Shown in pieces: positions 1 to 64,000 of a stretch of 64,000 nucleotides of DNA. Position 1 is the stretch's first letter; each line of letters begins with the position of its first letter. Under the pieces are notes generated by a model. That model ran no database searches. It was not told where the DNA came from and saw nothing but the letters and a program-made list of their open reading frames with translations. The translations under genes and the position numbers were made by a program. Source of the DNA: Deltaproteobacteria bacterium (GTDB taxonomy: Bacteria; Desulfobacterota; Desulfuromonadia; Desulfuromonadales; Geopsychrobacteraceae). Location of the stretch: assembly GCA_024280335.1 (NCBI GenBank), contig JAJRQI010000007.1, forward strand, positions 47,599 through 111,598, given 5' to 3'.

Positions 1-94
1 GGTGCCCGACCGGAATCTTGTCTGCGGCGAATACACCACCGGCAAAAGCTAATGAAGCAACCAATAAACTTCCCAACATAATCGATTTGCGCAT
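1..94 (-). CDS. Branched-chain amino acid ABC transporter substrate-binding protein, N-terminus only (LivK-like)
   Basis: Only the first 31 codons lie in the window; the gene runs off the left edge. The translation begins MRKSIMLGSLLVASLAFAGG and continues to an AxA-type site (VFAADKIPVGH), a standard Sec signal peptide. A strong ribosome site (AAGGGAGGAAG) sits just upstream of the ATG at 94. It is the fifth gene of a minus-strand operon after livG, an acyl-CoA synthetase, livH and livM, so a periplasmic leucine/isoleucine/valine-type binding protein is expected here. The identity rests on the signal peptide and position, because none of the ligand-binding domain is visible. Confidence 0.65.
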   Translation of the reverse strand, partial: MRKSIMLGSLLVASLAFAGGVFAADKIPVGH

Positions 95-162
95 TGTCTT
101 CCTCCCTTGGGTTAACTGCCGGCCCGCGTAGCGGACCGTGCGATGAAACTGCGAATTGTAAC

Positions 163-1227
163 TTAATATGAGAAGGGGTAGAGCTTCCAGTAGGCTTTAA
201 TCATTTTCCAGCGGTGTGCCAGGCCATCCGGCTCGAAGATCAGAAACAGGATGATCGCCAGACCGATGGCCATCTCCTTGATGTAGGCCAATGCCTGGGT
301 CAGTCCCGGTGCATTGTGACCGATCAGACCGACCCCGGCTTCCATCAGTTCGGGCAGCAGAACCATGAAGGCGGTGCCGAACAGAGAGCCCATCACCGAA
401 CCGAGGCCGCCGATAATAACCATCCCCAGAAACTGGATCGACAGCAACAGGGTGAAGCCCTCAGCGGAGACAAAACCGAGATAGTGGCCGAACAGGGCGC
501 CACCGATCCCGGCGTAGAAGGAGGAGATGCCGAAGGACAGGATGCGGTACTTGGTCAGGTTGATGCCCATGATTTCAGCGGAGAGGTAATGGTCGCGCAC
601 AGCGATAAAGGCCCGTCCGTCACGGCTGCGCAGCAGGTTGGCGCCGAGCAGAAACATCACCACCACGTAAAAGAGCACCACGTAAAAATAGCGTTGATCG
701 TTATCGAATGCGAAACCGAACAGGGCGAAGGGGTTGGCCATCGCGCCGTAAGAACCGCCGGTGAACCAATCGGCCCGGGCAAAAAAGTCCTCAAGGATAA
801 ATTGCGAGGCGAAGGTGGCGATCGCCAGATACAGGCCTTTGATACGCCCGGCCGGGATGCCGACGATCAGTCCCAGCGCCATGGTCATCGCCCCGGCCAG
901 CGGGATACAGAAAAAGACCGGGATGCCGGTGGTATTGTTCAACCAGGCCGAGGCAAAAGCGCCGAAGCCGAAAAAGGCAGCATGGCCGAGGGAGATCTGG
1001 CCGGTAAAACCGAGGACGATATTCAGCCCCAGGGCAGCAATCCCGTAATAGCCGATCTGGATGCCCAGATTGAGAAAGTAAGGGTTAAGAAAACTCGGGG
1101 CGATGAGTAGAAAGAGCACCGAGCCGATCGCCACCCGGCGTGCCAGCGGGGTCGGAAAGATGGTTGTATCCTGCTGATAGGTGGTGCGGAACTCGCCGCA
1201 TTTCATTCGTGAGTGAGCCGAAGCCAT
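163..1227 (-). CDS. livM: Branched-chain amino acid ABC transporter permease LivM
   Basis: 354 aa inner-membrane permease with many hydrophobic segments from about residue 30. The family hallmark GLNIVLGFTGQISLGHAAFFG lies at about residues 63-83, and EIMGINLTKYR, the loop that contacts the ATPase, lies near residue 220. It forms the heterodimeric pore with LivH. The start at 1227 is 3 bases after the livH stop and has GAGGAT about 8 bases upstream, inside the livH end; a second Met 7 codons in is possible. Its neighbours are livH upstream and the livK-like gene downstream. The transported substrate could be an amino acid or another branched or aromatic acid, since LIV-family importers with an acyl-CoA synthetase are not always amino acid transporters. 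Confidence 0.92.
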   Translation of the reverse strand: MASAHSRMKCGEFRTTYQQDTTIFPTPLARRVAIGSVLFLLIAPSFLNPYFLNLGIQIGYYGIAALGLNIVLGFTGQISLGHAAFFGFGAFASAWLNNTTGIPVFFCIPLAGAMTMALGLIVGIPAGRIKGLYLAIATFASQFILEDFFARADWFTGGSYGAMANPFALFGFAFDNDQRYFYVVLFYVVVMFLLGANLLRSRDGRAFIAVRDHYLSAEIMGINLTKYRILSFGISSFYAGIGGALFGHYLGFVSAEGFTLLLSIQFLGMVIIGGLGSVMGSLFGTAFMVLLPELMEAGVGLIGHNAPGLTQALAYIKEMAIGLAIILFLIFEPDGLAHRWKMIKAYWKLYPFSY

Positions 1228-1230
1228 AAG

Positions 1231-2124
1231 TTAGATCCTCTCGATATCCTTGGTTCCGAACAGGCCGTAGGGTTTGATCATGAGGATGATCACCAGGGCA
1301 TAGAAGGGGGCGATGGTGTACATGTTGCCAAGATGCAGCCATTGGCTGTCGAAGAACTCGGCCACATTTTCCAGTACGCCGATAATCAGTCCACCGACGA
1401 TGGCGCCGATAATCGAATCGAGACCGCCGAGGATGACTACCGGGAACACCTTGATACCGAAAAACGACAGTGCCGAAGAGACGCCATTGACCATGCCGAC
1501 CACTACCCCGGCCATCGCCGAAACCAGCGCCGAGATCGCCCAGGAAGCGGCAAATACCTTCTTCACCGAAATCCCCAGACTCTGCGCGACCTGCTGATTA
1601 AACGCCGTGGCCCGCATCGCCAGGCCCATCTTCGAATATTTGAAGAAGTAATAGAAGCCGATCATGATGACCACCGAGATGACCAAACTCATGATGTAGG
1701 CCGTCTGCACCTGCAGACCGAGAATCTCGAACGATTCGGTCTCGAACACCTGCGGAAAGGCCTTGGTGTAACCACCGAACATCCAGCTCATCAGGGCCTG
1801 GAAAAACATCGACAGACCGACAGTGACCATAATCACCGAGATGATCGGTTCACCGATCATCGGCCTCAAGACCACCATCTGCAGCACAATGCCGAACAGC
1901 ACCATAAAGACCAGGGTGATCGGAAAGCCGACATAGAAGGGCAGCTCAAATTTGACCAGCAGCGCCCAGCAGGTCCAGGCGCCGATCAGCAGGAATTCGC
2001 CCTGAGCAAAGTTGACGATCTGTGTCGACTTGTAGATCAGCACGAAACACATGGCGACCACCCCGTAGAGGGTGCCGACAATCAATCCATTCACTATAAG
2101 CTGTGTCAGTAATTCATAATTCAT
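1231..2124 (-). CDS. livH: Branched-chain amino acid ABC transporter permease LivH
   Basis: 297 aa polytopic membrane protein of usual LivH length. Typical signatures are LIVNGLIVGTLYGVVAM at the N-terminus, NFAQGEFLLIGAW near residue 38 and the EAA-like loop region AFNQQVAQSLGISVKKVF near residue 175. The ATG at 2124 is preceded by AAGGAG at ideal spacing. It lies 60 bases downstream of the acyl-CoA synthetase stop and abuts livM, so it is co-transcribed with both. Role: one half of the membrane channel of a LIV-type importer. The 5' end of the transcript is probably the sigma-54 promoter upstream of livG. Confidence 0.93.
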   Translation of the reverse strand: MNYELLTQLIVNGLIVGTLYGVVAMCFVLIYKSTQIVNFAQGEFLLIGAWTCWALLVKFELPFYVGFPITLVFMVLFGIVLQMVVLRPMIGEPIISVIMVTVGLSMFFQALMSWMFGGYTKAFPQVFETESFEILGLQVQTAYIMSLVISVVIMIGFYYFFKYSKMGLAMRATAFNQQVAQSLGISVKKVFAASWAISALVSAMAGVVVGMVNGVSSALSFFGIKVFPVVILGGLDSIIGAIVGGLIIGVLENVAEFFDSQWLHLGNMYTIAPFYALVIILMIKPYGLFGTKDIERI

Positions 2125-2184
2125 AAATGTCTCCTTGAAAGGTCCAAGGTTTTAAGTTTACACCCAGCTGCTTGCCCCAGGTTG

Positions 2185-4140
2185 CTAGACCGCCGACTGC
2201 AGCGGATCAGGCGGCGCCTGATCGATCGACGTGTCGGCTTGCAGATCAACGACCCGGACATCAGTCCGCACTCGCGACTTATTGCCATCCTGGAAAGTGA
2301 TCATCGTATCGATATGAACGATCTGCTGATCGGAGTAGATCGTGTCGATAATTTCGGCATACTTCTCCTTGATGACGCCGCGGCGGACCTTGCGGGTCCG
2401 GGTCAGTTCACCATCATCCGCATCCAGCTGCTTGTAGAGCAACAGGAACTTGCGGATCCGCTGCGCCTCCGGCAGGGTGGCATTGACCTGCTCGACCTCT
2501 TGCCGGATCAACTCATAAACTTCCGGCTGGGCCGAAAGGTTGATGTAATTGGTAAAAGCCAGGCCGCGCTGCTCGGCCCACTTGGCGACAATCTCATAGC
2601 GGATGCAGAGGATCGCCGCGAGGTAGGGACGTTTGTCCCCCTGAACAACTGCTTCAGCAATGAACGGCGAAAACTTCAACTTGTTCTCGATAAACTGCGG
2701 CGAGAAGCGCGAACCGGTCGAAGTTTCGGCCAGATCGGAGATCCGGTCGATGACCACCAGGTGGCCGTTCTCCTTTTTGAAGTAACCGGCATCACCGGTC
2801 AGCATCCAGCCATCATTGAGAGCTTCTGCGGTCGCCTTTTCATTATTGTAGTAACCGAGGAACATCCCTTTCGATTTGGCAACCACTTCGCCGACCCCGT
2901 TATCATCCGGGTTATCGATCCGCACCTCGGCGTTGTCGAAGGGAATCCCGACGCTGTCGAAATCGACATCGTCCGACTTGTGGATGGTATAGGCGCCGCA
3001 CATTTCCGTCTGGCCGTAGAGCTGCCGCAACGGCACGCCCATGGCGAGGAAGAACTTGAAGGTGTCCGGTCCCAGCGCCGCGCCGCCGGTTGCCGCCGAA
3101 CGCAGAAAGCTGAAGCCGAGCCGGTCTTTGAGTGCTTTAAAGAGCAGCCAGTAGGCCAGTTTCGACTGCCCCTTCCCCTGCTCTTCGGCTTGTTTGGCCA
3201 GCTTCATGCCATAGTTGTACATCATCTTCTTGAAGCGGGTGGCATCCATCATCTTCGCCTTGACATCGGCGGCGACGCTCTCCCAGACGCGCGGTGCCAG
3301 CAGGACGAAGTTCGGACCGATCTCACGCAGGTCCTCCATCATCGTCTCCGGCTCTTCGACAAAATTGACAATCTGCCGACAGATCAGCGACTGAGTCACG
3401 GCGTAGACCTGCTCCATAATCCACGGCAGCGGCAGCACCGAGACATAATCATCACTCGGATACTTGGGGTCGGCATGCAGGTAGGCAAGGCTGTGCTCGA
3501 TCATCGGCCCGCACTGCAGCATCGCCAGTTTCGGATTGGAAGTGGTCCCCGAGGTCGGGCAGAGGATGGCGACATCGGTCGACTCTCCGGCAGCGAGCAA
3601 CTGTTCGTAGAGTTGCGGCTGCTCGGCATCGAGCTGTTCACCGGACTTCATCAGGTCGAGGTGGCTGAGCAGGCGCGGGTCATCATACTTGCGCATGCCG
3701 CGCGGGTCGCAATAGATGATATGTTCGACGCAGGGACACTCTTCGGTGATCTCGAGAACCTTGTCGACCTGCTCCTCATCTTCGGCGATGATGATTTTTG
3801 CCCCGGCATAGTTGATCAGGTAGGCGACCTCCTCGTTGAGAGAATCCTGATAGATGCCGAAGATCATCGCCCGCAGAGCATGTGAAGCTATTTCACTGGC
3901 AACCCATTCCGGCCGGTTGTCGCCGATGATGCCGACCGAATCCTTATGGCCGATCCCCAGCTTGTGCATACCCAGAGCAAAGCGCTTGACCATGGTTTGA
4001 TATTCGGCCCAGCTGTAGGGGTTCCAGATGCCGAATTCCTTCTCGCGCATGGCGATCTCATCCGGCCAGTTTTCCGCGTTGTAGGCGAGCAGTTTGGGAA
4101 AGGTATTGTAGCGACTGACGTCGGCATATTCAGCTTGCAT
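2185..4140 (-). CDS. AMP-dependent acyl-CoA synthetase in the liv operon
   Basis: 651 aa ANL-superfamily ligase, the length of long-chain or aryl acyl-CoA synthetases. Visible motifs are a nucleotide-binding loop TSGTTSNPKLAML (about residue 205; the usual form is TSGTTGxPKG), GQTEMCGAYT near 400, TGDAGYF near 445, DRISDLAE near 460, and the C-terminal-domain lysine region ELTRTRKVRRGVIKEKY near 605. It converts a carboxylic acid to its CoA thioester through an acyl-AMP. The start codon overlaps the livG stop by one base (TGATG), indicating tight translational coupling with the importer ATPase. Together with icmF across the divergent control region this suggests activation of imported branched-chain or aromatic acids. 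The substrate cannot be told from sequence. Confidence 0.85.
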   Translation of the reverse strand: MQAEYADVSRYNTFPKLLAYNAENWPDEIAMREKEFGIWNPYSWAEYQTMVKRFALGMHKLGIGHKDSVGIIGDNRPEWVASEIASHALRAMIFGIYQDSLNEEVAYLINYAGAKIIIAEDEEQVDKVLEITEECPCVEHIIYCDPRGMRKYDDPRLLSHLDLMKSGEQLDAEQPQLYEQLLAAGESTDVAILCPTSGTTSNPKLAMLQCGPMIEHSLAYLHADPKYPSDDYVSVLPLPWIMEQVYAVTQSLICRQIVNFVEEPETMMEDLREIGPNFVLLAPRVWESVAADVKAKMMDATRFKKMMYNYGMKLAKQAEEQGKGQSKLAYWLLFKALKDRLGFSFLRSAATGGAALGPDTFKFFLAMGVPLRQLYGQTEMCGAYTIHKSDDVDFDSVGIPFDNAEVRIDNPDDNGVGEVVAKSKGMFLGYYNNEKATAEALNDGWMLTGDAGYFKKENGHLVVIDRISDLAETSTGSRFSPQFIENKLKFSPFIAEAVVQGDKRPYLAAILCIRYEIVAKWAEQRGLAFTNYINLSAQPEVYELIRQEVEQVNATLPEAQRIRKFLLLYKQLDADDGELTRTRKVRRGVIKEKYAEIIDTIYSDQQIVHIDTMITFQDGNKSRVRTDVRVVDLQADTSIDQAPPDPLQSAV

Positions 4141-4967
4141 CAGGCCACCTCCCCGCTCAATTGCGACTCTGTGGCAGGCTCGGACGGTTCATCATCCTCC
4201 CCCAGATAAGCTTTTCTGACCTGCGGGTGGGCCATGACCTCATCCGGCAAGCCGCTGGCGATCTTCTTGCCGAAATCGAGGACCATCACCCGGTGAGAAA
4301 TATCCATGACCACGCCCATGTCGTGTTCGATCATCACCACCGTCATCCCCCACTCTTCGTTGAGGTCGATGATGTAGCGCGCCATGTCCTCTTTTTCTTC
4401 CAGGTTCATTCCCGCCATCGGCTCATCGAGCAGAATCATGTCGGGACGCAGTGCCACTGCTCGGGCCAATTCGACCCGTTTGCGCAGCCCGTAGGAGAGG
4501 GTGCCGGCGATCGATTTGCGGATATGCGCGATCTCGAGAAAATCGATGATATTCTCGACTTCAGCACGATGGGTCAGCTCTTCCTTGCGCGCGCCGCCGA
4601 GCCAGTAGAGTGAACCGCTGAGAAAGTTGTTTTTCAACAGATGGTGGCGCCCGACCATGATGTTGTCGAGCACGGTCATGTGGGCAAACAGGGCGAGGTT
4701 CTGAAAAGTACGGCCGATGCCGAGGGTGCAGCGATCATTAGGGCGCAGACCGATCAGCTCCTGCTGTTTGAAAACGATCGAGCCCTTGTTCGGCTGGTAG
4801 CGGCCGGAGATGCAGTTGAGCATCGAGGTCTTTCCGGCACCGTTCGGGCCGATGATGGAAAAGATTTCACCCGGATTGACACTGAAGCTGACATCGGTCA
4901 GCGCATGGACCCCGCCGAAAGAGAGTGAAATATCACTGACCTGAAGCAGGGAGGGAGTTTCAGCCAT
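4140..4967 (-). CDS. livG: Branched-chain amino acid ABC transporter ATP-binding protein LivG
   Basis: 275 aa ABC ATPase. Walker A is GPNGAGKTSM at about residue 39, the signature-like stretch LSYGLRKRVELARAVAL lies near 155, Walker B MILLDEPMAGMN near 177, and the His-loop MIEHDMGVVMDIS near 214. The alpha-helical insert and C-terminal tail (PQVRKAYLGEDDE) are typical of LivG rather than LivF. GAGGATCG precedes the ATG at 4967. It is the first gene of the operon livG, acyl-CoA synthetase, livH, livM, livK. The partner ATPase LivF is not in the window and probably lies beyond its left edge. A sigma-54-type promoter is seen about 85 bases upstream. Confidence 0.93.
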   Translation of the reverse strand: MAETPSLLQVSDISLSFGGVHALTDVSFSVNPGEIFSIIGPNGAGKTSMLNCISGRYQPNKGSIVFKQQELIGLRPNDRCTLGIGRTFQNLALFAHMTVLDNIMVGRHHLLKNNFLSGSLYWLGGARKEELTHRAEVENIIDFLEIAHIRKSIAGTLSYGLRKRVELARAVALRPDMILLDEPMAGMNLEEKEDMARYIIDLNEEWGMTVVMIEHDMGVVMDISHRVMVLDFGKKIASGLPDEVMAHPQVRKAYLGEDDEPSEPATESQLSGEVA

Positions 4968-5287
4968 AGATCGATCCTCCTCAAGTAGGAAATACTGGAT
5001 CGACGGGATGGCTCAGCCGATATCGATCCGAAGGTTTCTGTTTGAGGGGTTGCAAGCTGGATACCAAACGATGTTTTATTTATCAACAATCTCGCAAGCA
5101 TGGCTATCCGGCTGATTACAAAGGCATTTATTCTCTATCGACGAGATAATAAATCCCTTGTCCGCAAAACAAAATGTCATCTCTGTTAACAGTGTTATGT
5201 TTTATTTACAATCACCGGTGTACGGTCGGCAATAAAACAACGACCTGCGGCGGGCGGCCCGTACTGGGTCGGCAGCCCGTCTGGTAA
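4968..5287. promoter_or_regulatory. 320-base control region between the sigma-54 activator and livG
   Basis: This gene-free stretch holds the -24/-12 element at 5051-5066. Upstream of it are two copies of the nonamer ATGTTTTAT (5071-5079 and 5197-5205), each continued by TTA or TTTA. A 10-base palindrome CTGTTAACAG lies at 5183-5192. The AT-rich half between 5067 and 5210 is where an activator would bind relative to the promoter. No open reading frame with a plausible start was seen. Confidence 0.5.
5051..5066 (-). promoter_or_regulatory. Sigma-54 promoter (-24/-12) of the livG operon
   Basis: On the minus strand the sequence reads TGGTATCCAGCTTGCA. It matches the sigma-54 pattern TGGCACG-N4-TTGCA with both invariant doublets (GG and GC) and exact spacing. 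It lies 84 bases upstream of the livG start and next to a gene for a sigma-54 activator, which supports function. Transcription would start near 5040. Confidence 0.72.
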
Positions 5288-7060
5288 TTACTGAAGCTGA
5301 TATTTGTGCAATTTCTTGTAGAGGCCGGGCCGGGATATGCCGAGAACGTGCGCGGCATTCAGTTTATTCCCCCCGGCCTGTTCGAGGGAGGCCTCAATCA
5401 GCAAACGCTCCATCTCTTCCATGATCTCCTGCAGCGGCTTATGACCGATACAGGAGATCAGACTCTCCTGCTGATCCGCATTGACCACAGAAGGCTGGGC
5501 ATTCCCGGTCGATTTTCGGATATGCAGCGGCAGGTCCTCGACCTGAATCATGGCGCCGGTTGCCATATTAAAGGCGCTTTCAATAGCGTTGCGCAGTTCT
5601 CGGATATTGCCGGGAAAATCATAGCTCTTCAGCACCTTCCAGGCATCTTCCTCAATCCCCTGGATGGCCAGATCAAATTCGGCATTGAAGTCATCAATCA
5701 AATGTTTGGTGATAAAATAGATGTCATCGCGCCGCTCACGCAACGGCGGGATCGGCAGGGCAATGACGTTCAAACGATAGTAGAGATCGGTACGAAAACC
5801 GCCTTCACGAACCTTCTCTTCAAGATTGACATTGGTGGCTGCGACGACCCGCATATCGAGGCGCCTGGTGATGGTGCTGCCCAGGGGGGTGACCTCTTTT
5901 TCCTGCAGGACCCGCAGCAGTTTCGCCTGCATGACCATCGGCATATCACTGATTTCGTCAAGAAAGATCGTCCCGCCGTCCGCTTGCTCAAATTTACCGA
6001 TCTGGCCGCCTTTTCTGGCGCCGGTAAATGCCCCCTCGGTGTAGCCGAAAAGTTCTGATTCCAGCAGATGGTCGGGGATCGCCGCACAGTTGACCCGGAC
6101 AAAGGGTCCGTAGCGCCGCTTGCTGGCCGCATGGATGGCGTGGGCGAAGAGCTCCTTGCCGGTACCGCTCTCCCCCATCAGCAGGATACTTGAGGGGCGT
6201 TCGGCAATCCGCAGCAGTTTCTCCTTGAGATCCTTCATGATCTTGCTGTGGCCGATGATGCTGTTGCAGTCATACTTGAAGGCAAGGCCGGAGGCCTGAC
6301 TCTGCGGTTTGCGCGCACCGGGACCGGGCATGAAAATCTTGAACTTGTCGGCCAACCGGGAGATCTCGCGCACATCATGAAACAGGACCTTGCCCCAGGC
6401 GCCGACCATCTTCCCCTCTTTGAACAAGGGATAGCGGCTGACCACGGCCTGCTGACCATTCAGCAGATGGGGTTCGGCAATTTCGGCCTGACCGCTGTCC
6501 ATAACCTGCGGCAGCCGCGATGGGCTGGAATTGGGGTAAGCGCTGTGGACATGCTTGCCGAGCAGCTCCGCCGCGCGGATATCGAGGACATCGGCAAACG
6601 GCTGGTTGATCATGGTAACGATCCCCTCGGTATTCACCAGGATCAAACTCTCCTGCGCCAGGTTGGAGCCCTGATCCATAGAGCAGAGCAGGTCGGGCAT
6701 CTCCAGGCTCGGCGTCTTCAGCTGCTCTCGGCGCATCAGACTGAACAGCCCGCCGGAATTCTGCGGATCCTTGCCGAGGGGAGCATAGTCGCAATAGTAC
6801 TTGGTATCGCCGATCCAGACCGGTTGCGATTTAAAACTGACTCCCTGAATAACCAGAGAATGGAGGAAGCCCAGTTTGATCAGCTGGCCCAGGCGCTGTC
6901 CGATAAGTTCTTCCGGCCGCTTGCCGAGCACGGCAAAGCTCTCTTCATTTGAGGTGGTAACCCGCTGCTTGTGGTCGATTACCGCCAGCCAGCTCTCCTC
7001 CAGGGGAGAAAAGCCGCTCAGATTATAACCTGCCTGCTTGGCCAACTGCGCAAAACTCAT
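5288..7060 (-). CDS. PAS-domain sigma-54-dependent transcriptional activator (Fis family)
   Basis: 590 aa enhancer-binding protein. The N-terminal third contains two PAS-like sensory regions (about residues 20-105 and 130-235; no phospho-acceptor receiver domain). The AAA+ domain has Walker A GESGTGKE near 296, the sigma-54 contact loop GAFTGA near 342 and Walker B GGTIFLDEIS near 362. The C-terminus is a Fis-type helix-turn-helix (LNAAHVLGISRPGLYKKL, about 570-588). It is transcribed toward the liv operon and away from icmF, both of which have -24/-12 promoters, so it is very likely their activator. The signal, probably a small acyl or redox ligand sensed by the PAS region, is unknown. Confidence 0.9.
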   Translation of the reverse strand: MSFAQLAKQAGYNLSGFSPLEESWLAVIDHKQRVTTSNEESFAVLGKRPEELIGQRLGQLIKLGFLHSLVIQGVSFKSQPVWIGDTKYYCDYAPLGKDPQNSGGLFSLMRREQLKTPSLEMPDLLCSMDQGSNLAQESLILVNTEGIVTMINQPFADVLDIRAAELLGKHVHSAYPNSSPSRLPQVMDSGQAEIAEPHLLNGQQAVVSRYPLFKEGKMVGAWGKVLFHDVREISRLADKFKIFMPGPGARKPQSQASGLAFKYDCNSIIGHSKIMKDLKEKLLRIAERPSSILLMGESGTGKELFAHAIHAASKRRYGPFVRVNCAAIPDHLLESELFGYTEGAFTGARKGGQIGKFEQADGGTIFLDEISDMPMVMQAKLLRVLQEKEVTPLGSTITRRLDMRVVAATNVNLEEKVREGGFRTDLYYRLNVIALPIPPLRERRDDIYFITKHLIDDFNAEFDLAIQGIEEDAWKVLKSYDFPGNIRELRNAIESAFNMATGAMIQVEDLPLHIRKSTGNAQPSVVNADQQESLISCIGHKPLQEIMEEMERLLIEASLEQAGGNKLNAAHVLGISRPGLYKKLHKYQLQ

Positions 7061-7469
7061 TTAAACAATAACCCCCTATGCGATCACCCACCAGTAATTG
7101 TAGTATAGTGCGGTTCCAGGAAATCAGAAATTGATAATACAGTGTTTTATAAAAATTGCAAAAGGTTGTTTCGGCCGCAAAAATGAAACCGGGCGGATAA
7201 AACATAGTAAATTGCTCGGCATTCGCCACCGGCATAGCTTGTCAAGTTACTAATATTCAGGGCTTTACCAGAAGAGTGTAAACAGATGTAGACACGCCGA
7301 CAGCAGCGATAGTCGACCGGGGCAACCTCCGATCAGGGTCAAAAGGAGTGTGACGCCGGTGGGGAGCCGTGCCTTTATTTTTCATTGGGCAATACCGTCC
7401 GATCATGGCACAAGCCTTGCTAAAACAGCGTTTATTCCCTTTTCAAATATAACCGAAGGAGATTTCTAT
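7061..7469. promoter_or_regulatory. Divergent control region between the sigma-54 activator and icmF
   Basis: 409 bases without a convincing gene. It holds a near-perfect sigma-54 promoter for icmF (7406-7421) and an inverted copy of the ATGTTTTAT nonamer (ATAAAACAT, 7197-7205). A related GTGTTTTAT lies at 7142-7150. These AT-rich motifs recur upstream of livG. No cobalamin riboswitch consensus was seen although icmF encodes a B12 enzyme. Confidence 0.5.
7406..7421 (+). promoter_or_regulatory. Sigma-54 promoter (-24/-12) of icmF
   Basis: TGGCACAAGCCTTGCT matches TGGCAC-N5-TTGCT exactly, with GG and GC doublets 10 bases apart. Transcription would start near 7433, giving a leader of about 37 bases before the icmF ATG at 7470. 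It is next to a sigma-54 activator gene. Confidence 0.85.
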
Positions 7470-10400
7470 ATGGAAACCGTCGTCTATCAGGCCCAGCACC
7501 CGATCCGTTTTGTCACCGCCACCAGTCTCTACGACGGCCACGACGTTTCGATCAATATCATGCGCCGGATTATTCAGGACTCAGGCGCCGAGGTGGTCCA
7601 CCTGGGGCATAACCGCTCGGTTCACGAGGTGGTCGCGGCGGCGATTCAGGAGGATGCCCAGGGGATTGCGATCAGCTCCTACCAGGGTGGCCATCTTGAA
7701 TATTTCAAGTTCATGCACGACCTGCTGCAGGAGAATGACGCCGGCCATGTGCGGATCTTCGGCGGCGGCGGCGGGGTCATTCTGCCGGACGAGATCAAAG
7801 AGCTGGAAGAGTACGGCATCTGTAAAATATTTTCCCCTGAAGATGGTCGCCGCATGGGCTTACAGGGGATGATCAACTACAAGCTGGAACAGTGCGATTT
7901 TGCCCCGCCGCAGCAACCCTCACGTGATCTGGAGCGGTTGCCGCAGCGCGATCCGCAGGCGGTAGCGCGGCTGATCACCGCCGCCGAACAGCGAATTCGG
8001 CAGCCCGACGAGCAATTGCAGTCGATCCAGCAGCAGGTTCGCGAACTGACAAAAGCGGTGCCGGTGCTCGGCATCACCGGGACCGGCGGGGCGGGCAAAA
8101 GTTCGCTGACCGACGAGCTGGTGCGCCGCTTCCTGCGCGACTTCGAGGAAAAAACCGTGGCGATCCTCTCGGTCGATCCGACCCGCCGACGCACCGGCGG
8201 GGCGTTGCTCGGCGACCGGATCCGGATGAACTCCATCGATACCCCAAGGGTTTTCATGCGTTCGCTGGCGACCCGTGATTCACGCAGCGAACTTTCGGCG
8301 GCAATCCGCGAAGCGCTCGACGTGCTCAAGGCGGCCGGGTTCGACCTGATCATCGTTGAAACCAGCGGCATCGGTCAGGGCGACGCCGGCATCGTCGAAA
8401 TCTGCGATCAGTCGCTCTACGTGATGACCAGCGAATTCGGCGCACCGACCCAGCTGGAGAAGATCGACATGCTCGATTTCGCCGACCTGATCGCGCTCAA
8501 CAAGATGGAAAAACGGGGTGCCGAAGATGCCCTGCGCAACGTACGCAAGCAGTACCGGCGCAACCACAAGCGGTTCGATGCGACCGACGAGGAGTTGCCG
8601 GTCTACGGCACCATCGCCAGTCAATTCAACGATATCGGCGTCAATCAGATCTACCGCGCGCTGATCGACAAACTCAACGCCAAGTGCGGCCTCGGTTGGC
8701 AGTCACAACTTGAGGTCGGTGAAGGGCAAAGCATCGCCCAACTGATCATCCCGCCGGAGCAGATAAACTATCTGGCCGAAATCGTCCATACCGCCAAAGC
8801 TTATCGCAAGCAGATCGCAGAACAGACGCAGGCCGGTCGGCAGCTTTTCCAACTCAGTGGCGCCCGTGAACTGCTGGCCGAGAAATGCGGTTGCCGGAGC
8901 AAAGATCTTGATTCCTTACTCGAACAAACCGAAGAGAGCCTCAGCGAAGAGAACCGCAAGCTGCTGCAGAGCTGGCCAGAGCTGAAAAAATCCTACCGTG
9001 AAGAGCTGATGATCACCAAAGTGCGCGACAAGGAGATCCGCACCGAACTCTCGACCACCACCCTCTCCGGCACCCGTATCCCCAGGGTCTGCCTGCCCGA
9101 TTATGCCGATTACGGTGAGATCATCAAGTGGTGCATGAAGGAGAACGCTCCCGGGTTCTTCCCCTACACCGCCGGGCTGTTCCCCTTCAAACGCACCGCC
9201 GAAGATCCCAAACGCCAGTTTGCCGGAGAAGGCACCCCGGAGCGGACCAACCGCCGCTTTCACTTTCTGACCAAGGATGATGACGCCAAGCGGCTTTCGA
9301 CCGCCTTCGACAGTGTCACCCTCTACGGCGAGGATCCGGACGAGCGGCCCGACATCTACGGCAAGGTCGGCATGTCCGGGGTTTCGATCTGCACCCAGAA
9401 CGATATGGATAAACTGTTCGCCGGTTTCGATCTCTGCGACCCGATGACCTCGGTCTCACTGACCATCAACGGTCCGGCGCCGATGCTACTGGCGATGTTC
9501 CTGAATACCGCGATTCGCCAGCAGGTGGAGAAGTTCCGCAACGAAAATAACCGTGAGCCGAATACCGGGGAGCGGGCCGAGATTCAGAGCTGTACCCTGC
9601 AGACGGTGCGCGGTACCGTGCAGGCCGATATCCTCAAGGAGGATCAGGGCCAGAACACCTGTATTTTCACCACCGAGTTCGCCCTGCGGATGATGGGCGA
9701 TGTCCAGCAGTACTTCATCGATCAGCAGGTGCGTAACTACTATTCGGTCTCGATCAGCGGCTACCACATCGCCGAAGCAGGCGCCAACCCGATCAGCCAG
9801 CTGGCCTTCACCCTCTCCAACGGCTTCACCTTTGTCGAGTACTACCTGTCACGCGGCATGCACATCGACGACTTTGCCGGCAACCTGTCGTTCTTTTTCA
9901 GCAACGGCCTCGATCCCGAGTACACGGTCATCGGCCGCGTCGCCCGGCGGATCTGGTCGGTGGTGATGCGTGATAAGTACGGCGCCAACAAGAAGAGCCA
10001 GATGCTCAAGTACCACATCCAGACCTCGGGCCGCTCGCTGCACGCCCAGGAGATGAACTTCAACGACATCCGCACCACCCTGCAGGCGTTGATGGCGGTT
10101 TATGACAACTGCAATTCGCTGCACACCAACGCCTACGACGAAGCGATCACCACCCCGACCGAAGAGTCGGTGCGCCGGGCGATGGCGATCCAGATGATCA
10201 TCAACAAGGAGCTGGGGCTGGCGAAGAACGAAAATCCGCTGCAGGGCGCCTTCATCATCGAAGAGTTGACCGATCTGGTCGAGGCAGCGGTACTCGAGCA
10301 GTTCGAGCAGATCAGCCAGCGCGGCGGCGTGCTCGGCGCGATGGAGACCCTCTACCAGCGGACCAAGATCCAGGAAGAATCGATGCTCTACGAACATCAG

Positions 10401-10715
10401 AAGCACACCGGCGAGCTGCCGATCATCGGCGTCAACACCTACCTGAACCCGAACGCCGGGGAAGAAGGTTATGAAATTCCCGGCGAGCTGGCCCGTTCGA
10501 CCGAAGAGGAGAAACAACACCAGATTACCAACCTGCGCGCCTTCCAGGCGGAACATGCCGCACAGGCACCCGAGGCGCTGAAGAGATTGCAGCAGGCCGC
10601 CGAGAGCGGTGGAAACATCTTTGCCGAGCTGATGGAAGCGGTCAAGGTTGCCTCGCTCGGCCAGATCAGCGCCGCCCTGTATGAGGTCGGCGGCCAGTAT
10701 CGACGAAATATGTAG
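7470..10715 (+). CDS. icmF: Fused isobutyryl-CoA mutase IcmF
   Basis: 1081 aa from the ATG at 7470, chosen because GAAGGAG sits 7 bases upstream and family homology starts here; 40 further in-frame codons upstream overlap the promoter. Domains are a B12-binding domain (residues about 10-145, [13 protein letters not shown], then SSYQGGH), a MeaB-type GTPase chaperone (P-loop GTGGAGKSS near 204) and a mutase barrel (about 540-1081). Phe571 in YTAGLFPFK and Gln728 in GQGQNTC correspond to the Phe/Gln pair of isobutyryl-CoA mutases, not the Tyr/Arg of methylmalonyl-CoA mutases. It interconverts isobutyryl-CoA and n-butyryl-CoA and may accept isovaleryl-CoA. It probably feeds valine or leucine carbon into beta-oxidation. 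Confidence 0.95.
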
Positions 10716-10845
10716 TGCGGAAACATCGTTAACCGGGAGGCAAAAGAGACCCATGCTGCGATTCGGGCGTTCGTCACCCGCACATTTAAAAAAGTATAGA
10801 ACTTTCCCACAATAACTATTTCAGTACTTCCCTTGGAGTCATGAC

Positions 10846-12012
10846 ATGTCCTTGACCGAAGAGTGCCCGGCACGCATCGCCCGACTGCAGAAACAGTTAC
10901 AGCAAAAAGAGCTGGACGGTGCGCTGTTTATCTATCCGATCGACATCTATTATTTTACCGCCACCCGGCAGAACTCAACCCTCTGGGTTCCCGCGCAGGG
11001 TGATCCGCTGCTGCTGGTGCGTAAAAGTTACGCGCGGGCCAAACGGGAAGCCTGCATTGCCGATATCCGGCCCTTCCCGCGCAGCAAGGAGTTCACGCCG
11101 CTCTTCGCCGGACAGCAGAAGATCGGCATGACCTTCGATGTCACCCCGGTGCAGCAATACAACTACTACGGCAAACTACTCCCCGGGCGTGAGTTTATCG
11201 ATATTTCCGCCATCAACCGCAGCTTACGTGCGGTCAAGTCGGCCTGGGAACTGGAGCGGTTGCGCCATGCCGGTGCTCAACTCAGCCGGGTGTTTGCCAG
11301 CGTGCCCGACTTTCTTGAGCCGGGGCTGCGCGAGGTCGATCTGGCGGCGGAATTTGAAGCCAGATTGCGCAAAGTCGGCGGTGAAGGCTACATCCGCATG
11401 CGCGCGTTCAATCAGGAACTGTTCATGGGCCTGGCGATCACCGGCGACAGTGGTGGCGGCGGTGGTTTTTTTGATGGGGCGATTACCGGAAAAGGGCTGT
11501 CGGATGCTTCGCCGCACGGTGCATCGAGGGTGGTGATCGAAAAAAATCAGCCGATCCTGCTCGACTACGTCGGAGTTTTCGACGGCTACTGCATCGACAT
11601 GACGCGAATGTTCGTCTGCGGTCAACTGGATGACAAACTGCAGAATGCCTTCGAGGTTTCCTGTCGAATTCAGGCGGCGATTGTCGCTCAACTTAAACCG
11701 GAAGCCCTCTGCTCCGAGCTGTTTGCCTTGGCGACGCAGATGGCTGAAGAGGCTGGGCTGGCCGCACATTTCATGGGCCCACCGGGGGAAAACGCCAAGT
11801 TCGTCGGCCATGGCGTCGGTCTCGAACTGGATGAAATGCCGGTGCTGGCGCAGGGCTTCGATCAGCCGCTGATCGCCGGGCAGGCGATCGCCATCGAACC
11901 GAAATTCGTTTTACCTAAACTTGGTTCCATCGGCATCGAGAACACCTTTGCGGTGACCGAGAGCGGCGGTGAAAAGCTCACACCGCTGGCCGATGCGTTG
12001 ATCAGCATCTGA
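10846..12012 (+). CDS. M24-family aminopeptidase (Xaa-Pro dipeptidase-like)
   Basis: 388 aa with a creatinase-type N-terminal domain (about 1-135) followed by a pita-bread metallopeptidase domain. All five expected metal ligands are visible: the two Asp in LLDYVGVFDGYCIDMTRMF (about 240-258), His in FVGHGVGLELDE (about 323), Glu in AIAIEPKF (about 352) and Glu in GIENTF (about 367). Such enzymes remove an N-terminal residue before proline or act on dipeptides. The true substrate of this branch is uncertain. The ATG at 10846 has TTGGAG 7 bases upstream; an ATG five bases earlier is out of frame. It stands alone, 130 bases after icmF. Confidence 0.85.
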   Translation: MSLTEECPARIARLQKQLQQKELDGALFIYPIDIYYFTATRQNSTLWVPAQGDPLLLVRKSYARAKREACIADIRPFPRSKEFTPLFAGQQKIGMTFDVTPVQQYNYYGKLLPGREFIDISAINRSLRAVKSAWELERLRHAGAQLSRVFASVPDFLEPGLREVDLAAEFEARLRKVGGEGYIRMRAFNQELFMGLAITGDSGGGGGFFDGAITGKGLSDASPHGASRVVIEKNQPILLDYVGVFDGYCIDMTRMFVCGQLDDKLQNAFEVSCRIQAAIVAQLKPEALCSELFALATQMAEEAGLAAHFMGPPGENAKFVGHGVGLELDEMPVLAQGFDQPLIAGQAIAIEPKFVLPKLGSIGIENTFAVTESGGEKLTPLADALISI

Positions 12013-12135
12013 ACCAACTCCACCGGGATCTGGATAGGATTCAGGTTTAATCCACGAGCAGCAGACATCGGCGCAAGCATTGCCCGCCAGCCAGCTCAAA
12101 TACGGAAAAAACTATCCCTATTCTTCTACTAAAGA

Positions 12136-12163
12136 TTGACAGTCGCCAATAAAAGCGTAAAGT
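12136..12163 (+). promoter_or_regulatory. Sigma-70-type promoter of the CBS/DUF294 gene
   Basis: TTGACA at 12136-12141, a 16-base spacer and TAAAGT at 12158-12163 give a good housekeeping promoter. It lies 53 bases before the start codon at 12217, in an otherwise featureless 204-base gap. Confidence 0.55.
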
Positions 12164-12216
12164 TTTTCCAAGACAATCGATGTCAGCGCAGCTGAATTCT
12201 TTTTGGAGTTGAAATA

Positions 12217-13662
12217 ATGTCTGACGAAAGCACGTTCTTTCTGCCGGTCAAGGACCATTGCCATCGCGACCTGATCACCTGCCATACCGAAGACAAGGTG
12301 ATCGAGGCAGCCCTGCTGATGCGCGATAAAAGCATTTCCAGCCTGATTGCCTGCGACGACAAAGGGGTCCCGGTCGGCATTATGACCGACCGGGATCTGC
12401 GCAACAAAGTGGTGGCCGGACAGCTTGATCCGAACCTCATCCTGGTGCGCGAAGTGATGACTGCCCCGGTGATTTCAGTGCGCGAAGAGGACAGCCTGTT
12501 CGAAGTGCTCTACCAGATGTCGCGTCATCGGATTCACCGGGTCGGCGTGGTCGATGACAATAACCTGCTGGTCGGTATCATCAATGAGTCGGACATCATC
12601 CGCCTGCAGAACCGCTCGCCGCAAAAACTGCTGCGTGCCATCGACGAAACTGAGACGGTCTCCGACCTCAAGGCGATCCACGACCATATGGAAGAGCTGG
12701 TGGTCTTTCTGCAAGGCAACGGTATCCGCACCAAAGATCTGGTCCGGCTGATTTCACTGCTCAACGACCAGATCTGTCTGCGCTTGATCGAAATCCTGCG
12801 ACAGAAGCGATTTCCCAACCTGCCGAACGGCTTTGCCTACCTGGTCCTCGGCAGTGAAGGGCGTCGCGAGCAGACCCTGAAAACCGATCAGGACAATGCG
12901 ATCATCTATGCCGACGACCTCTCCGCCGAGGAACTCGAGAGTATCAAGGCTTTCTCCCAGGAACTGATCAACTCGCTGATTGAGATCGGCGTTCCTGAAT
13001 GTCCCGGCGGGATCATGGCGAAAAACGACTTCTGGCGGCGCAGCATCAGCCAGTGGCAGCAGGCGATCGACAGTTGGATCAGTGTGCCGAGCGGCGAAAA
13101 CATTCTCAATTTCAGTATGTTTTCCGACATGCGCACCCTCTGGGGGGATGCCTCACTGGAACATCAGCTGCGCGAGCATATCGTCAAACGCAGTCAGGAG
13201 GAAGCGCTGTTTCTCGCCAGAATGGCCGCCAACGTCTGCCGCTTTGCCCCACCGCTCGGTTTTTTCGGCCGAATCAAGACGGAAAAGCAAGGCGATCAGG
13301 TCGGCATGGTCGACCTGAAAAAGGCTGGGATCTTCGCCATCACCGAAGGGATCAAAACCATGGCACTGGGGATCGGCATTCTCGGCGGCAACACCCACGA
13401 AAAGCTGCAGATTTTGCAGGAGAAAAAGATTCTCGATGAAAAACAGGTCGGCGACCTGGGTGCTGCTTACAGCCTGCTCTGCTTTTTCCGACTGCGCGGA
13501 CAGGTCAAACTGGCCGCAGCCGGCCGTGAGCTGAATAATTTTATTGCCCCTTCCTCCCTCAACCGGATTGAACGCGGCCGACTGAAAGTTGCCTTGGAGG
13601 TGGTGCAATCCTTTCAGGGCACGCTGAAAACAAAGTTCAAGGTAAATATGCTGCGGGATTGA
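12217..13662 (+). CDS. CBS-pair protein with DUF294 nucleotidyltransferase-like domain
   Basis: 481 aa soluble protein. Two CBS motifs fill residues about 10-130 (VGIMTDRDLRNKVVAG and VGIINESDIIRLQ are the characteristic ends). They are followed by a GlnD-like nucleotidyltransferase domain with GSEGRREQTLKTDQDNAIIY near 209, and the DUF294 C-terminal substrate-binding region (about 330-475). This arrangement is common next to signalling or DNA polymerase III epsilon-like genes, but here it stands alone. The CBS pair probably senses an adenine nucleotide. The transferred group and target are unknown. A rho-independent terminator lies 155 bases downstream. Confidence 0.85.
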   Translation: MSDESTFFLPVKDHCHRDLITCHTEDKVIEAALLMRDKSISSLIACDDKGVPVGIMTDRDLRNKVVAGQLDPNLILVREVMTAPVISVREEDSLFEVLYQMSRHRIHRVGVVDDNNLLVGIINESDIIRLQNRSPQKLLRAIDETETVSDLKAIHDHMEELVVFLQGNGIRTKDLVRLISLLNDQICLRLIEILRQKRFPNLPNGFAYLVLGSEGRREQTLKTDQDNAIIYADDLSAEELESIKAFSQELINSLIEIGVPECPGGIMAKNDFWRRSISQWQQAIDSWISVPSGENILNFSMFSDMRTLWGDASLEHQLREHIVKRSQEEALFLARMAANVCRFAPPLGFFGRIKTEKQGDQVGMVDLKKAGIFAITEGIKTMALGIGILGGNTHEKLQILQEKKILDEKQVGDLGAAYSLLCFFRLRGQVKLAAAGRELNNFIAPSSLNRIERGRLKVALEVVQSFQGTLKTKFKVNMLRD

Positions 13663-13737
13663 AGTGATTTTGAGATTCTTGCTTTTGAGCATGGAAGAAT
13701 GGTAAAAAAAGCGGTCGTTTAACGCTATGATGTTTCT

Positions 13738-13803
13738 GGGCGAGGCACAACGGGACAGCTCCTGCTTCACAAACAGGGGTGAAAAGTCCGGAACCTCCCG
13801 CCC
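13738..13803 (+). ncRNA. Possible structured RNA leader upstream of plsY
   Basis: Between the CBS gene and plsY three nested helices can be drawn. The outer GGGCGAGG (13738-13745) pairs with CCTC-C-CGCCC (13794-13803), the middle GGAC (13753-13756) with GTCC (13786-13789), and the inner CCTG (13761-13764) with CAGG (13774-13777). A terminator hairpin follows at 13817-13840 just before the plsY ribosome site, the usual layout of a regulated leader. A TATGAT hexamer at 13726-13731 could be a -10 box. I cannot assign it to a known riboswitch class. It could equally be a fortuitous fold. Confidence 0.25.
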
Positions 13804-13816
13804 CGACCATCCCCCC

Positions 13817-13840
13817 AAAGCGGCCCCCTGCGGCCGCTTT
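13817..13840 (+). terminator. Rho-independent terminator between the CBS/DUF294 gene and plsY
   Basis: AAAGCGGCC (13817-13825) and GGCCGCTTT (13832-13840) form a perfect 9-base stem with a 6-base loop, followed by a short T-rich stretch. It ends 22 bases before the plsY ATG. It therefore either ends the upstream transcript or attenuates a plsY transcript starting near 13740. Confidence 0.6.
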
Positions 13841-13862
13841 TCCGGTTTTTCGGAGAGACACC

Positions 13863-14450
13863 ATGACCCTCTTTTTCCTGCTGCTGGGTGCTTACTTGAT
13901 CGGCGCCGTTCCGACCGGGATTATTCTGACCAAGCTGACCGGCGGCGAAGACATCCGCAAGGTCGGCAGCGGTAATATCGGCGCCACCAATGTCTACCGG
14001 ACCGCCGGGCGCAAACTTGGGCTGATCACCCTGATCGGTGACTGCCTGAAAGGGATCATTCCGCTGCTGGTGGCGATCCACCTGTTCAAGGTTTCGGAAA
14101 CCGAGTTGGCCCTGATTGCGCTGGCGGCGTTCATCGGTCACTGCTACCCGGTTTACCTTGGGTTCAAAGGCGGCAAGGGGGTGGCGACAGCCCTCGGCAT
14201 CTTTTTGCTGCTGTCACCGCAATCGATCCTCTGCGCGCTGGCCCTGTTTGCCCTGATCCTCTGGCGCCGGCGCTACATCTCGCTCGCCTCGATCTCCGCA
14301 GCGGCGCTGGTGCCGTTTCTGGTGCTGCTGTTCGAACGTTCCCTGCCGCTGTTCTCGGCCACCCTGCTGATTTCTGCCATCGTCATCTGGCGGCATCGCG
14401 AAAACATCGATCGGTTGCTGGCCGGCACCGAAAATAAATTTAATTTTTGA
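13863..14450 (+). CDS. plsY: Glycerol-3-phosphate acyltransferase PlsY
   Basis: 195 aa integral membrane enzyme from the ATG at 13863, preceded by CGGAGAG. An in-frame upstream extension would run through the terminator and was rejected. Family motifs are present: GAVPTGIIL with the following GSGNIGATNVYRTAGRK (about 34-50), and FKGGKGVATALG (about 101-112). It transfers acyl from acyl-phosphate to glycerol-3-phosphate, making lysophosphatidic acid, and so works with PlsX, which is not in this window. mltG follows after 10 bases, suggesting co-transcription. Confidence 0.95.
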   Translation: MTLFFLLLGAYLIGAVPTGIILTKLTGGEDIRKVGSGNIGATNVYRTAGRKLGLITLIGDCLKGIIPLLVAIHLFKVSETELALIALAAFIGHCYPVYLGFKGGKGVATALGIFLLLSPQSILCALALFALILWRRRYISLASISAAALVPFLVLLFERSLPLFSATLLISAIVIWRHRENIDRLLAGTENKFNF

Positions 14451-14460
14451 AACTGAACTG

Positions 14461-15450
14461 ATGCGAAAACTTCTGCTCTGGTCACTTCTGCTGCTGTTGC
14501 TGTTCACCGGTTTGACCGGTTATCTCTTGCTGCTGGCACCGCAGACTCCGCCACAGACAACCCTCTACCAGCTGAAACCGGGCACCAGCCTCTCCCAAGT
14601 CGCCACAGATCTGGCCGCGGCCGGGATCGTCAGAAGCTCTCTGTCGCTGAAATTGCTGGCCAAGCTGAAAAATCTGAGCGGCCAGATTCAAAGCGGCAGC
14701 TACCGCTTTGCCGAACCGGCAACCCCGGAGGCGGTTCTCGCCCGACTGGTCGCCGGTGATGTGGAGAAGGCCAGCTTGACGATCCCGGAAGGGTTTACCC
14801 TGGCGCAGATCGCCGAACGGCTTGCCGCGCTCGGCTTGGCGGATCACCGAAAACTGCTCGATTTGGCCCACAGCCCGACCTTTCTCAAATCACTGAAGAT
14901 TAAGGCCACGAGCCTGGAAGGCTACCTGTTCCCGGAAACCTACCTGTTCACACCAGGGATCGATGAGGCTTCATTGTTACGGATGATGGTCGATCAGCTC
15001 CGCAGCAACCTGTCGGCTGAGTTGCTCGAAAAAGCACGACGGGTAAAGCTGGACCGACATCAACTGGTCACCCTGGCCTCGATTATAGAAAAAGAAACCG
15101 GCAAAATCGCCGAGATGCCGCTGATCGCTTCGGTTTTCCACAATCGCCTGAAACGCGGAATCCCGCTGCAGACCGACCCGAGTGTGATTTACGGAATCGA
15201 GGAGTTTGATGGCAATATTACCCGCAAACACCTGAAAACCCCGACCCCCTACAACACCTACCTGATCAAAGGCCTGCCGCCCGGTCCAATCGCCAGCCCC
15301 GGGCTGGCAGCCTTGCGAGCCGCTGCTGAGCCGGCGGAATCCAACTACCTGTACTTTGTTTCACGCGGCGATGGCAGCCATCAGTTTTCCCGGACACTGA
15401 AAGAACACAACCGAGCCGTGCGCCGTTATCAACTAAAACGCCGCCATTAG
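14461..15450 (+). CDS. mltG: Endolytic murein transglycosylase MltG
   Basis: 329 aa with one N-terminal membrane helix (residues about 4-26), a LysM-like region (about 35-100, TTLYQLKPGTSLSQVATDL) and the YceG catalytic domain. The catalytic glutamate lies in ASIIEKETGKIAEM (about residue 204), followed by IASVFHNRLKRGIPLQTDP and GLPPGPIASPGLAAL. The enzyme cleaves nascent glycan strands at the inner membrane and sets strand length. The start is 10 bases after the plsY stop with a weak ribosome site, consistent with coupling. Length and order of motifs match the family. Confidence 0.94.
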   Translation: MRKLLLWSLLLLLLFTGLTGYLLLLAPQTPPQTTLYQLKPGTSLSQVATDLAAAGIVRSSLSLKLLAKLKNLSGQIQSGSYRFAEPATPEAVLARLVAGDVEKASLTIPEGFTLAQIAERLAALGLADHRKLLDLAHSPTFLKSLKIKATSLEGYLFPETYLFTPGIDEASLLRMMVDQLRSNLSAELLEKARRVKLDRHQLVTLASIIEKETGKIAEMPLIASVFHNRLKRGIPLQTDPSVIYGIEEFDGNITRKHLKTPTPYNTYLIKGLPPGPIASPGLAALRAAAEPAESNYLYFVSRGDGSHQFSRTLKEHNRAVRRYQLKRRH

Positions 15451-15508
15451 TTACCATTTTCAGTCACATTTGCTATTCTGATATTCTTACACTCTTCTGG
15501 AGGCACGG

Positions 15509-15841
15509 ATGAGCGACTACTATGAACGAGATGACCTGAAAAAATTTGCCGAGATCGGCAAGGATGCGCCTGAACTTGCTGAAAAGTTCTTCGATTATTA
15601 CGCGGCCGTGTTTGCCGAAGGGGAACTCACCGAGCGGGAAAAGGCGCTGATTGCGCTGGCGGTTGCTCATGCAGTGCAGTGTCCCTATTGCATCGACGCC
15701 TACACCACCAGCTGCCTGGAAAAAGGCTCGAATCTGGCCGAAATGACCGAAGCGGTGCACGTGACCAATGCGATCCGCGGCGGTGCTTCGCTGGTTCACG
15801 GCCTGCAGATGCGCAAACTGGCGGAGAAGGTTTCTCTGTAA
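15509..15841 (+). CDS. Carboxymuconolactone decarboxylase/AhpD-fold protein of arsenosugar type
   Basis: 110 aa AhpD-fold protein with the redox motif CPYC at about residues 57-60 within ALAVAHAVQCPYCIDAYT, the signature of alkylhydroperoxidase-like CMD proteins. CTGGAGG sits 7 bases before the ATG. The stop is immediately followed by the start of a radical SAM gene resembling ArsS. This pairing is the one seen for arsenosugar biosynthesis-associated peroxidase-like proteins. Its precise role there is not established; a thiol-peroxidase or reductive function is an inference from the CxxC motif. Confidence 0.8.
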   Translation: MSDYYERDDLKKFAEIGKDAPELAEKFFDYYAAVFAEGELTEREKALIALAVAHAVQCPYCIDAYTTSCLEKGSNLAEMTEAVHVTNAIRGGASLVHGLQMRKLAEKVSL

Positions 15842-16813
15842 ATGAACGAACAACAGACCAAATCCCCCCAGCTGGCGGGGAGCCAACGCTTCATTGATCG
15901 ACTTGCCGAGCAACAGCTGACGCTGACCCGTGAGCAGACCACGACCCTGCAGATCAACACCGGCCTGCTTTGCGACCTCTGCTGTCGCCATTGCCATCTG
16001 GAGGCGGGGCCACAGCGAAGCGAACTGATGAGCCGGGCGACCATGGAGCAGATCATCGCTCATGCGCGGCAGGTCCATTACCCAACCATCGACATTACCG
16101 GCGGCGCTCCAGAACTGGTCCCTGACCTGGCCTATCTGATTGAACGGTTGGCGCCGCTGACCGAGCGGTTGATGCTGCGCACCAACCTGACGGCACTGCA
16201 TCGTTCTGACAACAAAGATTTGATCGGCCTGTTCCAGCGACACAAAGTAGTACTGGTGGCGTCTTTTCCGGCCACCAACGCCGCGCAGCTTGAGGCCCAG
16301 CGAGGCGTCGGGGTGATGGATTCCTCGCTGCAGATGCTGAAACGGTTGAATGCCGCCGGTTACGGGATTGCCGGCAGCGGCTTGCAGTTGGATCTGGTCG
16401 CCAGTCCCAGCGGCGCATTTCTGCCGAGCGGGCAGGAGCAGGCAGAGAAAAAATTCAAACGCGACCTGGCACGCAAATGGGGGCTGGAATTCAACCAGCT
16501 CTACATTTTCGCCAACATGCCGCTGGGCCGTTTCCTGCACTGGCTGCAAAAGTCGGATAATCTGCAGAGCTACATGGAAAAGCTTACTGCCGGTTTCAAT
16601 CCCTGCACTGTCGATGGGCTGATGTGCCGCACGCTGCTCTCGGTCAACTGGGACGGCTACCTGTACGATTGTGATTTCAACCTGGCGGCCGGTTTCCCCC
16701 TGGCCGGGGTTACAACCCATATCAGCGAACTGAACGATTATCCGGAAAAGGGGATGGCCATTGCCGTCGGTGAGCATTGCTATGCCTGCACCGCCGGTTC
16801 CGGCTTTACCTGA
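15842..16813 (+). CDS. arsS: Arsenosugar biosynthesis-type radical SAM protein (ArsS-like)
   Basis: 323 aa. The radical SAM cluster motif Cx3Cx2C is in LLCDLCCRHCHLEAGP (about residues 42-57), followed by DITGGAPEL (about 86). The C-terminal DUF3641-type region has CTVDGLMCRTLLSVNWDGYLYDCDFN (about 257-282) and ends EHCYACTAGSGFT. Known ArsS proteins are thought to join 5'-deoxyadenosyl to a methylated arsenical. Here the tail ends right after ACTAGSG, lacking the few further residues I would expect in relatives. The ATG abuts the stop of the AhpD-like gene. No arsM methyltransferase, arsR or arsenite pump is nearby, so arsenic chemistry is inferred from family only. Confidence 0.75.
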   Translation: MNEQQTKSPQLAGSQRFIDRLAEQQLTLTREQTTTLQINTGLLCDLCCRHCHLEAGPQRSELMSRATMEQIIAHARQVHYPTIDITGGAPELVPDLAYLIERLAPLTERLMLRTNLTALHRSDNKDLIGLFQRHKVVLVASFPATNAAQLEAQRGVGVMDSSLQMLKRLNAAGYGIAGSGLQLDLVASPSGAFLPSGQEQAEKKFKRDLARKWGLEFNQLYIFANMPLGRFLHWLQKSDNLQSYMEKLTAGFNPCTVDGLMCRTLLSVNWDGYLYDCDFNLAAGFPLAGVTTHISELNDYPEKGMAIAVGEHCYACTAGSGFT

Positions 16814-16846
16814 GGCGGGGAGATAGCGACCTAGTTAGGTTGTGCC

Positions 16847-16896
16847 GAAATCAGAAAGGGCCGAACTGCAAATGCAGTTCGGCCCTTTCTGATTTC
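16847..16896 (+). terminator. Bidirectional terminator: perfect 24-base inverted repeat
   Basis: 16847-16870 and 16873-16896 are perfect reverse complements separated by two bases, between the convergent arsS-like gene and the cupin gene. The arms start GAAATCAGAAAGGGCC. AAA and TTT runs at the ends would serve as U tracts in both directions. It is immediately followed by a short tandem heptamer. Confidence 0.7.
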
Positions 16897-16897
16897 A

Positions 16898-16921
16898 AGC
16901 TGTAAGCTGTAAGCTGTAAGC
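16898..16921. repeat. Short tandem repeat, three copies of a GCTGTAA heptamer
   Basis: After the inverted repeat the sequence GCTGTAA occurs three times in tandem, followed by GC, ending just before the cupin stop codon. It is likely a replication-slippage tract. No function is suggested. Confidence 0.7.
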
Positions 16922-16923
16922 GT

Positions 16924-17241
16924 TTATCCCGCTGAAATACTCAGGAACACCAGACCTGCTTCGCCGCTGTTATTGACCCCGTGGGAATCCCCGGCAGGAG
17001 CAAGCAAGACCATCCCCGGCTTAATCTGCACCGGTTCTTTGCCCTCTTGCAGAAATTCGCCCTGCCCTTCTAGAACCATCCAGATATGGTCCCCGGCATG
17101 GATATGCGGGTGGATATGCTGTCCCGGCAGCAGACACCAGAGGCTTGCCCGGCTGATATCACTGGCGCCCAGCTGTACCTTGTTGGCCTTCTCCTGATTA
17201 TAAGTGATCTTTTCCTGATAATCCCAGAACTGCGTTGCCAT
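16924..17241 (-). CDS. Small cupin-domain protein
   Basis: 105 aa single-domain cupin. Metal-site motifs are HPHIHAGDHIWMVLEGQGEF (about 43-62, three His and a Glu) and PAGDSHGVNN (about 82-91). The ATG at 17241 is preceded by GGAAGGA; a longer in-frame extension upstream lacks support. It lies 60 bases downstream of sfrA on the same strand and may be read through from it. Function is unknown; such mini-cupins bind a metal and often a small organic ligand. Confidence 0.75.
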   Translation of the reverse strand: MATQFWDYQEKITYNQEKANKVQLGASDISRASLWCLLPGQHIHPHIHAGDHIWMVLEGQGEFLQEGKEPVQIKPGMVLLAPAGDSHGVNNSGEAGLVFLSISAG

Positions 17242-17301
17242 AGTAAAATCCTTCCTGTTTGCCCGGCAAATAAAAACGCACTGCAATAGAGCCTAATTCG
17301 A

Positions 17302-19851
17302 TCAGACTTTGGCCAGCTGCACCGTGGTGCGGTTGTCGCCATCGGGGATCAACTGCTGAATCCCCAGCTCGGTAAAGTTGTATGGCGCAAACAGCAGCCC
17401 TTGCGGAAGTGTCCCGCTGATCAGTACCTTGCCGGTTGTCGAACCGGTCGTGCTGGTCAGCTTGAGCTGGTCGCCATCCTTGATTCCGGCTGCTTGCGCA
17501 TCTTCGGCACTGATCTGGATCAGACCTTCTGCCTCGACCTCCAGCGGTCCGGACGCCCAAGTTGAGGTGGTCCCGAAATGGCTGGAAGATTTTCCCGACA
17601 GCAGTTGCAGCCCCTCGGCTTCTTCATTGACCGAGATCAACTGAAAATGGAGATTCTTGTCGACCGGGCGATACGGCTGTTTAAGACAGGGGCGGTGTCG
17701 ATCGCTGCCGGTAAAGCAGACATCGCCGTAAAGAGAGGTTAAGCTGCTCAGTTCGGTGAGAATGCTGCTGCGACTGAAGGTCAGCGGCGTTTTGCTCAAA
17801 CGGCCATAAAGTTCGGCAAAGATATCCCAATCTTCACGGGAATCGCCGACCGGGCGGATCGCCTGTTCCAGGGAGCGGACCCGTTGATCCAGAGAAGTAA
17901 CACTGCCGGACTTCTCGGCAAAAGAAACCCCGGGCAGGACGATGTTCGCCAGTCTGGTGACTTCGGTCGGCAGGATATCCTGCACGACCAGCATCTCAAG
18001 TTTCTGCAGTGCCTTCATCCAGCGGCCGCTGTTGGGGAAACTTTGCGGGTTGGTTGCCGCCAGGTAAAGAAAGCGAATCTCTCCGGTCTCGATATCCTGC
18101 AGAATCCCTTCGGCGTCCTTGCCGCCCGAAGGCAGTTGACAGTTCCAGGCCTTGGCGAATTTGGCTTTATGCTCTGCGTAATTCTGGAATCCCGGCAGCT
18201 TCTCGGGGCAGACGCCCATATCGAGCAGCCCCTGGATATTGCCTTTTTCATCGAGCGGGTAGAGACCGCCCTGACCACGCAGAGCGCCGCTGAGGATCGC
18301 CAGGTTGGCAATCGCTGCCGAGCGGGCAGTGCCGAGGGACGACTTGGTGATGTCAGCGCCAAAAACAATGGCGACATTGTCCGCCTTGCCGAGCAGGTCC
18401 GCCGCCGCTTCCAGCTCCGTCAAGCTCAAACCGGTCGTCACAACGACCTGCTCAAGATCGACCGCAGCCAACTGGTCCTTCAGTTCCCCCAGATTGGCGA
18501 CAGTCCGCGTCAAATAATCTTCATCGATCAGGCCGCGATTCACCAGCAGGCGACCCAGACCGTCGGCCAGAGCAATTTCACTGCCCGGCTTGTAACTCAA
18601 CTGGCTGTTGGCAAACTGGGTCAGCTTGATCCGGCGCATATTGGCAACAATCAGCTTGCCGTCCTTATTGCGTACGGCGCGCTGAATCTGCCAGTCGACT
18701 GCCGGCGCTTCGGCGGTAGGATCGGCCCCGAAAACCAGCACCGTATCGACATCGCCGATCGCCGAAATCAGGTTGCTGGCACCGCGCAGACCGAGCCCCT
18801 TATCGAGAGCACTCAAGGCCCGCAGCGCACCGAAACGGGCCTCGGAATCGATATTATTGGTCCCGATCGCCGCCCGGAACAGCTTCTGGAACAGGTAGTT
18901 CTCTTCGTTGGTCAAGCGTGGCGAGGCCAGACCGGCAAGCGCATCGGCACCGCTCTCCTGACGAATCCTTTCTATCGTGCTGGTCACGGTTTCCAGTGCG
19001 CTGTCCCAGCTGACCGCCTTGCCGTCACGCAGCGGCGAGGTCAGGCGTTTGCTGCTGTTGATGTAGCCGTAACCGAAGAAACCGCCGATGCAGAGGTTGC
19101 CGTTGTTGGTCGTTCCTGCATCATCGGAAGTGATGCGAAAAACCTCATTGCCCTGAACATTGATATCGATCTGACACTGGCTGGGGCAGTAGGTGCAAAC
19201 CGAAGGCACCTTACGCAGCGCCCAGGGGCGGGCCTTGAACTTGAACGGCTTGGAAATCATCGTCCCGGTCGGACAAACCGCAACACAGTTGCCGCAGAAT
19301 TCGCAACTTTCGAGATTTTTGTCGATAAACGCCTTATCCCCCTTGTCATTGACAAACAGGGAGTTGGCCCCGACCACCTCGTGGCAAACCTTGACGCACT
19401 TCTCACACATGACACAGCGGGAGGGCACCTGCTGAATCAGCGGCCAGTGATCGATCACCCCGGGGTTGACATCCTCGGCCTCGAATTCCTGGCGGTTGAC
19501 ACCCAGATCGTAGCAGGTGTTCTGCAGTTCGCACTCGCCGCCGGCATCGCAGACCGGGCAGTCGAGGGGATGGTTGATCAGAATCAGTTCCATGATCTGC
19601 TTGCGAATCCGGGTCAGTTTTTCCGATTGGGTGGTGACAACGATCCCCGCTTTGACCGGGGTGTTGCAGGCGGTCATAGTCCGGTCGATCCCTTCGATCT
19701 CAACCGCGCAGATCCGGCAGGCACCGGTCGGCGAAATCTTCTGCAACCAGCAGAGGGTCGGAATCTGAATCTCCAGCTGCCGGGCCGCTTCCAGAATCAT
19801 TGTCCCTTTGGGGACGCTTACCGCATTACCGTCAATCGTCAAGCTGACCAT
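17302..19851 (-). CDS. sfrA: NADPH:Fe(III) oxidoreductase alpha subunit SfrA (NuoG-like)
   Basis: 849 aa. The N-terminus is a [2Fe-2S] domain (CWLQ...TGACRICAVEIEG, about 34-54), then the HPLDCPVCDAGGEC cluster site (about 93-106). Two ferredoxin-like motifs follow, CVMCEKCVKVCHE (about 146) and CEFCGNCVAVCP (about 185), then CTYCPSQC (about 219) opening a molybdopterin oxidoreductase-type domain, and a C-terminal MopB-binding domain (about 740-849). It resembles the alpha subunit of the SfrAB complex purified from Geobacter as an NADPH-dependent Fe(III) reductase. The in vivo role is thought to be NADPH oxidation in the cytoplasm. sfrB lies 96 bases upstream on the same strand, so a stand-alone NuoG of complex I is unlikely. 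Confidence 0.85.
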   Translation of the reverse strand: MVSLTIDGNAVSVPKGTMILEAARQLEIQIPTLCWLQKISPTGACRICAVEIEGIDRTMTACNTPVKAGIVVTTQSEKLTRIRKQIMELILINHPLDCPVCDAGGECELQNTCYDLGVNRQEFEAEDVNPGVIDHWPLIQQVPSRCVMCEKCVKVCHEVVGANSLFVNDKGDKAFIDKNLESCEFCGNCVAVCPTGTMISKPFKFKARPWALRKVPSVCTYCPSQCQIDINVQGNEVFRITSDDAGTTNNGNLCIGGFFGYGYINSSKRLTSPLRDGKAVSWDSALETVTSTIERIRQESGADALAGLASPRLTNEENYLFQKLFRAAIGTNNIDSEARFGALRALSALDKGLGLRGASNLISAIGDVDTVLVFGADPTAEAPAVDWQIQRAVRNKDGKLIVANMRRIKLTQFANSQLSYKPGSEIALADGLGRLLVNRGLIDEDYLTRTVANLGELKDQLAAVDLEQVVVTTGLSLTELEAAADLLGKADNVAIVFGADITKSSLGTARSAAIANLAILSGALRGQGGLYPLDEKGNIQGLLDMGVCPEKLPGFQNYAEHKAKFAKAWNCQLPSGGKDAEGILQDIETGEIRFLYLAATNPQSFPNSGRWMKALQKLEMLVVQDILPTEVTRLANIVLPGVSFAEKSGSVTSLDQRVRSLEQAIRPVGDSREDWDIFAELYGRLSKTPLTFSRSSILTELSSLTSLYGDVCFTGSDRHRPCLKQPYRPVDKNLHFQLISVNEEAEGLQLLSGKSSSHFGTTSTWASGPLEVEAEGLIQISAEDAQAAGIKDGDQLKLTSTTGSTTGKVLISGTLPQGLLFAPYNFTELGIQQLIPDGDNRTTVQLAKV

Positions 19852-19947
19852 ATATATTTACCTCGAGAATCGGTTGATCCAGGCAGGATCAGGGCAGGGG
19901 CTGCCCCCCGGTCCTGTCTCTACAACCTCAAATCACTTGTATAATCG

Positions 19948-21972
19948 TTAAACTGCAATCATCGAAACGCGATAGCAACGCAGGCAGCGCTCCGCTTCCT
20001 GAACCGCCTCGCTGTCGGAAAAGCCAAGCTCAACTTCTTCATAGTTGCCCGCGCTGGCGCGTTCTTTGCCGTGAATTTCATGCTGGTTGAAACGGGCCAC
20101 CGCATCCAGCCAGGGAACCTCTTCGTGCTTGTCGTAGACACCCAGATGGCTGAGAATATCCTCGTGGAAATCATCATCGGTCAGGTAGGCCTGCCCCTCT
20201 TCCAGGTAGCGCTGAATGACCTTGGCGGCGCGGTGGGCATTGCCGACACAGGCAACCACGGTCAAGGGGCCGATTTCCGCATCCCCGGAGGCGAAGACGC
20301 CATCCATATCGGTGAGCAGGATTCTGGAGAGCGGGTTACCCATATCATCGTTCAGATCGCGACCGGCGGCGCTTTTCAGCGGCACAAATTTGGTGACCAC
20401 AGTATTCCAGCGAGTAATCTCGATCCCGGTATCTTCAGTGATAAACGAGAGATCCGGATCCTGACCGATGGCCGGAATCAGGGTATCACACTCGACAATG
20501 AACTCGCTGCCGGCGACCGGCGACGGCCGACGACGGCCGGAATCATCCGGCTCGCCCAATTCCATGCGCACACATTCCACGCCGGTGACCTGGCGGTTCT
20601 CATCAACAACGATCTTCTTCGGCAGCACCAGGAACTCGAACTGGACGCCCTCGTCGTCAGCGCCGTCGACCTCCCAGACGTCGGCCGGCATCTCTTTACG
20701 GGTCCGGCGATAGAGCAGGATCGAATCCTCGGCCCCCTCACGCAGGGCGACGCGGACGCAATCGATTGCGGTGTTACCGCCACCGACCACACAGACCTTC
20801 TTGCCCATCCCGGTCGGCTTGCCCATGTAGGCTTCACGCAAAAAGTCGATGCCGCCGGCGAGGAAGCCGTCATACCCCTCATCCTCACCCTCAACGCCCA
20901 TCGGCTTCGAGCGGTGGGCCCCGGGAGCCAGCAGGACCGCGTCGAATCGCTGCTTCAGCTCAACCAGCGAGATATCGGTACCGATCCGGGTGTCATAGAT
21001 GATTTCAACTCCCATGGCGCTGATAATATCAATATCGCGTTGCAGGATATGCCGCGGCATCCGGTAAGCAGGAATCCCGACAGCAATCATGCCGCCGCCG
21101 AAACCTTCCGGCAGGGCTTCATAGATGGTGCAGGAATAACCTTCCAGCGCCAGATAGTAGGCAGCCGCCAGACCGGCCGGACCGGCACCGACGATAGCGA
21201 TCTTTTTATTCTTTTTTTCCTTCGGCAGCATCGGCGGTTGCAGGTTGTGCTGGCGTTCGTATTCGGAAGCGGTCCGCTTGAGCACCATGATGTTGACCGA
21301 GTCGTCGACGTTGGCACGGCGGCAGGCGGTTTCGCAGGGATGCGGGCAGACCCGGCCGCAGACTGCCGGCAGCGGCATGCTTTCGCGGATGATCGCCAGC
21401 GACTCGTCATAATGCCGATCCTTGATCGCTTCGATATAGGCGGGGATGTCGATATGCGCCGGACACTTGTCCTGACAGGGCGCGGTCAGCTTGACCTTGT
21501 ACTCGACATTGCCTTTCGGCTTACGCTCGCCACGGATGTAGGCGAGGTAATCTTCGCGGAAGTTCTGGATGGTATCGACCACCGGCACGGCTGAAGTCAT
21601 GCAGAGCGTACACTTGCAGTTCTGCATCAGTTCAGCGATATTTTCCAGTGTCGCCAGATCCTTCTCTTCGCCATGACCATCGATGATCCGCGCCAGGGTA
21701 TCCTGCATGACCCGGGTGCCCTTCTTGCCAGGAGAACATTTGGCGCAGCAGAAATCTTCCTGCACCCGCTTGGCGTACTCGGCAGCCATCGCCACCACGT
21801 CGACCTGCGGATCGTGGAGAATCAACCCATCCCAGCCCATGAAGGCAGCGATATTCTTTTCGCCATCGAAACTGATCGGCAGTTTCTTCTTGGCAACGTC
21901 CACTTCGGCATCGCCACCCTGGCGATTATCGATAACCTGTCTTCCCCAGCTGGAAAAAGTAACCTGTGTCAA
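19948..21972 (-). CDS. sfrB: NADPH:Fe(III) oxidoreductase beta subunit SfrB (glutamate synthase small-subunit-like)
   Basis: 674 aa. After an N-terminal region with cysteine clusters (FCCAKCSPGKKG near 74, CKCTLCM near 119), a GltD/DPD-type domain carries CQDKCPAHIDIPAY (about 167), CGRVCPHPCETACRR (about 204), an FAD fold AIVGAGPAGLAAAYYLA (about 258), an NADPH fold VCVVGGGNTAIDC (about 393) and the C-terminal FAD motif FASGDAEIGP. It passes NADPH electrons to SfrA. The start is TTG at 21972 with AGGAGG five bases upstream; no better ATG exists. A 9-base hairpin lies in its leader. Order sfrB-sfrA would make both subunits from one transcript. Confidence 0.86.
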   Translation of the reverse strand: MTQVTFSSWGRQVIDNRQGGDAEVDVAKKKLPISFDGEKNIAAFMGWDGLILHDPQVDVVAMAAEYAKRVQEDFCCAKCSPGKKGTRVMQDTLARIIDGHGEEKDLATLENIAELMQNCKCTLCMTSAVPVVDTIQNFREDYLAYIRGERKPKGNVEYKVKLTAPCQDKCPAHIDIPAYIEAIKDRHYDESLAIIRESMPLPAVCGRVCPHPCETACRRANVDDSVNIMVLKRTASEYERQHNLQPPMLPKEKKNKKIAIVGAGPAGLAAAYYLALEGYSCTIYEALPEGFGGGMIAVGIPAYRMPRHILQRDIDIISAMGVEIIYDTRIGTDISLVELKQRFDAVLLAPGAHRSKPMGVEGEDEGYDGFLAGGIDFLREAYMGKPTGMGKKVCVVGGGNTAIDCVRVALREGAEDSILLYRRTRKEMPADVWEVDGADDEGVQFEFLVLPKKIVVDENRQVTGVECVRMELGEPDDSGRRRPSPVAGSEFIVECDTLIPAIGQDPDLSFITEDTGIEITRWNTVVTKFVPLKSAAGRDLNDDMGNPLSRILLTDMDGVFASGDAEIGPLTVVACVGNAHRAAKVIQRYLEEGQAYLTDDDFHEDILSHLGVYDKHEEVPWLDAVARFNQHEIHGKERASAGNYEEVELGFSDSEAVQEAERCLRCYRVSMIAV

Positions 21973-21994
21973 ACCGGCCTCCTATGACCTGCTT

Positions 21995-22018
21995 CGGCCT
22001 TCCCCGAGAGGAAGGCCG
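21995..22018 (-). promoter_or_regulatory. Hairpin in the sfrB leader
   Basis: CGGCCTTCC (21995-22003) and GGAAGGCCG (22010-22018) form a perfect 9-base stem with a 6-base loop, 22 bases upstream of the sfrB TTG codon. There is no U tract toward sfrB, so it is more likely an RNA-stability or translation element than a terminator. Confidence 0.45.
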
Positions 22019-22093
22019 CGAACCCCGCTAACGGGGAGAATCGCCCAGTAATCTGGCTGTTTTTGTCTCCGTAAATCGTATACAGTATGCAGG

Positions 22094-22123
22094 TAGATAC
22101 CATAAACGACGCCTTTAAATCAA
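22094..22123 (-). promoter_or_regulatory. Candidate sigma-70 promoter of sfrBA
   Basis: Reading on the minus strand, TTGATT (22118-22123), an 18-base spacer and TATCTA (22094-22099) lie about 120 bases upstream of the sfrB start. The -10 match is partial. The rest of the 245-base gap 21973-22217 shows only the leader hairpin and a TATAC palindrome near 22078. Confidence 0.35.
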
Positions 22124-22217
22124 GGCTAATTTTCCCTCGAAAAAGTCCGTTGAAAACGATTTAAACCTTTGAAAAAACAGTTTATTAGCTCTGACGGTCA
22201 AGTCTTTTTGACGCCTC

Positions 22218-22625
22218 TCAGGGAAAAGCTGGGGGATCGTTTTGAATCATCCAGTAGCGGGGTTTCATCCCCTTTGAACCTGGCAACTGCCACTGCTGCT
22301 GCCAGTGCCACTTCTTGATCCGGTTGGAGGGCAACAGGTAGTACTCCAGCAGATAATCAGCCGTAGCACTTTCGCCGTTTTCAGCCAATTGCATGGTGAT
22401 AATACGGCTTTCTACGACATGCAGGTTGTCATCTGTAAATTGTTGCAAAAAGGCGGCGCGGATACCCGGTTCCAGAAAGTTTGCCGCACCGGCAACGTCC
22501 CGCCAGCGCATCGCCTCAGAGAACCTGGCGCTGGTTGTCTCCAGATCCGGGCCCATTTCAACCGGCATGGCACAGGCGATTAAGCAGGTCGGTAACAGCA
22601 GAAAATAATAATAAAAATGTCTCAT
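22218..22625 (-). CDS. Small hypothetical lipoprotein
   Basis: 135 aa from the ATG at 22625; a 30-codon in-frame extension upstream was rejected because the signal peptide begins here. MRHFYYYFLLLPTCLIACAMP is a lipoprotein signal with lipobox LIAC, so Cys18 would be acylated. The mature part (about 115 aa) is mixed alpha/beta with a conserved-looking segment FSEAMRWRDVAGAANFLEPG and ends near KPRYWMIQNDPP. No family is recognised. The overall look (short domain beginning with a helix about population of modified sites) recalls small periplasmic NTF2-like proteins, but this is a guess. It is divergent from grxC. Confidence 0.7.
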   Translation of the reverse strand: MRHFYYYFLLLPTCLIACAMPVEMGPDLETTSARFSEAMRWRDVAGAANFLEPGIRAAFLQQFTDDNLHVVESRIITMQLAENGESATADYLLEYYLLPSNRIKKWHWQQQWQLPGSKGMKPRYWMIQNDPPAFP

Positions 22626-22704
22626 GGCAGGACCATATCTCCCTGTTTTCTTTCGCGACAATAAAAAATCTGGGGCTTTGCGCAAAAAGTGCCGCCGGTC
22701 AGAC

Positions 22705-22732
22705 TTGCGTCCCAAGCTTTATCCGCTAGAAT
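22705..22732 (+). promoter_or_regulatory. Candidate sigma-70 promoter of grxC
   Basis: TTGCGT (22705-22710), a 16-base spacer and TAGAAT (22727-22732) precede the glutaredoxin start by 57 bases. Confidence 0.45.
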
Positions 22733-22789
22733 GTCATTCCTTACGGCCTCGATAGAACGCCGTTATCAATACAAAGGCGGAAACCGGAT

Positions 22790-23068
22790 ATGGGAAAAAT
22801 AGACCTTTACAGCAAAGATTACTGTCTGTATTGCCACCGCGCCAAAGAACTTTTCAACATCAAAGGCATTCGGTACAACGAAATCGATGTGACCTGCGAC
22901 AGCAACCTGGAAGCAGAGATGCGCCGGCGATCCGGGCAGAGAACCGTCCCGCAGATCTTTATCGGCAAGCGTCATATCGGCGGCTGCAGTGAGCTGTTTG
23001 CCCTGGATGAACAGGGCGAACTCGACCCTCTGCTGGCCTGCTTAGCTGACTCGATTTGCGCGAAATAA
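22790..23068 (+). CDS. grxC: Glutaredoxin (GrxC type)
   Basis: 92 aa thioredoxin-fold protein. The redox motif is CLYC (about 12-15; GrxC is usually CPYC), the TVP cis-proline motif lies in RTVPQIFIGKRHIGGCSEL (about 52-70), and length is normal for a class 1 dithiol glutaredoxin. It reduces protein or glutathione mixed disulfides. Its last 27 bases overlap the convergent nudix gene. The Pro to Leu change inside the active site is unusual and could shift redox potential; this is an inference. Confidence 0.88.
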   Translation: MGKIDLYSKDYCLYCHRAKELFNIKGIRYNEIDVTCDSNLEAEMRRRSGQRTVPQIFIGKRHIGGCSELFALDEQGELDPLLACLADSICAK

Positions 23069-23629
23069 AGGCGCCAGACGCTCCAGCAGCTGCTGCAGAA
23101 TCGACGCCGTCATTCCCCAGATGTTGTGCCCGTCAAGCTGATAAAAATCGACCGGCAACGCTCTTCCCTGGTGCAACCAATCCTCCTGATGATAAATCCG
23201 CGGATCACGCAAACGTGCCAGCGGCAGTTCAATCACTTCGGCAATTTCATTCTCGTCGATCCGGTAGGGATAGGGAGCAGGGTAGCTGCCGACACAGACC
23301 TTGACCCGGTAGTCGTAGACTGAATAGAAATCATCCAGCTGGCCGAGTCGCCTGACATCCGCGCCGCGGATGCCCATCTCCTCTTCGGTTTCACGCAGCG
23401 CCGTCTGCCAGAAATCGCGATCCTGCGGTTCAACCCCGCCACCGGGAAAAGAGATCTCGCCGCCATGATTCCTCAGTTGCTCGGTGCGGCGGGTAAACAG
23501 CAGCCAGGGCTGATTGTCGCGCAGAAACAGCGGCACCAGCACCGCCGCGGCACGGTAATCGCCCCGCGCCAGCGGCTTGGACGGATAGTCGAGCAGTTGC
23601 GCGGAGATCCGCTCAAACAGCGACATCAT
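23042..23629 (-). CDS. Nudix hydrolase, coenzyme A pyrophosphatase type
   Basis: 195 aa. The segment LLFTRRTEQLRNHGGEISFPGGG (about 43-65) is the NuCoA signature that precedes the nudix box in CoA pyrophosphatases, and the box continues as TALRETEEEMGI (about 75-86). Such enzymes cleave CoA to 4'-phosphopantetheine and 3',5'-ADP. The first ATG at 23629 overlaps the rpe stop by four bases, with a second ATG in the next codon. The 3' end overlaps grxC by 27 bases in convergent orientation. Confidence 0.88.
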   Translation of the reverse strand: MMSLFERISAQLLDYPSKPLARGDYRAAAVLVPLFLRDNQPWLLFTRRTEQLRNHGGEISFPGGGVEPQDRDFWQTALRETEEEMGIRGADVRRLGQLDDFYSVYDYRVKVCVGSYPAPYPYRIDENEIAEVIELPLARLRDPRIYHQEDWLHQGRALPVDFYQLDGHNIWGMTASILQQLLERLAPLFRANRVS

Positions 23630-24291
23630 CTCTGCCCGGCGCGGCCATTCTCTTTCAGCCGGGCGATGGTCGCCTGATAATCGTCGGCCCCGAACACAGC
23701 GCTGCCGGCGACAAAGACATCGGCCCCGGCGGCCGCGATCTGTTCAATATTCTCGACCTTGACCCCGCCATCCACCTCAAGCTCGATCGGCAGCCCGAGC
23801 GCCTCGATCCGGCGGCGTAATTCAGCGATCTTCGGCAGACAGTTGTCGATAAACGACTGGCCGCCGAAACCGGGGTTGACCGTCATCAACAACACCAGAT
23901 CGAGATCGGGCAGAATCATATCGAGGGCCGACAACGAGGTCGCCGGATTGAGCGATACGCCCGCTTTTTTACCGAGCGATTTGACCAGTTGCACGCTGCG
24001 ATGCAGGTGGCTGGTCGCTTCAGCATGGACGACAATGATGTCGGCACCCGCTTCGGCAAAGGCCGGAATGTACTGATCGGGGTTCTCGATCATCAGGTGC
24101 ACATCAAGTGGTAACTCGGTCACCGGGCGGATCGCCTCGACGATCAACGGACCGATGGTGATGTTCGGCACAAAATGGCCATCCATCACATCGACATGTA
24201 CGTAATCGGCACCAGCGGCCTCGATCGCTTTGATCTCATCACCCAGGCGGGCAAAATCGGCAGAGAGTATGGAAGGGGCAATTTTGATCAT
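23626..24291 (-). CDS. rpe: Ribulose-phosphate 3-epimerase
   Basis: 221 aa TIM-barrel enzyme of standard length. Motifs are APSILSADFARLGDE (about 5-19), VHVDVMDGHFVPNITIGP (about 32-49, metal ligands His and Asp), DVHLMIENP, VNPGFGGQSFI (about 139-149) and LEVDGGVKVENI (about 171-182). It interconverts ribulose-5-phosphate and xylulose-5-phosphate in the pentose phosphate pathway. GGAG precedes the ATG. It overlaps the following nudix gene by four bases, indicating one transcript. Confidence 0.97.
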   Translation of the reverse strand: MIKIAPSILSADFARLGDEIKAIEAAGADYVHVDVMDGHFVPNITIGPLIVEAIRPVTELPLDVHLMIENPDQYIPAFAEAGADIIVVHAEATSHLHRSVQLVKSLGKKAGVSLNPATSLSALDMILPDLDLVLLMTVNPGFGGQSFIDNCLPKIAELRRRIEALGLPIELEVDGGVKVENIEQIAAAGADVFVAGSAVFGADDYQATIARLKENGRAGQR

Positions 24292-24306
24292 CTGAATACT
24301 CCAAAA

Positions 24307-24379
24307 GCGGCGGGCGACCCAGCGGGTCGCCGCTACGGATTGCTGTCTCGTTATGTAGGGGCGATCCGCTGGATCGCCC
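24307..24379. repeat. Two REP-like palindromic elements
   Basis: Between rsmB and rpe, GGCGACCC/GGGTCGCC (24313-24320 and 24324-24331) and GGGCGATCC/GGATCGCCC (24359-24367 and 24371-24379) form two hairpins with 3-base loops. The second is preceded by TGTAGG, as is a near-identical element at 30561-30581. They look like dispersed intergenic palindromes rather than terminators, because no T tract follows. Confidence 0.6.
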
Positions 24380-24390
24380 TCTATTCAATA

Positions 24391-25749
24391 TCAATCCAGC
24401 CGCCTAAAACGGGCGGCAAAAAAAGCGTCCATGCCGTCGTGACGGTGGGGATAGCTGCGTAAGGTGCCGCTGTCGGTAAAGAGGTCTTCCCATTCCGGCG
24501 CGGCATGTTCGCGCAGATCCTCCAGCACAAACTGCGAATGGGCGGCGAGGAAGTCTTTGACCGCCTGATCGGTTTCCAGCAGCGCAAAACTGCAGACCGA
24601 ATAGAGCAGCTTGCCGCCCGGCTTGACCAGCGGTGCGACATTGAACAGAAGCTCCTGCTGCAGTTCGGCCAGGTCGCGGATATTGACCATCGACTTGTTC
24701 CAGCGACCTTCCGGATTACGGCGCAACACCCCGAGACCGCTGCAGGGCGCATCGAGCAGCACCCGGTCATAACCCTGGTCTTCGTCAGCATCAGGGCGCT
24801 CGGTCAAATCCCATTGATGGGCGTAGATATTCGTACACCCGAGCCGGACCGCGCCCTGCTCGATCAACTCAACCCGCTGCGGGTGTTTGTCGAGTGCAAC
24901 GATCTCAGCTTGATTTTCAGTCAGCGCCGCCAGGTGGGTGGTCTTGCCGCCGGGGGCCGCACAACCATCAAGAATTTTCTGCCCCGGCCGTGCGTCGAGC
25001 AGATGGGCGATCAACATGCTGGCTTCATCCTGCACCTGATACCAGCCCTCGGCGTCCCCCGGCAGGCGGCCTTCACCGCGCTTTTCGATGATAATCCCTT
25101 CCGGGACAAAGCGGCAGGCACGCGCCTGATGGCCAGCAGCGACCAGCTCCCCCAGCAGCTGCTCCCGATCCGTTTTCAGCGTATTGACCCGCAACGTAAA
25201 GGGAGCGGCAGTCGCCAGTGCTTCACCGAGCGCCCGGGCTTCGGCGTTCGGCAACAGGCGCATCACTTCCTTGCTCAGCCAGACCGGCATACTGCAGACA
25301 TGCTGCAGATAACGACGGATATTCTCCGGCTGCGGCCAGTCGATATCCGCCTTGCCCCGCTCCAGCGAACGGAGAATGCCGTTGACAAAACCGGCGGCTT
25401 GTTCCTGCCCCAGCTCGCGAACCAATTCAACACTCGAATTGACCGCCGCGTGGGCCGGAACCCGATCCAGCTCCAGCAGCTGATAGGCTCCCAGCCGCAG
25501 TACCCGCACCACATCGGCCTGAATCCGCGCCAACGGCCGGTCGCAAAACTGAATCAGGGCAAAATCGATCCGCATCCGCAAACGCAGCACGCCGTAGACC
25601 AGTTCAGTCACCAGCCCCCGATCGCGGCTGTCCAGTTGCGAGCGCTTCAGGGTGGAATCGAGTACCAGATCGGCAAAAGCACCCTCATCGACCCGCAACA
25701 GAACTTCATACGCAGCCCGGCGCGGACTGTCCTCCGGTCGTGAAGACAT
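24391..25749 (-). CDS. rsmB: 16S rRNA m5C967 methyltransferase RsmB
   Basis: 452 aa. An N-terminal NusB-like domain (about 10-140) precedes the SAM-dependent methyltransferase domain. SAM loop is ILDGCAAPGGKTTHLA (about 258-273), motif IV cysteine is in LLDAPCSGLGVLRRNP (about 331-346), and the catalytic cysteine is in LYSVCSFALLETDQ (about 385-398). It methylates cytosine 967 of 16S rRNA. Its start codon directly follows the htpX stop, so the two are translated from one message. Confidence 0.95.
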   Translation of the reverse strand: MSSRPEDSPRRAAYEVLLRVDEGAFADLVLDSTLKRSQLDSRDRGLVTELVYGVLRLRMRIDFALIQFCDRPLARIQADVVRVLRLGAYQLLELDRVPAHAAVNSSVELVRELGQEQAAGFVNGILRSLERGKADIDWPQPENIRRYLQHVCSMPVWLSKEVMRLLPNAEARALGEALATAAPFTLRVNTLKTDREQLLGELVAAGHQARACRFVPEGIIIEKRGEGRLPGDAEGWYQVQDEASMLIAHLLDARPGQKILDGCAAPGGKTTHLAALTENQAEIVALDKHPQRVELIEQGAVRLGCTNIYAHQWDLTERPDADEDQGYDRVLLDAPCSGLGVLRRNPEGRWNKSMVNIRDLAELQQELLFNVAPLVKPGGKLLYSVCSFALLETDQAVKDFLAAHSQFVLEDLREHAAPEWEDLFTDSGTLRSYPHRHDGMDAFFAARFRRLD

Positions 25750-26577
25750 CTAGATACGCATTCCTTCCAGACGGCGGATCCGCTCTTCCATCGGCGGATG
25801 AGTGGAAAACAGCGCCCGCATCCCGCCGCTCTTCAGCGGATTGACGATGAACATATGTGCGGTTGCCTCATTGGCTTTGGCCATCGGCATCTGCCGATTC
25901 GATGTCTCCAGCTTACGCAGAGCATTCGCCAGTGAATGCGGATTGCCGCACAGCTCCGCACCCTTCTGGTCAGCACCATATTCACGCGAACGGGAGATCG
26001 CCATCTGTACCAGCATCGCCGCAATCGGCGCCAGAATCATCATCGCGATCATCGCCAGCGGATTGCTGTCTTCATCATCGCGGCCACCGAAGATCATTGA
26101 CCACTGGGCCATATACGCCAGGTAGCTGATCGCTCCGGCGATGGTCGCGGCGATCGAGCCGATCAGAATATCGCGATTCTGCACATGCGCCAGCTCATGG
26201 GCCATCACCCCTTTAAGTTCTTCGCGGGAGAGCACCTGCAGAATCCCCTGAGTCGCCGCCACCACGGCATGCTGCGGATTACGGCCGGTGGCAAAGGCGT
26301 TGGGGGTCGGCTGCGGCAGCATATAGACCTTCGGCATCGGCAGATTATTCCGCTGACAGAGTTCGGCAACCACATCAAAGAGGGTGCCGCTCTGCACCTC
26401 TTCACCCTTGTACATCTTGACGACGATCTTATCGGAGAACCAGTAGCTGCCGAGGTTCATCACCCCGGCCATAATCAGGGCAAACAGCGCCCCGCCCTGG
26501 CCGCCGACAGCGCCGCCGGCACCAACCAGTACCAAGGTCAGGAGAGTCATCAACAGTACGGTACGCATGGTATTCAT
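25750..26577 (-). CDS. htpX: Membrane zinc metalloprotease HtpX
   Basis: 275 aa from the ATG at 26577, which has AAAGGAAT close upstream; an 8-codon upstream extension was rejected. Two N-terminal membrane helices (about 5-45) precede the zinc motif HELAHV (about 126-131), then two further hydrophobic segments (about 140-195), with the third zinc ligand expected in [10 protein letters not shown] near 205. It degrades misfolded membrane proteins under envelope stress. It heads the htpX-rsmB pair. Confidence 0.95.
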
Positions 26578-26638
26578 TTTTATTCCTTTACCTATCTTCA
26601 CTTGACGAGGTTGTTGACAATGGTTACGAACAAACCCC

Positions 26639-27421
26639 TCAAACCGTTTTCGGGATGACGTAGGTCCGCAGCGCTTTTTCCACTTCCGGCAGCAGGATAT
26701 GGGTATTGAAGCAGGGGCCGTGCGGCCGTTCGTTGAGCACGCCGATCACCGGCAACGGATAACAGTCGCGGATTCCCGAGGTCAGATCCCGCTCACAGGC
26801 GACCGCGACGATCAACTTCGGCCGCTTGTCGACAATCAGTTTGCGCGCCAGCGTCCCGCCGGTCGCCACCGCCATATCGATGCCGTACCTATTCGCCAAC
26901 TCCAGCAGGCCGCTGATATCGCACTTGCCGCAGTGGACACATTTTTCCACATCACCGGTAATCTTGATCGCACAGTCGAACATCTGGATACAGTGGGGCA
27001 GCAGAATCAACGTTCGCTCTGCCGGAACGCGCAGCTTCTTGGCATCGACCAGTTGGTTGTTCAGAGCGATAAACGACTGTTGCAACTGATCCCGATCAAT
27101 CCCGATCAGCTTGCCGATCGAGATCATCGCCGGAAACAGATATTTGACGACCATCTTGCGCAGCCAGTTGGCGATAAACAGGTCGCGACCGGTCAGCAGC
27201 GTCAGAACCAGCAACGTCAGACCACCGACGATCACCAGCGCAACCGTGCCGAGCAGTATCCCGAACAGCAACGGCAGGGCCGGGTGGATATTCTCCAGAC
27301 CGATGCTCGGCACCCACCAGAGCAGAAACGCCAGGCCGAGAACCAGCCCGGTCGCTCCGCCGAGCAGCAGAATAAACAGCCGCTTGCGCGGCTGTGATGA
27401 TTCAGTGGTGGTGGTCGACAA
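26639..27421 (-). CDS. DUF116 membrane protein
   Basis: 260 aa. Two N-terminal membrane helices (about 14-36 and 46-78) precede a cytoplasmic DUF116 domain with cysteine-containing motifs [10 protein letters not shown] (about 141-150), [11 protein letters not shown] (about 161-171) and [13 protein letters not shown] (about 207-219). The CxxCxxC cluster suggests a metal or Fe-S site. The biochemical function of DUF116 is not known to me. It is three bases after fmt and so the third gene of the def-fmt-DUF116 operon, a gene order I associate with this bacterial group. Confidence 0.85.
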
Positions 27422-27424
27422 AGG

Positions 27425-28369
27425 CTAAAACTCCATCCGGGTTCCGCTCGACAACTCCCGGCCACGCAGGAAATCGGCAGCGGCAAGACGTTTTTTACCC
27501 GGCAGTTGCAACCGCCTGATCAGCAGCGCCCCCTCACCACAGGCGATGCGTACACCGTCAGCGTCCGCCTGCAGCACCGTGCCGGGTTCACCGGAAAGGT
27601 TCGCAGCGACTGAGGTTGCCGAGATTTTAAGGACTTCTCCGGCAAGATGAGTATAGGCTCCCGGCCAGGGATCGAGGCCGCGCACCAGATTGTGCAGCGT
27701 AGTTGCAGGCTGCTGCCAGTCGATCAGACCGTCCTCTTTCTTCATCATCGGCGCATAGTTGCTTGAGGAATCGTCCTGCTTCTCAGCCGACAACTCTCCG
27801 CCACAGAGTCGCTTGAGGGTCTCTTCCAGCGCCTCGCGCCCCAGCAACGACAAGCGGTCGTGCAACTGCCCGGCGGTTTCATCTATACCGATCGCCAAGC
27901 TGCGCTTGACCAGCATATCCCCAGTATCGAGACCGATATCCATCAGCATGGTGGTAACCCCGGTCTCGGTTTCGCCGTCGATAATCGCCTTGTTGATCGG
28001 CGCGGCGCCGCGATATTTCGGCAGCAGCGAAGCATGTACATTGATGCAACCATACTGCGGGATCTCGAGCACTGTCTGCGGCAGAATCTGCCCATAGGCG
28101 ACCACCACAATCAGCTCGGGGCGCAACTCCCTGAGCTGCGCTACGGCCTCCGGGGCGCGTAATTTCTGCGGCTGAAAAACCGGAATTTCGTGCTGCTGCG
28201 CCAGTTCTTTGACCGGCGGTGCCGCCATTTTTTTGCCGCGCCCCTTGGGGCGATCCGGCTGGGTATAAACACCGACAACATTCAGGCCGAACTCAAGCAG
28301 ACCTTCCAGAGTCGCCAGGGCGAAGTCCGGTGTCCCCATAAAAACCGTACGGATAGTTTCAGGCTTCAT
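27425..28369 (-). CDS. fmt: Methionyl-tRNA formyltransferase
   Basis: 314 aa of normal length. The N-terminus VFMGTPDFALATLEGLLE, the formyl-THF site INVHASLLPKYRGAAPINKAI (about 108-128) with TGVTTMLMDIGLDTGDML (about 137-154), and a C-terminal OB-fold domain are all present. It formylates Met-tRNA for initiation. The start overlaps the end of def by 11 bases, so deformylase and formyltransferase are co-translated. Confidence 0.97.
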   Translation of the reverse strand: MKPETIRTVFMGTPDFALATLEGLLEFGLNVVGVYTQPDRPKGRGKKMAAPPVKELAQQHEIPVFQPQKLRAPEAVAQLRELRPELIVVVAYGQILPQTVLEIPQYGCINVHASLLPKYRGAAPINKAIIDGETETGVTTMLMDIGLDTGDMLVKRSLAIGIDETAGQLHDRLSLLGREALEETLKRLCGGELSAEKQDDSSSNYAPMMKKEDGLIDWQQPATTLHNLVRGLDPWPGAYTHLAGEVLKISATSVAANLSGEPGTVLQADADGVRIACGEGALLIRRLQLPGKKRLAAADFLRGRELSSGTRMEF

Positions 28370-28883
28370 TCTCTTGTTCCTGCTCCTTCAGCATCTTCAG
28401 ATACTTCTTTTTAAACAACGACCGCTTCAGCGGCGAGAGCCGGTCGACAAACAGCAGCCCCTGCAAATGATCGATTTCATGCTGCATGCAGATGCCGAGC
28501 AAGCCATCGGCGGTACGCTCATGAAATATCCCCTCGACATCCTGGTAACGCATGGTCACCTGGGTAAAGCGTTTGACGTTGGCCCAGAAGCCGGGTACCG
28601 ACAGGCAGCCCTCCTCTTCGAGCGAGTCACCTTCGCCGGAGATAATTTCCGGATTGACGGCAAAGATCAGCTCATTCGGCTCATCGCTGGCGGAGCAATC
28701 GAGGACAATCAGGCGCTGCAACACCCCGACCTGCGGTGCCGCCAGCCCGACCCCCGGCGCATCATACATGGTTTCCGCCATGTCTTCGGCCAGTTGCCGT
28801 AATTCGTCGTTAAACTCGGTGACCAGCGGTGACTTCTCTTTCAACAGCGGTGCCGGATAGTGCAGAATTTTCAGTAATGGCAT
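28359..28883 (-). CDS. def: Peptide deformylase
   Basis: 174 aa from the ATG at 28883, which has AGGAAGAG upstream; the longer frame above it has no family homology. The three metal motifs are GVGLAAPQVG (about 45-54), EEGCLSVPG (about 89-97) and MQHEIDHLQG (about 131-140). It removes the formyl group from nascent proteins and is the partner of the overlapping fmt gene. Confidence 0.97.
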   Translation of the reverse strand: MPLLKILHYPAPLLKEKSPLVTEFNDELRQLAEDMAETMYDAPGVGLAAPQVGVLQRLIVLDCSASDEPNELIFAVNPEIISGEGDSLEEEGCLSVPGFWANVKRFTQVTMRYQDVEGIFHERTADGLLGICMQHEIDHLQGLLFVDRLSPLKRSLFKKKYLKMLKEQEQENEA

Positions 28884-28936
28884 TTTTCTCTTCCTGACGG
28901 AGCTGCCCGCCTGTAGCGCTGATTTCATGCAGAAAA

Positions 28937-28955
28937 AACCTTCCTCCAGAAGGTT
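28937..28955 (-). terminator. Terminator after the TSUP transporter gene
   Basis: AACCTTC and GAAGGTT (28937-28943 and 28949-28955) form a 7-base stem with a 5-base loop, followed on the minus strand by six T. It separates the tcdA-TSUP transcript from def-fmt. Confidence 0.65.
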
Positions 28956-29008
28956 CCAAGTCCCATGATACGTGCTGCTTCAACCGCAGTCAATGGCCTC
29001 CGGAGCGA

Positions 29009-29761
29009 TCAAAAAAGCAGCAACTTCAGAGCAAAAATCAGCACCGTTACGCTGACCACCTTCTTGATCCAGTCATGCCCCTTGTCGACCGCCAGTTTCG
29101 GACCGAGCATCCCGCCGATCGCATTCCCCGCAGCCAACGCCAATCCCAGCGAGTAATTGACCTGATCGTGATAAATAAACACCCCGAGGGCAACAAAAGT
29201 ATAGGCGAAGATGACGAAAACCTTGATCGCGTTGATCCGCACCAGATCAAGGCCATGCACCAGCAGCGCGGTGATCACCAGAAAGCCGACCCCGGCCTGC
29301 ACAAAACCGCCGTAGACACCGACGCCGAAAAAAGTAACGACCAGCACCGCCTTGCGCATGACGCTGAAAATCACCTCTTCCTGACGAAAGCGCTTCATCG
29401 GATCGACCGCAGTGAAGATCAGCACGCCGATCATGATCAGCGCCAGCAGCCGGTTAAACTGCTGATCGTCCAGACTGATCGCCAGATTGGCGCCAACCCA
29501 GCTGCCGAGCAGCGCCGGCGGAGTGCAGAGCAACGCGAGCTCCAGCGGCATCACCCCCCGCTTACGAAATCCCTGAATGGCAAAAATATTCTGACAGAAG
29601 ATGGCGATCCGGTTGGTGCCGTTGGCCACAGCACTCGGCAGACCCATGAAGATCAGCAACGGCAGGGTCAGCAGCGAACCGCCACCGGCCAGCACATTGA
29701 GAACTCCGGCAATAATGCCGACCGCAAACAGCAGCGGTAGCTGCCAGAAGTAGGCGTCCAT
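29009..29761 (-). CDS. TSUP-family (TauE/SafE) anion transporter
   Basis: 250 aa with about eight hydrophobic segments. The first family repeat GIIAGVLNVLAGGGSLLTLPLLIF (about 17-40) and a second-half counterpart GVGVYGGFVQAGVGFLVI (about 150-167) are diagnostic. TSUP proteins export sulfite, sulfonates or other small anions. Start choice: the ATG at 29761, which overlaps the tcdA stop by one base and has GGGGAG seven bases upstream, is preferred over the TTG one codon earlier. Confidence 0.88.
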   Translation of the reverse strand: MDAYFWQLPLLFAVGIIAGVLNVLAGGGSLLTLPLLIFMGLPSAVANGTNRIAIFCQNIFAIQGFRKRGVMPLELALLCTPPALLGSWVGANLAISLDDQQFNRLLALIMIGVLIFTAVDPMKRFRQEEVIFSVMRKAVLVVTFFGVGVYGGFVQAGVGFLVITALLVHGLDLVRINAIKVFVIFAYTFVALGVFIYHDQVNYSLGLALAAGNAIGGMLGPKLAVDKGHDWIKKVVSVTVLIFALKLLLF

Positions 29762-30531
29762 CAATCGATCTCCCCGATCAGCGCGCGGATCACTTCACCG
29801 GCCATGGTCAGGCCGAACAATGGTGGAATATAGGAGGAGCTGCCGAGAATCACCCGCCGATCGTCGCAGCTCCACTTTTGTTCTTCCTTGTTCGGACAGA
29901 CGCAGTTCTCAGCACAGACCGCGGTTTCGTCGGAGAGCGGGCGGAATTCCTCGGTTGAATAGACCACCTTGATCCCGGTTTCGATGCCGCGTTTGCGCAA
30001 CTCTTTGCGGATGATCCGTGCCAGGCGACACTTTTTGGTGTCGGCAATATCGGCGACTTCAAGCTGGGTCGGATCAAGCTTGTTGGCCGCGCCCATCGAC
30101 GCGATAATCGGCAGGCCACGCTGGTAGCAACTCTGCAGCAGGTGCAGTTTGGCGGTGATATGATCGATGCAATCGAGGACATAATCGTAGTTGGGGCAGA
30201 GCAATTCCTCACTGACCGACTCTTGGTAAAATTTATGGATCGGCACAACCGTTGCCTGCGGGTTGATCGCCCGGCAGCGCTGCGCCATCGCTTCGACTTT
30301 GCGTTGGCCGATGGTGCCGTCTAAAGCATGAATCTGCCGATTGACGTTGGTCATGCAGATCTCGTCAAAATCGATCAGAGTCAACTTGCCGACTCCAGCC
30401 CGCGCCAGTGCTTCAGCGACGTAACTGCCGACCCCGCCGATGCCGAATATTGCCACCGAGGCGCCTTTTAATCTGTCCATCTGCGCGGCACCGACCAGCA
30501 GCTGCATCCGGGAAAACCTATGCTCTGACAT
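29761..30531 (-). CDS. tcdA: tRNA threonylcarbamoyladenosine dehydratase TcdA
   Basis: 256 aa E1-like enzyme. The ATP loop GIGGVGSYVAEALARAG (about 30-46) with LIDFDEICMTNVNRQIHA (about 52-69), and the adenylation-site Asp in VLDCIDHITAK (about 118-128) match the YgdL/CsdL family rather than ThiF/MoeB, which are used for sulfur transfer. It cyclises t6A37 in tRNA to ct6A. The gene is coupled to the TSUP transporter by a one-base overlap. Confidence 0.9.
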   Translation of the reverse strand: MSEHRFSRMQLLVGAAQMDRLKGASVAIFGIGGVGSYVAEALARAGVGKLTLIDFDEICMTNVNRQIHALDGTIGQRKVEAMAQRCRAINPQATVVPIHKFYQESVSEELLCPNYDYVLDCIDHITAKLHLLQSCYQRGLPIIASMGAANKLDPTQLEVADIADTKKCRLARIIRKELRKRGIETGIKVVYSTEEFRPLSDETAVCAENCVCPNKEEQKWSCDDRRVILGSSSYIPPLFGLTMAGEVIRALIGEID

Positions 30532-30560
30532 ACCTTGCTACCTTCAATCAACGTTTGTAG

Positions 30561-30581
30561 GGGCGCTCCGCTGGAGCGCCC
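30561..30581. repeat. REP-like palindrome, third copy
   Basis: GGGCGCTCC (30561-30569) and GGAGCGCCC (30573-30581) with the loop GCT, preceded by TGTAGG. It has the same design and flank as the element at 24359-24379 and sits between tatD and tcdA. Confidence 0.6.
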
Positions 30582-30594
30582 GAGAGCGACACGA

Positions 30595-31347
30595 TTAATT
30601 CATCTTTTTAAACAGACGGTAAGCATTCTCCGTGGTGATCCGCGCCACCTCCGCCAAACTCCAGCCACGCAGCTCGGCAACCTTTTGCGCCACGGCAACC
30701 AACGTCTCCGGCGTTTCCGCCATATCGGGCAGATCGGTCTCCAGCAGCAGTGCTTCGGCGGGTAGTTCGATCACCGCCTGCGGCAGCTTGCGGGCATTTT
30801 TCCGCAGCAGGATCGGGCCGACTCCGATATGAAAGCCGAGCAGGACCAATTGCTCCGCCACCGGCAAACTGCCGGAGAAGCCGTGCCAGACGCCGCCGAG
30901 CTGCTGACCGATCTCCAATTCACGCAGGATGTCGAGCAGTCGACCGGTGGCCTTGCGACCGTGCAACAGCACCGGCAAGCCTGCCTCCAGAGCGAGCTGT
31001 AACTGGCCACGCAGAGCGGTTTCCTGCTGCTCCAGCGGCGGCCCCGCGGCCCCGTCGAGGCCGATCTCGCCGATCGCAACCACCTTCGGCTGACGGCTGA
31101 ACTCCTGCAGCTGCTGCGCCACCTTGGCCGACCATTGCTCGGCATAGGCGGGGTGCAGACCGGGGGCGGCAAAAATCTCCGGCTGCTGTCGCGTCAGCGC
31201 CAGTAATCCGTGCCAGCCGCTGCTGCGGACACCGGGGACGATGAACTTGCCGATACCGTTCTGCTGCGCCTGCGGCAGCAAAGCGACTCCGGTCCCGGCC
31301 AGTTCAAGTGCGTCGAGATGGATATGCGTATCGATCAGCGGAACCAT
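30595..31347 (-). CDS. TatD-family metal-dependent hydrolase
   Basis: 250 aa TIM-barrel amidohydrolase. Metal ligands are in LIDTHIHLD (about 4-12), Glu in AIGEIGLD (about 91-98), His in PVLLHGRK (about 125-132), His in GVWHGFSGS (about 150-158) and Asp in LLETDLPD (about 199-206). TatD proteins act as 3'-5' exonucleases or D-aminoacyl-tRNA deacylase-like enzymes; which applies here is unclear. It stands between the HD-GYP gene and a REP-like element and appears to be a single transcription unit. Confidence 0.9.
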   Translation of the reverse strand: MVPLIDTHIHLDALELAGTGVALLPQAQQNGIGKFIVPGVRSSGWHGLLALTRQQPEIFAAPGLHPAYAEQWSAKVAQQLQEFSRQPKVVAIGEIGLDGAAGPPLEQQETALRGQLQLALEAGLPVLLHGRKATGRLLDILRELEIGQQLGGVWHGFSGSLPVAEQLVLLGFHIGVGPILLRKNARKLPQAVIELPAEALLLETDLPDMAETPETLVAVAQKVAELRGWSLAEVARITTENAYRLFKKMN

Positions 31348-31413
31348 CGCAGCATGGTAGCAAAACTGCGTGGTTTTGGGGTAGGCAAATCGAGGGAGAA
31401 AAATGGCTGCCGG

Positions 31414-32556
31414 TTATGCTCTGCTCTCACTGAAACAGCGCTGAACCGTTTCGACATCTGCCAGGCGATTCTGCAGCGCTGCAACACAGTTTACATCGAG
31501 TCGATTTTTCTGCACCATCCGATCAAGCTCAGCAAAGGCGGCCTGATTGGACCAGGCGTCTTTATAGGGCCGCTCGGAAGTCAGGGCATCAAAGATATCG
31601 CTGACGCTGACGATCCGGGCCGCAAGCGGCACCTGGTCACCATAGAACCCATGCGGGTAACCGCTGCCATCGATCTTTTCATGGTGCAGTTCAGTGATGT
31701 GCCGCAGAATCTCAATATCGGGCAGCGCGGAAAAACCGAAATCATGGATCAGCTGATCGACTATCGCCCGACCGATGCCGGAGTGGGTTTTCATCACCGT
31801 CCATTCGTTGCTGTCGAGCCGGCCCGGTTTCTGCAGAATATCATCAGGGATGCCCACCTTGCCGATATCATGCAGCGGCGCGAAGCGATAAATATGATCG
31901 ATCTCTTCATCATCGAGAACAATCTGCTGTTGCGCCACCAGCTCCTGGGCGATCAACTGCGAGAAGTTCGCCATCCGCTCCAGGTGACTGCTGGTTTCCG
32001 GATCCTTGTAGTGCATCATCCGGCTGGTAATCCGCAAAGCCGACACCAGCGTTCGCAGCGTCGCCTGATGGTTGAGGACCATCTGCACCAGAAAGTGGGC
32101 AAACAGGGGGATCTGTCCAAGAATGTCCTGTTGAAAATAATCCTTCTGTCGCGAGTTCAAGAAAACGAAACCGCGTAAAACATCCCGTTCAAAGATCGGC
32201 AGGGTATAGCTGGAATGCATGCCGAGATCGCGAATTTTTAGCGTATGCTGATTTTTCCCCTCGGCGAAGAGTTGCAGGTCATTGACAATCCGGGCCTGTC
32301 CGGGGATCGCGGCGGCGGCGAGAGATTCGGCATCCGCCAGGGGATGTTGATAATTTGTCAGCGGGTTCTCCGCCACCGGGCTGGCAAGAAAGGTCTTCAC
32401 CCGGCTGGTCGCCTCATCGAACAGGGCGATACCGATACGATCAAGCCCCGGACTCTGAAGGTTGAACATTTTATGCGCGTTGGCTAACCGCTCCTGCAGC
32501 CGTCCGCCACGATGGATATCGGCAAAAAGATCTTGCTGAATCAACGGCTCTAACAT
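31414..32556 (-). CDS. GAF plus HD-GYP cyclic di-GMP phosphodiesterase
   Basis: 380 aa from the ATG at 32556, which has AGGGGG five bases upstream; a GTG two codons earlier is less likely. A GAF-like sensor occupies about 15-165. The HD-GYP domain shows HLERMANFS (about 200), HDIGKVGIPD (about 229-238), HHEKIDGSGYP (about 289-299) and VSDIFDALTSERPYK (about 315-329), so all metal and GYP residues are intact. It should hydrolyse c-di-GMP in the cytoplasm, balancing the diguanylate cyclase at 41.4 kb. There is no membrane segment; the GAF ligand is unknown. Confidence 0.9.
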   Translation of the reverse strand: MLEPLIQQDLFADIHRGGRLQERLANAHKMFNLQSPGLDRIGIALFDEATSRVKTFLASPVAENPLTNYQHPLADAESLAAAAIPGQARIVNDLQLFAEGKNQHTLKIRDLGMHSSYTLPIFERDVLRGFVFLNSRQKDYFQQDILGQIPLFAHFLVQMVLNHQATLRTLVSALRITSRMMHYKDPETSSHLERMANFSQLIAQELVAQQQIVLDDEEIDHIYRFAPLHDIGKVGIPDDILQKPGRLDSNEWTVMKTHSGIGRAIVDQLIHDFGFSALPDIEILRHITELHHEKIDGSGYPHGFYGDQVPLAARIVSVSDIFDALTSERPYKDAWSNQAAFAELDRMVQKNRLDVNCVAALQNRLADVETVQRCFSESRA

Positions 32557-32668
32557 AACCACCCCCTGCCAATCTATACAGACTATACGGGTTGAAGATT
32601 GTCCATTGCAATCCTATAGTTGATCAGTTTACCGTTGATCTGCCCGGTGGCAATGGCGGTTTCATAAA

Positions 32669-32697
32669 AAACGGCCGGACATTTCATCCGGCCGTTT
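32669..32697 (-). terminator. Terminator downstream of acuI
   Basis: AAACGGCCGGA (32669-32679) and TCCGGCCGTTT (32687-32697) make a perfect 11-base stem with a 7-base loop. Read on the minus strand it is followed by a T-rich run, 24 bases after the acuI stop codon. Confidence 0.8.
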
Positions 32698-32720
32698 CTT
32701 AACCCCTGTTGATTTCAACT

Positions 32721-33722
32721 TCAGCTTTTCTGCAGGTTCACCAGAGCCCGCCGCCGCAGACCGCCTTTGAGCATCGCCTGAATCTTCTCTTCAAGCCCTG
32801 CCAGGGTCACCTCCTCGACCATCGCTTCCAGTCGGTTCAGTTTCCAGTCGGTCGCCAGTTTTTGCCAGACCTTAACCCGCGGTGCTGCCGGGCATTCAGC
32901 GGAATCGATACCGATCAGCCGCACACCGCGCAGGATAAAGGGGAAGACATTGATCGGCAGATCGGGGGAACCGACCAGCCCGCAGCAGGTGACCACGCCC
33001 CAGTTGCGGGTCGACTTGATCGCTGCAGCGAGCATCTCGCCACCGACACAGTCGACCACTCCGGCCCAAGTGGTTTTCAACATCGGCCGCTCGTTCCCGG
33101 TCAACAGCGTTTCCCGAGCGATCACCCGGTCAGCACCGAGCCCCTGAAGATAGTCGCTCTCTTCCAGCTTGCCGGTAACCGCCGTAACCTGATAACCCGC
33201 CTTGGCCAGGATCGCCACTGCGAGACTGCCGACGCCGCCGGTTGCGCCGGTGACCAGAATCGGCCCCGCGTCCGGAGTTACCCCATTATCGACCAGTTCC
33301 TGCACCGACAGTGCGGCGGTCAAACCGGCGGTGCCGAGCATCATGCTCTCTTTCAGGCTCAGCCCTGCCGGCAGTTTCAGCGCCCAGTTGCTCGGCACCC
33401 GGATCATCTGGCCGAAACCACCGTCGGTCTCCATCCCCAGATCGTAGCTGGTGACGATCACCTGTTCACCCGGCTGAAAGGTGCCGTCGCTGCAGGAGAC
33501 CACTTCACCGGCAGCGTCGATCCCCGGAGTGTGCGGAAAATTGCGGGTCACGCCCGGATTTCCTACTGAAGAAAGTGCGTCCTTGAAGTTCAGCGATGAA
33601 TAGTGAACCTTGACCAGCAGTTCGCCTTCCGGCAGCTCAGCGACGTTGCGAGTGACAATGGAGCGGGTGAAAACCTTCTTTTCCGGCTGCTCCACCAGCA
33701 GCGCCTTGAATTGTTGCGGCAT
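32721..33722 (-). CDS. acuI: YhdH/AcuI-family NADPH-dependent acrylyl-CoA reductase / quinone oxidoreductase
   Basis: 333 aa zinc-free medium-chain dehydrogenase. Family features are YSSLNFKDALS (about 42-52), FPHTPGIDAAGEV (about 62-74), TGATGGVGSLAVAILAKAGY (about 153-172, cofactor loop) and GRVCG-like CCGLVGSPDLPINVFPFILRG near 258-278. Members reduce acrylyl-CoA or enones with NADPH. It is divergent from an HxlR regulator; an electrophile-inducible reductase is plausible. AGGAGGAGG directly precedes the ATG. Confidence 0.88.
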   Translation of the reverse strand: MPQQFKALLVEQPEKKVFTRSIVTRNVAELPEGELLVKVHYSSLNFKDALSSVGNPGVTRNFPHTPGIDAAGEVVSCSDGTFQPGEQVIVTSYDLGMETDGGFGQMIRVPSNWALKLPAGLSLKESMMLGTAGLTAALSVQELVDNGVTPDAGPILVTGATGGVGSLAVAILAKAGYQVTAVTGKLEESDYLQGLGADRVIARETLLTGNERPMLKTTWAGVVDCVGGEMLAAAIKSTRNWGVVTCCGLVGSPDLPINVFPFILRGVRLIGIDSAECPAAPRVKVWQKLATDWKLNRLEAMVEEVTLAGLEEKIQAMLKGGLRRRALVNLQKS

Positions 33723-33809
33723 GTGACCTCCTCCTGTTATTAAGGGAATGGATTTGACTTTATTCTTACAATTGTTATAAAACTAACGAGCACCGTCGAT
33801 AAAAACAAG

Positions 33810-33828
33810 TACCCACTTTTTTGTACTG
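33810..33828. promoter_or_regulatory. Candidate operator for the HxlR regulator
   Basis: In the 146-base gap between acuI and the regulator, inverted AGTAC and GTACT half-sites flank about ten bases around 33808-33827. A second overlapping TACT-GT-AGTA sits at 33824-33833. A TTGTAC -35-like hexamer at 33821-33826 lies inside the repeat, so binding would block the regulator's own promoter. HxlR/YodB-type proteins are known to bind TACT-spacer-AGTA sites. Boundaries are approximate. Confidence 0.4.
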
Positions 33829-33868
33829 TAGTATCTAAAAAGAAACTATTGTGTAATCTGGATCAGTT

Positions 33869-34222
33869 ATGAATGAAGATGAAAATTATCGCTGTACCGT
33901 TTCGGTTACTCTGGAGATCATCGGCGGCAAGTGGAAGTCGCTGATCCTCTGGCATCTGAGCTTCAAAACCTTGCGTTTCAGCCAGCTGCAGCGTCGACTG
34001 GTAAAAGTGACGCAGAAAATGCTTACCCAGCAGTTGCGAGAGCTGGAAGCCGATGGGTTGATCCATCGCAAGGTCTACGCCGAGGTGCCGCCGCGGGTGG
34101 AATACTCGCTGACTGAACTGGGAAAAAGTGTGGTGCCGATCCTCCAGCAGATGTCGCAATGGGGGAAAGATTATCTCGAAATAACCACGGAGCAGCCGGT
34201 CAGCGACTGCTTGGTCGACTGA
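33869..34222 (+). CDS. HxlR-family winged-helix transcriptional regulator
   Basis: 117 aa single-domain regulator. The family core GGKWKSLILWHLSFKTLRFSQLQRRL (about 19-44) and recognition region KMLTQQLRELEADGLIHRK (about 50-68) are complete. Cys9 lies in the short N-terminal helix (NYRCTVS), the position at which YodB, HypR and QorR carry their redox or electrophile-sensing cysteine. It is divergent from acuI, so it probably represses that reductase until Cys9 is modified. The other cysteine is near the C-terminus (SDCLVD). Confidence 0.9.
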   Translation: MNEDENYRCTVSVTLEIIGGKWKSLILWHLSFKTLRFSQLQRRLVKVTQKMLTQQLRELEADGLIHRKVYAEVPPRVEYSLTELGKSVVPILQQMSQWGKDYLEITTEQPVSDCLVD

Positions 34223-34237
34223 CCTTCAGATTTGCTG

Positions 34238-34732
34238 TTATTCCGCTGCGGGCGACTTTTCGGTGTTGTCCGAATCTTCTGATTGCGCCGTCACAGTCGC
34301 TTCCTTCGACAAGTCATTTTCTTCTGTCCCGTGTGCAAACTGCGGGGGCCGCATAAACACTTTGATGATCTGTGGATCCTCCAGATCGATCAATGAACGG
34401 CATTCCCCTTTGTAGCTCCCATCATCGGCCGATCGAAGCAGGCAGGCGACCTCTTTCCCCGGATTCATCTGGAAGCTCAACTGATCGTCAGCCAGCCGAA
34501 TTTCACAGAAATCAATGGCAACCCCGGCAACATTCATGGTGATTGTCAGGGAACTGTCTCTCTCGTCCGGCGCTGCCTCCAGCCTCTCGACATGGTACTT
34601 GACCGGCAGCGCCTCATCATCGGCAAAGCGGTAAGTCCCGCTCCACTCCCCCGGCAACAGCTCCGCCGCAGACAACGGCAACGGCAACGCCAAGAACACC
34701 AGACAGCAACATAACTGCAGCAGAATTTTCAT
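34238..34732 (-). CDS. Exported protein of unknown function
   Basis: 164 aa. Residues 1-22 form a Sec signal (CCLVFLALPLPLSAAE). The mature domain (about 23-135) is beta-rich, with WSGTYRFADDEALPVKYHVERL and two or three cysteines (DFCEI, VACLL, GECRS) that could form disulfides. It ends in an acidic, Ser/Thr-rich tail. No family is recognised; the opening GEWSGTYRF recalls small beta-barrel lipocalin-like proteins but that is only an impression. It is the last gene of a three-gene minus-strand operon, 19 bases after the membrane protein, with AAGGA upstream. Confidence 0.65.
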   Translation of the reverse strand: MKILLQLCCCLVFLALPLPLSAAELLPGEWSGTYRFADDEALPVKYHVERLEAAPDERDSSLTITMNVAGVAIDFCEIRLADDQLSFQMNPGKEVACLLRSADDGSYKGECRSLIDLEDPQIIKVFMRPPQFAHGTEENDLSKEATVTAQSEDSDNTEKSPAAE

Positions 34733-34751
34733 CGAGCGGATCCTTTGAGCA

Positions 34752-35831
34752 CTATGGTTCCCCCAGCTTGCCGCCTCTGGTCAGAGCCTTGATCGCATCC
34801 ATCAGATAGGGTTTATCCCGCTGACTGGAAAATTCACCCGGAAACAGGACCCCTTCGACCTTGATGGTGTTCTCATCAAAGCCAGCCAGCACCAAGGCAA
34901 AGCGCTGATTGTCGGAGAGGCGGGTATTATCGATCAACGGAAAGTTGAAATAATCGAGGGTGAACTTCAACTCCGCCGCCCGGCTGTCGAGATTGCCGTC
35001 GGCGCGGAAAGTTTCCACCGTCAGCGCCACGTCGATGGTTTTCTGCCGGTAATCGGCGTTGCTGAATTGAAAGGTCAGAATCCGGGTGATTCCGTCCTGG
35101 GTCAAGCGTGACAGCTCCAGACGCAATTCCTGCGCCAACCCTAGATCTCCGGCGGAGATCTGCTCGACCTCATCATCCGGCCAGGTATAGAACCCTTGCT
35201 CGGCGGCTTCGCTCAGCTGCACCCGCTTAAAGGGGATTTCAATATACAGCGGCTTGCCGCGCGGTTTGAGCGATGCCAGCTGGGCGCTGGCGACCCGCTT
35301 GGAGAGGCTGTGCAAACGCTTGATCAGCGCACCCTTTTTGACCCGCCAGCCCATCTGTTCATCTGCGGACGGTCTGGCTTTGCCGATATCACGACTGACC
35401 TCCAGAAACAGCGGACCCAGGCTGAGGGAATCGCCGAAGTTGAGTGCCAACATCTCCAGTTTCAGCAGCTTCTGCGAGATCAGCTCGCTGCCGAACGGAG
35501 CGCTGCCGTTGTCGGCGACACCGAACTCCTTTTTGAAGAAATCCTTGAGGATGACCGTAAACATATCCTTGCGCAGCATGCTCTCCGACTGCTCCCGCTT
35601 GCTCAGCAGTTCGGTGTAAAGGCGCGCGTTCTGGTCCATGGCGGCAATCCTGGTTACGGTGCTCTGCCCCCAGTAGCCGAGCAGGGCAATGGCCAGCGCG
35701 GTCAGCAGCCCGGCAATCGGCTTGGAGAGGATTTCAAACTTCTCCCAGCCGCTTTTGCCCTGAGGGTGTTCCTGCTGGGCAGGTTCAAGCGTCTGATCAG
35801 CAGCTTTCTGTTGCCGGCCGAGATCATCCAT
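34752..35831 (-). CDS. Membrane-anchored protein of unknown function
   Basis: 359 aa. A hydrophilic start (about 1-37) is followed by one membrane helix (PIAGLLTALAIALLGYWG, about 38-55), then a helical stretch to about 185 (with ILKDFFKKEFGV and LEMLALNFGDSL) and a beta-rich C-terminal domain (about 190-355) with LTFQFSNADYRQKTIDVALTV. It probably has a cytoplasmic N-terminus and a periplasmic body. No known family is recognised. It is the middle gene of the operon; the preceding carboxypeptidase-regulatory-like gene ends 5 bases upstream. Confidence 0.65.
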   Translation of the reverse strand: MDDLGRQQKAADQTLEPAQQEHPQGKSGWEKFEILSKPIAGLLTALAIALLGYWGQSTVTRIAAMDQNARLYTELLSKREQSESMLRKDMFTVILKDFFKKEFGVADNGSAPFGSELISQKLLKLEMLALNFGDSLSLGPLFLEVSRDIGKARPSADEQMGWRVKKGALIKRLHSLSKRVASAQLASLKPRGKPLYIEIPFKRVQLSEAAEQGFYTWPDDEVEQISAGDLGLAQELRLELSRLTQDGITRILTFQFSNADYRQKTIDVALTVETFRADGNLDSRAAELKFTLDYFNFPLIDNTRLSDNQRFALVLAGFDENTIKVEGVLFPGEFSSQRDKPYLMDAIKALTRGGKLGEP

Positions 35832-35836
35832 AATCG

Positions 35837-36169
35837 TTACCTGCGGATCAGCAACAGGCGGTCGCCGGAGACTCGGAGCATAAAGTTGGCGGCGTTGCGA
35901 TTGTCAGCGGTGTAGATATTCACCGGATTGGAAAGCCGTTGGTTGTAGTTGACGGTCAGTGCGCAGCTGGTCCGTGACGCCAGGCCGGTAATCCGATAGC
36001 GCCCGTACTGATCGACCTGCGCGTCACCGCCGCAACCGGCAGATACCGTTGCCCCGATCGGCGGGTTGTTGTTCGGGGCGATCCACAGTTGGCCATAGAT
36101 TTCCGCCGCACAGACACCACCGGCAGACAACAACAGACAACCGAGCAGCAACAAGACCCTTGACACCAT
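35837..36169 (-). CDS. Small exported carboxypeptidase-regulatory-like (CarboxypepD_reg) protein
   Basis: 110 aa from the ATG at 36169, with GGGAGG upstream. Signal peptide MVSRVLLLLGCLLLSAGGVCA (residues 1-21). The mature part, AEIYGQLWIAPNNNPPIGATVSA then QYGRYRITGL and NRNAANFMLRV, has the G-x-V and Y-x-I-x-G pattern of prealbumin-like carboxypeptidase regulatory domains, with two Cys that could pair. It heads the three-gene operon and is divergent from the TraB-like membrane gene. Confidence 0.65.
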   Translation of the reverse strand: MVSRVLLLLGCLLLSAGGVCAAEIYGQLWIAPNNNPPIGATVSAGCGGDAQVDQYGRYRITGLASRTSCALTVNYNQRLSNPVNIYTADNRNAANFMLRVSGDRLLLIRR

Positions 36170-36476
36170 CGGCAACCTCCCCCGCAATTGTGTGGAGAAA
36201 TGATTTTCTCATTAAGCTTATCCCCGGAGCGAGTCAAGTCAAGTTGAGGAAAAACTGATTTCCTTTGCTTACCGAGCAACCGGACATCTTGACTTGGACG
36301 ATTTCCGGCAGTAGGGTGCCGGGACGGACAAGTTACCCACTTCATCGGGCTATTGAGGTCACTCTGCATGGATTATGACGGCTGGAGACTGATGGCGACC
36401 CTGCTGGCCTCCGCCTCACAAAAATAGCCGCGCAAAAACCTTCGAACCCCTTCAACCCTGGTCCCGTAGACGAAAA
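36170..36476. other. 307-base divergent intergenic region
   Basis: Between the unknown operon and the TraB-like membrane gene. I see no convincing gene, repeat or consensus promoter. A TTGACT hexamer at about 36289 lacks a good -10 partner. A short direct repeat (GTCAAGTCAAGTTGAG, near 36232) is present. Confidence 0.4.
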
Positions 36477-37775
36477 ATGAAACAGTTAGCCAACCTGTTC
36501 CTCATCCTGTTCCTGGTTGCTGCCAGTTTGGGCATCGGCACCGAGTTGCTGAACCCTTATTGGCCGGACAACCCGATCGCCGAACTGCGCGACATGGCCG
36601 ATCTACTAGCGGTTCTGCTGGCGCTGCTGATCTATTTCGGGCTCGGATTTAATCGCCATCTGCCTAAGCTGATCTTTGTTTCGCTACTGACCTACCGGTT
36701 CTGGGGATTGCTCGACAGCTGGCCGCTGGAGCCGCTGATCGGCGACAAGTACCAGCTGGTTGCCGCCTGCGGTCAACTGCTGTTGGGATTTCTGGCGCTG
36801 AAACTGATCCAGCATAGCAACGGCAAGAGTTTGCTGCTGGTTCGCAGCCAGTTTGCCGGGCCGGGATTCAGCGGAGGCAATTTCTTCCGTTTCTGCCTGC
36901 TGAGTATCCCACTGTTACCGGTGGTTCTGCTGCTGCTCAGTTATTCCGCAGCCGGCAGTCTGATCGAAGAATATACCGCCGGTTTCGTCCGCCTGAAGCC
37001 GAACGGGCTGTATATGATAGAAAAGATTTATGTGCAGGGAGATAAACAGATTCGCCTGGTCAGCATGATCCATATGGGCCGGCAGGACTATTATCAAGAG
37101 CTGTCCGACTCGTTTAATGCCGGGCATACCCTGTTGCTGGCCGAAGGGATCAGCGATACGAAAGGATTGCTGAGCGACACGTTCAGCTACGGCAAGCTGG
37201 CTGACCTTCTGGGGCTGACATCCCAAGAGCAACTCAGCTTCCCCGGCCGCTTGATCGAGGCGGAACAACTTGGCCAGCCGAACCCAGACGGGACTGGAAC
37301 GCCGGACATCCTGCGCGCCGATATCGATCTGCAAGAATTTGATCCGCGCACCATCGAAGTCCTCAACGCCATCGGCCGCTATCTGCTCAACAGCCGTTCG
37401 CTGCGCAGCGGTTATCAGGAGTTCAGCGATTGGGCCGCGCAGAACGTCACCCCGGAGATCAATCGGATTGTCATGGATGACCTGCTGCAGAAGCGCAACC
37501 GGGCAGTCCTGAGTTATCTACCAAAGGGCTTGCAAAACTACCGGACGCTGGTGATCCCCTGGGGAGCACTGCACATGCCGGGGATCGAAACGGCGGTCAA
37601 GCAACGGGGCTTCGTGTTACAGGACTCGCGCGAACGGCTGAGTATCGATTTCCTCACCCTGCCCTATGAACAGTTGTGGGAGAATCTTACCGGCGCTGCC
37701 GGGAAGAAACCTACAAAGCCTCCGCCGCACTCACCCCGGCCAGATAGCCGGTCGACCAGCAAACCTGCAGGTTAA
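36477..37775 (+). CDS. Polytopic membrane protein with TraB/TIKI-like domain
   Basis: 432 aa. Roughly five hydrophobic segments fill residues 1-165. The soluble C-terminal half contains LVSMIHMGRQDYYQELSD (about 193-210), HTLLLAEGISD (about 217-227) and VIPWGALHMPGIETAVKQRGF (about 357-377). These are the GxxH, E and GALH-P-G pattern of the TraB/PrgY/TIKI (GumN) superfamily of putative metalloproteases. The last residues are a Pro/Ser-rich tail that overlaps the convergent YhiN gene by 65 bases. Neighbourhood and function are unknown. Assignment to the superfamily is by motif only. Confidence 0.65.
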   Translation: MKQLANLFLILFLVAASLGIGTELLNPYWPDNPIAELRDMADLLAVLLALLIYFGLGFNRHLPKLIFVSLLTYRFWGLLDSWPLEPLIGDKYQLVAACGQLLLGFLALKLIQHSNGKSLLLVRSQFAGPGFSGGNFFRFCLLSIPLLPVVLLLLSYSAAGSLIEEYTAGFVRLKPNGLYMIEKIYVQGDKQIRLVSMIHMGRQDYYQELSDSFNAGHTLLLAEGISDTKGLLSDTFSYGKLADLLGLTSQEQLSFPGRLIEAEQLGQPNPDGTGTPDILRADIDLQEFDPRTIEVLNAIGRYLLNSRSLRSGYQEFSDWAAQNVTPEINRIVMDDLLQKRNRAVLSYLPKGLQNYRTLVIPWGALHMPGIETAVKQRGFVLQDSRERLSIDFLTLPYEQLWENLTGAAGKKPTKPPPHSPRPDSRSTSKPAG

Positions 37776-38955
37776 AGCCGCCGGTCGGCCCGTCCAGATC
37801 GATCATCTCGCCGGCAAAGTAGAGATTTCTCAGCTGCTTCGAGCGCATGCTGCGCATATCGATATCGGTCAGCGCCACCCCGCCGGAGGTGATGATCGCC
37901 CGTTTGAAACCGCCGACCGCGCTCACCTGCAGTTGCAACCCTTTAAACATCTGCAACAATCGGGTGCGTTCCGCTTTACTGACCGAATGGCATTTTTTGT
38001 TCGGCTCGATTTCGGAGAGTCGGACAAAGAGCGGGATCATATCTTTCGGCAGCAGACCGGCCAACGACTTGCGGAAATCCTTGTTGTTGTGCGCCGCCAG
38101 TTCGCGCTGCAAGCGCTTGTCAAAAAGCTCCGCCTCCACAGCAGGCTTGAGATCCAGCCGCAGGCTTACCGGTCCATTTTTCAGGGCAGCGCGGATCGCC
38201 GCACTCATATCGAGGATGATCGGCCCGCCGATGCCGGTCGGCAGAAAGAAGGCTTCACCGAAACGTTCGGTGAGCGTTCTGCCGTTTTGACGAACTTCAA
38301 TCCGCACATTCTTCAGGTTGAAATCAATCAGTTCGACGGTCCAGTCTTCCGCCAGTTGCAGCGACACCAGCGCCGGTTCCGGGGCCAAAACCTTGTGCCC
38401 GGTCTGTTTTGCCCACTTGTAGCCATCGCCGCTGCAGCCGGTTTCCGGATAGGACAAACCACCGGTGGCAACGACAAAGTTGTCGGCGAAAAACTCACCT
38501 TTGTCGGTCTGCACGGCAACGACTCGACTCTCTGCGATCTGCAATCCTGAAACTTGGCAATCGGTCAGCAGCTCCACGCCGGTTTCGCGAATAAAACCAT
38601 CCAGCACCTTCTGTACGTCGGCGGCGCTGCCCCGTTCGGGAAAAATCCGCCCGCCCCGTTCGATGCGTAATTGCAGACCGCGCTGTTCAAAGAACTCAAC
38701 CACATCGCTCACGCCGAAAGCGTAGAGCGCAGTCAGAAAGGCCTTGCCGTTGCGACCGAAAACCTCAATAAATTTACGTGGATCTGCTTCGCTGTTGCTC
38801 AGGTTGCAGCGCCCTTTGCCGGTAATCAGTAGCTTCGTGCCGCAACGGCGGTTCTTTTCCAGCAGCAGCACCCTAGCACCGCTTTTCGCCGCAAAACCAG
38901 CGGCGAAAATCCCGGCAGGACCACCGCCGATGACGATCAGATCGTAATTATTCAT
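37711..38955 (-). CDS. YhiN/HI0933-family FAD-dependent oxidoreductase
   Basis: 414 aa. FAD-binding GGGPAGIFAAGFAAKSGARVLLLEKN (about 9-34) is followed by GTKLLITGKGRCNLSN (about 39-54), the HI0933 signature, VVATGGLSYPETGCSGDGY (about 155-173) and the C-terminal YFAGEMIDLDGPTGGFNLQVCWSTG (about 379-403). The reaction is not known; members are often called BaiN-like 3-dehydro-bile acid delta(4,6)-reductases, but bile acid activity is not expected here. It overlaps the 3' end of the convergent membrane gene. Confidence 0.9.
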   Translation of the reverse strand: MNNYDLIVIGGGPAGIFAAGFAAKSGARVLLLEKNRRCGTKLLITGKGRCNLSNSEADPRKFIEVFGRNGKAFLTALYAFGVSDVVEFFEQRGLQLRIERGGRIFPERGSAADVQKVLDGFIRETGVELLTDCQVSGLQIAESRVVAVQTDKGEFFADNFVVATGGLSYPETGCSGDGYKWAKQTGHKVLAPEPALVSLQLAEDWTVELIDFNLKNVRIEVRQNGRTLTERFGEAFFLPTGIGGPIILDMSAAIRAALKNGPVSLRLDLKPAVEAELFDKRLQRELAAHNNKDFRKSLAGLLPKDMIPLFVRLSEIEPNKKCHSVSKAERTRLLQMFKGLQLQVSAVGGFKRAIITSGGVALTDIDMRSMRSKQLRNLYFAGEMIDLDGPTGGFNLQVCWSTGYLAGVSAAEAL

Positions 38956-39028
38956 GCAGAATTATTGTTCCCTCACGCAAGTAAAAACTATGGACTTTAA
39001 TCCAAGTCTTTCAGATGCTACTCATATT

Positions 39029-39100
39029 TCGTCATTCCCGCGAAGGCGGGAATCCAGAGGTTTTATAAGGCATGGATCCCCGCCTTCGCGAGGATGACGA
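39029..39100. repeat. Inverted-repeat element of the TCGTCATTCC type
   Basis: Arms 39029-39056 and 39073-39100 are reverse complements at 25 of 28 positions, each itself containing a CGCGAAGGCGGG/CCCGCCTTCGCG palindrome. This belongs to the widespread proteobacterial intergenic repeats that start GTCATTCCCGCG. It lies between yhiN and pncB in non-coding DNA. A degenerate relative of the right arm lies at 41161-41188. Confidence 0.75.
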
Positions 39101-39140
39101 TCTTTGCCTTTGATTTTAAGGGACTTTCAGTCCCGATTCA

Positions 39141-39169
39141 AACACTCTGCACTTTCAGTGCAGAGTGTT
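39141..39169. terminator. Terminator hairpin downstream of pncB
   Basis: AACACTCTGCAC (39141-39152) and GTGCAGAGTGTT (39158-39169) form a perfect 12-base stem with a 5-base loop, 8 bases after the pncB stop. The T run is better on the plus strand, so on the minus strand it may act mainly as an mRNA-stabilising end. Confidence 0.5.
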
Positions 39170-39177
39170 TTAGTCTC

Positions 39178-40398
39178 CTATACGGAGATTTTAACCGTCC
39201 GCGGATCGATGCCGTAAACACTGGCCAGATACTGCAAATAGCCAAGATCTTCACACATGCTCTTGCCCGGCTCGTCGGAGATTTTCGCCACCGGCTTGCC
39301 GTTGGCGGCAACCATTTTAATCACGATGTCGAGCGGGACGTTACCGACATCGTTCATCAGATCAGTGCCGATGCCGAAGGAGATCTTTGCCCTTCCCTGA
39401 AAATGCCGGTAGATTTCGATCATGCGCGGGAAATTCAGCGAATCGCTGAATACCAGAGTTTTGCTGAGCGGGTCAATCCCCATCTGTTGATACATGCCGA
39501 TCGCCTTTTCGCCCCACTGCAGCGGGCAGCCGCTATCGTGGCGTAAGCCGTCGTAGAGTTTACCGAAGTAGGGGTCGGAGAAATCACGGATAAAGGAGTC
39601 CATCGAGTAGCAATCGGTCAAGGCGATCCCCAGTCGACCGCGGTACTCCCGCACCCAACCTTCCAGCGCCGCCTTCTGCGCGTCGGCCAGCCGCGTGACC
39701 GCCTGCCAGCTCTGGAACCATTCATGGGCCATGGTGCCGATCGGCGGCAGATCCAGGGTGCGGGCGAAATGCAGGCTGCTGGTCCCGGAAAAGTGGTCCG
39801 GGAGCTGCTGTTTCAGGGTGATCAGGACCTCTTCCTGCCACTCTTTACTGGCACGCCGACGGGTGCCGAAGTCGGCAAAACTGAAACCGGACAGCACCGT
39901 TTGCGCTTTGAGCAGCTCCAGTTTGGCAGTCAGCTTTTCCCGGGCAAGCGACAGATCGATCCCGCCGCAATTCACGAAACTGTGCAGTTCACTGATAATC
40001 GCCAGCGTATAGATTTCCAGCAGGGTGACATGAATCAGCGGGCCGCGAAAACGCAGGTCCAGATCCTTGCCCTTTGGTTGTAGATGGACAAAACGCATGT
40101 CGAGACGAAAGATACGCAGGAACTCGATAAAATCCGGCTTGATAAAAGAAAACCCGGCCAGATAATCGAGTTCGTTGTCGGTAAAGGAGAGGCTGCAGAC
40201 CTGTCCCAGTTGCCGACCGATTTCCGGAATCAGCGCCGCCAGATCGAAGCCGTTGCGGTTGCGGCAGGCAAACTTCCACTCGACATCGACCGTGCGAAAC
40301 TCCGGCGCATGGTAGTAGGCCTGCAGCATGGTGATCTTGTAGAGATCGGTATCGAGCAGACTGTCGACCAGCCAGCGGTCAAGCTTGACGCCGCTCAT
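39178..40398 (-). CDS. pncB: Nicotinate phosphoribosyltransferase
   Basis: 406 aa from the ATG at 40398, which overlaps the pncA stop by four bases; the longer open frame upstream runs through pncA and is not coding. Family motifs: LLDTDLYKITMLQAYYH (about 12-28), FSFADFGTRRRASKEWQE (about 178-195), GTSSLHFARTLDLPPIGTMAHEW (about 208-230) and IGTDLMNDVGN (about 350-360). It converts nicotinate and PRPP to NaMN with ATP hydrolysis. The pncA partner supplies nicotinate. Confidence 0.95.
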   Translation of the reverse strand: MSGVKLDRWLVDSLLDTDLYKITMLQAYYHAPEFRTVDVEWKFACRNRNGFDLAALIPEIGRQLGQVCSLSFTDNELDYLAGFSFIKPDFIEFLRIFRLDMRFVHLQPKGKDLDLRFRGPLIHVTLLEIYTLAIISELHSFVNCGGIDLSLAREKLTAKLELLKAQTVLSGFSFADFGTRRRASKEWQEEVLITLKQQLPDHFSGTSSLHFARTLDLPPIGTMAHEWFQSWQAVTRLADAQKAALEGWVREYRGRLGIALTDCYSMDSFIRDFSDPYFGKLYDGLRHDSGCPLQWGEKAIGMYQQMGIDPLSKTLVFSDSLNFPRMIEIYRHFQGRAKISFGIGTDLMNDVGNVPLDIVIKMVAANGKPVAKISDEPGKSMCEDLGYLQYLASVYGIDPRTVKISV

Positions 40399-41042
40399 GC
40401 CGATTCCAGTTCGCTGCTGTCGGCGATCAGCTCGGCCCCGGCACGGCGCATGGTGATACAGGCGGTTGCACTGCTCTCGGCGGCGACGCCACGGCAAGCT
40501 GCCAGATTGACCAGCACCCGAAACCCGGCCCGCCGCAGTTGCAGGACGGTGGTTTTGACACAGAAGTCGGTCGCCAGACCGCCGACGATGACCGTCTTGA
40601 TCTGCCGTTCGCGCAGCCATTCGATCACCCCGGTAGTTTCGCGCTCGGCCAGATCCTGATAGCAGGCGCCATAGGGGTGCTTAAGCGGATCGACACCCTT
40701 TTCTATCAGCAGATCATAGGCCGCTTCCTCCGGCAAGCCGGGGAGCAGACGATTCCCCTCGGTACCGACCACACAGTGCCGCGGCCACTTGATGTCGAGG
40801 CCGGGATAATCCCCTGAAACCGGAGCCATGATCTCCTCTGCGGTTCGGGCCATCCAGGGGGCCTCGGGTGGATGACAATCCTTGCTGACAATACGGTAAC
40901 GGCCGAACTGCGCCTGTGCGTTCAGCTCGTCAACAATCTGCTCCCCTTCAGCGACCGGCAACTCATCAGGGCACAGGGGGGTAAAACCACGCTGGGGGTC
41001 GACCTCAAAACTGACCGTAGCTAACGGTTCAAGTGTGAGCAT
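40395..41042 (-). CDS. pncA: Nicotinamidase
   Basis: 215 aa from the ATG at 41042, with AGGAGG eight bases upstream. Isochorismatase-fold features: the Asp in SFEVDPQRGF (about 11-20), metal residues in SKDCHPPEAPW (about 53-63), KWPRHCVVGTEG (about 85-96), Lys in IEKGVDPLKHPYGA (about 113-126) and the catalytic Cys in GGLATDFCVKTTV (about 153-165). It deamidates nicotinamide to nicotinate. Directly coupled to pncB, giving a two-step NAD salvage (Preiss-Handler) unit. Confidence 0.92.
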   Translation of the reverse strand: MLTLEPLATVSFEVDPQRGFTPLCPDELPVAEGEQIVDELNAQAQFGRYRIVSKDCHPPEAPWMARTAEEIMAPVSGDYPGLDIKWPRHCVVGTEGNRLLPGLPEEAAYDLLIEKGVDPLKHPYGACYQDLAERETTGVIEWLRERQIKTVIVGGLATDFCVKTTVLQLRRAGFRVLVNLAACRGVAAESSATACITMRRAGAELIADSSELESA

Positions 41043-41379
41043 TTTTGCCTCCTGTCGCACCGTAAACGGCTCTTCGTGACAGAGCTATTTAGTGCATTGT
41101 ACAACAGAGCCTCTTGCAAAAGTCCGAGAATCCAGAAATCCTTCGGAACAGCCTATAAACTGGATCCCCGTTTTCACAGGGATGACGACTGATACAAGGG
41201 CCTCAACAGATTCGCAAGTTACTTTGAACCTGCCCGCCGGGTAAAATTTCGCTATGGCTGCCGCCCAGAATCATTTGCCGCATAGCCGGCACTTGCCGGA
41301 CGAAAGAAGCTGGCTATACTATTAGATTATTCTATACTTTGGCTGACAGAAGCTCTTCTTTCCCTTTTCAGAGGAAATC
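41043..41379. promoter_or_regulatory. 337-base intergenic region with repeat remnant and promoter of the diguanylate cyclase
   Basis: Contains a degenerate repeat arm at 41161-41188 (23 of 28 bases equal to 39073-39100). It also has a sigma-70-like promoter TTGCCG (41293-41298), 16-base spacer, TATACT (41315-41320), about 60 bases before the start codon at 41380. No gene was seen. Confidence 0.45.
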
Positions 41380-42624
41380 ATGGATAAAGTTCTCATCGTC
41401 GAAGACAGTAAACTGTTCGGCCAGCTGTTGAGCCGCCGGGTTGCAGATGACTTTCACGCCGGCTGCGTGGTTAAAACGACCTACCAGGAGACGGTTGCCC
41501 TGCTTGAGGAGGATGCCGACCAGTTTCTGCTGGCGGTCCTCGATTTGAACCTGCCGGACGCCGCCGATGGTGAGATTGTCGACTATGTTATCTCCAAGGG
41601 GATTCCTGCAGTTGTCGTTACCGCCCGCCTGAATGAAGAAACCCGCCGGCAGATTCTCGGCAAACGGGTGCTTGACTATATCATGAAGGGTCCGCACACC
41701 CTCGATCTTCTGTCGAGCACCATCAGTCGCTATCTGCGCAACCAGGATATCACGGTACTGCTGGTGGATGATTCCGGTCTGGTGCGGGAAAACACCCGCA
41801 AAATATTGGAGACGCAGCATTTTACTGTCGTCGAAGCAGGCGACGGGATCGCGGCGATGGAGCAGTTAAAGGCCGACCCTTCCATCCAGCTGGTCCTGAC
41901 CGATTACCATATGCCGCAGATGGATGGTTTTGAGTTGACCGCAGAAATCAGAAAGAGCTTCCCGATGGACAAGTTGCTGATTATCGGTATGTCGGCGCAG
42001 GGAGACCCGCTGCTTTCAGCACAATTTCTCAAGCGGGGCGCCAACGACTTCATCAACAAACCTTACTTCGAAGAAGAGCTGGTCTGGCGAGTCAATCAGA
42101 ATGTCGAAATTCTTCACCATCTGAACCAGCTGCGCAATGCCGCGATCAAGGACTCCCTGACCGGACTCTACAATCGACGCTATTTTTTCCAAGCCGGCGG
42201 CAAACTGTTTGAAAATGCGCGGCGGAGGAATCTGGACCTCTGCATTGCGATGATCGATATCGACCACTTTAAAAATATCAACGACAGCTACGGCCACGCT
42301 TGCGGCGATCAGGTGCTGGTAGATGTGGCAAAAACCCTGCTGGATAGCTTTCGTGAGTCAGATATTGTTGCCCGCCTCGGCGGGGAGGAATTTGTCGTCA
42401 TGACCAGCAACATGGACAAAGCCCATTGCCGCGATCACTTTGAAGAAATTCGGGAAAAAATTGAAGAAAACCTCATCATCGCCGACGGCTATACGATCCA
42501 GGCAACGGTTTCAATCGGGGTCAATACCCTCCTTGAGGAGACCCTGGACGCCATGGTCCGGCAAGCGGACGGACTGCTCTATCAGGCCAAGGAGTCAGGC
42601 CGCAACTGCGTGATTATCGACTAA
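41380..42624 (+). CDS. Two-receiver response regulator with GGDEF diguanylate cyclase domain
   Basis: 414 aa. Receiver 1 (about 1-115) has IVEDSK, phospho-acceptor Asp in VLDLNLP, Thr in VVVTAR and Lys in DYIMKG. Receiver 2 (about 125-245) has LVDDSG, LTDYHMP, GMSAQ and FINKPY. Both are intact. The GGDEF domain (about 255-414) has DIDHFKNINDSYGHACGD, active site GGEEF near 335 and an inhibitory RxxD (RESD) five residues ahead. It should make c-di-GMP with product inhibition. No histidine kinase gene is adjacent. The ATG follows AGAGGAAATC. Confidence 0.93.
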   Translation: MDKVLIVEDSKLFGQLLSRRVADDFHAGCVVKTTYQETVALLEEDADQFLLAVLDLNLPDAADGEIVDYVISKGIPAVVVTARLNEETRRQILGKRVLDYIMKGPHTLDLLSSTISRYLRNQDITVLLVDDSGLVRENTRKILETQHFTVVEAGDGIAAMEQLKADPSIQLVLTDYHMPQMDGFELTAEIRKSFPMDKLLIIGMSAQGDPLLSAQFLKRGANDFINKPYFEEELVWRVNQNVEILHHLNQLRNAAIKDSLTGLYNRRYFFQAGGKLFENARRRNLDLCIAMIDIDHFKNINDSYGHACGDQVLVDVAKTLLDSFRESDIVARLGGEEFVVMTSNMDKAHCRDHFEEIREKIEENLIIADGYTIQATVSIGVNTLLEETLDAMVRQADGLLYQAKESGRNCVIID

Positions 42625-42627
42625 ACT

Positions 42628-43377
42628 TTATTCTGCATCTTTGTCGGCCGGAATCTCCAACAAATAAATCATCGTCACCGCCGCCGCAACCTCCACCCGC
42701 CCGGCAGCGACCGGGACGGCGTCACTGCCGGCCATCCGCGCCTCGGCCATGAACATCGCCTGCGGCGGCTGGCCGGGGGAGTTGAGGCTCATCGATTGCA
42801 CCGCGCCCAACTTGATACCGGCGGCCGCAGCCATGGTTTCTGCCTTGCGGATCGCCTGAGCGGTCGCCAGCTCAATCGCCTGCCGGCGGTATTCGCCCGG
42901 ATCGGCCAGAGCGAACTGCAAGCCGCCGATCTGATTGGCGCCCGCCTGTTGTGCCAAGCCGAGCAATTTTCCCGCCAGATCGACCCGGGTCGTTTCAATC
43001 AACAGTTCGTTACTGACCCGATAACCGATAATCCCCCGCTGCCAGTTGGCCGGGGTCGGTCGCGGCGGCTGGCTCCATTCGGGGCGCACCCGGAACTGAC
43101 CGGTCGACATCTCGCCAGCGGCAATCCCCAGCTCTTTCAATTGCGCCAGCACCAGCGTCATCCGCCGATTATTCTCCGCCAGCGCTTCATCAGCGCCAGC
43201 CTGCTGGGTCACCACCCCCAGGCGTAATTTCAACTGGTCGGGAACCGCCTTAACACTGGCGTCACCACGCACCACCAGTTGCGGCAGGGACCGATCGGTC
43301 GCACCATAATTAAAATTCCGCGGCCCGCAGGCACTAAGCAACAGCAGCAAGAGTAAAACAACAGCTAAACGCAACAT
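42628..43377 (-). CDS. SIMPL-domain (DUF541) lipoprotein
   Basis: 249 aa. Signal peptide and lipobox LLSAC at residues about 13-17, so a lipid-anchored envelope protein. The SIMPL/DUF541 domain spans about 35-245, with LVVRGDASVKAVPDQLKLRLGV and MTLVLAQLKELGI followed by a C-terminal VEVAAAVTMIYLLE. E. coli YggE is a relative associated with oxidative stress; biochemical activity is unknown. AAGGAGG precedes the ATG. Its stop lies 3 bases from the convergent diguanylate cyclase stop. Confidence 0.88.
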   Translation of the reverse strand: MLRLAVVLLLLLLLSACGPRNFNYGATDRSLPQLVVRGDASVKAVPDQLKLRLGVVTQQAGADEALAENNRRMTLVLAQLKELGIAAGEMSTGQFRVRPEWSQPPRPTPANWQRGIIGYRVSNELLIETTRVDLAGKLLGLAQQAGANQIGGLQFALADPGEYRRQAIELATAQAIRKAETMAAAAGIKLGAVQSMSLNSPGQPPQAMFMAEARMAGSDAVPVAAGRVEVAAAVTMIYLLEIPADKDAE

Positions 43378-43481
43378 CAGCTACCTCCTTGATTCTTTCG
43401 CAGACAATTCCGGGCTCCCTATTCTCGGACAGCCTCTTAGAACCATACCCGCTCAGGCGAACGACCGCAATCCCCGGTTGA

Positions 43482-43509
43482 TTGACAGGCTAAGGAAGCA
43501 AGTTAGAGT
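43482..43509 (+). promoter_or_regulatory. Candidate sigma-70 promoter of the pdh operon
   Basis: TTGACA (43482-43487), a 16-base spacer and TAGAGT (43504-43509) lie just before pdhA, giving a short leader of about 15 bases that still contains the ribosome site GAAGGG. Confidence 0.5.
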
Positions 43510-43530
43510 TTAATTGAAGGGAAAACTGTC

Positions 43531-44601
43531 ATGCCGAAACAACCGATCGCCGATTTCACCATTGAACGGCTGAGCATCCTCGCTCCCAGCGGCCAGGCGG
43601 ATGAGAGCCTGATGCCCGATCTGAGCGACAGCCAACTGCTGCAACTCTACGAGCTGCTCAGCTACACGCGGATGGCCGACCAGCGCGCCCTCGATCTGCA
43701 ACGCGAAGGACGGCTCGGCACCTACCCGGCTTCACTCGGTCAGGAAGCGGCCCAGGTCGGCAGCGGCTTTGCCCTGCGCAGTCAGGACTGGATTTTCCCC
43801 GCCTTCCGCGAGCTGGGGGTGTTCCTCTGCCACAACTACCCGCTGGAATTGATCTACCGCTACTGGAGCGGTGACGAGCGTGGCCAGCAAAGCCCTGAAG
43901 GTTGCAATATTTTCCCCATGAGCATCGCTGTCGGCACCCACATCCTGCACGCCGCCGGTGCGGCACTGGCGGCCAAATATCGCGGTGATGACCTGGTTGC
44001 AGCAGCCTTCCTCGGCGACGGCGGCACCTCGAAGGGAGATTTTCACGAAGCGCTGAATATGGCCGGCGTCTACAAGCTGCCGCTGGTGGTGATCTGTCAG
44101 AACAACCAGTGGGCGATTTCAGTTTCGCGCCAGGCCCAGACGGCGGCGCAGACGCTCGCGCAAAAAGCGCTCAGCTACGGGATTCATGGCCTGCAGGTCG
44201 ACGGCAACGATGTCCTGGCAGTCTACCAGGCCACCCATGAGGCGATCGAACGGGCCAGAGCCGGCGAGGGTGCCAGCTTCATCGAATGTGAAACCTACCG
44301 GATGGCCGACCACACCACCGCTGACGATGCCCAGCGTTACCGCGATCCGCAGGAAGTGGAAAAATGGCGGCAGCGGGATCCGCTGCTGCGCATGCGCCGT
44401 TTTCTGGATCAGCAGCGGCTCTGGAGTCCCGGCGATCAGGAACAGCTGGAGTTGACCCTGAAGGAGCGGCTCAATCGGGCAGTCAGGGCGGCCGAAAGTG
44501 CAGCACCGCCGGGTGCCGAAGAGATGTTCCGTTACACCTGCCACCAACTCAGCAGTCGCCAGCAGGAACAGCTCAAGGAGTGTCTTGATGGCAGTACTTA
44601 A
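43531..44601 (+). CDS. pdhA: Pyruvate dehydrogenase E1 component, alpha subunit
   Basis: 356 aa. Resembles the alpha2beta2-type E1alpha of Gram-positive bacteria: MADQRALDLQREGRLGTYPASLGQEA (about 50-75), TPP/magnesium motif GDGGTSKGDFHEALNMAG then NNQWAIS (about 168-197), and the phosphorylation-loop equivalent YRMADHTTADDAQRYRD (about 254-270). It decarboxylates a 2-oxo acid and acylates E2. A branched-chain oxo-acid dehydrogenase is the main alternative; YPASLGQEA and overall motifs favour pyruvate. First gene of pdhA-pdhB-pdhC. Confidence 0.85.
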   Translation: MPKQPIADFTIERLSILAPSGQADESLMPDLSDSQLLQLYELLSYTRMADQRALDLQREGRLGTYPASLGQEAAQVGSGFALRSQDWIFPAFRELGVFLCHNYPLELIYRYWSGDERGQQSPEGCNIFPMSIAVGTHILHAAGAALAAKYRGDDLVAAAFLGDGGTSKGDFHEALNMAGVYKLPLVVICQNNQWAISVSRQAQTAAQTLAQKALSYGIHGLQVDGNDVLAVYQATHEAIERARAGEGASFIECETYRMADHTTADDAQRYRDPQEVEKWRQRDPLLRMRRFLDQQRLWSPGDQEQLELTLKERLNRAVRAAESAAPPGAEEMFRYTCHQLSSRQQEQLKECLDGST

Positions 44602-45550
44602 TCTGGTCCAGGCGATCAATCAAGGGCTGCGGCAGGCGCTGGAAACGGATGAGCGGGTGCTGCTGCTCGGCGAAGATATCGGCAAAGACGGCGGCGTCTT
44701 CCGGGTCACAGACGGCCTGCATGCAGAGTTCGGCGAACGGCGAATCATCGACACTCCGCTGGCCGAATCGGGGATCATCGGACTGGCAATCGGCATGGCC
44801 GCTTACGGGCTGCGACCGGTGGCAGAGATCCAGTTTCTCGGCTTCTGCTATGCCGCCATCGAGCAGATTTTCACCCACGCCGCCCGCATCCGCGCCCGCT
44901 CACGAGGCCGTTTCGACTGCCCGCTGGTGATCCGCACTCCCTACGGCGGCGGCGTCAAAGCCCCTGAACTGCATGAAGAGAGCACTGAAGCACTGTTCTG
45001 CCACATGCCCGGCATCAAGGTGGTGGTCCCCTCCTCCCCGAGCAATGCCAAGGGGCTGCTGCTGGCCGCCATCGACGACCCCGATCCGGTCATCTACCTG
45101 GAACCGACCCGCCTCTATCGACTGCTCAAAGAGGAGGTTGCCGAACAGCCGTACCACACCCCGCTCGGCAAAGCCCGGATTGCCCGCAAAGGAAATCAGC
45201 TGACCATTATCGCCTGGGGGAGCATGCTCGAAGTGGTACTGCGCGCCGCCGGGGAGTACGACGCCGAGATCATCGACCTGCTGACCTTAAGCCCCTTCGA
45301 TCGGGAAGCGGTGCTGGAGTCAGTGCACAAAACCGGCCGCGTCCTGATTGTCCATGAAGCCGCTAAAACCGGTGGTTTCGGTGCCGAATTGGCGGCGACC
45401 ATCGCTGAGGAGGCGATCATGTCGCTGCGCGCGCCGATCCGCCGGGTGACCGGCTACGATGTGGTGTTGCCGCTGCCGCTGCTTGAAAATTACAACCTGC
45501 CGTCACCGGCCAGAATTATCGCCGCCATCGACGATCTGCTGAGGTACTGA
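44588..45550 (+). CDS. pdhB: Pyruvate dehydrogenase E1 component, beta subunit
   Basis: 320 aa from the ATG at 44588, which follows CAAGGAG and overlaps pdhA by 14 bases; a longer frame upstream is inside pdhA. Motifs: NQGLRQALETDERVLLLGEDIGKDGGVFRVT (about 10-40), TPLAESGIIGLAIGMA (about 57-72), EIQFLGFCYAAIEQI (about 80-94) and RTPYGGGVKAPELHEES (about 116-132). It pairs with PdhA to form the TPP-binding heterotetramer. Confidence 0.88.
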   Translation: MAVLNLVQAINQGLRQALETDERVLLLGEDIGKDGGVFRVTDGLHAEFGERRIIDTPLAESGIIGLAIGMAAYGLRPVAEIQFLGFCYAAIEQIFTHAARIRARSRGRFDCPLVIRTPYGGGVKAPELHEESTEALFCHMPGIKVVVPSSPSNAKGLLLAAIDDPDPVIYLEPTRLYRLLKEEVAEQPYHTPLGKARIARKGNQLTIIAWGSMLEVVLRAAGEYDAEIIDLLTLSPFDREAVLESVHKTGRVLIVHEAAKTGGFGAELAATIAEEAIMSLRAPIRRVTGYDVVLPLPLLENYNLPSPARIIAAIDDLLRY

Positions 45551-45555
45551 TTACT

Positions 45556-46785
45556 ATGGAATTTGCATTCAAACTTGCCGACTTGGGAGAAGGGATTACC
45601 GAAGCTGAAATCCGTGGCTGGCTGGTGGAAGAAGGCGAGCGGGTCGAAGAGCATCAGCCGGTGGTAGAGGTGGAAACTGACAAGGCGGTGGTCGAAATAC
45701 CGACACCGAAAGCCGGACGGGTGAGCAGACTGCATCATGCCGAAGGGGCGATTGTCCCGGTCGGCGACACCCTGCTGACAATTCTGGAAGGGGCCGCCGC
45801 CGAGCAACCGGCCCCGACACCATCGGACAGCGAACCGCGCAGGGAGTCGTTCGGCATCGTCGGTGAACTTCCCGAAGCGATCGACGAGCCGGAAACGCCA
45901 TCAGTGCCGGCCGTCGCACCTGGGATCAAAGCCCTCCCCTCGGTGCGGGCGCTGGCCAAAGAACTCCAGGTCGACCTCGAGCAACTGACCGGCAGCGGCC
46001 CCGACGGCAGCATCAGCGCCGAGGATGTCCGCCAAGCGGCAACCCGCAGCGCCCTGCCGAAACAAGCCATCGCCGGCGAAGATGGCGGTTACCGTAAGCC
46101 GATGCGCGCGGTGCGCCGGACCATCGCCCGCAACCTGCTGAAAGCCCAGCAACTGAGCGCCTTTGTCACCAACATGGACGAGTTTGATGTCACCCACCTC
46201 TACGAGCTGAAACTGCGCGAAACCGAACATCTGGCTGAGCGCGATCTGCCGCTGACCTTTCTGCCCTTCTTTATGAAGGCGGTGCAGCACGCGCTGGTCG
46301 AATTCCCCCGCTTTAACGCGCAGGTCGATGAAGAGCACAAGGAAGTGATCTTCTACACTCACTGCCACATGGGAGTCGCCGTCGATACCACCGACGGACT
46401 GATGGTGCCGGTGGTGCAGAACATCCAGCAGAAGAGTATCATCGACCTGGCAACAGAACTGCAACAGCTCTCCCGGCGGACCCGCGATCGCAGCATCAGC
46501 AGCGAAGAGCTGCGCGGGAGCACCATCACCATCAGCAACTTCGGCGCCTACGGCGGTCACTATGCCACGCCGATCCTCAACTACCCGAACGTCGCCATCC
46601 TCGGCTGCGGCCGAATCGGCAAGAAGCCCTGGATTTATCAGGATGAAATCGCCATCCGGCAAGTGCTGCCGCTGTCGCTGACCTTCGACCACCGGATCAC
46701 CGACGGTGCCGAGGCCTGCCGGTTTCTGAGCCGCGTCGGCCGCTACCTTGAGGATCCCGGCCTGCTGTTTATCGAAAGTGTCTAA
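45556..46785 (+). CDS. pdhC: Dihydrolipoamide acyltransferase (E2) of the pyruvate dehydrogenase complex
   Basis: 409 aa. One lipoyl domain (about 1-78, lysine in VETDKAVVEIPTPKAG), an acidic Pro/Ala/Glu linker (about 80-122), a peripheral-subunit-binding domain (LPSVRALAKELQVDLEQL to SAEDV, about 128-162) and the catalytic domain (about 180-409) with the active-site DHRITDG near 376. Five bases separate it from pdhB. The E3 dihydrolipoamide dehydrogenase gene is not here and must come from elsewhere in the genome. A terminator follows. Confidence 0.9.
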   Translation: MEFAFKLADLGEGITEAEIRGWLVEEGERVEEHQPVVEVETDKAVVEIPTPKAGRVSRLHHAEGAIVPVGDTLLTILEGAAAEQPAPTPSDSEPRRESFGIVGELPEAIDEPETPSVPAVAPGIKALPSVRALAKELQVDLEQLTGSGPDGSISAEDVRQAATRSALPKQAIAGEDGGYRKPMRAVRRTIARNLLKAQQLSAFVTNMDEFDVTHLYELKLRETEHLAERDLPLTFLPFFMKAVQHALVEFPRFNAQVDEEHKEVIFYTHCHMGVAVDTTDGLMVPVVQNIQQKSIIDLATELQQLSRRTRDRSISSEELRGSTITISNFGAYGGHYATPILNYPNVAILGCGRIGKKPWIYQDEIAIRQVLPLSLTFDHRITDGAEACRFLSRVGRYLEDPGLLFIESV

Positions 46786-46806
46786 GCCCAGCGGACAAAG
46801 AAAAAA

Positions 46807-46829
46807 CCCGATTTCACAACGGAATCGGG
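46807..46829 (+). terminator. Terminator of the pdh operon
   Basis: CCCGATT (46807-46813) and AATCGGG (46823-46829) form a 7-base stem with A runs before and CTTTTATGCTTTTTTT after it, 21 bases downstream of pdhC. Confidence 0.8.
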
Positions 46830-46850
46830 CTTTTATGCTTTTTTTAACTA

Positions 46851-46979
46851 TTCAGCACCTCGGTAAATGGCCTCGTGCTGCCCACTCCAAGGGCCGCATG
46901 AACCCATCCCTGGGGCTTGCTGACGCCATCCTGGCGTCAGACACCCTTGAATTGGGCACCCCGAGGCCATCCGGCTGAA
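46851..46979. repeat. 129-nt imperfect palindromic element
   Basis: Nested complementary arms fold the whole stretch: TTCAGC (46851-46856) with GCTGAA (46974-46979); ATGGCCTCG (46867-46875) with CGAGGCCAT (46962-46970); GTGC (46875-46878) with GCAC (46956-46959); CAAGGG (46888-46893) with CCCTTG (46944-46949). The interior carries a separate perfect 9-base hairpin, CTGACGCCA (46920-46928) with TGGCGTCAG (46932-46940). It lies in the gap between convergent pdhC and the Glu/Leu dehydrogenase gene and has no coding potential. Confidence 0.65.
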
Positions 46980-47004
46980 CAGGTCCCTTTTTTGTAACAG
47001 CACC

Positions 47005-48111
47005 TCAGCGCCACTTGTGGCTCCAACTGCGATATTTCATGCCGGTCTCGATCCGCTCCCTCGCCAGCAGTTCGCCCGCCGCCCGCGGCAGCAGATCCTC
47101 TTTTTTCACCTTGTCCAAAATCCGTTCGGTATTGGCCTGAATCATCTGGGTAATGTAGGTAAAAGCCACTTCGGCACTTTTGCGTCGATACTCCATCGCC
47201 GCCATAATCACCCCACCGGCATTGGCGATAAAGTCGGGCACCACCAGCACGCCCCGCTTCGCCAAAGCGGCCTCGGCCTCAAGGGTCACCGGGATGTTGG
47301 CGCCCTGCAAGATCAGCTTGGCCTTGACCTGAGCAGCATTCTGCAGGTCGATGACATCGGGATTAGCCGCCGGGACCAGGATGTCACAGTCGAGGGCGAA
47401 GATCTCGTCGACCGGCAGCCTCTGTCCCCCGGCATAGTCGAGCACCGAACCCTGCTGCCGTTTGGCGGTAACCAGCCGGCCGACATCCAGCCCGTCTGGA
47501 TCAAAAATGGTGCCGCTGCGATCGTTGACCGCAACGATGCTCGCCCCCTTTTCGGCAAAGAAGCAGGCCGCTGCCGCGCCGACATTGCCGAGCCCCTGAA
47601 TCGCCACCCGGGCACCCTTCAGCGGCAGGCCGATCTCCTGGGCCGCCACTTCAGCGCAGGCGACCACGCCGAAGCCGGTCGCCCCGAGCAGATCGAGAGG
47701 CAGGCCGCCCAGCTCAGCGGGCAGGCCGACCGAACGGCCGATTTCTTCCTGAATCCAGACCATCGCCTGCTCGTCACAGCCCATGTCGGGACCGGGAATG
47801 TACTCGTCGATCCCGGCGATCATCCGCGCAAAAGCCCGGAACAGGGGTTCCAGATCTGCAGTATGCGGATCGGCAATGATGCCCGCCTTAGCACCGCCGT
47901 GATCAATCCCGGCGATCGAGTTCTTCATCGTCATCGCCCGCGCCAGACGAAAGACCTCCAGCGGGGTCACTGAAGGGGAAACACGCACGCCGCCGATCGC
48001 CGGACCCAAGGTCACGTTATCGACAACCACCACCCCGCGCAAGCCGCTCTGTGGATCGTATAGCCGCAGGACTTTGGCAGGCCCTATAGAATCGTTCGGT
48101 ATGCTGGTCAT
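47005..48111 (-). CDS. Glu/Leu/Phe/Val dehydrogenase family protein
   Basis: 368 aa. N-terminal catalytic domain: GPAIGGVRVSPSVTPLEVFRLARAMTMKNSIAGIDHGGAKAGI (about 37-79) with substrate and catalytic lysines, and catalytic Asp in PGPDMGCDEQAMVWI (about 107-121). NAD domain: VAIQGLGNVGAAAACFFAEKGA (about 169-190). At 368 aa it has the length of leucine/phenylalanine/valine dehydrogenases rather than hexameric glutamate dehydrogenases (about 420-450). It oxidatively deaminates an amino acid to a 2-oxo acid. A branched-chain substrate would fit the liv/icmF genes at the left of the window but is unproven. Start ATG at 48111. Confidence 0.85.
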   Translation of the reverse strand: MTSIPNDSIGPAKVLRLYDPQSGLRGVVVVDNVTLGPAIGGVRVSPSVTPLEVFRLARAMTMKNSIAGIDHGGAKAGIIADPHTADLEPLFRAFARMIAGIDEYIPGPDMGCDEQAMVWIQEEIGRSVGLPAELGGLPLDLLGATGFGVVACAEVAAQEIGLPLKGARVAIQGLGNVGAAAACFFAEKGASIVAVNDRSGTIFDPDGLDVGRLVTAKRQQGSVLDYAGGQRLPVDEIFALDCDILVPAANPDVIDLQNAAQVKAKLILQGANIPVTLEAEAALAKRGVLVVPDFIANAGGVIMAAMEYRRKSAEVAFTYITQMIQANTERILDKVKKEDLLPRAAGELLARERIETGMKYRSWSHKWR

Positions 48112-48159
48112 ACTGAAAAGTTAACAGAAAAAGGTGGGATGTAAATCTTGAGATGAGGT

Positions 48160-48636
48160 TTAACGGCAGCGTTGCAGGATGGAAAAGCGGCAGGCCTGAC
48201 CCGCATCGAGAAGCTCTTCCCGGTGGAGAGTGCAAAACGATTCAGCCGCCAGCGCTGGAAAGAAGGTGTCCCCCTCAACCTCGCGCAGCAGTTCGGTCAG
48301 ATAGATTTTCTCTGTCAGCGGCAACGCCTGCCGATAGATTTCCCCGCCGCCGCAGATGAACAGTTCATCGGTCTGCGTGCTGGCAAGCCCTTCATCAAGC
48401 GATGCGACAACCGTGCATCCCGCAGCGCAAAATTCGGCGTTGCGGCTTAGGACAATCGTCTGCCGCCCCGGCAAGGGATGACCGATCGATTGATAGGTTT
48501 TACGCCCCATCAACAGGGTCTGCCCCAGGGTCAGCCGCTTGAAGCGCTGCAGATCTTCCGGCATCTGCCAGGGCAGCTGTCCGTCCTTGCCGATCACCCG
48601 GTTCTGACTCATGGCGACAATGATTGAGATCAGCAA
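48160..48636 (-). CDS. folA: Dihydrofolate reductase
   Basis: 158 aa from a TTG codon at 48636, chosen because GAGGGAG sits 7 bases upstream and homology begins at once (LLISIIVAMSQNRVIGKDG); the ATG 18 codons earlier lacks a ribosome site and would add residues atypical of the family. Motifs: LPWQMPEDLQRFKRLT with the catalytic acid Asp, LMGRKTYQSIGHPLPGRQTIVLSR (about 45-68) and FICGGGEIYRQALP (about 91-104). It reduces dihydrofolate with NADPH. Confidence 0.93.
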   Translation of the reverse strand: MLISIIVAMSQNRVIGKDGQLPWQMPEDLQRFKRLTLGQTLLMGRKTYQSIGHPLPGRQTIVLSRNAEFCAAGCTVVASLDEGLASTQTDELFICGGGEIYRQALPLTEKIYLTELLREVEGDTFFPALAAESFCTLHREELLDAGQACRFSILQRCR

Positions 48637-48710
48637 CAGTTCACTCCCTCGCACCCTGGCCCGGGCGTCAGCGACAGGCCACTGCAGCATAACTCAGCGA
48701 AACTAAACAC

Positions 48711-51341
48711 TTAGCTGGAACCCATCCCGGGGATTTTGAATCTCATGACCACTTCCCCGGTTTCCGGGTCGACCTCGATCCGGCTTTCTTCGCCCGGCAA
48801 GGCTTTGCCCGTCGTCATCTGCATCAATCCGGACAGAAAAGCCAGCCCCTGGTTCATGACCTGGGTCAACTGTTCGGCCGAAGCAGCTGGGACAGAAGAA
48901 GCGGGCAGCGCGGTTCCGGTTTCCTTGATCGGCAGCGATTCGGTCGGTTCGACCAGCGGATCGGGTGCCTCGGCAGCCGCCGCAAGCGGCGGTTCGGCAA
49001 ATTCCTCAACCGTCGGCATGCTGAGTTGCTCGATGCTCTCTTCGAGTTGCTGCAAGAATTGTGATCGCCCCTTGGTCGAAAAATCGACGCTGTCGAGACT
49101 GCTGGCCGGACTCAACACCCCGTCGAAAAGGTTCTGTTTGAGCAGCAGGCCGTCAGCGATGCGGGTTTCGATCGAATTTTTGGTAATCAGGTTGATGACG
49201 GTTAACTGCTGACTTTGCTGTCCAAGCCGGTCGATACGGCCGATCCGCTGGTTTTTCTTGGCCGGATTCCAGGGCAGTTCGAAATTGATCACCGTATCGG
49301 CGACCTGCAGGTTCAGTCCCACCCCGCCCGCCTCGGTGGAAAGAAACACCTGGCAGACGCTGTTCTCTTCAAACTCCTTGATCAGTGCTGAGCGCTTGGC
49401 GACCGGTACTTTGCCGCTGAGTTCGACAAAACCGATATCGTTTTCACGCAACATGCGGCCGATCATATGGTTCATTCGTACCCATTCGGAAAAGATGACA
49501 ATCTTGCGCTGCGAACCCTTCAGGCAGAGCTTGTCGAGCAAAATATGGCGCAGTTCATCGAGCTTGGGAGAATAATGGACCTCCTGGTCCGGATCAACCA
49601 GAAAGGTCGAATCGCAGACCATGCGCATCTTTGCCAACAGCAGTTGCAATTTGCGCAGATCGAAGGGGGTCATGAACTTCTTGCGCAGAATCTGCGCCAC
49701 CCCCTGAGCGTAGCCGGCATGAAGGTCGGCTTGACAGGGGTGCATTTCGATCGGAATATCGAGCTGGCTGACCTGGGGAAGCTGGCGGAGGACCTCGCTT
49801 TTCTCGCGGCGCAGCAGGATCGGCTGCAGGCGTTCCTTCAAGCGTTGCAGATTGTAATAACCGGTAATTTTATTCTTCTGCCTGGCATCGAAACAGCAAT
49901 GCTGATAGGAAAATTCCCAGAGCGGCGCGAGCAGCAGCGGATCGAGAAACTCGACGATGGAGAAAATGTCGACCAGCCGATTTTCAATCGGGGTTCCGGT
50001 AAGCACCAGGCCGTGCTTTTTCGGGATCTGTTTGATGCAGGCGGCGGTTCGGGTTTCGTAGTTTTTGATCCGCTGGGCCTCATCCAGAATAATGAAATCG
50101 GGAGAGAAACTGTGCAGATGAGCAAGGTCCCGCCAGGTCGCCTCGTAGTTGCAGATCAGAAAAAAGGCCTCGGAATCCCGGTAGAGCGCAGCCCGTTCTT
50201 CGGCAGTCCCCTGAATCACCACCGCCGTTTCGGCGGAGAAGCGTTCGATTTCACTTTTCCACTGATCCTTAAGCGACGCCGGGCAGACCACCAGGGTACG
50301 CTTGAAGCCGAACAACGCTTTTTTCTGGACGGCAACACAGATCGCCTGCAACGTCTTGCCGAGACCCATTTCGTCGGCAAGGATCGCCCCTTTGCGAAAA
50401 GCGGCAAATTCGACCCCTTCTTTCTGATAAGGAAACAGCTCAGCCTTGATTCCGGAATAATCGAGGCTGCCGGCGCTTTGCACCTCCTGCAGCTGCCGCT
50501 GTTCAAACAGGTCTTCGACCCGCGCAAAGACCTCGGGACGGATGAGGATCTCTTTCCATTCTTGCGCCGCTTCGCTGAAACCTAGGAAATCGCTCTCTCT
50601 TTCCGGCCGCAGGGTCTGTTCCGAAGAAAAATAGGCTTCGATGAGTGTGCTGATTTCTTTCGGCAGCGGTTGCGGGTAGAACCAGGAGATCTGCCCATCG
50701 TTTAAGGGATCAAGATAAATCTCCACAAAGGGATAATCCTGCTGCGCCGCAGATTCAGCCCCGTGAACTGCCTTGAATTGAGAAAAAGCGAACAGCAGAT
50801 GCTTGCAGGTTGCCAGCTTGTTGGTCCGGTAATCGGGGCAGGAACAGTAACCCTGCTCCTGCTCAAGATCGCGAAAGGTCAGTTTGTAACGCAGCCCGCG
50901 TTCGTTGACCAGTTCATGTTCGCCATGGAGATTATCGGCGAACTCAATACGATACTCAGCCCGCTCCGCCTTCTCGCGCCTTTCATCGAGGACCCGCTTG
51001 ACCATCCCTTCGCGGGTGTAGGTTTTCCCGGCATCGATCTCGGGGGCTTCGTCTCTCTGCAGATAATCGGACAGTTCCAGCAGACCGGCCAAGGCGTGAT
51101 GACAGACCGGGCGGGACGATTTGCAGCTGCAGCTGGTCTCAACCCGTTCCTGGACAAAATCGATCTGCAGATCAAAGTCCTTGTGCTCATCATCGATGGC
51201 AAGGTGGAAAGAATCCCCGGCACAGCTCAACAGCTGACACTGACCGTTGACATAGAGGGCATGGGCCTGACGCTTGATCAGCCCGGTGACGGCACCATCA
51301 GCTTTGATGGCGCTGAGTTTTGCTTTGATCTGGTCGAGCAC
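48711..51341 (-). CDS. SWIM zinc-finger SNF2-family ATPase
   Basis: 876 aa from a GTG at 51341 with AGGAGG six bases upstream; the longer ATG frame above it runs into jetD and is not supported. Two SWIM-type CxCx(n)CxH fingers occur near 68 (CSCKSSRPVCHH) and 163 (CSCPDYRTNKLATCKH). The SNF2 motor has ILADEMGLGKTLQAI (about 317), DEAQRIKNYET (about 420), and helicase motif VI QRIGRIDRLGQ near 703. The tail (about 770-876) is low-complexity and ends VVMRFKIPGMGSS. It lies 88 bases after jetD on the same strand, so it may be part of the Wadjet operon. Chromosomal housekeeping use is also possible. Confidence 0.88.
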   Translation of the reverse strand: MLDQIKAKLSAIKADGAVTGLIKRQAHALYVNGQCQLLSCAGDSFHLAIDDEHKDFDLQIDFVQERVETSCSCKSSRPVCHHALAGLLELSDYLQRDEAPEIDAGKTYTREGMVKRVLDERREKAERAEYRIEFADNLHGEHELVNERGLRYKLTFRDLEQEQGYCSCPDYRTNKLATCKHLLFAFSQFKAVHGAESAAQQDYPFVEIYLDPLNDGQISWFYPQPLPKEISTLIEAYFSSEQTLRPERESDFLGFSEAAQEWKEILIRPEVFARVEDLFEQRQLQEVQSAGSLDYSGIKAELFPYQKEGVEFAAFRKGAILADEMGLGKTLQAICVAVQKKALFGFKRTLVVCPASLKDQWKSEIERFSAETAVVIQGTAEERAALYRDSEAFFLICNYEATWRDLAHLHSFSPDFIILDEAQRIKNYETRTAACIKQIPKKHGLVLTGTPIENRLVDIFSIVEFLDPLLLAPLWEFSYQHCCFDARQKNKITGYYNLQRLKERLQPILLRREKSEVLRQLPQVSQLDIPIEMHPCQADLHAGYAQGVAQILRKKFMTPFDLRKLQLLLAKMRMVCDSTFLVDPDQEVHYSPKLDELRHILLDKLCLKGSQRKIVIFSEWVRMNHMIGRMLRENDIGFVELSGKVPVAKRSALIKEFEENSVCQVFLSTEAGGVGLNLQVADTVINFELPWNPAKKNQRIGRIDRLGQQSQQLTVINLITKNSIETRIADGLLLKQNLFDGVLSPASSLDSVDFSTKGRSQFLQQLEESIEQLSMPTVEEFAEPPLAAAAEAPDPLVEPTESLPIKETGTALPASSVPAASAEQLTQVMNQGLAFLSGLMQMTTGKALPGEESRIEVDPETGEVVMRFKIPGMGSS

Positions 51342-51429
51342 GGTTTCCTCCTGTCTAACGGGGTTGAAAAGCTTCAAAAATGACAAGCTATCACGCGACA
51401 AGCCTGAGGAACAACTTGCACATCGTCCC

Positions 51430-52623
51430 TTACAGATTTTCGTCCAGCCATTCCTGCAGACGGGAAAAGGCGATCCGTTCCTGCTCCAGACGGATATTCT
51501 CCCCCAGCCGATTGCTGCACAAATCCTGATAGAGCTGCTGTTCTTGCTCGTCAAGGTGGGGCAGGTCGGTCAGGCAACGCTTGCCGGGCTCTTCACTGAC
51601 CCAGAGGTCTTGCCCCGTCAGCAAGGTTTCCCGATCCATCAGCAGGGAGCGGGTCTGCGGATAATAACCGCGCAGCTGCGAGAGGATGGCAAAGCCGTGG
51701 CTGTCGATATCGCCCCAGTAGTAGATCGACTTCTCGCGCAGCCAGGGGATCTCCTTGAGGGCTTGAACGCCGTAGCCGAGGCCGAAAATGACTGTGGCGG
51801 AGGCTAACTGCGGAAAACTGAGGCCGTTGATCTTGTTCTCGGTGATAAACACCCGCGAGCAGGGAAGGGCCAGATTACGGAACTGGCTGAGCGGCAGGCT
51901 AAGATCGCTGATCCCCCAAGGTACTGTCAGCGCTGGATCGAGAATGCGCAGCCGGATCAGCGGCTCATCGTAGCGCAGGCCGAAGCGTTGCTCAAAGCCG
52001 CTCCCGGCCAGACTGGTCACCTCCGCACTGATGGCCTCGGGCGGCAACAGCTGATCGAGCAGTTCGCGCAGAATCCGTTTGTGGCCTTCGATGAACTTGC
52101 TGTCAACAGCGGGGATCTCCAACTCGCGCAGATAGCGGTCCGGCCGGGAATTCCGGCAAAAATAGTCGCAGACCCGCAGCAACTGCGGCCAGATCTCCAG
52201 GTGTTTCAGCATTTTCAAGGGATTTTCTTCCAGCCAGACCCGCAGGTGCGGCTGGCTGCGCCGGGTCTCCTCGGCCATGGCACAAAAACGCGCAAATTCC
52301 TCCTGCTTGTCGATGCTGCGCAGCAGATCCGGCAGACTGTCGAAACCGATGCGAGCGGGAAATCGCTGGCGCCCCAGCTGGCGATGGTTGCTGTCGGTCA
52401 GCTCCAGCGTATAACCGTAACCGAGGCGCTCCTTGCTCCCGTCCCGCAACTCGTTCACCCAGCAGCGCAGCTCGGCAAACTGTTCCAGAGCCGCCTTCCC
52501 GGTCACTTTGTGAAAACGGATGTCGAGGGGAAAGAGCTCCTCGCCCTTCAGCCAGGCGCTGAGCAAACGACCGCTTTGCCAGTGTTGCAGGGCTTTCTTC
52601 TTGATCTCCGCCGTCGCAATCAT
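51430..52623 (-). CDS. jetD: Wadjet type I nuclease subunit JetD (DUF3322/DUF2220)
   Basis: 397 aa. The N-terminal DUF3322-type region (about 1-190) starts IATAEIKKKALQHW and has LRCWVNELRD and LPDLLRSIDKQEEFARF. The C-terminal DUF2220 TOPRIM-like nuclease domain shows Glu in RVFITENKINGLSFPQL (about 256-272) and the acidic GDIDSHGFAIL (about 305-315). In characterised Wadjet systems JetD cuts DNA that JetABC has looped and cannot extrude further. It overlaps jetC by four bases, the last of the four canonical genes. Confidence 0.95.
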   Translation of the reverse strand: MIATAEIKKKALQHWQSGRLLSAWLKGEELFPLDIRFHKVTGKAALEQFAELRCWVNELRDGSKERLGYGYTLELTDSNHRQLGRQRFPARIGFDSLPDLLRSIDKQEEFARFCAMAEETRRSQPHLRVWLEENPLKMLKHLEIWPQLLRVCDYFCRNSRPDRYLRELEIPAVDSKFIEGHKRILRELLDQLLPPEAISAEVTSLAGSGFEQRFGLRYDEPLIRLRILDPALTVPWGISDLSLPLSQFRNLALPCSRVFITENKINGLSFPQLASATVIFGLGYGVQALKEIPWLREKSIYYWGDIDSHGFAILSQLRGYYPQTRSLLMDRETLLTGQDLWVSEEPGKRCLTDLPHLDEQEQQLYQDLCSNRLGENIRLEQERIAFSRLQEWLDENL

Positions 52624-55600
52624 CCTTTTGCCTGTTGCTGAAACTGCGCTTTTTCCGCCCGGTATTCTTCGAGGGTCAGGTTGCGCAGCACCGAATTGGA
52701 CCCGCCCTCGTTGTGTACGAAATGGACCGAACGGATGTAATCTTCAATGACATGGATCTTCTGCAACGGGGTAACAATCAGCAACTGCAGATGGAGTTTC
52801 TTGAACAGTTCCAGGCCGTAGCGGGTACTTTCATCGGAGCCCTTGGCAAAGGCCTCGTCGATGACCACGAAGCGGAAGGAACGTGACTGAACCGCGCCCC
52901 ATTCAAGACCTAACTGATAGGCCAGCGCCGAGGCGAGGATGGTGTAGGCCAGCTTCTCCTTCTGCCCGCCCGACTTGCCCGAGGCGTCGGAGTAGAATTC
53001 ACGCTCGCTGCCATCTTCCTGCCAGCGTTCGCTGGCGGAAAAGCTGAACCAGTTGCGCACGTCGGTGACCTTGCGGGTCCATTTGCGGTCGCTGTCGATC
53101 AGTCCCTCGCGGCCGTTGAAACGCTCGATGAGTGCCTTGACCTGCAGAAATTTCGCCTCGTTGTAGAGTTCCGAACCTTCCAGAGTATCGGCCAGGCACT
53201 GTTTGAGCTCCTGCTGAAAATCACGCACCTCGGGATCCTGGGTCTTGTCCATGACCAGCTCGATATAGGTTCCGGGGTTGTATTCGATCTCGCCCAGCGA
53301 ACCGTTGATGGTGCCGATCTTCTCCCTGATCTGCTGACGCTCCTTGTCGAGCTGGTTCTGAAACAGGGCAACGCTGTTGATCGTTCCTTCGTTGAGCAGT
53401 CGTTTGAAATTCTGCTCATGGCGGGGAAGATCTTGTTCCTGCAGCGCCTGCAGCATGGTTTCAAATTCGTTCAGGGCCTCAAGGCCGGCATCCACCTCGG
53501 CGGTTTCAGCGGGGTAAGCATTTTTGTAGGCCTGCATCGCTCCGATCAGCTTTTCGGTCAGACGCTTGACCCTGTTGGCGTCGTTATCGAGCTGCTGCTG
53601 AATCGCTTCGCGCACCTCGCGCTGGGCCTTGTCGATATTCTGCAGATTCAGATTCCGGGCACAAAAAGGGTCGATTCCAGGAAACCAGGTATCACGCTCC
53701 TCCGCAGTCAAAAGATCGATCAGCTGCCGGGCTTCGGTCAGTTCATGCCGCCGGTTTTTCAGCCGTTCTTTCTGACCGCCGGCGTCCTGGCCCAGCTCAC
53801 TCTGGCGGTTTTCCTTCAGCTCCAGTTCATTCCGGGTCAGTTCCAGTTGATCTCGCAAGGTCTGCAAACGGTCGGAGCTGCGTTCAATTTCGCTCTTCTC
53901 TTCCTGCAGTGTCTGGATGCGCCTGACTGTCGGGTTCCAGTCAAGTTCAGAGTAATCCTCGAATTTCAACAGGTCACGCACCGCATCACGCTTTTCATTT
54001 TGCCCCTGCTGTTCGGTTGCCAGTCCGGTCAGCAGATCGGTTAACCGCCGGTTTTCATTCTTCAGTTGCAGGCTTTTCCCTTCCAGAGTTTTGATTTTCT
54101 CCGCATTGCTCCAGCCCAGTACGTAGAGGCTGCGATCGTGAATGGAACGACGATCATCCTTTTCATGACGCTGGCCGCCCGACTTGATCTGACCGCTCGG
54201 GGTGATCGCCTTCGGCAACCGCCGAAACCTGTCAAGGTCATGGCAGCAGATGAAATCAAAACGTTTCTGCAACTGGGCTTCCAACCAGGGATAAAATTCA
54301 CTCTCGGGCTTAATACGCAGCCTGTTGGCCAGTGAATCGGGTTGCAAGGTTTTCCCGCTCTGCCGGGCGTCGCTTTCACGCACCCGGAAGTAGACCAACC
54401 GCCCACGCAGATGGGTTTGATCGACGTAACGACTGACTTGGGAATAGAGCGGATCCGGCACCAGCAGGCTGAGACCGAAATTATGCAGCAGCCGCTCAAT
54501 CGCCCCTTCCCACTGTTCGGCGTCTTCGCCGATTTGTAACAGCTCGCCGACAAAGGGCAGCGCATTCTCATCGAGATCGAGGGCGCTTGCCAGCTCACGG
54601 CGAAGTTCCAGATTCTTACGCGGGATATTGCTCTTGCGCTGACGCAGGGAGTCGAGTTCTTTCTCCAGCAGAAGCAGTTCCTTTTTCAGCTCCTGCCGCT
54701 CAACACTGCGCTCGATCTCCAGCTGTTTGATTGTTTCGATCTGCGCGTCAATATTGGCCAGCAAGGTCCGCGCAGCGATCAATGCCGCGAAAAAATCCTC
54801 TTCACAAGCGATTTTCGGCAACCCCAGTTTTTCCTCATGGCGGCGATATTCCTGCTCCTGATGTTGCTTGCGGCGGCGTTCTTTCTCCAACTCGATGATT
54901 TTCTGTTCCAGCTCATGCAAGCGTCGCCCGCCGCTTGCATCGATCGCGGTTTTCAGCTCCCCCTCCTGCTGCCGCAACTGATCGAGCTCCTGCTTGACTC
55001 GCTGCAGCCGCTGGTCGATTTTCTGCACCTCCAGCTCCAGCTTTTCGATCTGCGCTGTCAGTAATTCCGATTTATGCGCAGCGAAATAGGCGACCAGCGC
55101 CTCACGGCAACGGCGTAAGTCATCAACCGCAGCGCTCAGCTTACGAAAGCGGCGACCGTCCGCCGCCAGCGGAGCGAGCAATTCGATCTGCTGCTTGGCC
55201 TTGAGCACCGCTTCGTGCGCCCGGTTGAGGTTGTCGAAATTGCGCCGCAGATCTTCGATCCGCCCCTCGGTCTGCCCCTTTTCGAGCATATGATTGCGCA
55301 CAAAGTCGGTCAGGTTGCCGACCGACTTCATCGACACCGTCTGATAGAACAGCTCCAGCGCCTGCTCGTTCTGAATCCCGAACAGATGGCGGAAACGGCT
55401 GCCGTACTCCTTGAAGTTGTCCAGCACTTCAACTTTGGCGGTACGCCGCAAGCGCTTTCTCAGTTCAGCAATATCGCTGCCGAAATCACTGAAGTCTGTC
55501 GCGATACTTAAGGGTGTCTGGGAAACAACGAAGAAACGTTCGGGATTGCGTTTCTGATCCTTGAGCCAGAAAACCTGGGCCAGGGTGACGCCCTGACTGA

Positions 55601-55982
55601 AACCCTGATTGTAGAAGTGAGCGAGCAGCACCGTGTAGCTGTTTTCGTCACGTAGCGCCACCGCCCTGGCGACCTGGGTCAGATCGTCCTTGGCGCTTTT
55701 GTACTCGCCGCGGATATATGAATAGAGGGAGCGTTCCTTGCCTTGTGCCCCGGCTGCTTTGTTGTAAACGATGCGCTGGTGAGGCACCAGCAGGGTGGTC
55801 ACGGCGTCGACCAGGGTCGATTTGCCCGAGCCGATATCGCCGGTCAGCAGTCCGTTGTGGCCCTGGGGACCGATACTCCAGACATGCCGGTGGAAGGTTC
55901 CCCAGTTATAGACCTCAAGGCGCTGCAGGCGGAACCCGGTGACGCTGTCATCGGCGGCAAAATCAAGCGAGAGAGTCGGCAT
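52620..55982 (-). CDS. jetC: Wadjet type I SMC/MukB-like ATPase JetC
   Basis: 1120 aa from the ATG at 55982; jetB ends 20 bases inside the gene. Head part 1 has Walker A LTGDIGSGKSTLVDA (about 43-57). A very long helical, charged coiled coil fills about 290-950, interrupted near 500-570 by a hinge-like segment. Head part 2 has the ABC signature-type GKSGGQKEKLAYTI (about 1005) and Walker B FVVIDEAFAKGSDES (about 1037). It is the motor that extrudes loops of circular plasmid DNA. Confidence 0.95.
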   Translation of the reverse strand: MPTLSLDFAADDSVTGFRLQRLEVYNWGTFHRHVWSIGPQGHNGLLTGDIGSGKSTLVDAVTTLLVPHQRIVYNKAAGAQGKERSLYSYIRGEYKSAKDDLTQVARAVALRDENSYTVLLAHFYNQGFSQGVTLAQVFWLKDQKRNPERFFVVSQTPLSIATDFSDFGSDIAELRKRLRRTAKVEVLDNFKEYGSRFRHLFGIQNEQALELFYQTVSMKSVGNLTDFVRNHMLEKGQTEGRIEDLRRNFDNLNRAHEAVLKAKQQIELLAPLAADGRRFRKLSAAVDDLRRCREALVAYFAAHKSELLTAQIEKLELEVQKIDQRLQRVKQELDQLRQQEGELKTAIDASGGRRLHELEQKIIELEKERRRKQHQEQEYRRHEEKLGLPKIACEEDFFAALIAARTLLANIDAQIETIKQLEIERSVERQELKKELLLLEKELDSLRQRKSNIPRKNLELRRELASALDLDENALPFVGELLQIGEDAEQWEGAIERLLHNFGLSLLVPDPLYSQVSRYVDQTHLRGRLVYFRVRESDARQSGKTLQPDSLANRLRIKPESEFYPWLEAQLQKRFDFICCHDLDRFRRLPKAITPSGQIKSGGQRHEKDDRRSIHDRSLYVLGWSNAEKIKTLEGKSLQLKNENRRLTDLLTGLATEQQGQNEKRDAVRDLLKFEDYSELDWNPTVRRIQTLQEEKSEIERSSDRLQTLRDQLELTRNELELKENRQSELGQDAGGQKERLKNRRHELTEARQLIDLLTAEERDTWFPGIDPFCARNLNLQNIDKAQREVREAIQQQLDNDANRVKRLTEKLIGAMQAYKNAYPAETAEVDAGLEALNEFETMLQALQEQDLPRHEQNFKRLLNEGTINSVALFQNQLDKERQQIREKIGTINGSLGEIEYNPGTYIELVMDKTQDPEVRDFQQELKQCLADTLEGSELYNEAKFLQVKALIERFNGREGLIDSDRKWTRKVTDVRNWFSFSASERWQEDGSEREFYSDASGKSGGQKEKLAYTILASALAYQLGLEWGAVQSRSFRFVVIDEAFAKGSDESTRYGLELFKKLHLQLLIVTPLQKIHVIEDYIRSVHFVHNEGGSNSVLRNLTLEEYRAEKAQFQQQAKG

Positions 55983-56571
55983 GGGTCCGGTAGTCCTCCA
56001 GTTTCTGCTGCAAATCGCCGAGCCAATCGGCATCGACTAACGCCTTGATGATACGCCGCACCTCGAAACGCTCCTCTTCCCCTTTCAGACGGCGCAGAAA
56101 TCCATAATCGATCACCTTGCGGATGTGACTGTCGATCTGTTCGACGGTTTTCGCTTCATTGCTGCTTTCCGGCAGAAAGACCCGCAGCATGTCGACAATC
56201 TGCGTACGGCTGAGGATCACCCGCGTTTCACCGCCGGCAACGTCCTGTTCAATCAACTGCTTGCGCAATAACACACAGAGCAGGCTGACCGGATAGCTGA
56301 GCTGGCGACGCTGTACCAGTCTCGGCAGCGGCGGGTTCTCTTCATCCCTTTCAGCGGCCGCGCCTTCCTGCTGCTGACGCAAAAAGGCATAGCCTTCGAT
56401 CTCATCGATCAGCAGCTGCAGACCGATCAGGCTGAAATAATCACGGACAGCTGCCTGGTAGGTCAGCAGGTCGCGCCACTGCTCAGGACTTTGGTCCTGG
56501 TAGAGGACGCCCTTGAAGAGCTGAATCAGCACCAGCGAAGCCGGGCGTGGCAGGTTCAATAATGCGTTCAT
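55963..56571 (-). CDS. jetB: Wadjet type I kleisin-associated subunit JetB (DUF4194)
   Basis: 202 aa, mostly helical winged-helix-type protein. Features are LVQRRQLSYPVSLLCVLLRKQLIEQD (about 90-115), EQIDSHIRKVIDYGFLRRLKGEEERFEVRRII (about 145-176), and the end LADYRTHADSLA that overlaps jetC. By analogy with MukE it holds the JetA-JetC complex together. It starts eight bases after jetA with AGGAATTG as ribosome site. Length and order fit DUF4194 proteins. Confidence 0.92.
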   Translation of the reverse strand: MNALLNLPRPASLVLIQLFKGVLYQDQSPEQWRDLLTYQAAVRDYFSLIGLQLLIDEIEGYAFLRQQQEGAAAERDEENPPLPRLVQRRQLSYPVSLLCVLLRKQLIEQDVAGGETRVILSRTQIVDMLRVFLPESSNEAKTVEQIDSHIRKVIDYGFLRRLKGEEERFEVRRIIKALVDADWLGDLQQKLEDYRTHADSLA

Positions 56572-56579
56572 ACAATTCC

Positions 56580-58019
56580 TTAACGGGTAAAAATCACCTT
56601 CGGCAGCTCAATCTGTCGGATGCGGCCGGTTTCGGTGGTCACTGTCAGGCTCTCAGTCTCATCGGCATTCACCAGCGCCTTGTCGTCCTTGTCGGCCAGG
56701 TTCAGGTAGGTCAGGATCTCGGCCAGCCCCTTGCGCACCGGGAACTCATCGACCAGCTGGCGCAGGGAAATCTGCGAGCGAACCTGCAACGCCTGACGAA
56801 TTTGCGCCCGCAGCTGAGCCTCATCAACATAGCTCTGTCGGTAGAGGATCTGGATGTCGACGTCGGACTCCCCGGCACTCAGCGCCAGGTCCTCAATCTG
56901 CGGCTTCTTCGGCGGAACAAACAGGCTGCGGGTCATCACCAGGTCGAGGGCGGGCTTCAGATCATCCAGACCGACAAAGGCACGCTCGCCGGGCGGAGCG
57001 TCCTTGACGACAACCGCCTGCTTTTCGATCCCCCGGACCAGATCCATAATCCTGCGGTTCTCCAGATAGGCCTGATCGTCAAGATACTTGCGCAGCTGCT
57101 CCACCAGTCGGTTGTTGGTCCGGTAAACTTTCTCACCGGCATCGAGCAAAGCGAACTTGATCCCGGCCAGGAAACGGTCCGGCGTCAGCGACTGAACCTC
57201 ATCCAGAGCATAGACCGCTTCGAGCAGTTCGGCCAGTTCGGTCTGCCGCGGCGCCGACATCAGAAACTCCCAGAAGGCGCGAAAGCTCTTGCCCTGATCC
57301 GAATCCCAAATGACATCCTGCTCGCGAAAGATCTCATCGAGAAGGGCCCCCTTGGCCTTGTCGCTGACAGCGATCCGCTCACGGGTTTGGCGGTCAAGGC
57401 CGCGAAAGTTGTACTCCACCTGGCGAAAATCGGACAACAGCCGCCGTGCGGTCTCCTCCACTTGAAAAAACCGTTCCTTGATCCGGGTCGGATCGTAGGG
57501 TTCGATGACGCCGCTGCGAATTTTCTCAATTTCGCCATCCAACTCAGCCTTCTGCCGTTCCAGTTCGGCGATCCGCTGGGCCGGGTCCTGCTGGGTTTTG
57601 CGGACGATTTCACGCAACAGTTCAAACACCGTCAACAAACGCGACTCGGTCCCGACAAACTGCCGCGGCTCCAGACTCTGCAACCACTCCACCGCCTTTT
57701 CAGTCGCCGGGGTCAGATCGAACTCAGGCTCGTCACTGTTGTCGGTATAGTATTTGCGCAGCACCGGGGTCTTGCCCCCGGCCCAGTCCTCAAGATACTG
57801 GCGGGCGGTTTTCGGGTATTTCGCCTCACCGTGGATTTCGCGGAGATGGAAAAGATAGTCATCCAGGCTGGTGGTCAGATCCCCTTGCGGCAGCGAACGC
57901 CGATTGGGCTGAACAAAGACGCGGAACAGAAAGCTGATGATCAACGGCGCATTATCGGCCGCCAGCAAGCGCAGGGTCGGATGGGTCTGCTTCAATTTTT
58001 CCAGATAATCGTGATCCAT
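56580..58019 (-). CDS. jetA: Wadjet type I kleisin subunit JetA (DUF3375)
   Basis: 479 aa, DUF3375 (MukF-like kleisin). Starts MDHDYLEKLKQTHPTLRLLAADNAPLI; central coiled coil with IAELERQKAELDGEIEKIRSG (about 225-245) and ERFFQVEETARRLLSDFRQVEYNFRG (about 258-283); a C-terminal beta-region ends with VTTETGRIRQIELPKVIF. First gene of the jetABCD operon. The ribosome site before the ATG at 58019 is weak. A promoter is proposed upstream. Confidence 0.93.
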   Translation of the reverse strand: MDHDYLEKLKQTHPTLRLLAADNAPLIISFLFRVFVQPNRRSLPQGDLTTSLDDYLFHLREIHGEAKYPKTARQYLEDWAGGKTPVLRKYYTDNSDEPEFDLTPATEKAVEWLQSLEPRQFVGTESRLLTVFELLREIVRKTQQDPAQRIAELERQKAELDGEIEKIRSGVIEPYDPTRIKERFFQVEETARRLLSDFRQVEYNFRGLDRQTRERIAVSDKAKGALLDEIFREQDVIWDSDQGKSFRAFWEFLMSAPRQTELAELLEAVYALDEVQSLTPDRFLAGIKFALLDAGEKVYRTNNRLVEQLRKYLDDQAYLENRRIMDLVRGIEKQAVVVKDAPPGERAFVGLDDLKPALDLVMTRSLFVPPKKPQIEDLALSAGESDVDIQILYRQSYVDEAQLRAQIRQALQVRSQISLRQLVDEFPVRKGLAEILTYLNLADKDDKALVNADETESLTVTTETGRIRQIELPKVIFTR

Positions 58020-58090
58020 ATGACCGGGGTCGACTCAAGCGGTGAAAAGCGTGCCGGGGCTAGCGGGTCGGGAGAAGGAGTTCGACCAGT

Positions 58091-58119
58091 AATATACTCG
58101 ATCCAGTGCGCTATTTACA
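58091..58119 (-). promoter_or_regulatory. Candidate promoter of the jetABCD operon
   Basis: On the minus strand TGTAAA (58114-58119), a 17-base spacer and TATATT (58091-58096) precede the jetA ATG by about 70 bases. The -10 match is good and the -35 match weak. No other strong candidate is seen in the 158-base gap between the two genes. Confidence 0.4.
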
Positions 58120-58177
58120 GCCCCTTTTCCATGGCTGAAAAAGAGCCCTGTTTCAAGAGCAACCGCAGCGCAGGAGA

Positions 58178-59182
58178 TCAGCAACAGCGGACCTCATCAT
58201 CGTCTGTAGGGGGATCAGCCAGAGTTCGTCGCACCAGGTAGCGCTCAAAAACTGCCTGCGGCAACAGGCGGATCAGTCGCCCGAGCAGGAAAATCACCAG
58301 CAGCGAAAAGAGCAACCGACCCCAGAACACCCCTGAGACATGGCCGCCGAGCAGCAGCATCACCAGGGTATCTTCGATCAGGCTGTGGCAGAGGCCCATC
58401 AACGCGATCGAGGCGAAAATATCTTTTTTGCTCAGCACCCCGGCCTGTGCTTCACGAATGATCAGGCCGCCGCCGTAGCTCAAGCCCAGGGTCATGCCGA
58501 TGATGGTGAGCGGCGCCGCCGCGCGGCCGATACCGAGCAGCGCCAGCAGCGGCTCCAGCAGTCGGGTCAGCAGCTCGCTGATGCCGAGTTTTTTCAGCAG
58601 CCGCAATAGCGCCATCAGGCAGAGGATGATGAAAAATATCGAAACCATGTTGCGCAGCTCGGCAAGAATCCAGGCCCCCCAGGCCGGATCGACCGGCGGC
58701 GGATTCCAGAGCGCCTGATTGGCCTGTTGCAGGGTGCCGCTGAACTGATAGCCGAGGTGCAGCAGCCAGCCGAGCAGCAGCGCACCGCCGATGCGCAGCA
58801 GCGCCATGGTACGAAACCGGGTTCCGGCCTTCTGGGCGATCCGCAGTTCAACCGGCAGGCCATGGGCGACCAGCATCATGCTGGTCAGCACCGTCACCTG
58901 CGCCACCGTCAGGTCGAGCGCCGGGGCCAGCGAGGCAAACACCACCATGCCGCCGTAGAGATTGGTGATCATCGCCGTCGCCCAGACCAGGCCGAGCTGT
59001 CCCGGCAGCCCGACCAGTTCCATCAGCGGGCCGAGCAACAGGCCGAGCTGATCGACCAGCCCCCACTGCTGCAGGAAGCGGGTGGCAATACTGATCGGGA
59101 TGATGATCTTGAACAGTTCGGCGCTGGTGCGCAGCGCATCGCGCAGTAGCTCCAGTGACGTTTGTTGCAGAACTTTCAGCAT
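58178..59182 (-). CDS. Nucleoside-recognition (Gate) domain membrane protein
   Basis: 334 aa with about eight hydrophobic segments in two homologous Gate halves: IIPISIATRFLQQWGLVDQL to YGGMVVFASLAP (first) and GRAAAPLTIIGMTLGLSYGGGLIIREAQ (second). Start: ATG at 59182 with AGGA nine bases upstream, preferred to a TTG three codons earlier. Relatives of SpmA/SpmB and FeoB membrane halves move ions or nucleosides; no transport substrate can be read from sequence. Its 5' end lies 5 bases from the preceding PNPOx-like gene, so the two are co-transcribed. Confidence 0.8.
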   Translation of the reverse strand: MLKVLQQTSLELLRDALRTSAELFKIIIPISIATRFLQQWGLVDQLGLLLGPLMELVGLPGQLGLVWATAMITNLYGGMVVFASLAPALDLTVAQVTVLTSMMLVAHGLPVELRIAQKAGTRFRTMALLRIGGALLLGWLLHLGYQFSGTLQQANQALWNPPPVDPAWGAWILAELRNMVSIFFIILCLMALLRLLKKLGISELLTRLLEPLLALLGIGRAAAPLTIIGMTLGLSYGGGLIIREAQAGVLSKKDIFASIALMGLCHSLIEDTLVMLLLGGHVSGVFWGRLLFSLLVIFLLGRLIRLLPQAVFERYLVRRTLADPPTDDDEVRCC

Positions 59183-59187
59183 CCGCT

Positions 59188-59646
59188 TCAATCCTGCGAC
59201 TGCTTGCCGCTCAGCTCGGCAATCAGCAACTTGTAGAGACAGGTCCCCTGGATGGCGGCCTCCGGATAGCTGAAATCGCCCTTTGCATACTGCGCCATGA
59301 TCAGATCCAGTCCCCGGCGTTTTTCCTCCAGCGTCTCGATAAACTCGATCCGACCGTGGCCGATCACGCTGCGATAGCGAGCTCCCCAGTTACAGGCCTG
59401 CTCCCCCGCGACGATTTCTTGCTCGAGGGAGATTTCAAAACCGACCAGCGGGCTCTGCCGCAGCAGCTCGATTTTTCGTCCTTCCAGCGCCGAATGAAAA
59501 TAGAGGGTTCCATCCCGATAACCATAATTGAGCGGGACAATGTAGGGGGCCGGTTCAGCTTTTATCGCCAGTCGACAGAGGGTTCCGCAGCGGATGATCT
59601 GTTCCAGTTCAGCCGGCTCGGTCACGGCTTTTTCGCTTCGACGCAT
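59188..59646 (-). CDS. Pyridoxamine 5'-phosphate oxidase-like FMN-binding protein
   Basis: 152 aa from the ATG at 59646, with AGGACTATC upstream. A split-barrel flavin-binding fold is indicated by CGTLCRLAIKAEPAPYIVPLNYGYRDGTLYFHSALEGRKIE (about 30-70) and the later VIGHGRIEFIETLEEK (about 104-119). This is the NimA/pyridoxamine-5'-phosphate oxidase-like group, which binds FMN or F420 and is usually of unknown substrate. It is followed after 5 bases by the Gate-domain membrane gene. Confidence 0.85.
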   Translation of the reverse strand: MRRSEKAVTEPAELEQIIRCGTLCRLAIKAEPAPYIVPLNYGYRDGTLYFHSALEGRKIELLRQSPLVGFEISLEQEIVAGEQACNWGARYRSVIGHGRIEFIETLEEKRRGLDLIMAQYAKGDFSYPEAAIQGTCLYKLLIAELSGKQSQD

Positions 59647-59951
59647 GATGATAGTCCTGTTTGTACAGCCGGGCAAAACCGCCCGACCAGAAGGAGAGTG
59701 ATGTTAACCAGAAAATTCTGCAACCGGAACTATAACGCCAGCGGTTCTGCAGGACAAGTCTGCTCATTAGAGGAACACAGCAAATAGCTGAAACAAAAAG
59801 GGTTTCCACTGTTTCATGATTGACAACCGCTCGAATCCTGCTATAAACAGGGCGGGCAGTTGGCGAATTTCAGTGCCGAAAAGCGAGCAGAGGCTTGGCC
59901 GGCGAACCAGAGCGTTGCATTCATTCTCCGCCGGCCGGCAAATGGACTGAT
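59647..59951. promoter_or_regulatory. 305-base divergent region, promoter and leader of the PAS kinase
   Basis: TTGACA (59820-59825), 16-base spacer, TATAAA (59842-59847) is a near-consensus sigma-70 promoter for the kinase. The resulting leader of about 100 bases contains an 8-base GC stem GGCCGGCG/CGCCGGCC (59897-59904 with 59929-59936) ending 15 bases before the start codon. Nothing else was seen. Confidence 0.65.
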
Positions 59952-62540
59952 ATGAAAAATCGCACTATCTACAACACAAAACAGACACCGGCAGTCTGGA
60001 TGATTGTTTTCACGCTGATCATCGCCGCAGCCATGCTCTACTCGCTGATCACCGGCAGCAGCCTGGCGGAGCGCTATGCTCCCCTGGTCGATGCAGCGAT
60101 GGAAATCAAACTTGAAGCGACCGCTGCGCACCTCTGGTTCGAGGAGATTATCAGCGGTGACCGAACCCTGAAGATCGAGGATGTTTTTGCCCACCTGGAT
60201 CAGGCGGAGAGGTACGCCCGAGCGATGCTCGAAGGGGATGAAAACCGGGAAGGCAAGTTCGTTCCGCTTGACAGCCCGATCCTGCGCGGCAAGGTCGAGC
60301 AGACCCTGGCGGGGATCATTGCTTTCAGAAAAATCGCCCGGGAAAGGTGGCAAGCACAAGCAGAATCCGGCATCGGCTCTGCTATTGACCAGCGGTTCGA
60401 CAAAATTTTCAACGATTTTCTGCTCGCCGCCGATCAGGTGGAAACCGTTCTGCAACGGGAGATGGAAAATCAATTTCAGCGCTTCAGTTCGCTGCAGAGC
60501 CTGCTGATCGTCGTTGTTGTGCTGCTCGGTGCATTTTTGGCCGTTGTGCTCAATCGCCACGAACGCAGACGCATCAGCGATCTGCTCAGCCTGCAAGCCC
60601 AGGAAGAAAACCTGCGCATCACCCTGGACTCCATCGGTGACGCGGTCATCGCGACAGACGCGCAAGGCAATATCAGCCGCATGAACCCGGTCGCTGCCGA
60701 CCTCACCGGCTGGACCGATGAAGACGCCCGGGGGAAACCGCTCAGCGAAGTGTTCAGGATTGTCCATGCCGAAACCGGGAAACCGGCCGCGAATCCAGTA
60801 AAGACGGTGCTGGGAAGCGGCAAGGTTGTCGGGCTGGCGAATCACACCCTGCTGCTGGCCAAAGATGGCAAAAAATACCAGATCTCCGATTCAGCGGCAC
60901 CGATCCGTGATCTTGCCGGAGCGATCTCCGGGGTGGTGCTGGTGTTCCGGGATGTTACCGAAGAGTATCGCATCCGCGAAGTGCTGCAAAAGAGCGAGCT
61001 GCGCTACCGGACCTTGTTTGAAAAATCGGCCGACGCCTTCCTGGTGATTGAAGGGGAACGGTTCGTCGACTGCAATCAGGCAACCCTGAAAATGTTACGC
61101 ATGGTGAGCAAGACAGAGTTGCTGAAAGCCCATCCCGCCGATCTTTCACCCGAACTGCAAGCCGACGGCCGCCCTTCGTTAGAAAAGGCGAATGAAATGA
61201 TCACCATTGCCTTCGCGCAGGGCAGCCATCGTTTCGAGTGGGATCATCTGCGGGCCGACGGCGAGGTCTTTCCCGCCGAGATTTCCTTGACCGCCATCCC
61301 CGGTCCGGGGCAGAAAATTCTGCATGTTGTCTGGCGCGACATCTCCAAGCGCAAACAGGCAGAACGCACCGTGCGGCAGTTGCGCAACTATCTGGCCAAC
61401 ATCATCGACTCGATGCCCTCACAGCTGATCGGCGTCGACACCGAGGGGCGGGTAACCCAGTGGAACCGCGAAGCCCAGCGGGTCACGGGCGTGGCGGCGC
61501 CGGATGCGGTCGGTCAACCGCTCAACAAGGTCATTCCGCGACTGGCCGTCGAGATGGACCGGATACATCAGGCCATCAGCAGCCGCAAACAGCTGAACGA
61601 CCCCAAGCGGCGCTATCAGCAGGCGGGTGAAACACGCTTCGAGGATGTCACCATCTACCCGCTGATCGCCAACGGGATCGAGGGTGCGGTGATCCGGGTC
61701 GATGATGTCACCGAGCGGGTGCGGATTGAAGAGATGATGGTGCAGAGCGAAAAGATGCTCTCGATCGGTGGACTTGCGGCGGGCATGGCCCACGAGATCA
61801 ACAATCCCCTGGCCGGGATGATGCAGACTGCCGAGGTCATCAGTCGCCGACTCAGTGAAAACCTGCCGGCCAATGACCGTGCAGCGGCAGAGGCGGGGAC
61901 AACTATGGCCGCAGTCCACGCCTTTCTGGAAAGTCGCAATATTCCGAAAATGCTTGTCCGCATCCGTGAATCGGGCGAACGTACGGCGCAGATCGTCTCC
62001 AACATGCTCAACTTCGCGCGCAAGAGCAGTGACGAAAGATCGAGCCATGATCTGGCCGAACTGCTCGATCGCAGCGTCGATCTGGCCGGCAGCCACTATG
62101 ACTTGAAGAAAAAGTATGATTTCCGACAGATCAAGATCGTGCGGGAGTACACAGCGGGTCTGCCGCCGATCCCCTGCGACTCCGGCACCATCCAGCAGGT
62201 CATGCTGAACATCCTGCGCAACGGTGCCGAGGCGCTGCAGGAGGCGAAGGCTGAAGACAGAAGACCACGCCTCACCCTGCGGCTGGCCCATGAAAAGGCG
62301 GCCGCTATGATCCGTCTCGAAATCGAGGATAACGGTCCCGGCATGGATAAAGAAACCAGCAAACGGATCTTCGAGCCTTTTTTCACCACCAAACCGACCG
62401 GCCGCGGCACCGGTCTGGGCCTGAGCGTCTCTTATTTCATCATTACCGAAAATCACGGCGGCGCAATGGCTGTCGAAACACAGCCCGGCCAGGGAACCAA
62501 GTTTATCATCCGCCTGCCGGTGGCGGGGAAGAAGTCATGA
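59952..62540 (+). CDS. Membrane-bound PAS histidine kinase
   Basis: 862 aa from the ATG at 59952; an in-frame extension upstream covers the leader hairpin and was rejected. Membrane helices at about 14-34 and 183-203 bracket a periplasmic sensor of about 145 residues. Three PAS domains follow (about 220-335, 350-480, 490-590), then HisKA with phospho-acceptor GMAHEINNPLAG (about 611) and an ATPase domain with NILRNGAEAL (753), DNGPGMD (793) and GTGLGLS (820). No response regulator is adjacent. A 20-codon open frame starting at 62537 overlaps its stop. Confidence 0.93.
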   Translation: MKNRTIYNTKQTPAVWMIVFTLIIAAAMLYSLITGSSLAERYAPLVDAAMEIKLEATAAHLWFEEIISGDRTLKIEDVFAHLDQAERYARAMLEGDENREGKFVPLDSPILRGKVEQTLAGIIAFRKIARERWQAQAESGIGSAIDQRFDKIFNDFLLAADQVETVLQREMENQFQRFSSLQSLLIVVVVLLGAFLAVVLNRHERRRISDLLSLQAQEENLRITLDSIGDAVIATDAQGNISRMNPVAADLTGWTDEDARGKPLSEVFRIVHAETGKPAANPVKTVLGSGKVVGLANHTLLLAKDGKKYQISDSAAPIRDLAGAISGVVLVFRDVTEEYRIREVLQKSELRYRTLFEKSADAFLVIEGERFVDCNQATLKMLRMVSKTELLKAHPADLSPELQADGRPSLEKANEMITIAFAQGSHRFEWDHLRADGEVFPAEISLTAIPGPGQKILHVVWRDISKRKQAERTVRQLRNYLANIIDSMPSQLIGVDTEGRVTQWNREAQRVTGVAAPDAVGQPLNKVIPRLAVEMDRIHQAISSRKQLNDPKRRYQQAGETRFEDVTIYPLIANGIEGAVIRVDDVTERVRIEEMMVQSEKMLSIGGLAAGMAHEINNPLAGMMQTAEVISRRLSENLPANDRAAAEAGTTMAAVHAFLESRNIPKMLVRIRESGERTAQIVSNMLNFARKSSDERSSHDLAELLDRSVDLAGSHYDLKKKYDFRQIKIVREYTAGLPPIPCDSGTIQQVMLNILRNGAEALQEAKAEDRRPRLTLRLAHEKAAAMIRLEIEDNGPGMDKETSKRIFEPFFTTKPTGRGTGLGLSVSYFIITENHGGAMAVETQPGQGTKFIIRLPVAGKKS

Positions 62541-62582
62541 GCCGACCGGCAAGCAAGCAACCCTCGCCACCCGCACGGGCCA

Positions 62583-63089
62583 CTAAAAGATCAATCTGAT
62601 TCGTGGATATTCGCCGTGCCCCTGCCGCAGACAACGTTCGACCTCGGCAATCAAGGGCGCAATCTCGATACCCAGGTAAACCCCTTTCGCAACCAGCAAC
62701 TTTCTTATGCCGCTTTCCGTCAGCAGGCGCGCTCCTCGTTCTTCACCGATAAAACGCTTCAACTGTGCTGCGGCCACCTGAATCAACCCCTGAACGAAAT
62801 GACCCGTCAGGGTCTCCTGTCCAGCCGCCAGCCAGACCGTTTCCAGCGCTTCGTGCGCCTCCCACCAGTAGCCGTGATTGAACAGATCGATGCCGTAGAG
62901 GTAGGCTTGACAGCCACGCCAGTCGTCGGCCGCGAAGCCGGCCAGATATTCTTCCTCTTGCGCGTAGGAATGGCCGGCGGGGTCACGGCGGGGATGGGGA
63001 ATTCCGGCGACAAACGGTAGGTAACGATAGCGGGGGAACGGGGTGTCGGTGTAACGGGACAGTTCGGGGTCGGTGAAAATCGGCGCCAT
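62583..63089 (-). CDS. DUF309 protein
   Basis: 168 aa. The DUF309 signature is FNHGYWWEAHEALETVWLAAGQET (about 70-93) followed by FVQGLIQVAAAQLKRFIG (about 98-115). It starts with a short hydrophilic stretch containing many proline/aromatic residues (PRYRYLPFVAGIPHPRRDPAG, about 20-40). GGGAG precedes the ATG. The family is widespread in bacteria and archaea with no assigned function. It is divergent from the ABC transporter gene. Confidence 0.85.
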   Translation of the reverse strand: MAPIFTDPELSRYTDTPFPRYRYLPFVAGIPHPRRDPAGHSYAQEEEYLAGFAADDWRGCQAYLYGIDLFNHGYWWEAHEALETVWLAAGQETLTGHFVQGLIQVAAAQLKRFIGEERGARLLTESGIRKLLVAKGVYLGIEIAPLIAEVERCLRQGHGEYPRIRLIF

Positions 63090-63224
63090 AGGACTTCTCC
63101 CTGGGAAGGGGCTGCAGAGTCACAATAGCAGAAATACGCTCACACTGCTTCTCTGCTAAACTGATGGCTGGGATGGGGGTAAATCTCCCTCTTCCCATAA
63201 GATAAAAAGACAGGATTTACACCC

Positions 63225-64000
63225 TTGAAGTATCCGCCACTTGCCAGCGACAACAAGCCACCGCCGAAACGTTTTTTCGACGTCTTCCGCTACAGCCGCC
63301 GAGCCCTGGAACTGGTCTGGTCGACCAGTCGCCGCTTGGCGCTGATTTTCGCCCTGCTGACCCTGGTTGCCGGGGTTCTGCCCGCAGCCGTGGCTTATAT
63401 CGGTCAGTTGATCGTCGATGGCGTGGTCGCAGCGATGGGCCAGCATCAGCAGACCGGCAGCGCCGACACCAGTTTCGTCGTCCTGTTCGTTGCCTGCGAA
63501 GCGGGTGTGGTTGCCCTGATTGCCGGATCACAGCGTGGCATCTCGGTCTGTCAATCGCTGCTGCGGGCGATGATGGGACAGCGGATCAATATGTTGATCC
63601 TGGAAAAAGCGCTGACCCTGAAGCTGGCCCACTTTGAGGATTCAGAATTCTACGACAAGCTGACCCGCGCCCGCCGCGAAGCCTCGACCCGCCCCTTGAG
63701 TCTGGTCACACGGACCTTCGGCCTGGTGCAGAATGGCCTCTCGCTGGTCAGTTACGGGGTACTGCTGGTACAGTTTTCCCCCTGGACGGTGCTGATCCTG
63801 ATCGCTGGCGGGTTCCCGGAATTGCTCGCCGAGGCAAAATTCTCCGGCGATAAATTTCGCCTGTTCCGCTGGCGTTCACCGGAAACGCGGATGCAGATGT
63901 ATCTGGAAACCGTGCTGGCCCGTGAGGATTCCGCCAAGGAGGTCAAACTGTTCCAGCTGGGTCCGAAGCTGCTGCAACGCTACCGGATGATCTTCGAAAA
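63225..64000 (+). CDS. ABC exporter, membrane-domain N-terminal part (truncated by window)
   Basis: 258 codons are in the window. The translation opens MKYPPLASDNKPPPKRFFDVFRYSRRA with a TTG start at 63225, preceded by AGGA nine bases upstream. Hydrophobic segments (LALIFALLTLVAGVLPAAVAYI, about 38-59, and two more) and the coupling region EDSEFYDKLTRARREAS (about 140-156) match the membrane domain of type-IV ABC exporters; the ATPase lies beyond the edge. This is the next gene after the divergent DUF309 gene. Substrate is unknown. Confidence 0.8.
   Translation, partial: MKYPPLASDNKPPPKRFFDVFRYSRRALELVWSTSRRLALIFALLTLVAGVLPAAVAYIGQLIVDGVVAAMGQHQQTGSADTSFVVLFVACEAGVVALIAGSQRGISVCQSLLRAMMGQRINMLILEKALTLKLAHFEDSEFYDKLTRARREASTRPLSLVTRTFGLVQNGLSLVSYGVLLVQFSPWTVLILIAGGFPELLAEAKFSGDKFRLFRWRSPETRMQMYLETVLAREDSAKEVKLFQLGPKLLQRYRMIFE

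Follow-up and report, generated by a model that had tools for sequence, protein, structure and literature searches.

Which of the neighbouring genes at a small envelope-gene cluster of a bacterium of the Geopsychrobacteraceae belong together, and what might they do? The cluster lies in a stretch of 64,000 nucleotides, here called the window, and was initially annotated as a tightly spaced operon of three unrecognised genes with a divergent gene for a TraB-like, membrane protease-like partner. An ORF check of the window confirms all four open reading frames at 34238-37775 in that arrangement. They are listed below with the regulator gene on the far side of the operon.

33869..34222, plus strand: HxlR-type regulator (PF01638, E 9.6e-38); a neighbour, not a member
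34238..34732, minus strand: gene C, 164 aa, exported-looking, with cysteines; accessory third gene
34752..35831, minus strand: gene B, 359 aa, one hydrophobic helix
35837..36169, minus strand: gene A, 110 aa, CarboxypepD_reg-like, exported-looking; first gene of the operon
36477..37775, plus strand: TraB/PrgY/GumN-like membrane protein, 432 aa, divergent; a neighbour, judged a non-member

Genes A and B are 5 bp apart and B and C 19 bp, and since two further genomes of the genus repeat the order A, B, C, the grouping is more than chance. The likeliest start of gene A is the ATG at 36169 (110 aa), which GGGGGAGG precedes by 6 bases on the minus strand; starting at the TTG at 36187 instead would lengthen the protein by 6 residues and is judged less likely. 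The description of the products as exported-looking or membrane-anchored is upheld, by the single helix of B and, for A and C, by a judgement by eye of their N-termini. They also remain unrecognised, A falling under the curated Pfam cut-off and B and C having no Pfam match at E<=1. Between 33500 and 38300 there were zero Rfam matches at the gathering score, and a promoter and terminator scan of the locus gave no signal above shuffles.

Conservation of the gene neighbourhood, named in the initial annotation as a check on its grouping, separates the four genes: the TraB-like gene is unlinked to the operon, and gene A is found immediately 5′ of gene B in 85 of 93 loci. Genes A and B form a conserved, co-inherited pair with close spacing and a scattered distribution over phyla. 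Four genomes occur twice among the 93 loci (L045/L066, L046/L065, L048/L127, L049/L097), and by distinct genomes A is upstream of B in 81 of 89, or 82 of 90 when L057, a B locus outside the 93 with the same arrangement, is included. The A profile behind the first count was built from the ORFs at position -1 themselves; BLAST clustering alone, without that profile, places the A family at -1 in 54 of the 72 mapped loci (of 80; in the other eight B was displaced from the map by an overlapping ORF). The commonest A-B gaps in the 93 loci are 2, -22 and -4 bases. Pairwise identities of A follow those of B closely (Mantel r 0.918 over 80 loci, with 0 of 999 permutations as high), also when restricted to the 2089 cross-phylum pairs (r 0.809). 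Eight B loci lack A. Two of these (L134, L136) lie at contig ends, and the six that do not (L051, L103, L108, L109, L116, L133) are counted against the reading as a module. It is nonetheless highly probable that the A-B module is real and the TraB-like gene unlinked to it. A literature search at the level of listings found nothing on the pair.

Gene C, with its GEWSG motif, C...GxC cysteine pair and acidic tail, is a sparser, optional third member of the A-B operon. Its relatives occur at 6 distinct loci, one of them at E 1.0 only. The other two operon-bearing genomes of the genus have a related ORF directly 3′ of B, and weak C-like ORFs take that position in L144 (E 0.00035), L070 (0.0036) and L125 (1.0). 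Elsewhere the third gene encodes a CarboxypepD_reg protein (PF13620, 7 loci) or a PG_binding_1 protein (L067, L053, L056, L068).

Gene A is predicted to encode a small, exported beta-sandwich: a free-standing domain of some 90 residues preceded by a signal-like N-terminus. Against PF13620 (CarboxypepD_reg) the window protein scores about 17 bits (17.1-17.3), below the curated cut-off of 32.3. Across the family 36 of 49 members match PF13620 at E<=0.01 (best 1.7e-9) and 17 of 49 match PF13715 (CarbopepD_reg_2) at the same threshold. Gene A differs from CarboxypepD_reg in that its domain stands alone and its window member falls short of the cut-off. The window protein carries a pair of cysteines. 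Among the 49, both are present in 31, neither in 6, the second only in 11 and the first only in 1. Their co-occurrence is significant (Fisher p 0.005, n=49, relatedness uncorrected), while the twelve proteins with a single cysteine weaken a simple disulfide reading.

Gene B belongs to an unnamed family without a match in the family libraries searched. The window protein has no credible match in Pfam, NCBIfam, PHROG or PADLOC, and a search of 74 B proteins against Pfam at E<=0.01 gave four families, each matched by a single protein (best 0.0011), none credible. B is predicted to have a single helix as its inner-membrane anchor, N-in/C-out, with about 300 residues in the periplasm. A short N-terminal tail precedes a long helix (29-99) that contains the membrane segment (hydrophobic peak 34-52), followed in the model by helices at 115-191 and a C-terminal mixed alpha/beta part at 193-356. 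K and R residues are more numerous ahead of the helix in 57 of the 74 proteins, less numerous in 3 and equally so in 14. The net-charge version of this comparison does not decide the topology (32 vs 24), and a second strongly hydrophobic stretch occurs in just 2 of 74. Ten residues are invariant across the 74: R79, E80, R87, F91, N131, F132, L141, P298, D301 and R310. From these sequence features a periplasmic location of the module is rather probable.

Structure prediction and fold search, put forward earlier as a way of exposing a known unrelated function, were run on B. A model from the 74-row alignment (pLDDT 83.2, replacing an 11-row model of pLDDT 64.7) had no Foldseek match at E<=0.001 among solved structures, nor any at that threshold in BFVD. 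The best VIA match, a STAT-type chain over helical residues 86-184 (Z 8.4, rmsd 2.7, 89 aligned), has a Z of a size that is common. STAT coiled coils, Cry toxins, CcmF, VTC and methyltransferases were not accepted as fold relatives. By sequence B has no solved relatives, the best match being an AP-3 subunit at E 0.05.

A possible site of action is suggested by a few neighbours. In three gammaproteobacterial loci in which A was not found (L103, L109, L133), B follows a YkuD/LysM L,D-transpeptidase (PF03734) and a Peptidase_M15_2 protein (PF05951), and B itself matches neither family. The 112 near neighbours include 3 with a YkuD match and 2 with a PG_binding_1 match. Among 105 far neighbours both families stayed below two members in the listed 25 of 131 families, so that single matches could be hidden. 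Both scans covered proteins of 110-700 aa and omitted ten of 80 loci, mostly close relatives of loci that were kept. The four near neighbours that match the PADLOC family mad2 are probably the four methyltransferase-family matches among the same 112. A direct link to peptidoglycan is seen in only 7 Pfam-checked loci, probably representing three events (L103/L109/L133; L067/L068; L053/L056). A literature search on MepK found nothing.

The proposed explanation, to which we give an even chance, is a mobile A-B envelope module with an optional C, situated in the slot between the HxlR and TraB-like genes and possibly acting at peptidoglycan. A would be exported and B anchored in the inner membrane with some 300 residues facing the periplasm. 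A, as a small beta-sandwich adaptor, would bind the periplasmic part of B, a contact that we infer to be somewhat more probable than the explanation as a whole. Anchored in this way, the complex would work at the peptidoglycan layer, either scaffolding wall enzymes or regulating them, and the third slot would contribute an additional binding module. The role of A-B at peptidoglycan, drawn from few loci, is tentative and has less than an even chance. The explanation in its fullest form is doubtful: an undescribed envelope system, spread horizontally over at least 14 phyla, in which B has a new periplasmic fold and joins A in an adaptor for the enzymes that cross-link and hydrolyse peptidoglycan, recruiting or controlling them.

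Alternatively, A-B could serve in signalling or assembly, with A as a ligand or client that is exported to B rather than as part of the wall. Examples would be an envelope-stress sensor or an outer-membrane protein assembly factor; SusC-like receptors have a CarboxypepD_reg-type domain that A resembles. The Pfam matches of A point in this direction, as does its profile, which matches SusC-homologue and TonB-linked PDB chains weakly (E 0.0085 to 0.075) and the MpAFP_RII tandem repeats (4p99) more strongly (E 4.1e-14 summed over 4 stretches). However, the folds matched by A are common beta-sandwiches that carry no function, and receptor and sigma-factor families are absent from the 25 best-represented of 110 neighbour families, although HisKA matched 2 of 112 neighbours. 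This reading is rather unlikely.

The mobility in the preferred explanation rests on the distribution of the pair. A-B is present in 12 of 395 genomes of the phylum. The wider genome scan for B, of which the best 80 of 109 confirmed stretches were kept, gives A-B loci in 14 named phyla, every one of which includes loci with A; the scan titles of 78 of the 80 start with MAG, and some of the phylum labels could therefore be mistaken. A tree, omitting the short L134 and L137, contains 24 phylum changes, and the window's clade of 10 rows mixes 5 phyla, several of its rows having long branches and a placement that the tree program marks as unsure. Such patchiness, together with a variable slot that holds the operon, would also suit a defence or competition cassette, horizontally moved and without fixed neighbours. 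This is improbable: neither PADLOC nor PHROG matches one of the four proteins at E<=0.1, and the 112 neighbours searched against PADLOC at E<=1e-10 gave 13 families, of which mad2 has 4 members and the other 12 a single one. B had no match in 72,556 plasmids, and of 17 viral-contig stretches matching a pattern none was confirmed.

The TraB-like protein has about five N-terminal helices followed by a TraB-like domain. TIKI/TraB proteins are marked by a pair of histidine motifs of the GxxH type together with a conserved glutamate, and the TraB/PrgY/GumN family (PF01963) belongs to the TIKI-type superfamily. H199, E223, G363 and H366 are invariant in 18 aligned relatives and the second GxxH motif is present in all 18. 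The first (position 196) is GMIH in 14, AMIH in 2 and SMIH in 2, one of them the window protein. Compared with PF01963 the protein is divergent, with its helices N-terminal to the domain and a score of 18.7 bits against a curated cut-off of 26.8, and so is named TraB-like only. Its relatives match PF01963 at E<=0.01 in 12 of 18 cases (best 1.3e-5). It has no PDB relative at E<=0.1.

Nine loci without the operon keep the order and orientation of the HxlR and TraB-like genes, and the operon occupies a variable slot framed by the two. In the 93 loci a TraB-like gene lies near B in 2 distinct genomes only, that of the window and that of Malonomonas rubra (L045 = L066), there with three ORFs between it and gene A; in G077, the third operon-bearing genome, the operon and the TraB-like gene are on different contigs. 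A four-gene envelope system with the TraB-like protein as protease-like partner is largely refuted and very improbable. The TraB-like gene is adjacent and divergent in the window and, like the operon, encodes a membrane or envelope product, but of 136 genomes in the order 61 carry relatives of it and 3 carry B; it is therefore a bystander. Of the initial proposal the likely envelope location is supported and the protease-like partner is not.

The locus cautions against taking a divergent neighbour for a partner at a variable insertion site. The A-B module itself is testable, as Malonomonas rubra DSM 5091, a named strain in a culture collection, carries the pair. The B family, which has ten invariant residues, a model of fair confidence and one fixed partner over 14 phyla, points to an envelope function that has yet to be assigned.

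The four open reading frames of the initial annotation are all present in the window, as first described:

34238-34732, minus strand, gene C, cysteine-containing protein
34752-35831, minus strand, gene B, one-helix membrane protein
35837-36169 (or to 36187), minus strand, gene A, CarboxypepD_reg-like protein
36477-37775, plus strand, TraB-like gene

Genes A, B and C form an operon with A first. The start of gene A is most likely the ATG at 36169, with GGGGGAGG ahead of it on the minus strand. In Pfam the TraB-like protein and A have sub-threshold matches only, and B and C have none at E<=1. The single NCBIfam match for B (E 0.24) is meaningless, and none of the four proteins matches PADLOC or PHROGs at E<=0.1. 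Two overlapping minus-strand ORFs elsewhere in the window (39178-41060) resemble nicotinate phosphoribosyltransferase and nicotinamidase and probably form an NAD salvage pair.

The operon consists of a widely scattered A-B pair and an optional third member. Scanning genome contigs with a B alignment confirmed 109 stretches; 80 loci were retained, of which 72 could be mapped. When the neighbours are clustered by BLAST alone, 54 of the 72 have the A family at position -1, and any other cluster holds a fixed position in at most three. With an A profile built from the -1 ORFs themselves, A lies directly upstream of B in 85 of 93 loci; in this set four genomes are duplicated and L057, where A is also present, is not included. 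Gaps of 2, -22 and -4 bases are the most frequent. Within the phylum B has a relative in 12 of 395 genomes, 11 of which carry a small ORF with an A-profile match upstream of B; the match is weak in L052 (E 0.1), and upstream of B in L051 the profile finds no matching ORF. Pairwise identities of A and B are correlated over 80 loci (r = 0.918, a value reached in 0 of 999 permutations) and also across phyla (r = 0.809). The tree of B (79 rows, of which 78 carry phylum labels) spans 14 phyla with 24 label changes, against a minimum of 13 and 47.7 for shuffled labels, so that phyla are clustered but far from one clade each. The window's own clade of 10 rows mixes five phyla with an SH-aLRT of 100%. 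Since 78 of the 80 records have metagenome-bin titles and several rows in this clade are long-branched, individual placements may be wrong; the overall pattern is consistent with horizontal transfer of the pair.

The third position varies. When 6668 ORFs are ranked with a profile built on the C proteins of the genus (three sequences), the genus members are followed by the ORFs that come immediately after B in L144 (E 0.00035), L070 (E 0.0036; without the GEW motif) and L125 (E 1.0, not significant alone, with position and the GEW.G and C...G.C features agreeing with C). At seven other loci (L099, L101, L112, L131, L138, L139 and L143) an exported-looking protein downstream of B matches CarboxypepD_reg (E 1.9e-10 to 0.0056). 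In L067, L068, L053 and L056 the downstream protein carries PG_binding_1; in the last two, from two genomes of one genus, it is a PG_binding_1 and M15_4 peptidase gene 35 and 110 bases from B (L053:2494-3213; L056:6008-6727). Many loci have no small exported-looking ORF after B.

The initial proposal of a membrane protease-like partner for the operon is not supported; the TraB-like gene is a bystander. Of 136 genomes in the order, 61 have relatives of the TraB-like gene and three have B; C is present in three of 134, and the genomes with B and with C coincide and belong to one genus. Across the 93 B loci a TraB profile detects the gene close to B in the window and in Malonomonas rubra alone, and in the third genome the operon and the TraB-like gene are on separate contigs. 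Among 21 fetched loci, 20 have the TraB-like gene, and 10 of these (L045, L063, L064, L145-L149, L153 and L154) have an HxlR regulator gene upstream in the same orientation; A, B and C are all absent from nine of the 10. In the other 10 HxlR is absent from the fetched stretch, some of which end at a contig edge. The interval between the two genes (34222-36477 in the window) ranges from direct adjacency, as in L145 and L147, to several kb. It is filled by different genes in different relatives and is thus a variable insertion slot, occupied by the operon in the window and, in M. rubra, by the operon together with three further ORFs.

The window TraB-like protein and its relatives are a divergent TraB-like branch. 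The window protein falls under the Pfam cut-off, yet three positions (H/E/H) do not vary among the 18 aligned proteins. About five helices precede the domain in the window protein and relatives. Most of the 18 relatives in the alignment lack the last ~20 residues of the window protein, and its gene end (37711-37775) overlaps a convergent HI0933-like flavoprotein gene (37711-38955, minus strand) by 65 bases.

Protein A matches CarboxypepD_reg in 36 of 49 cases at E<=0.01 (best 1.7e-9) and CarbopepD_reg_2 in 17 of 49. A PDB search with the A profile picks out the tandem-repeat structure of MpAFP_RII (4p99; E 4.1e-14 over four stretches) as well as an RTX adhesin (5irb; E 0.00038). Both A cysteines are present in 31 of the 49 proteins, the first only in 1, the second only in 11 and neither in 6. 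In protein B ten residues are invariant over 74 aligned rows. Its model (mean pLDDT 83.2; 186 of 359 residues >=90) has a long helix at 29-99 that includes the membrane segment, helices at 115-191 and then a mixed alpha/beta part. B is predicted to be N-in/C-out because K+R are more numerous before the helix than after it in 57 of 74 proteins (fewer in 3, tied in 14; means 3.45 and 1.80); the net-charge count is indecisive (32 versus 24). In the fold search that had been proposed, Foldseek against PDB and BFVD gives B no match at E<=0.001. The best VIA match (Z 8.4) covers a helical stretch and is unconvincing.

No description of the A-B pair was found in the literature and family libraries searched, and B has no named family in those libraries; the operon parts otherwise look like ordinary envelope modules. 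As for the envelope system first envisaged, the gene cluster is real and an envelope location of its products is likely. In three gammaproteobacterial loci where A was not found, L,D-transpeptidase (YkuD/LysM), Peptidase_M15_2 and B follow head to tail (M15_2-to-B distances from called ORF starts):

L103:284-2753, L,D-transpeptidase, M15_2 peptidase and B; 41 bases
L109:5258-7909, same three genes; 265 bases
L133:4653-7200, same three genes; 21 bases

B is preceded in L108 by an M48 peptidase and in L116 by a phosphoglucomutase/phosphomannomutase-family gene, a putative GlmM. The 112 near neighbours of B include YkuD (3), LysM (3), PG_binding_1 (2) and CarboxypepD_reg (6); the rest of the 25 families listed, out of 110, are diverse and include methyltransferases, chorismate synthase and fucose isomerase. 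Among 105 far neighbours each of these four has fewer than two members (25 of 131 families listed). As the contexts amount to about three independent ones, a peptidoglycan role for the module is a lead, short of demonstration, to what this scattered envelope module may do.
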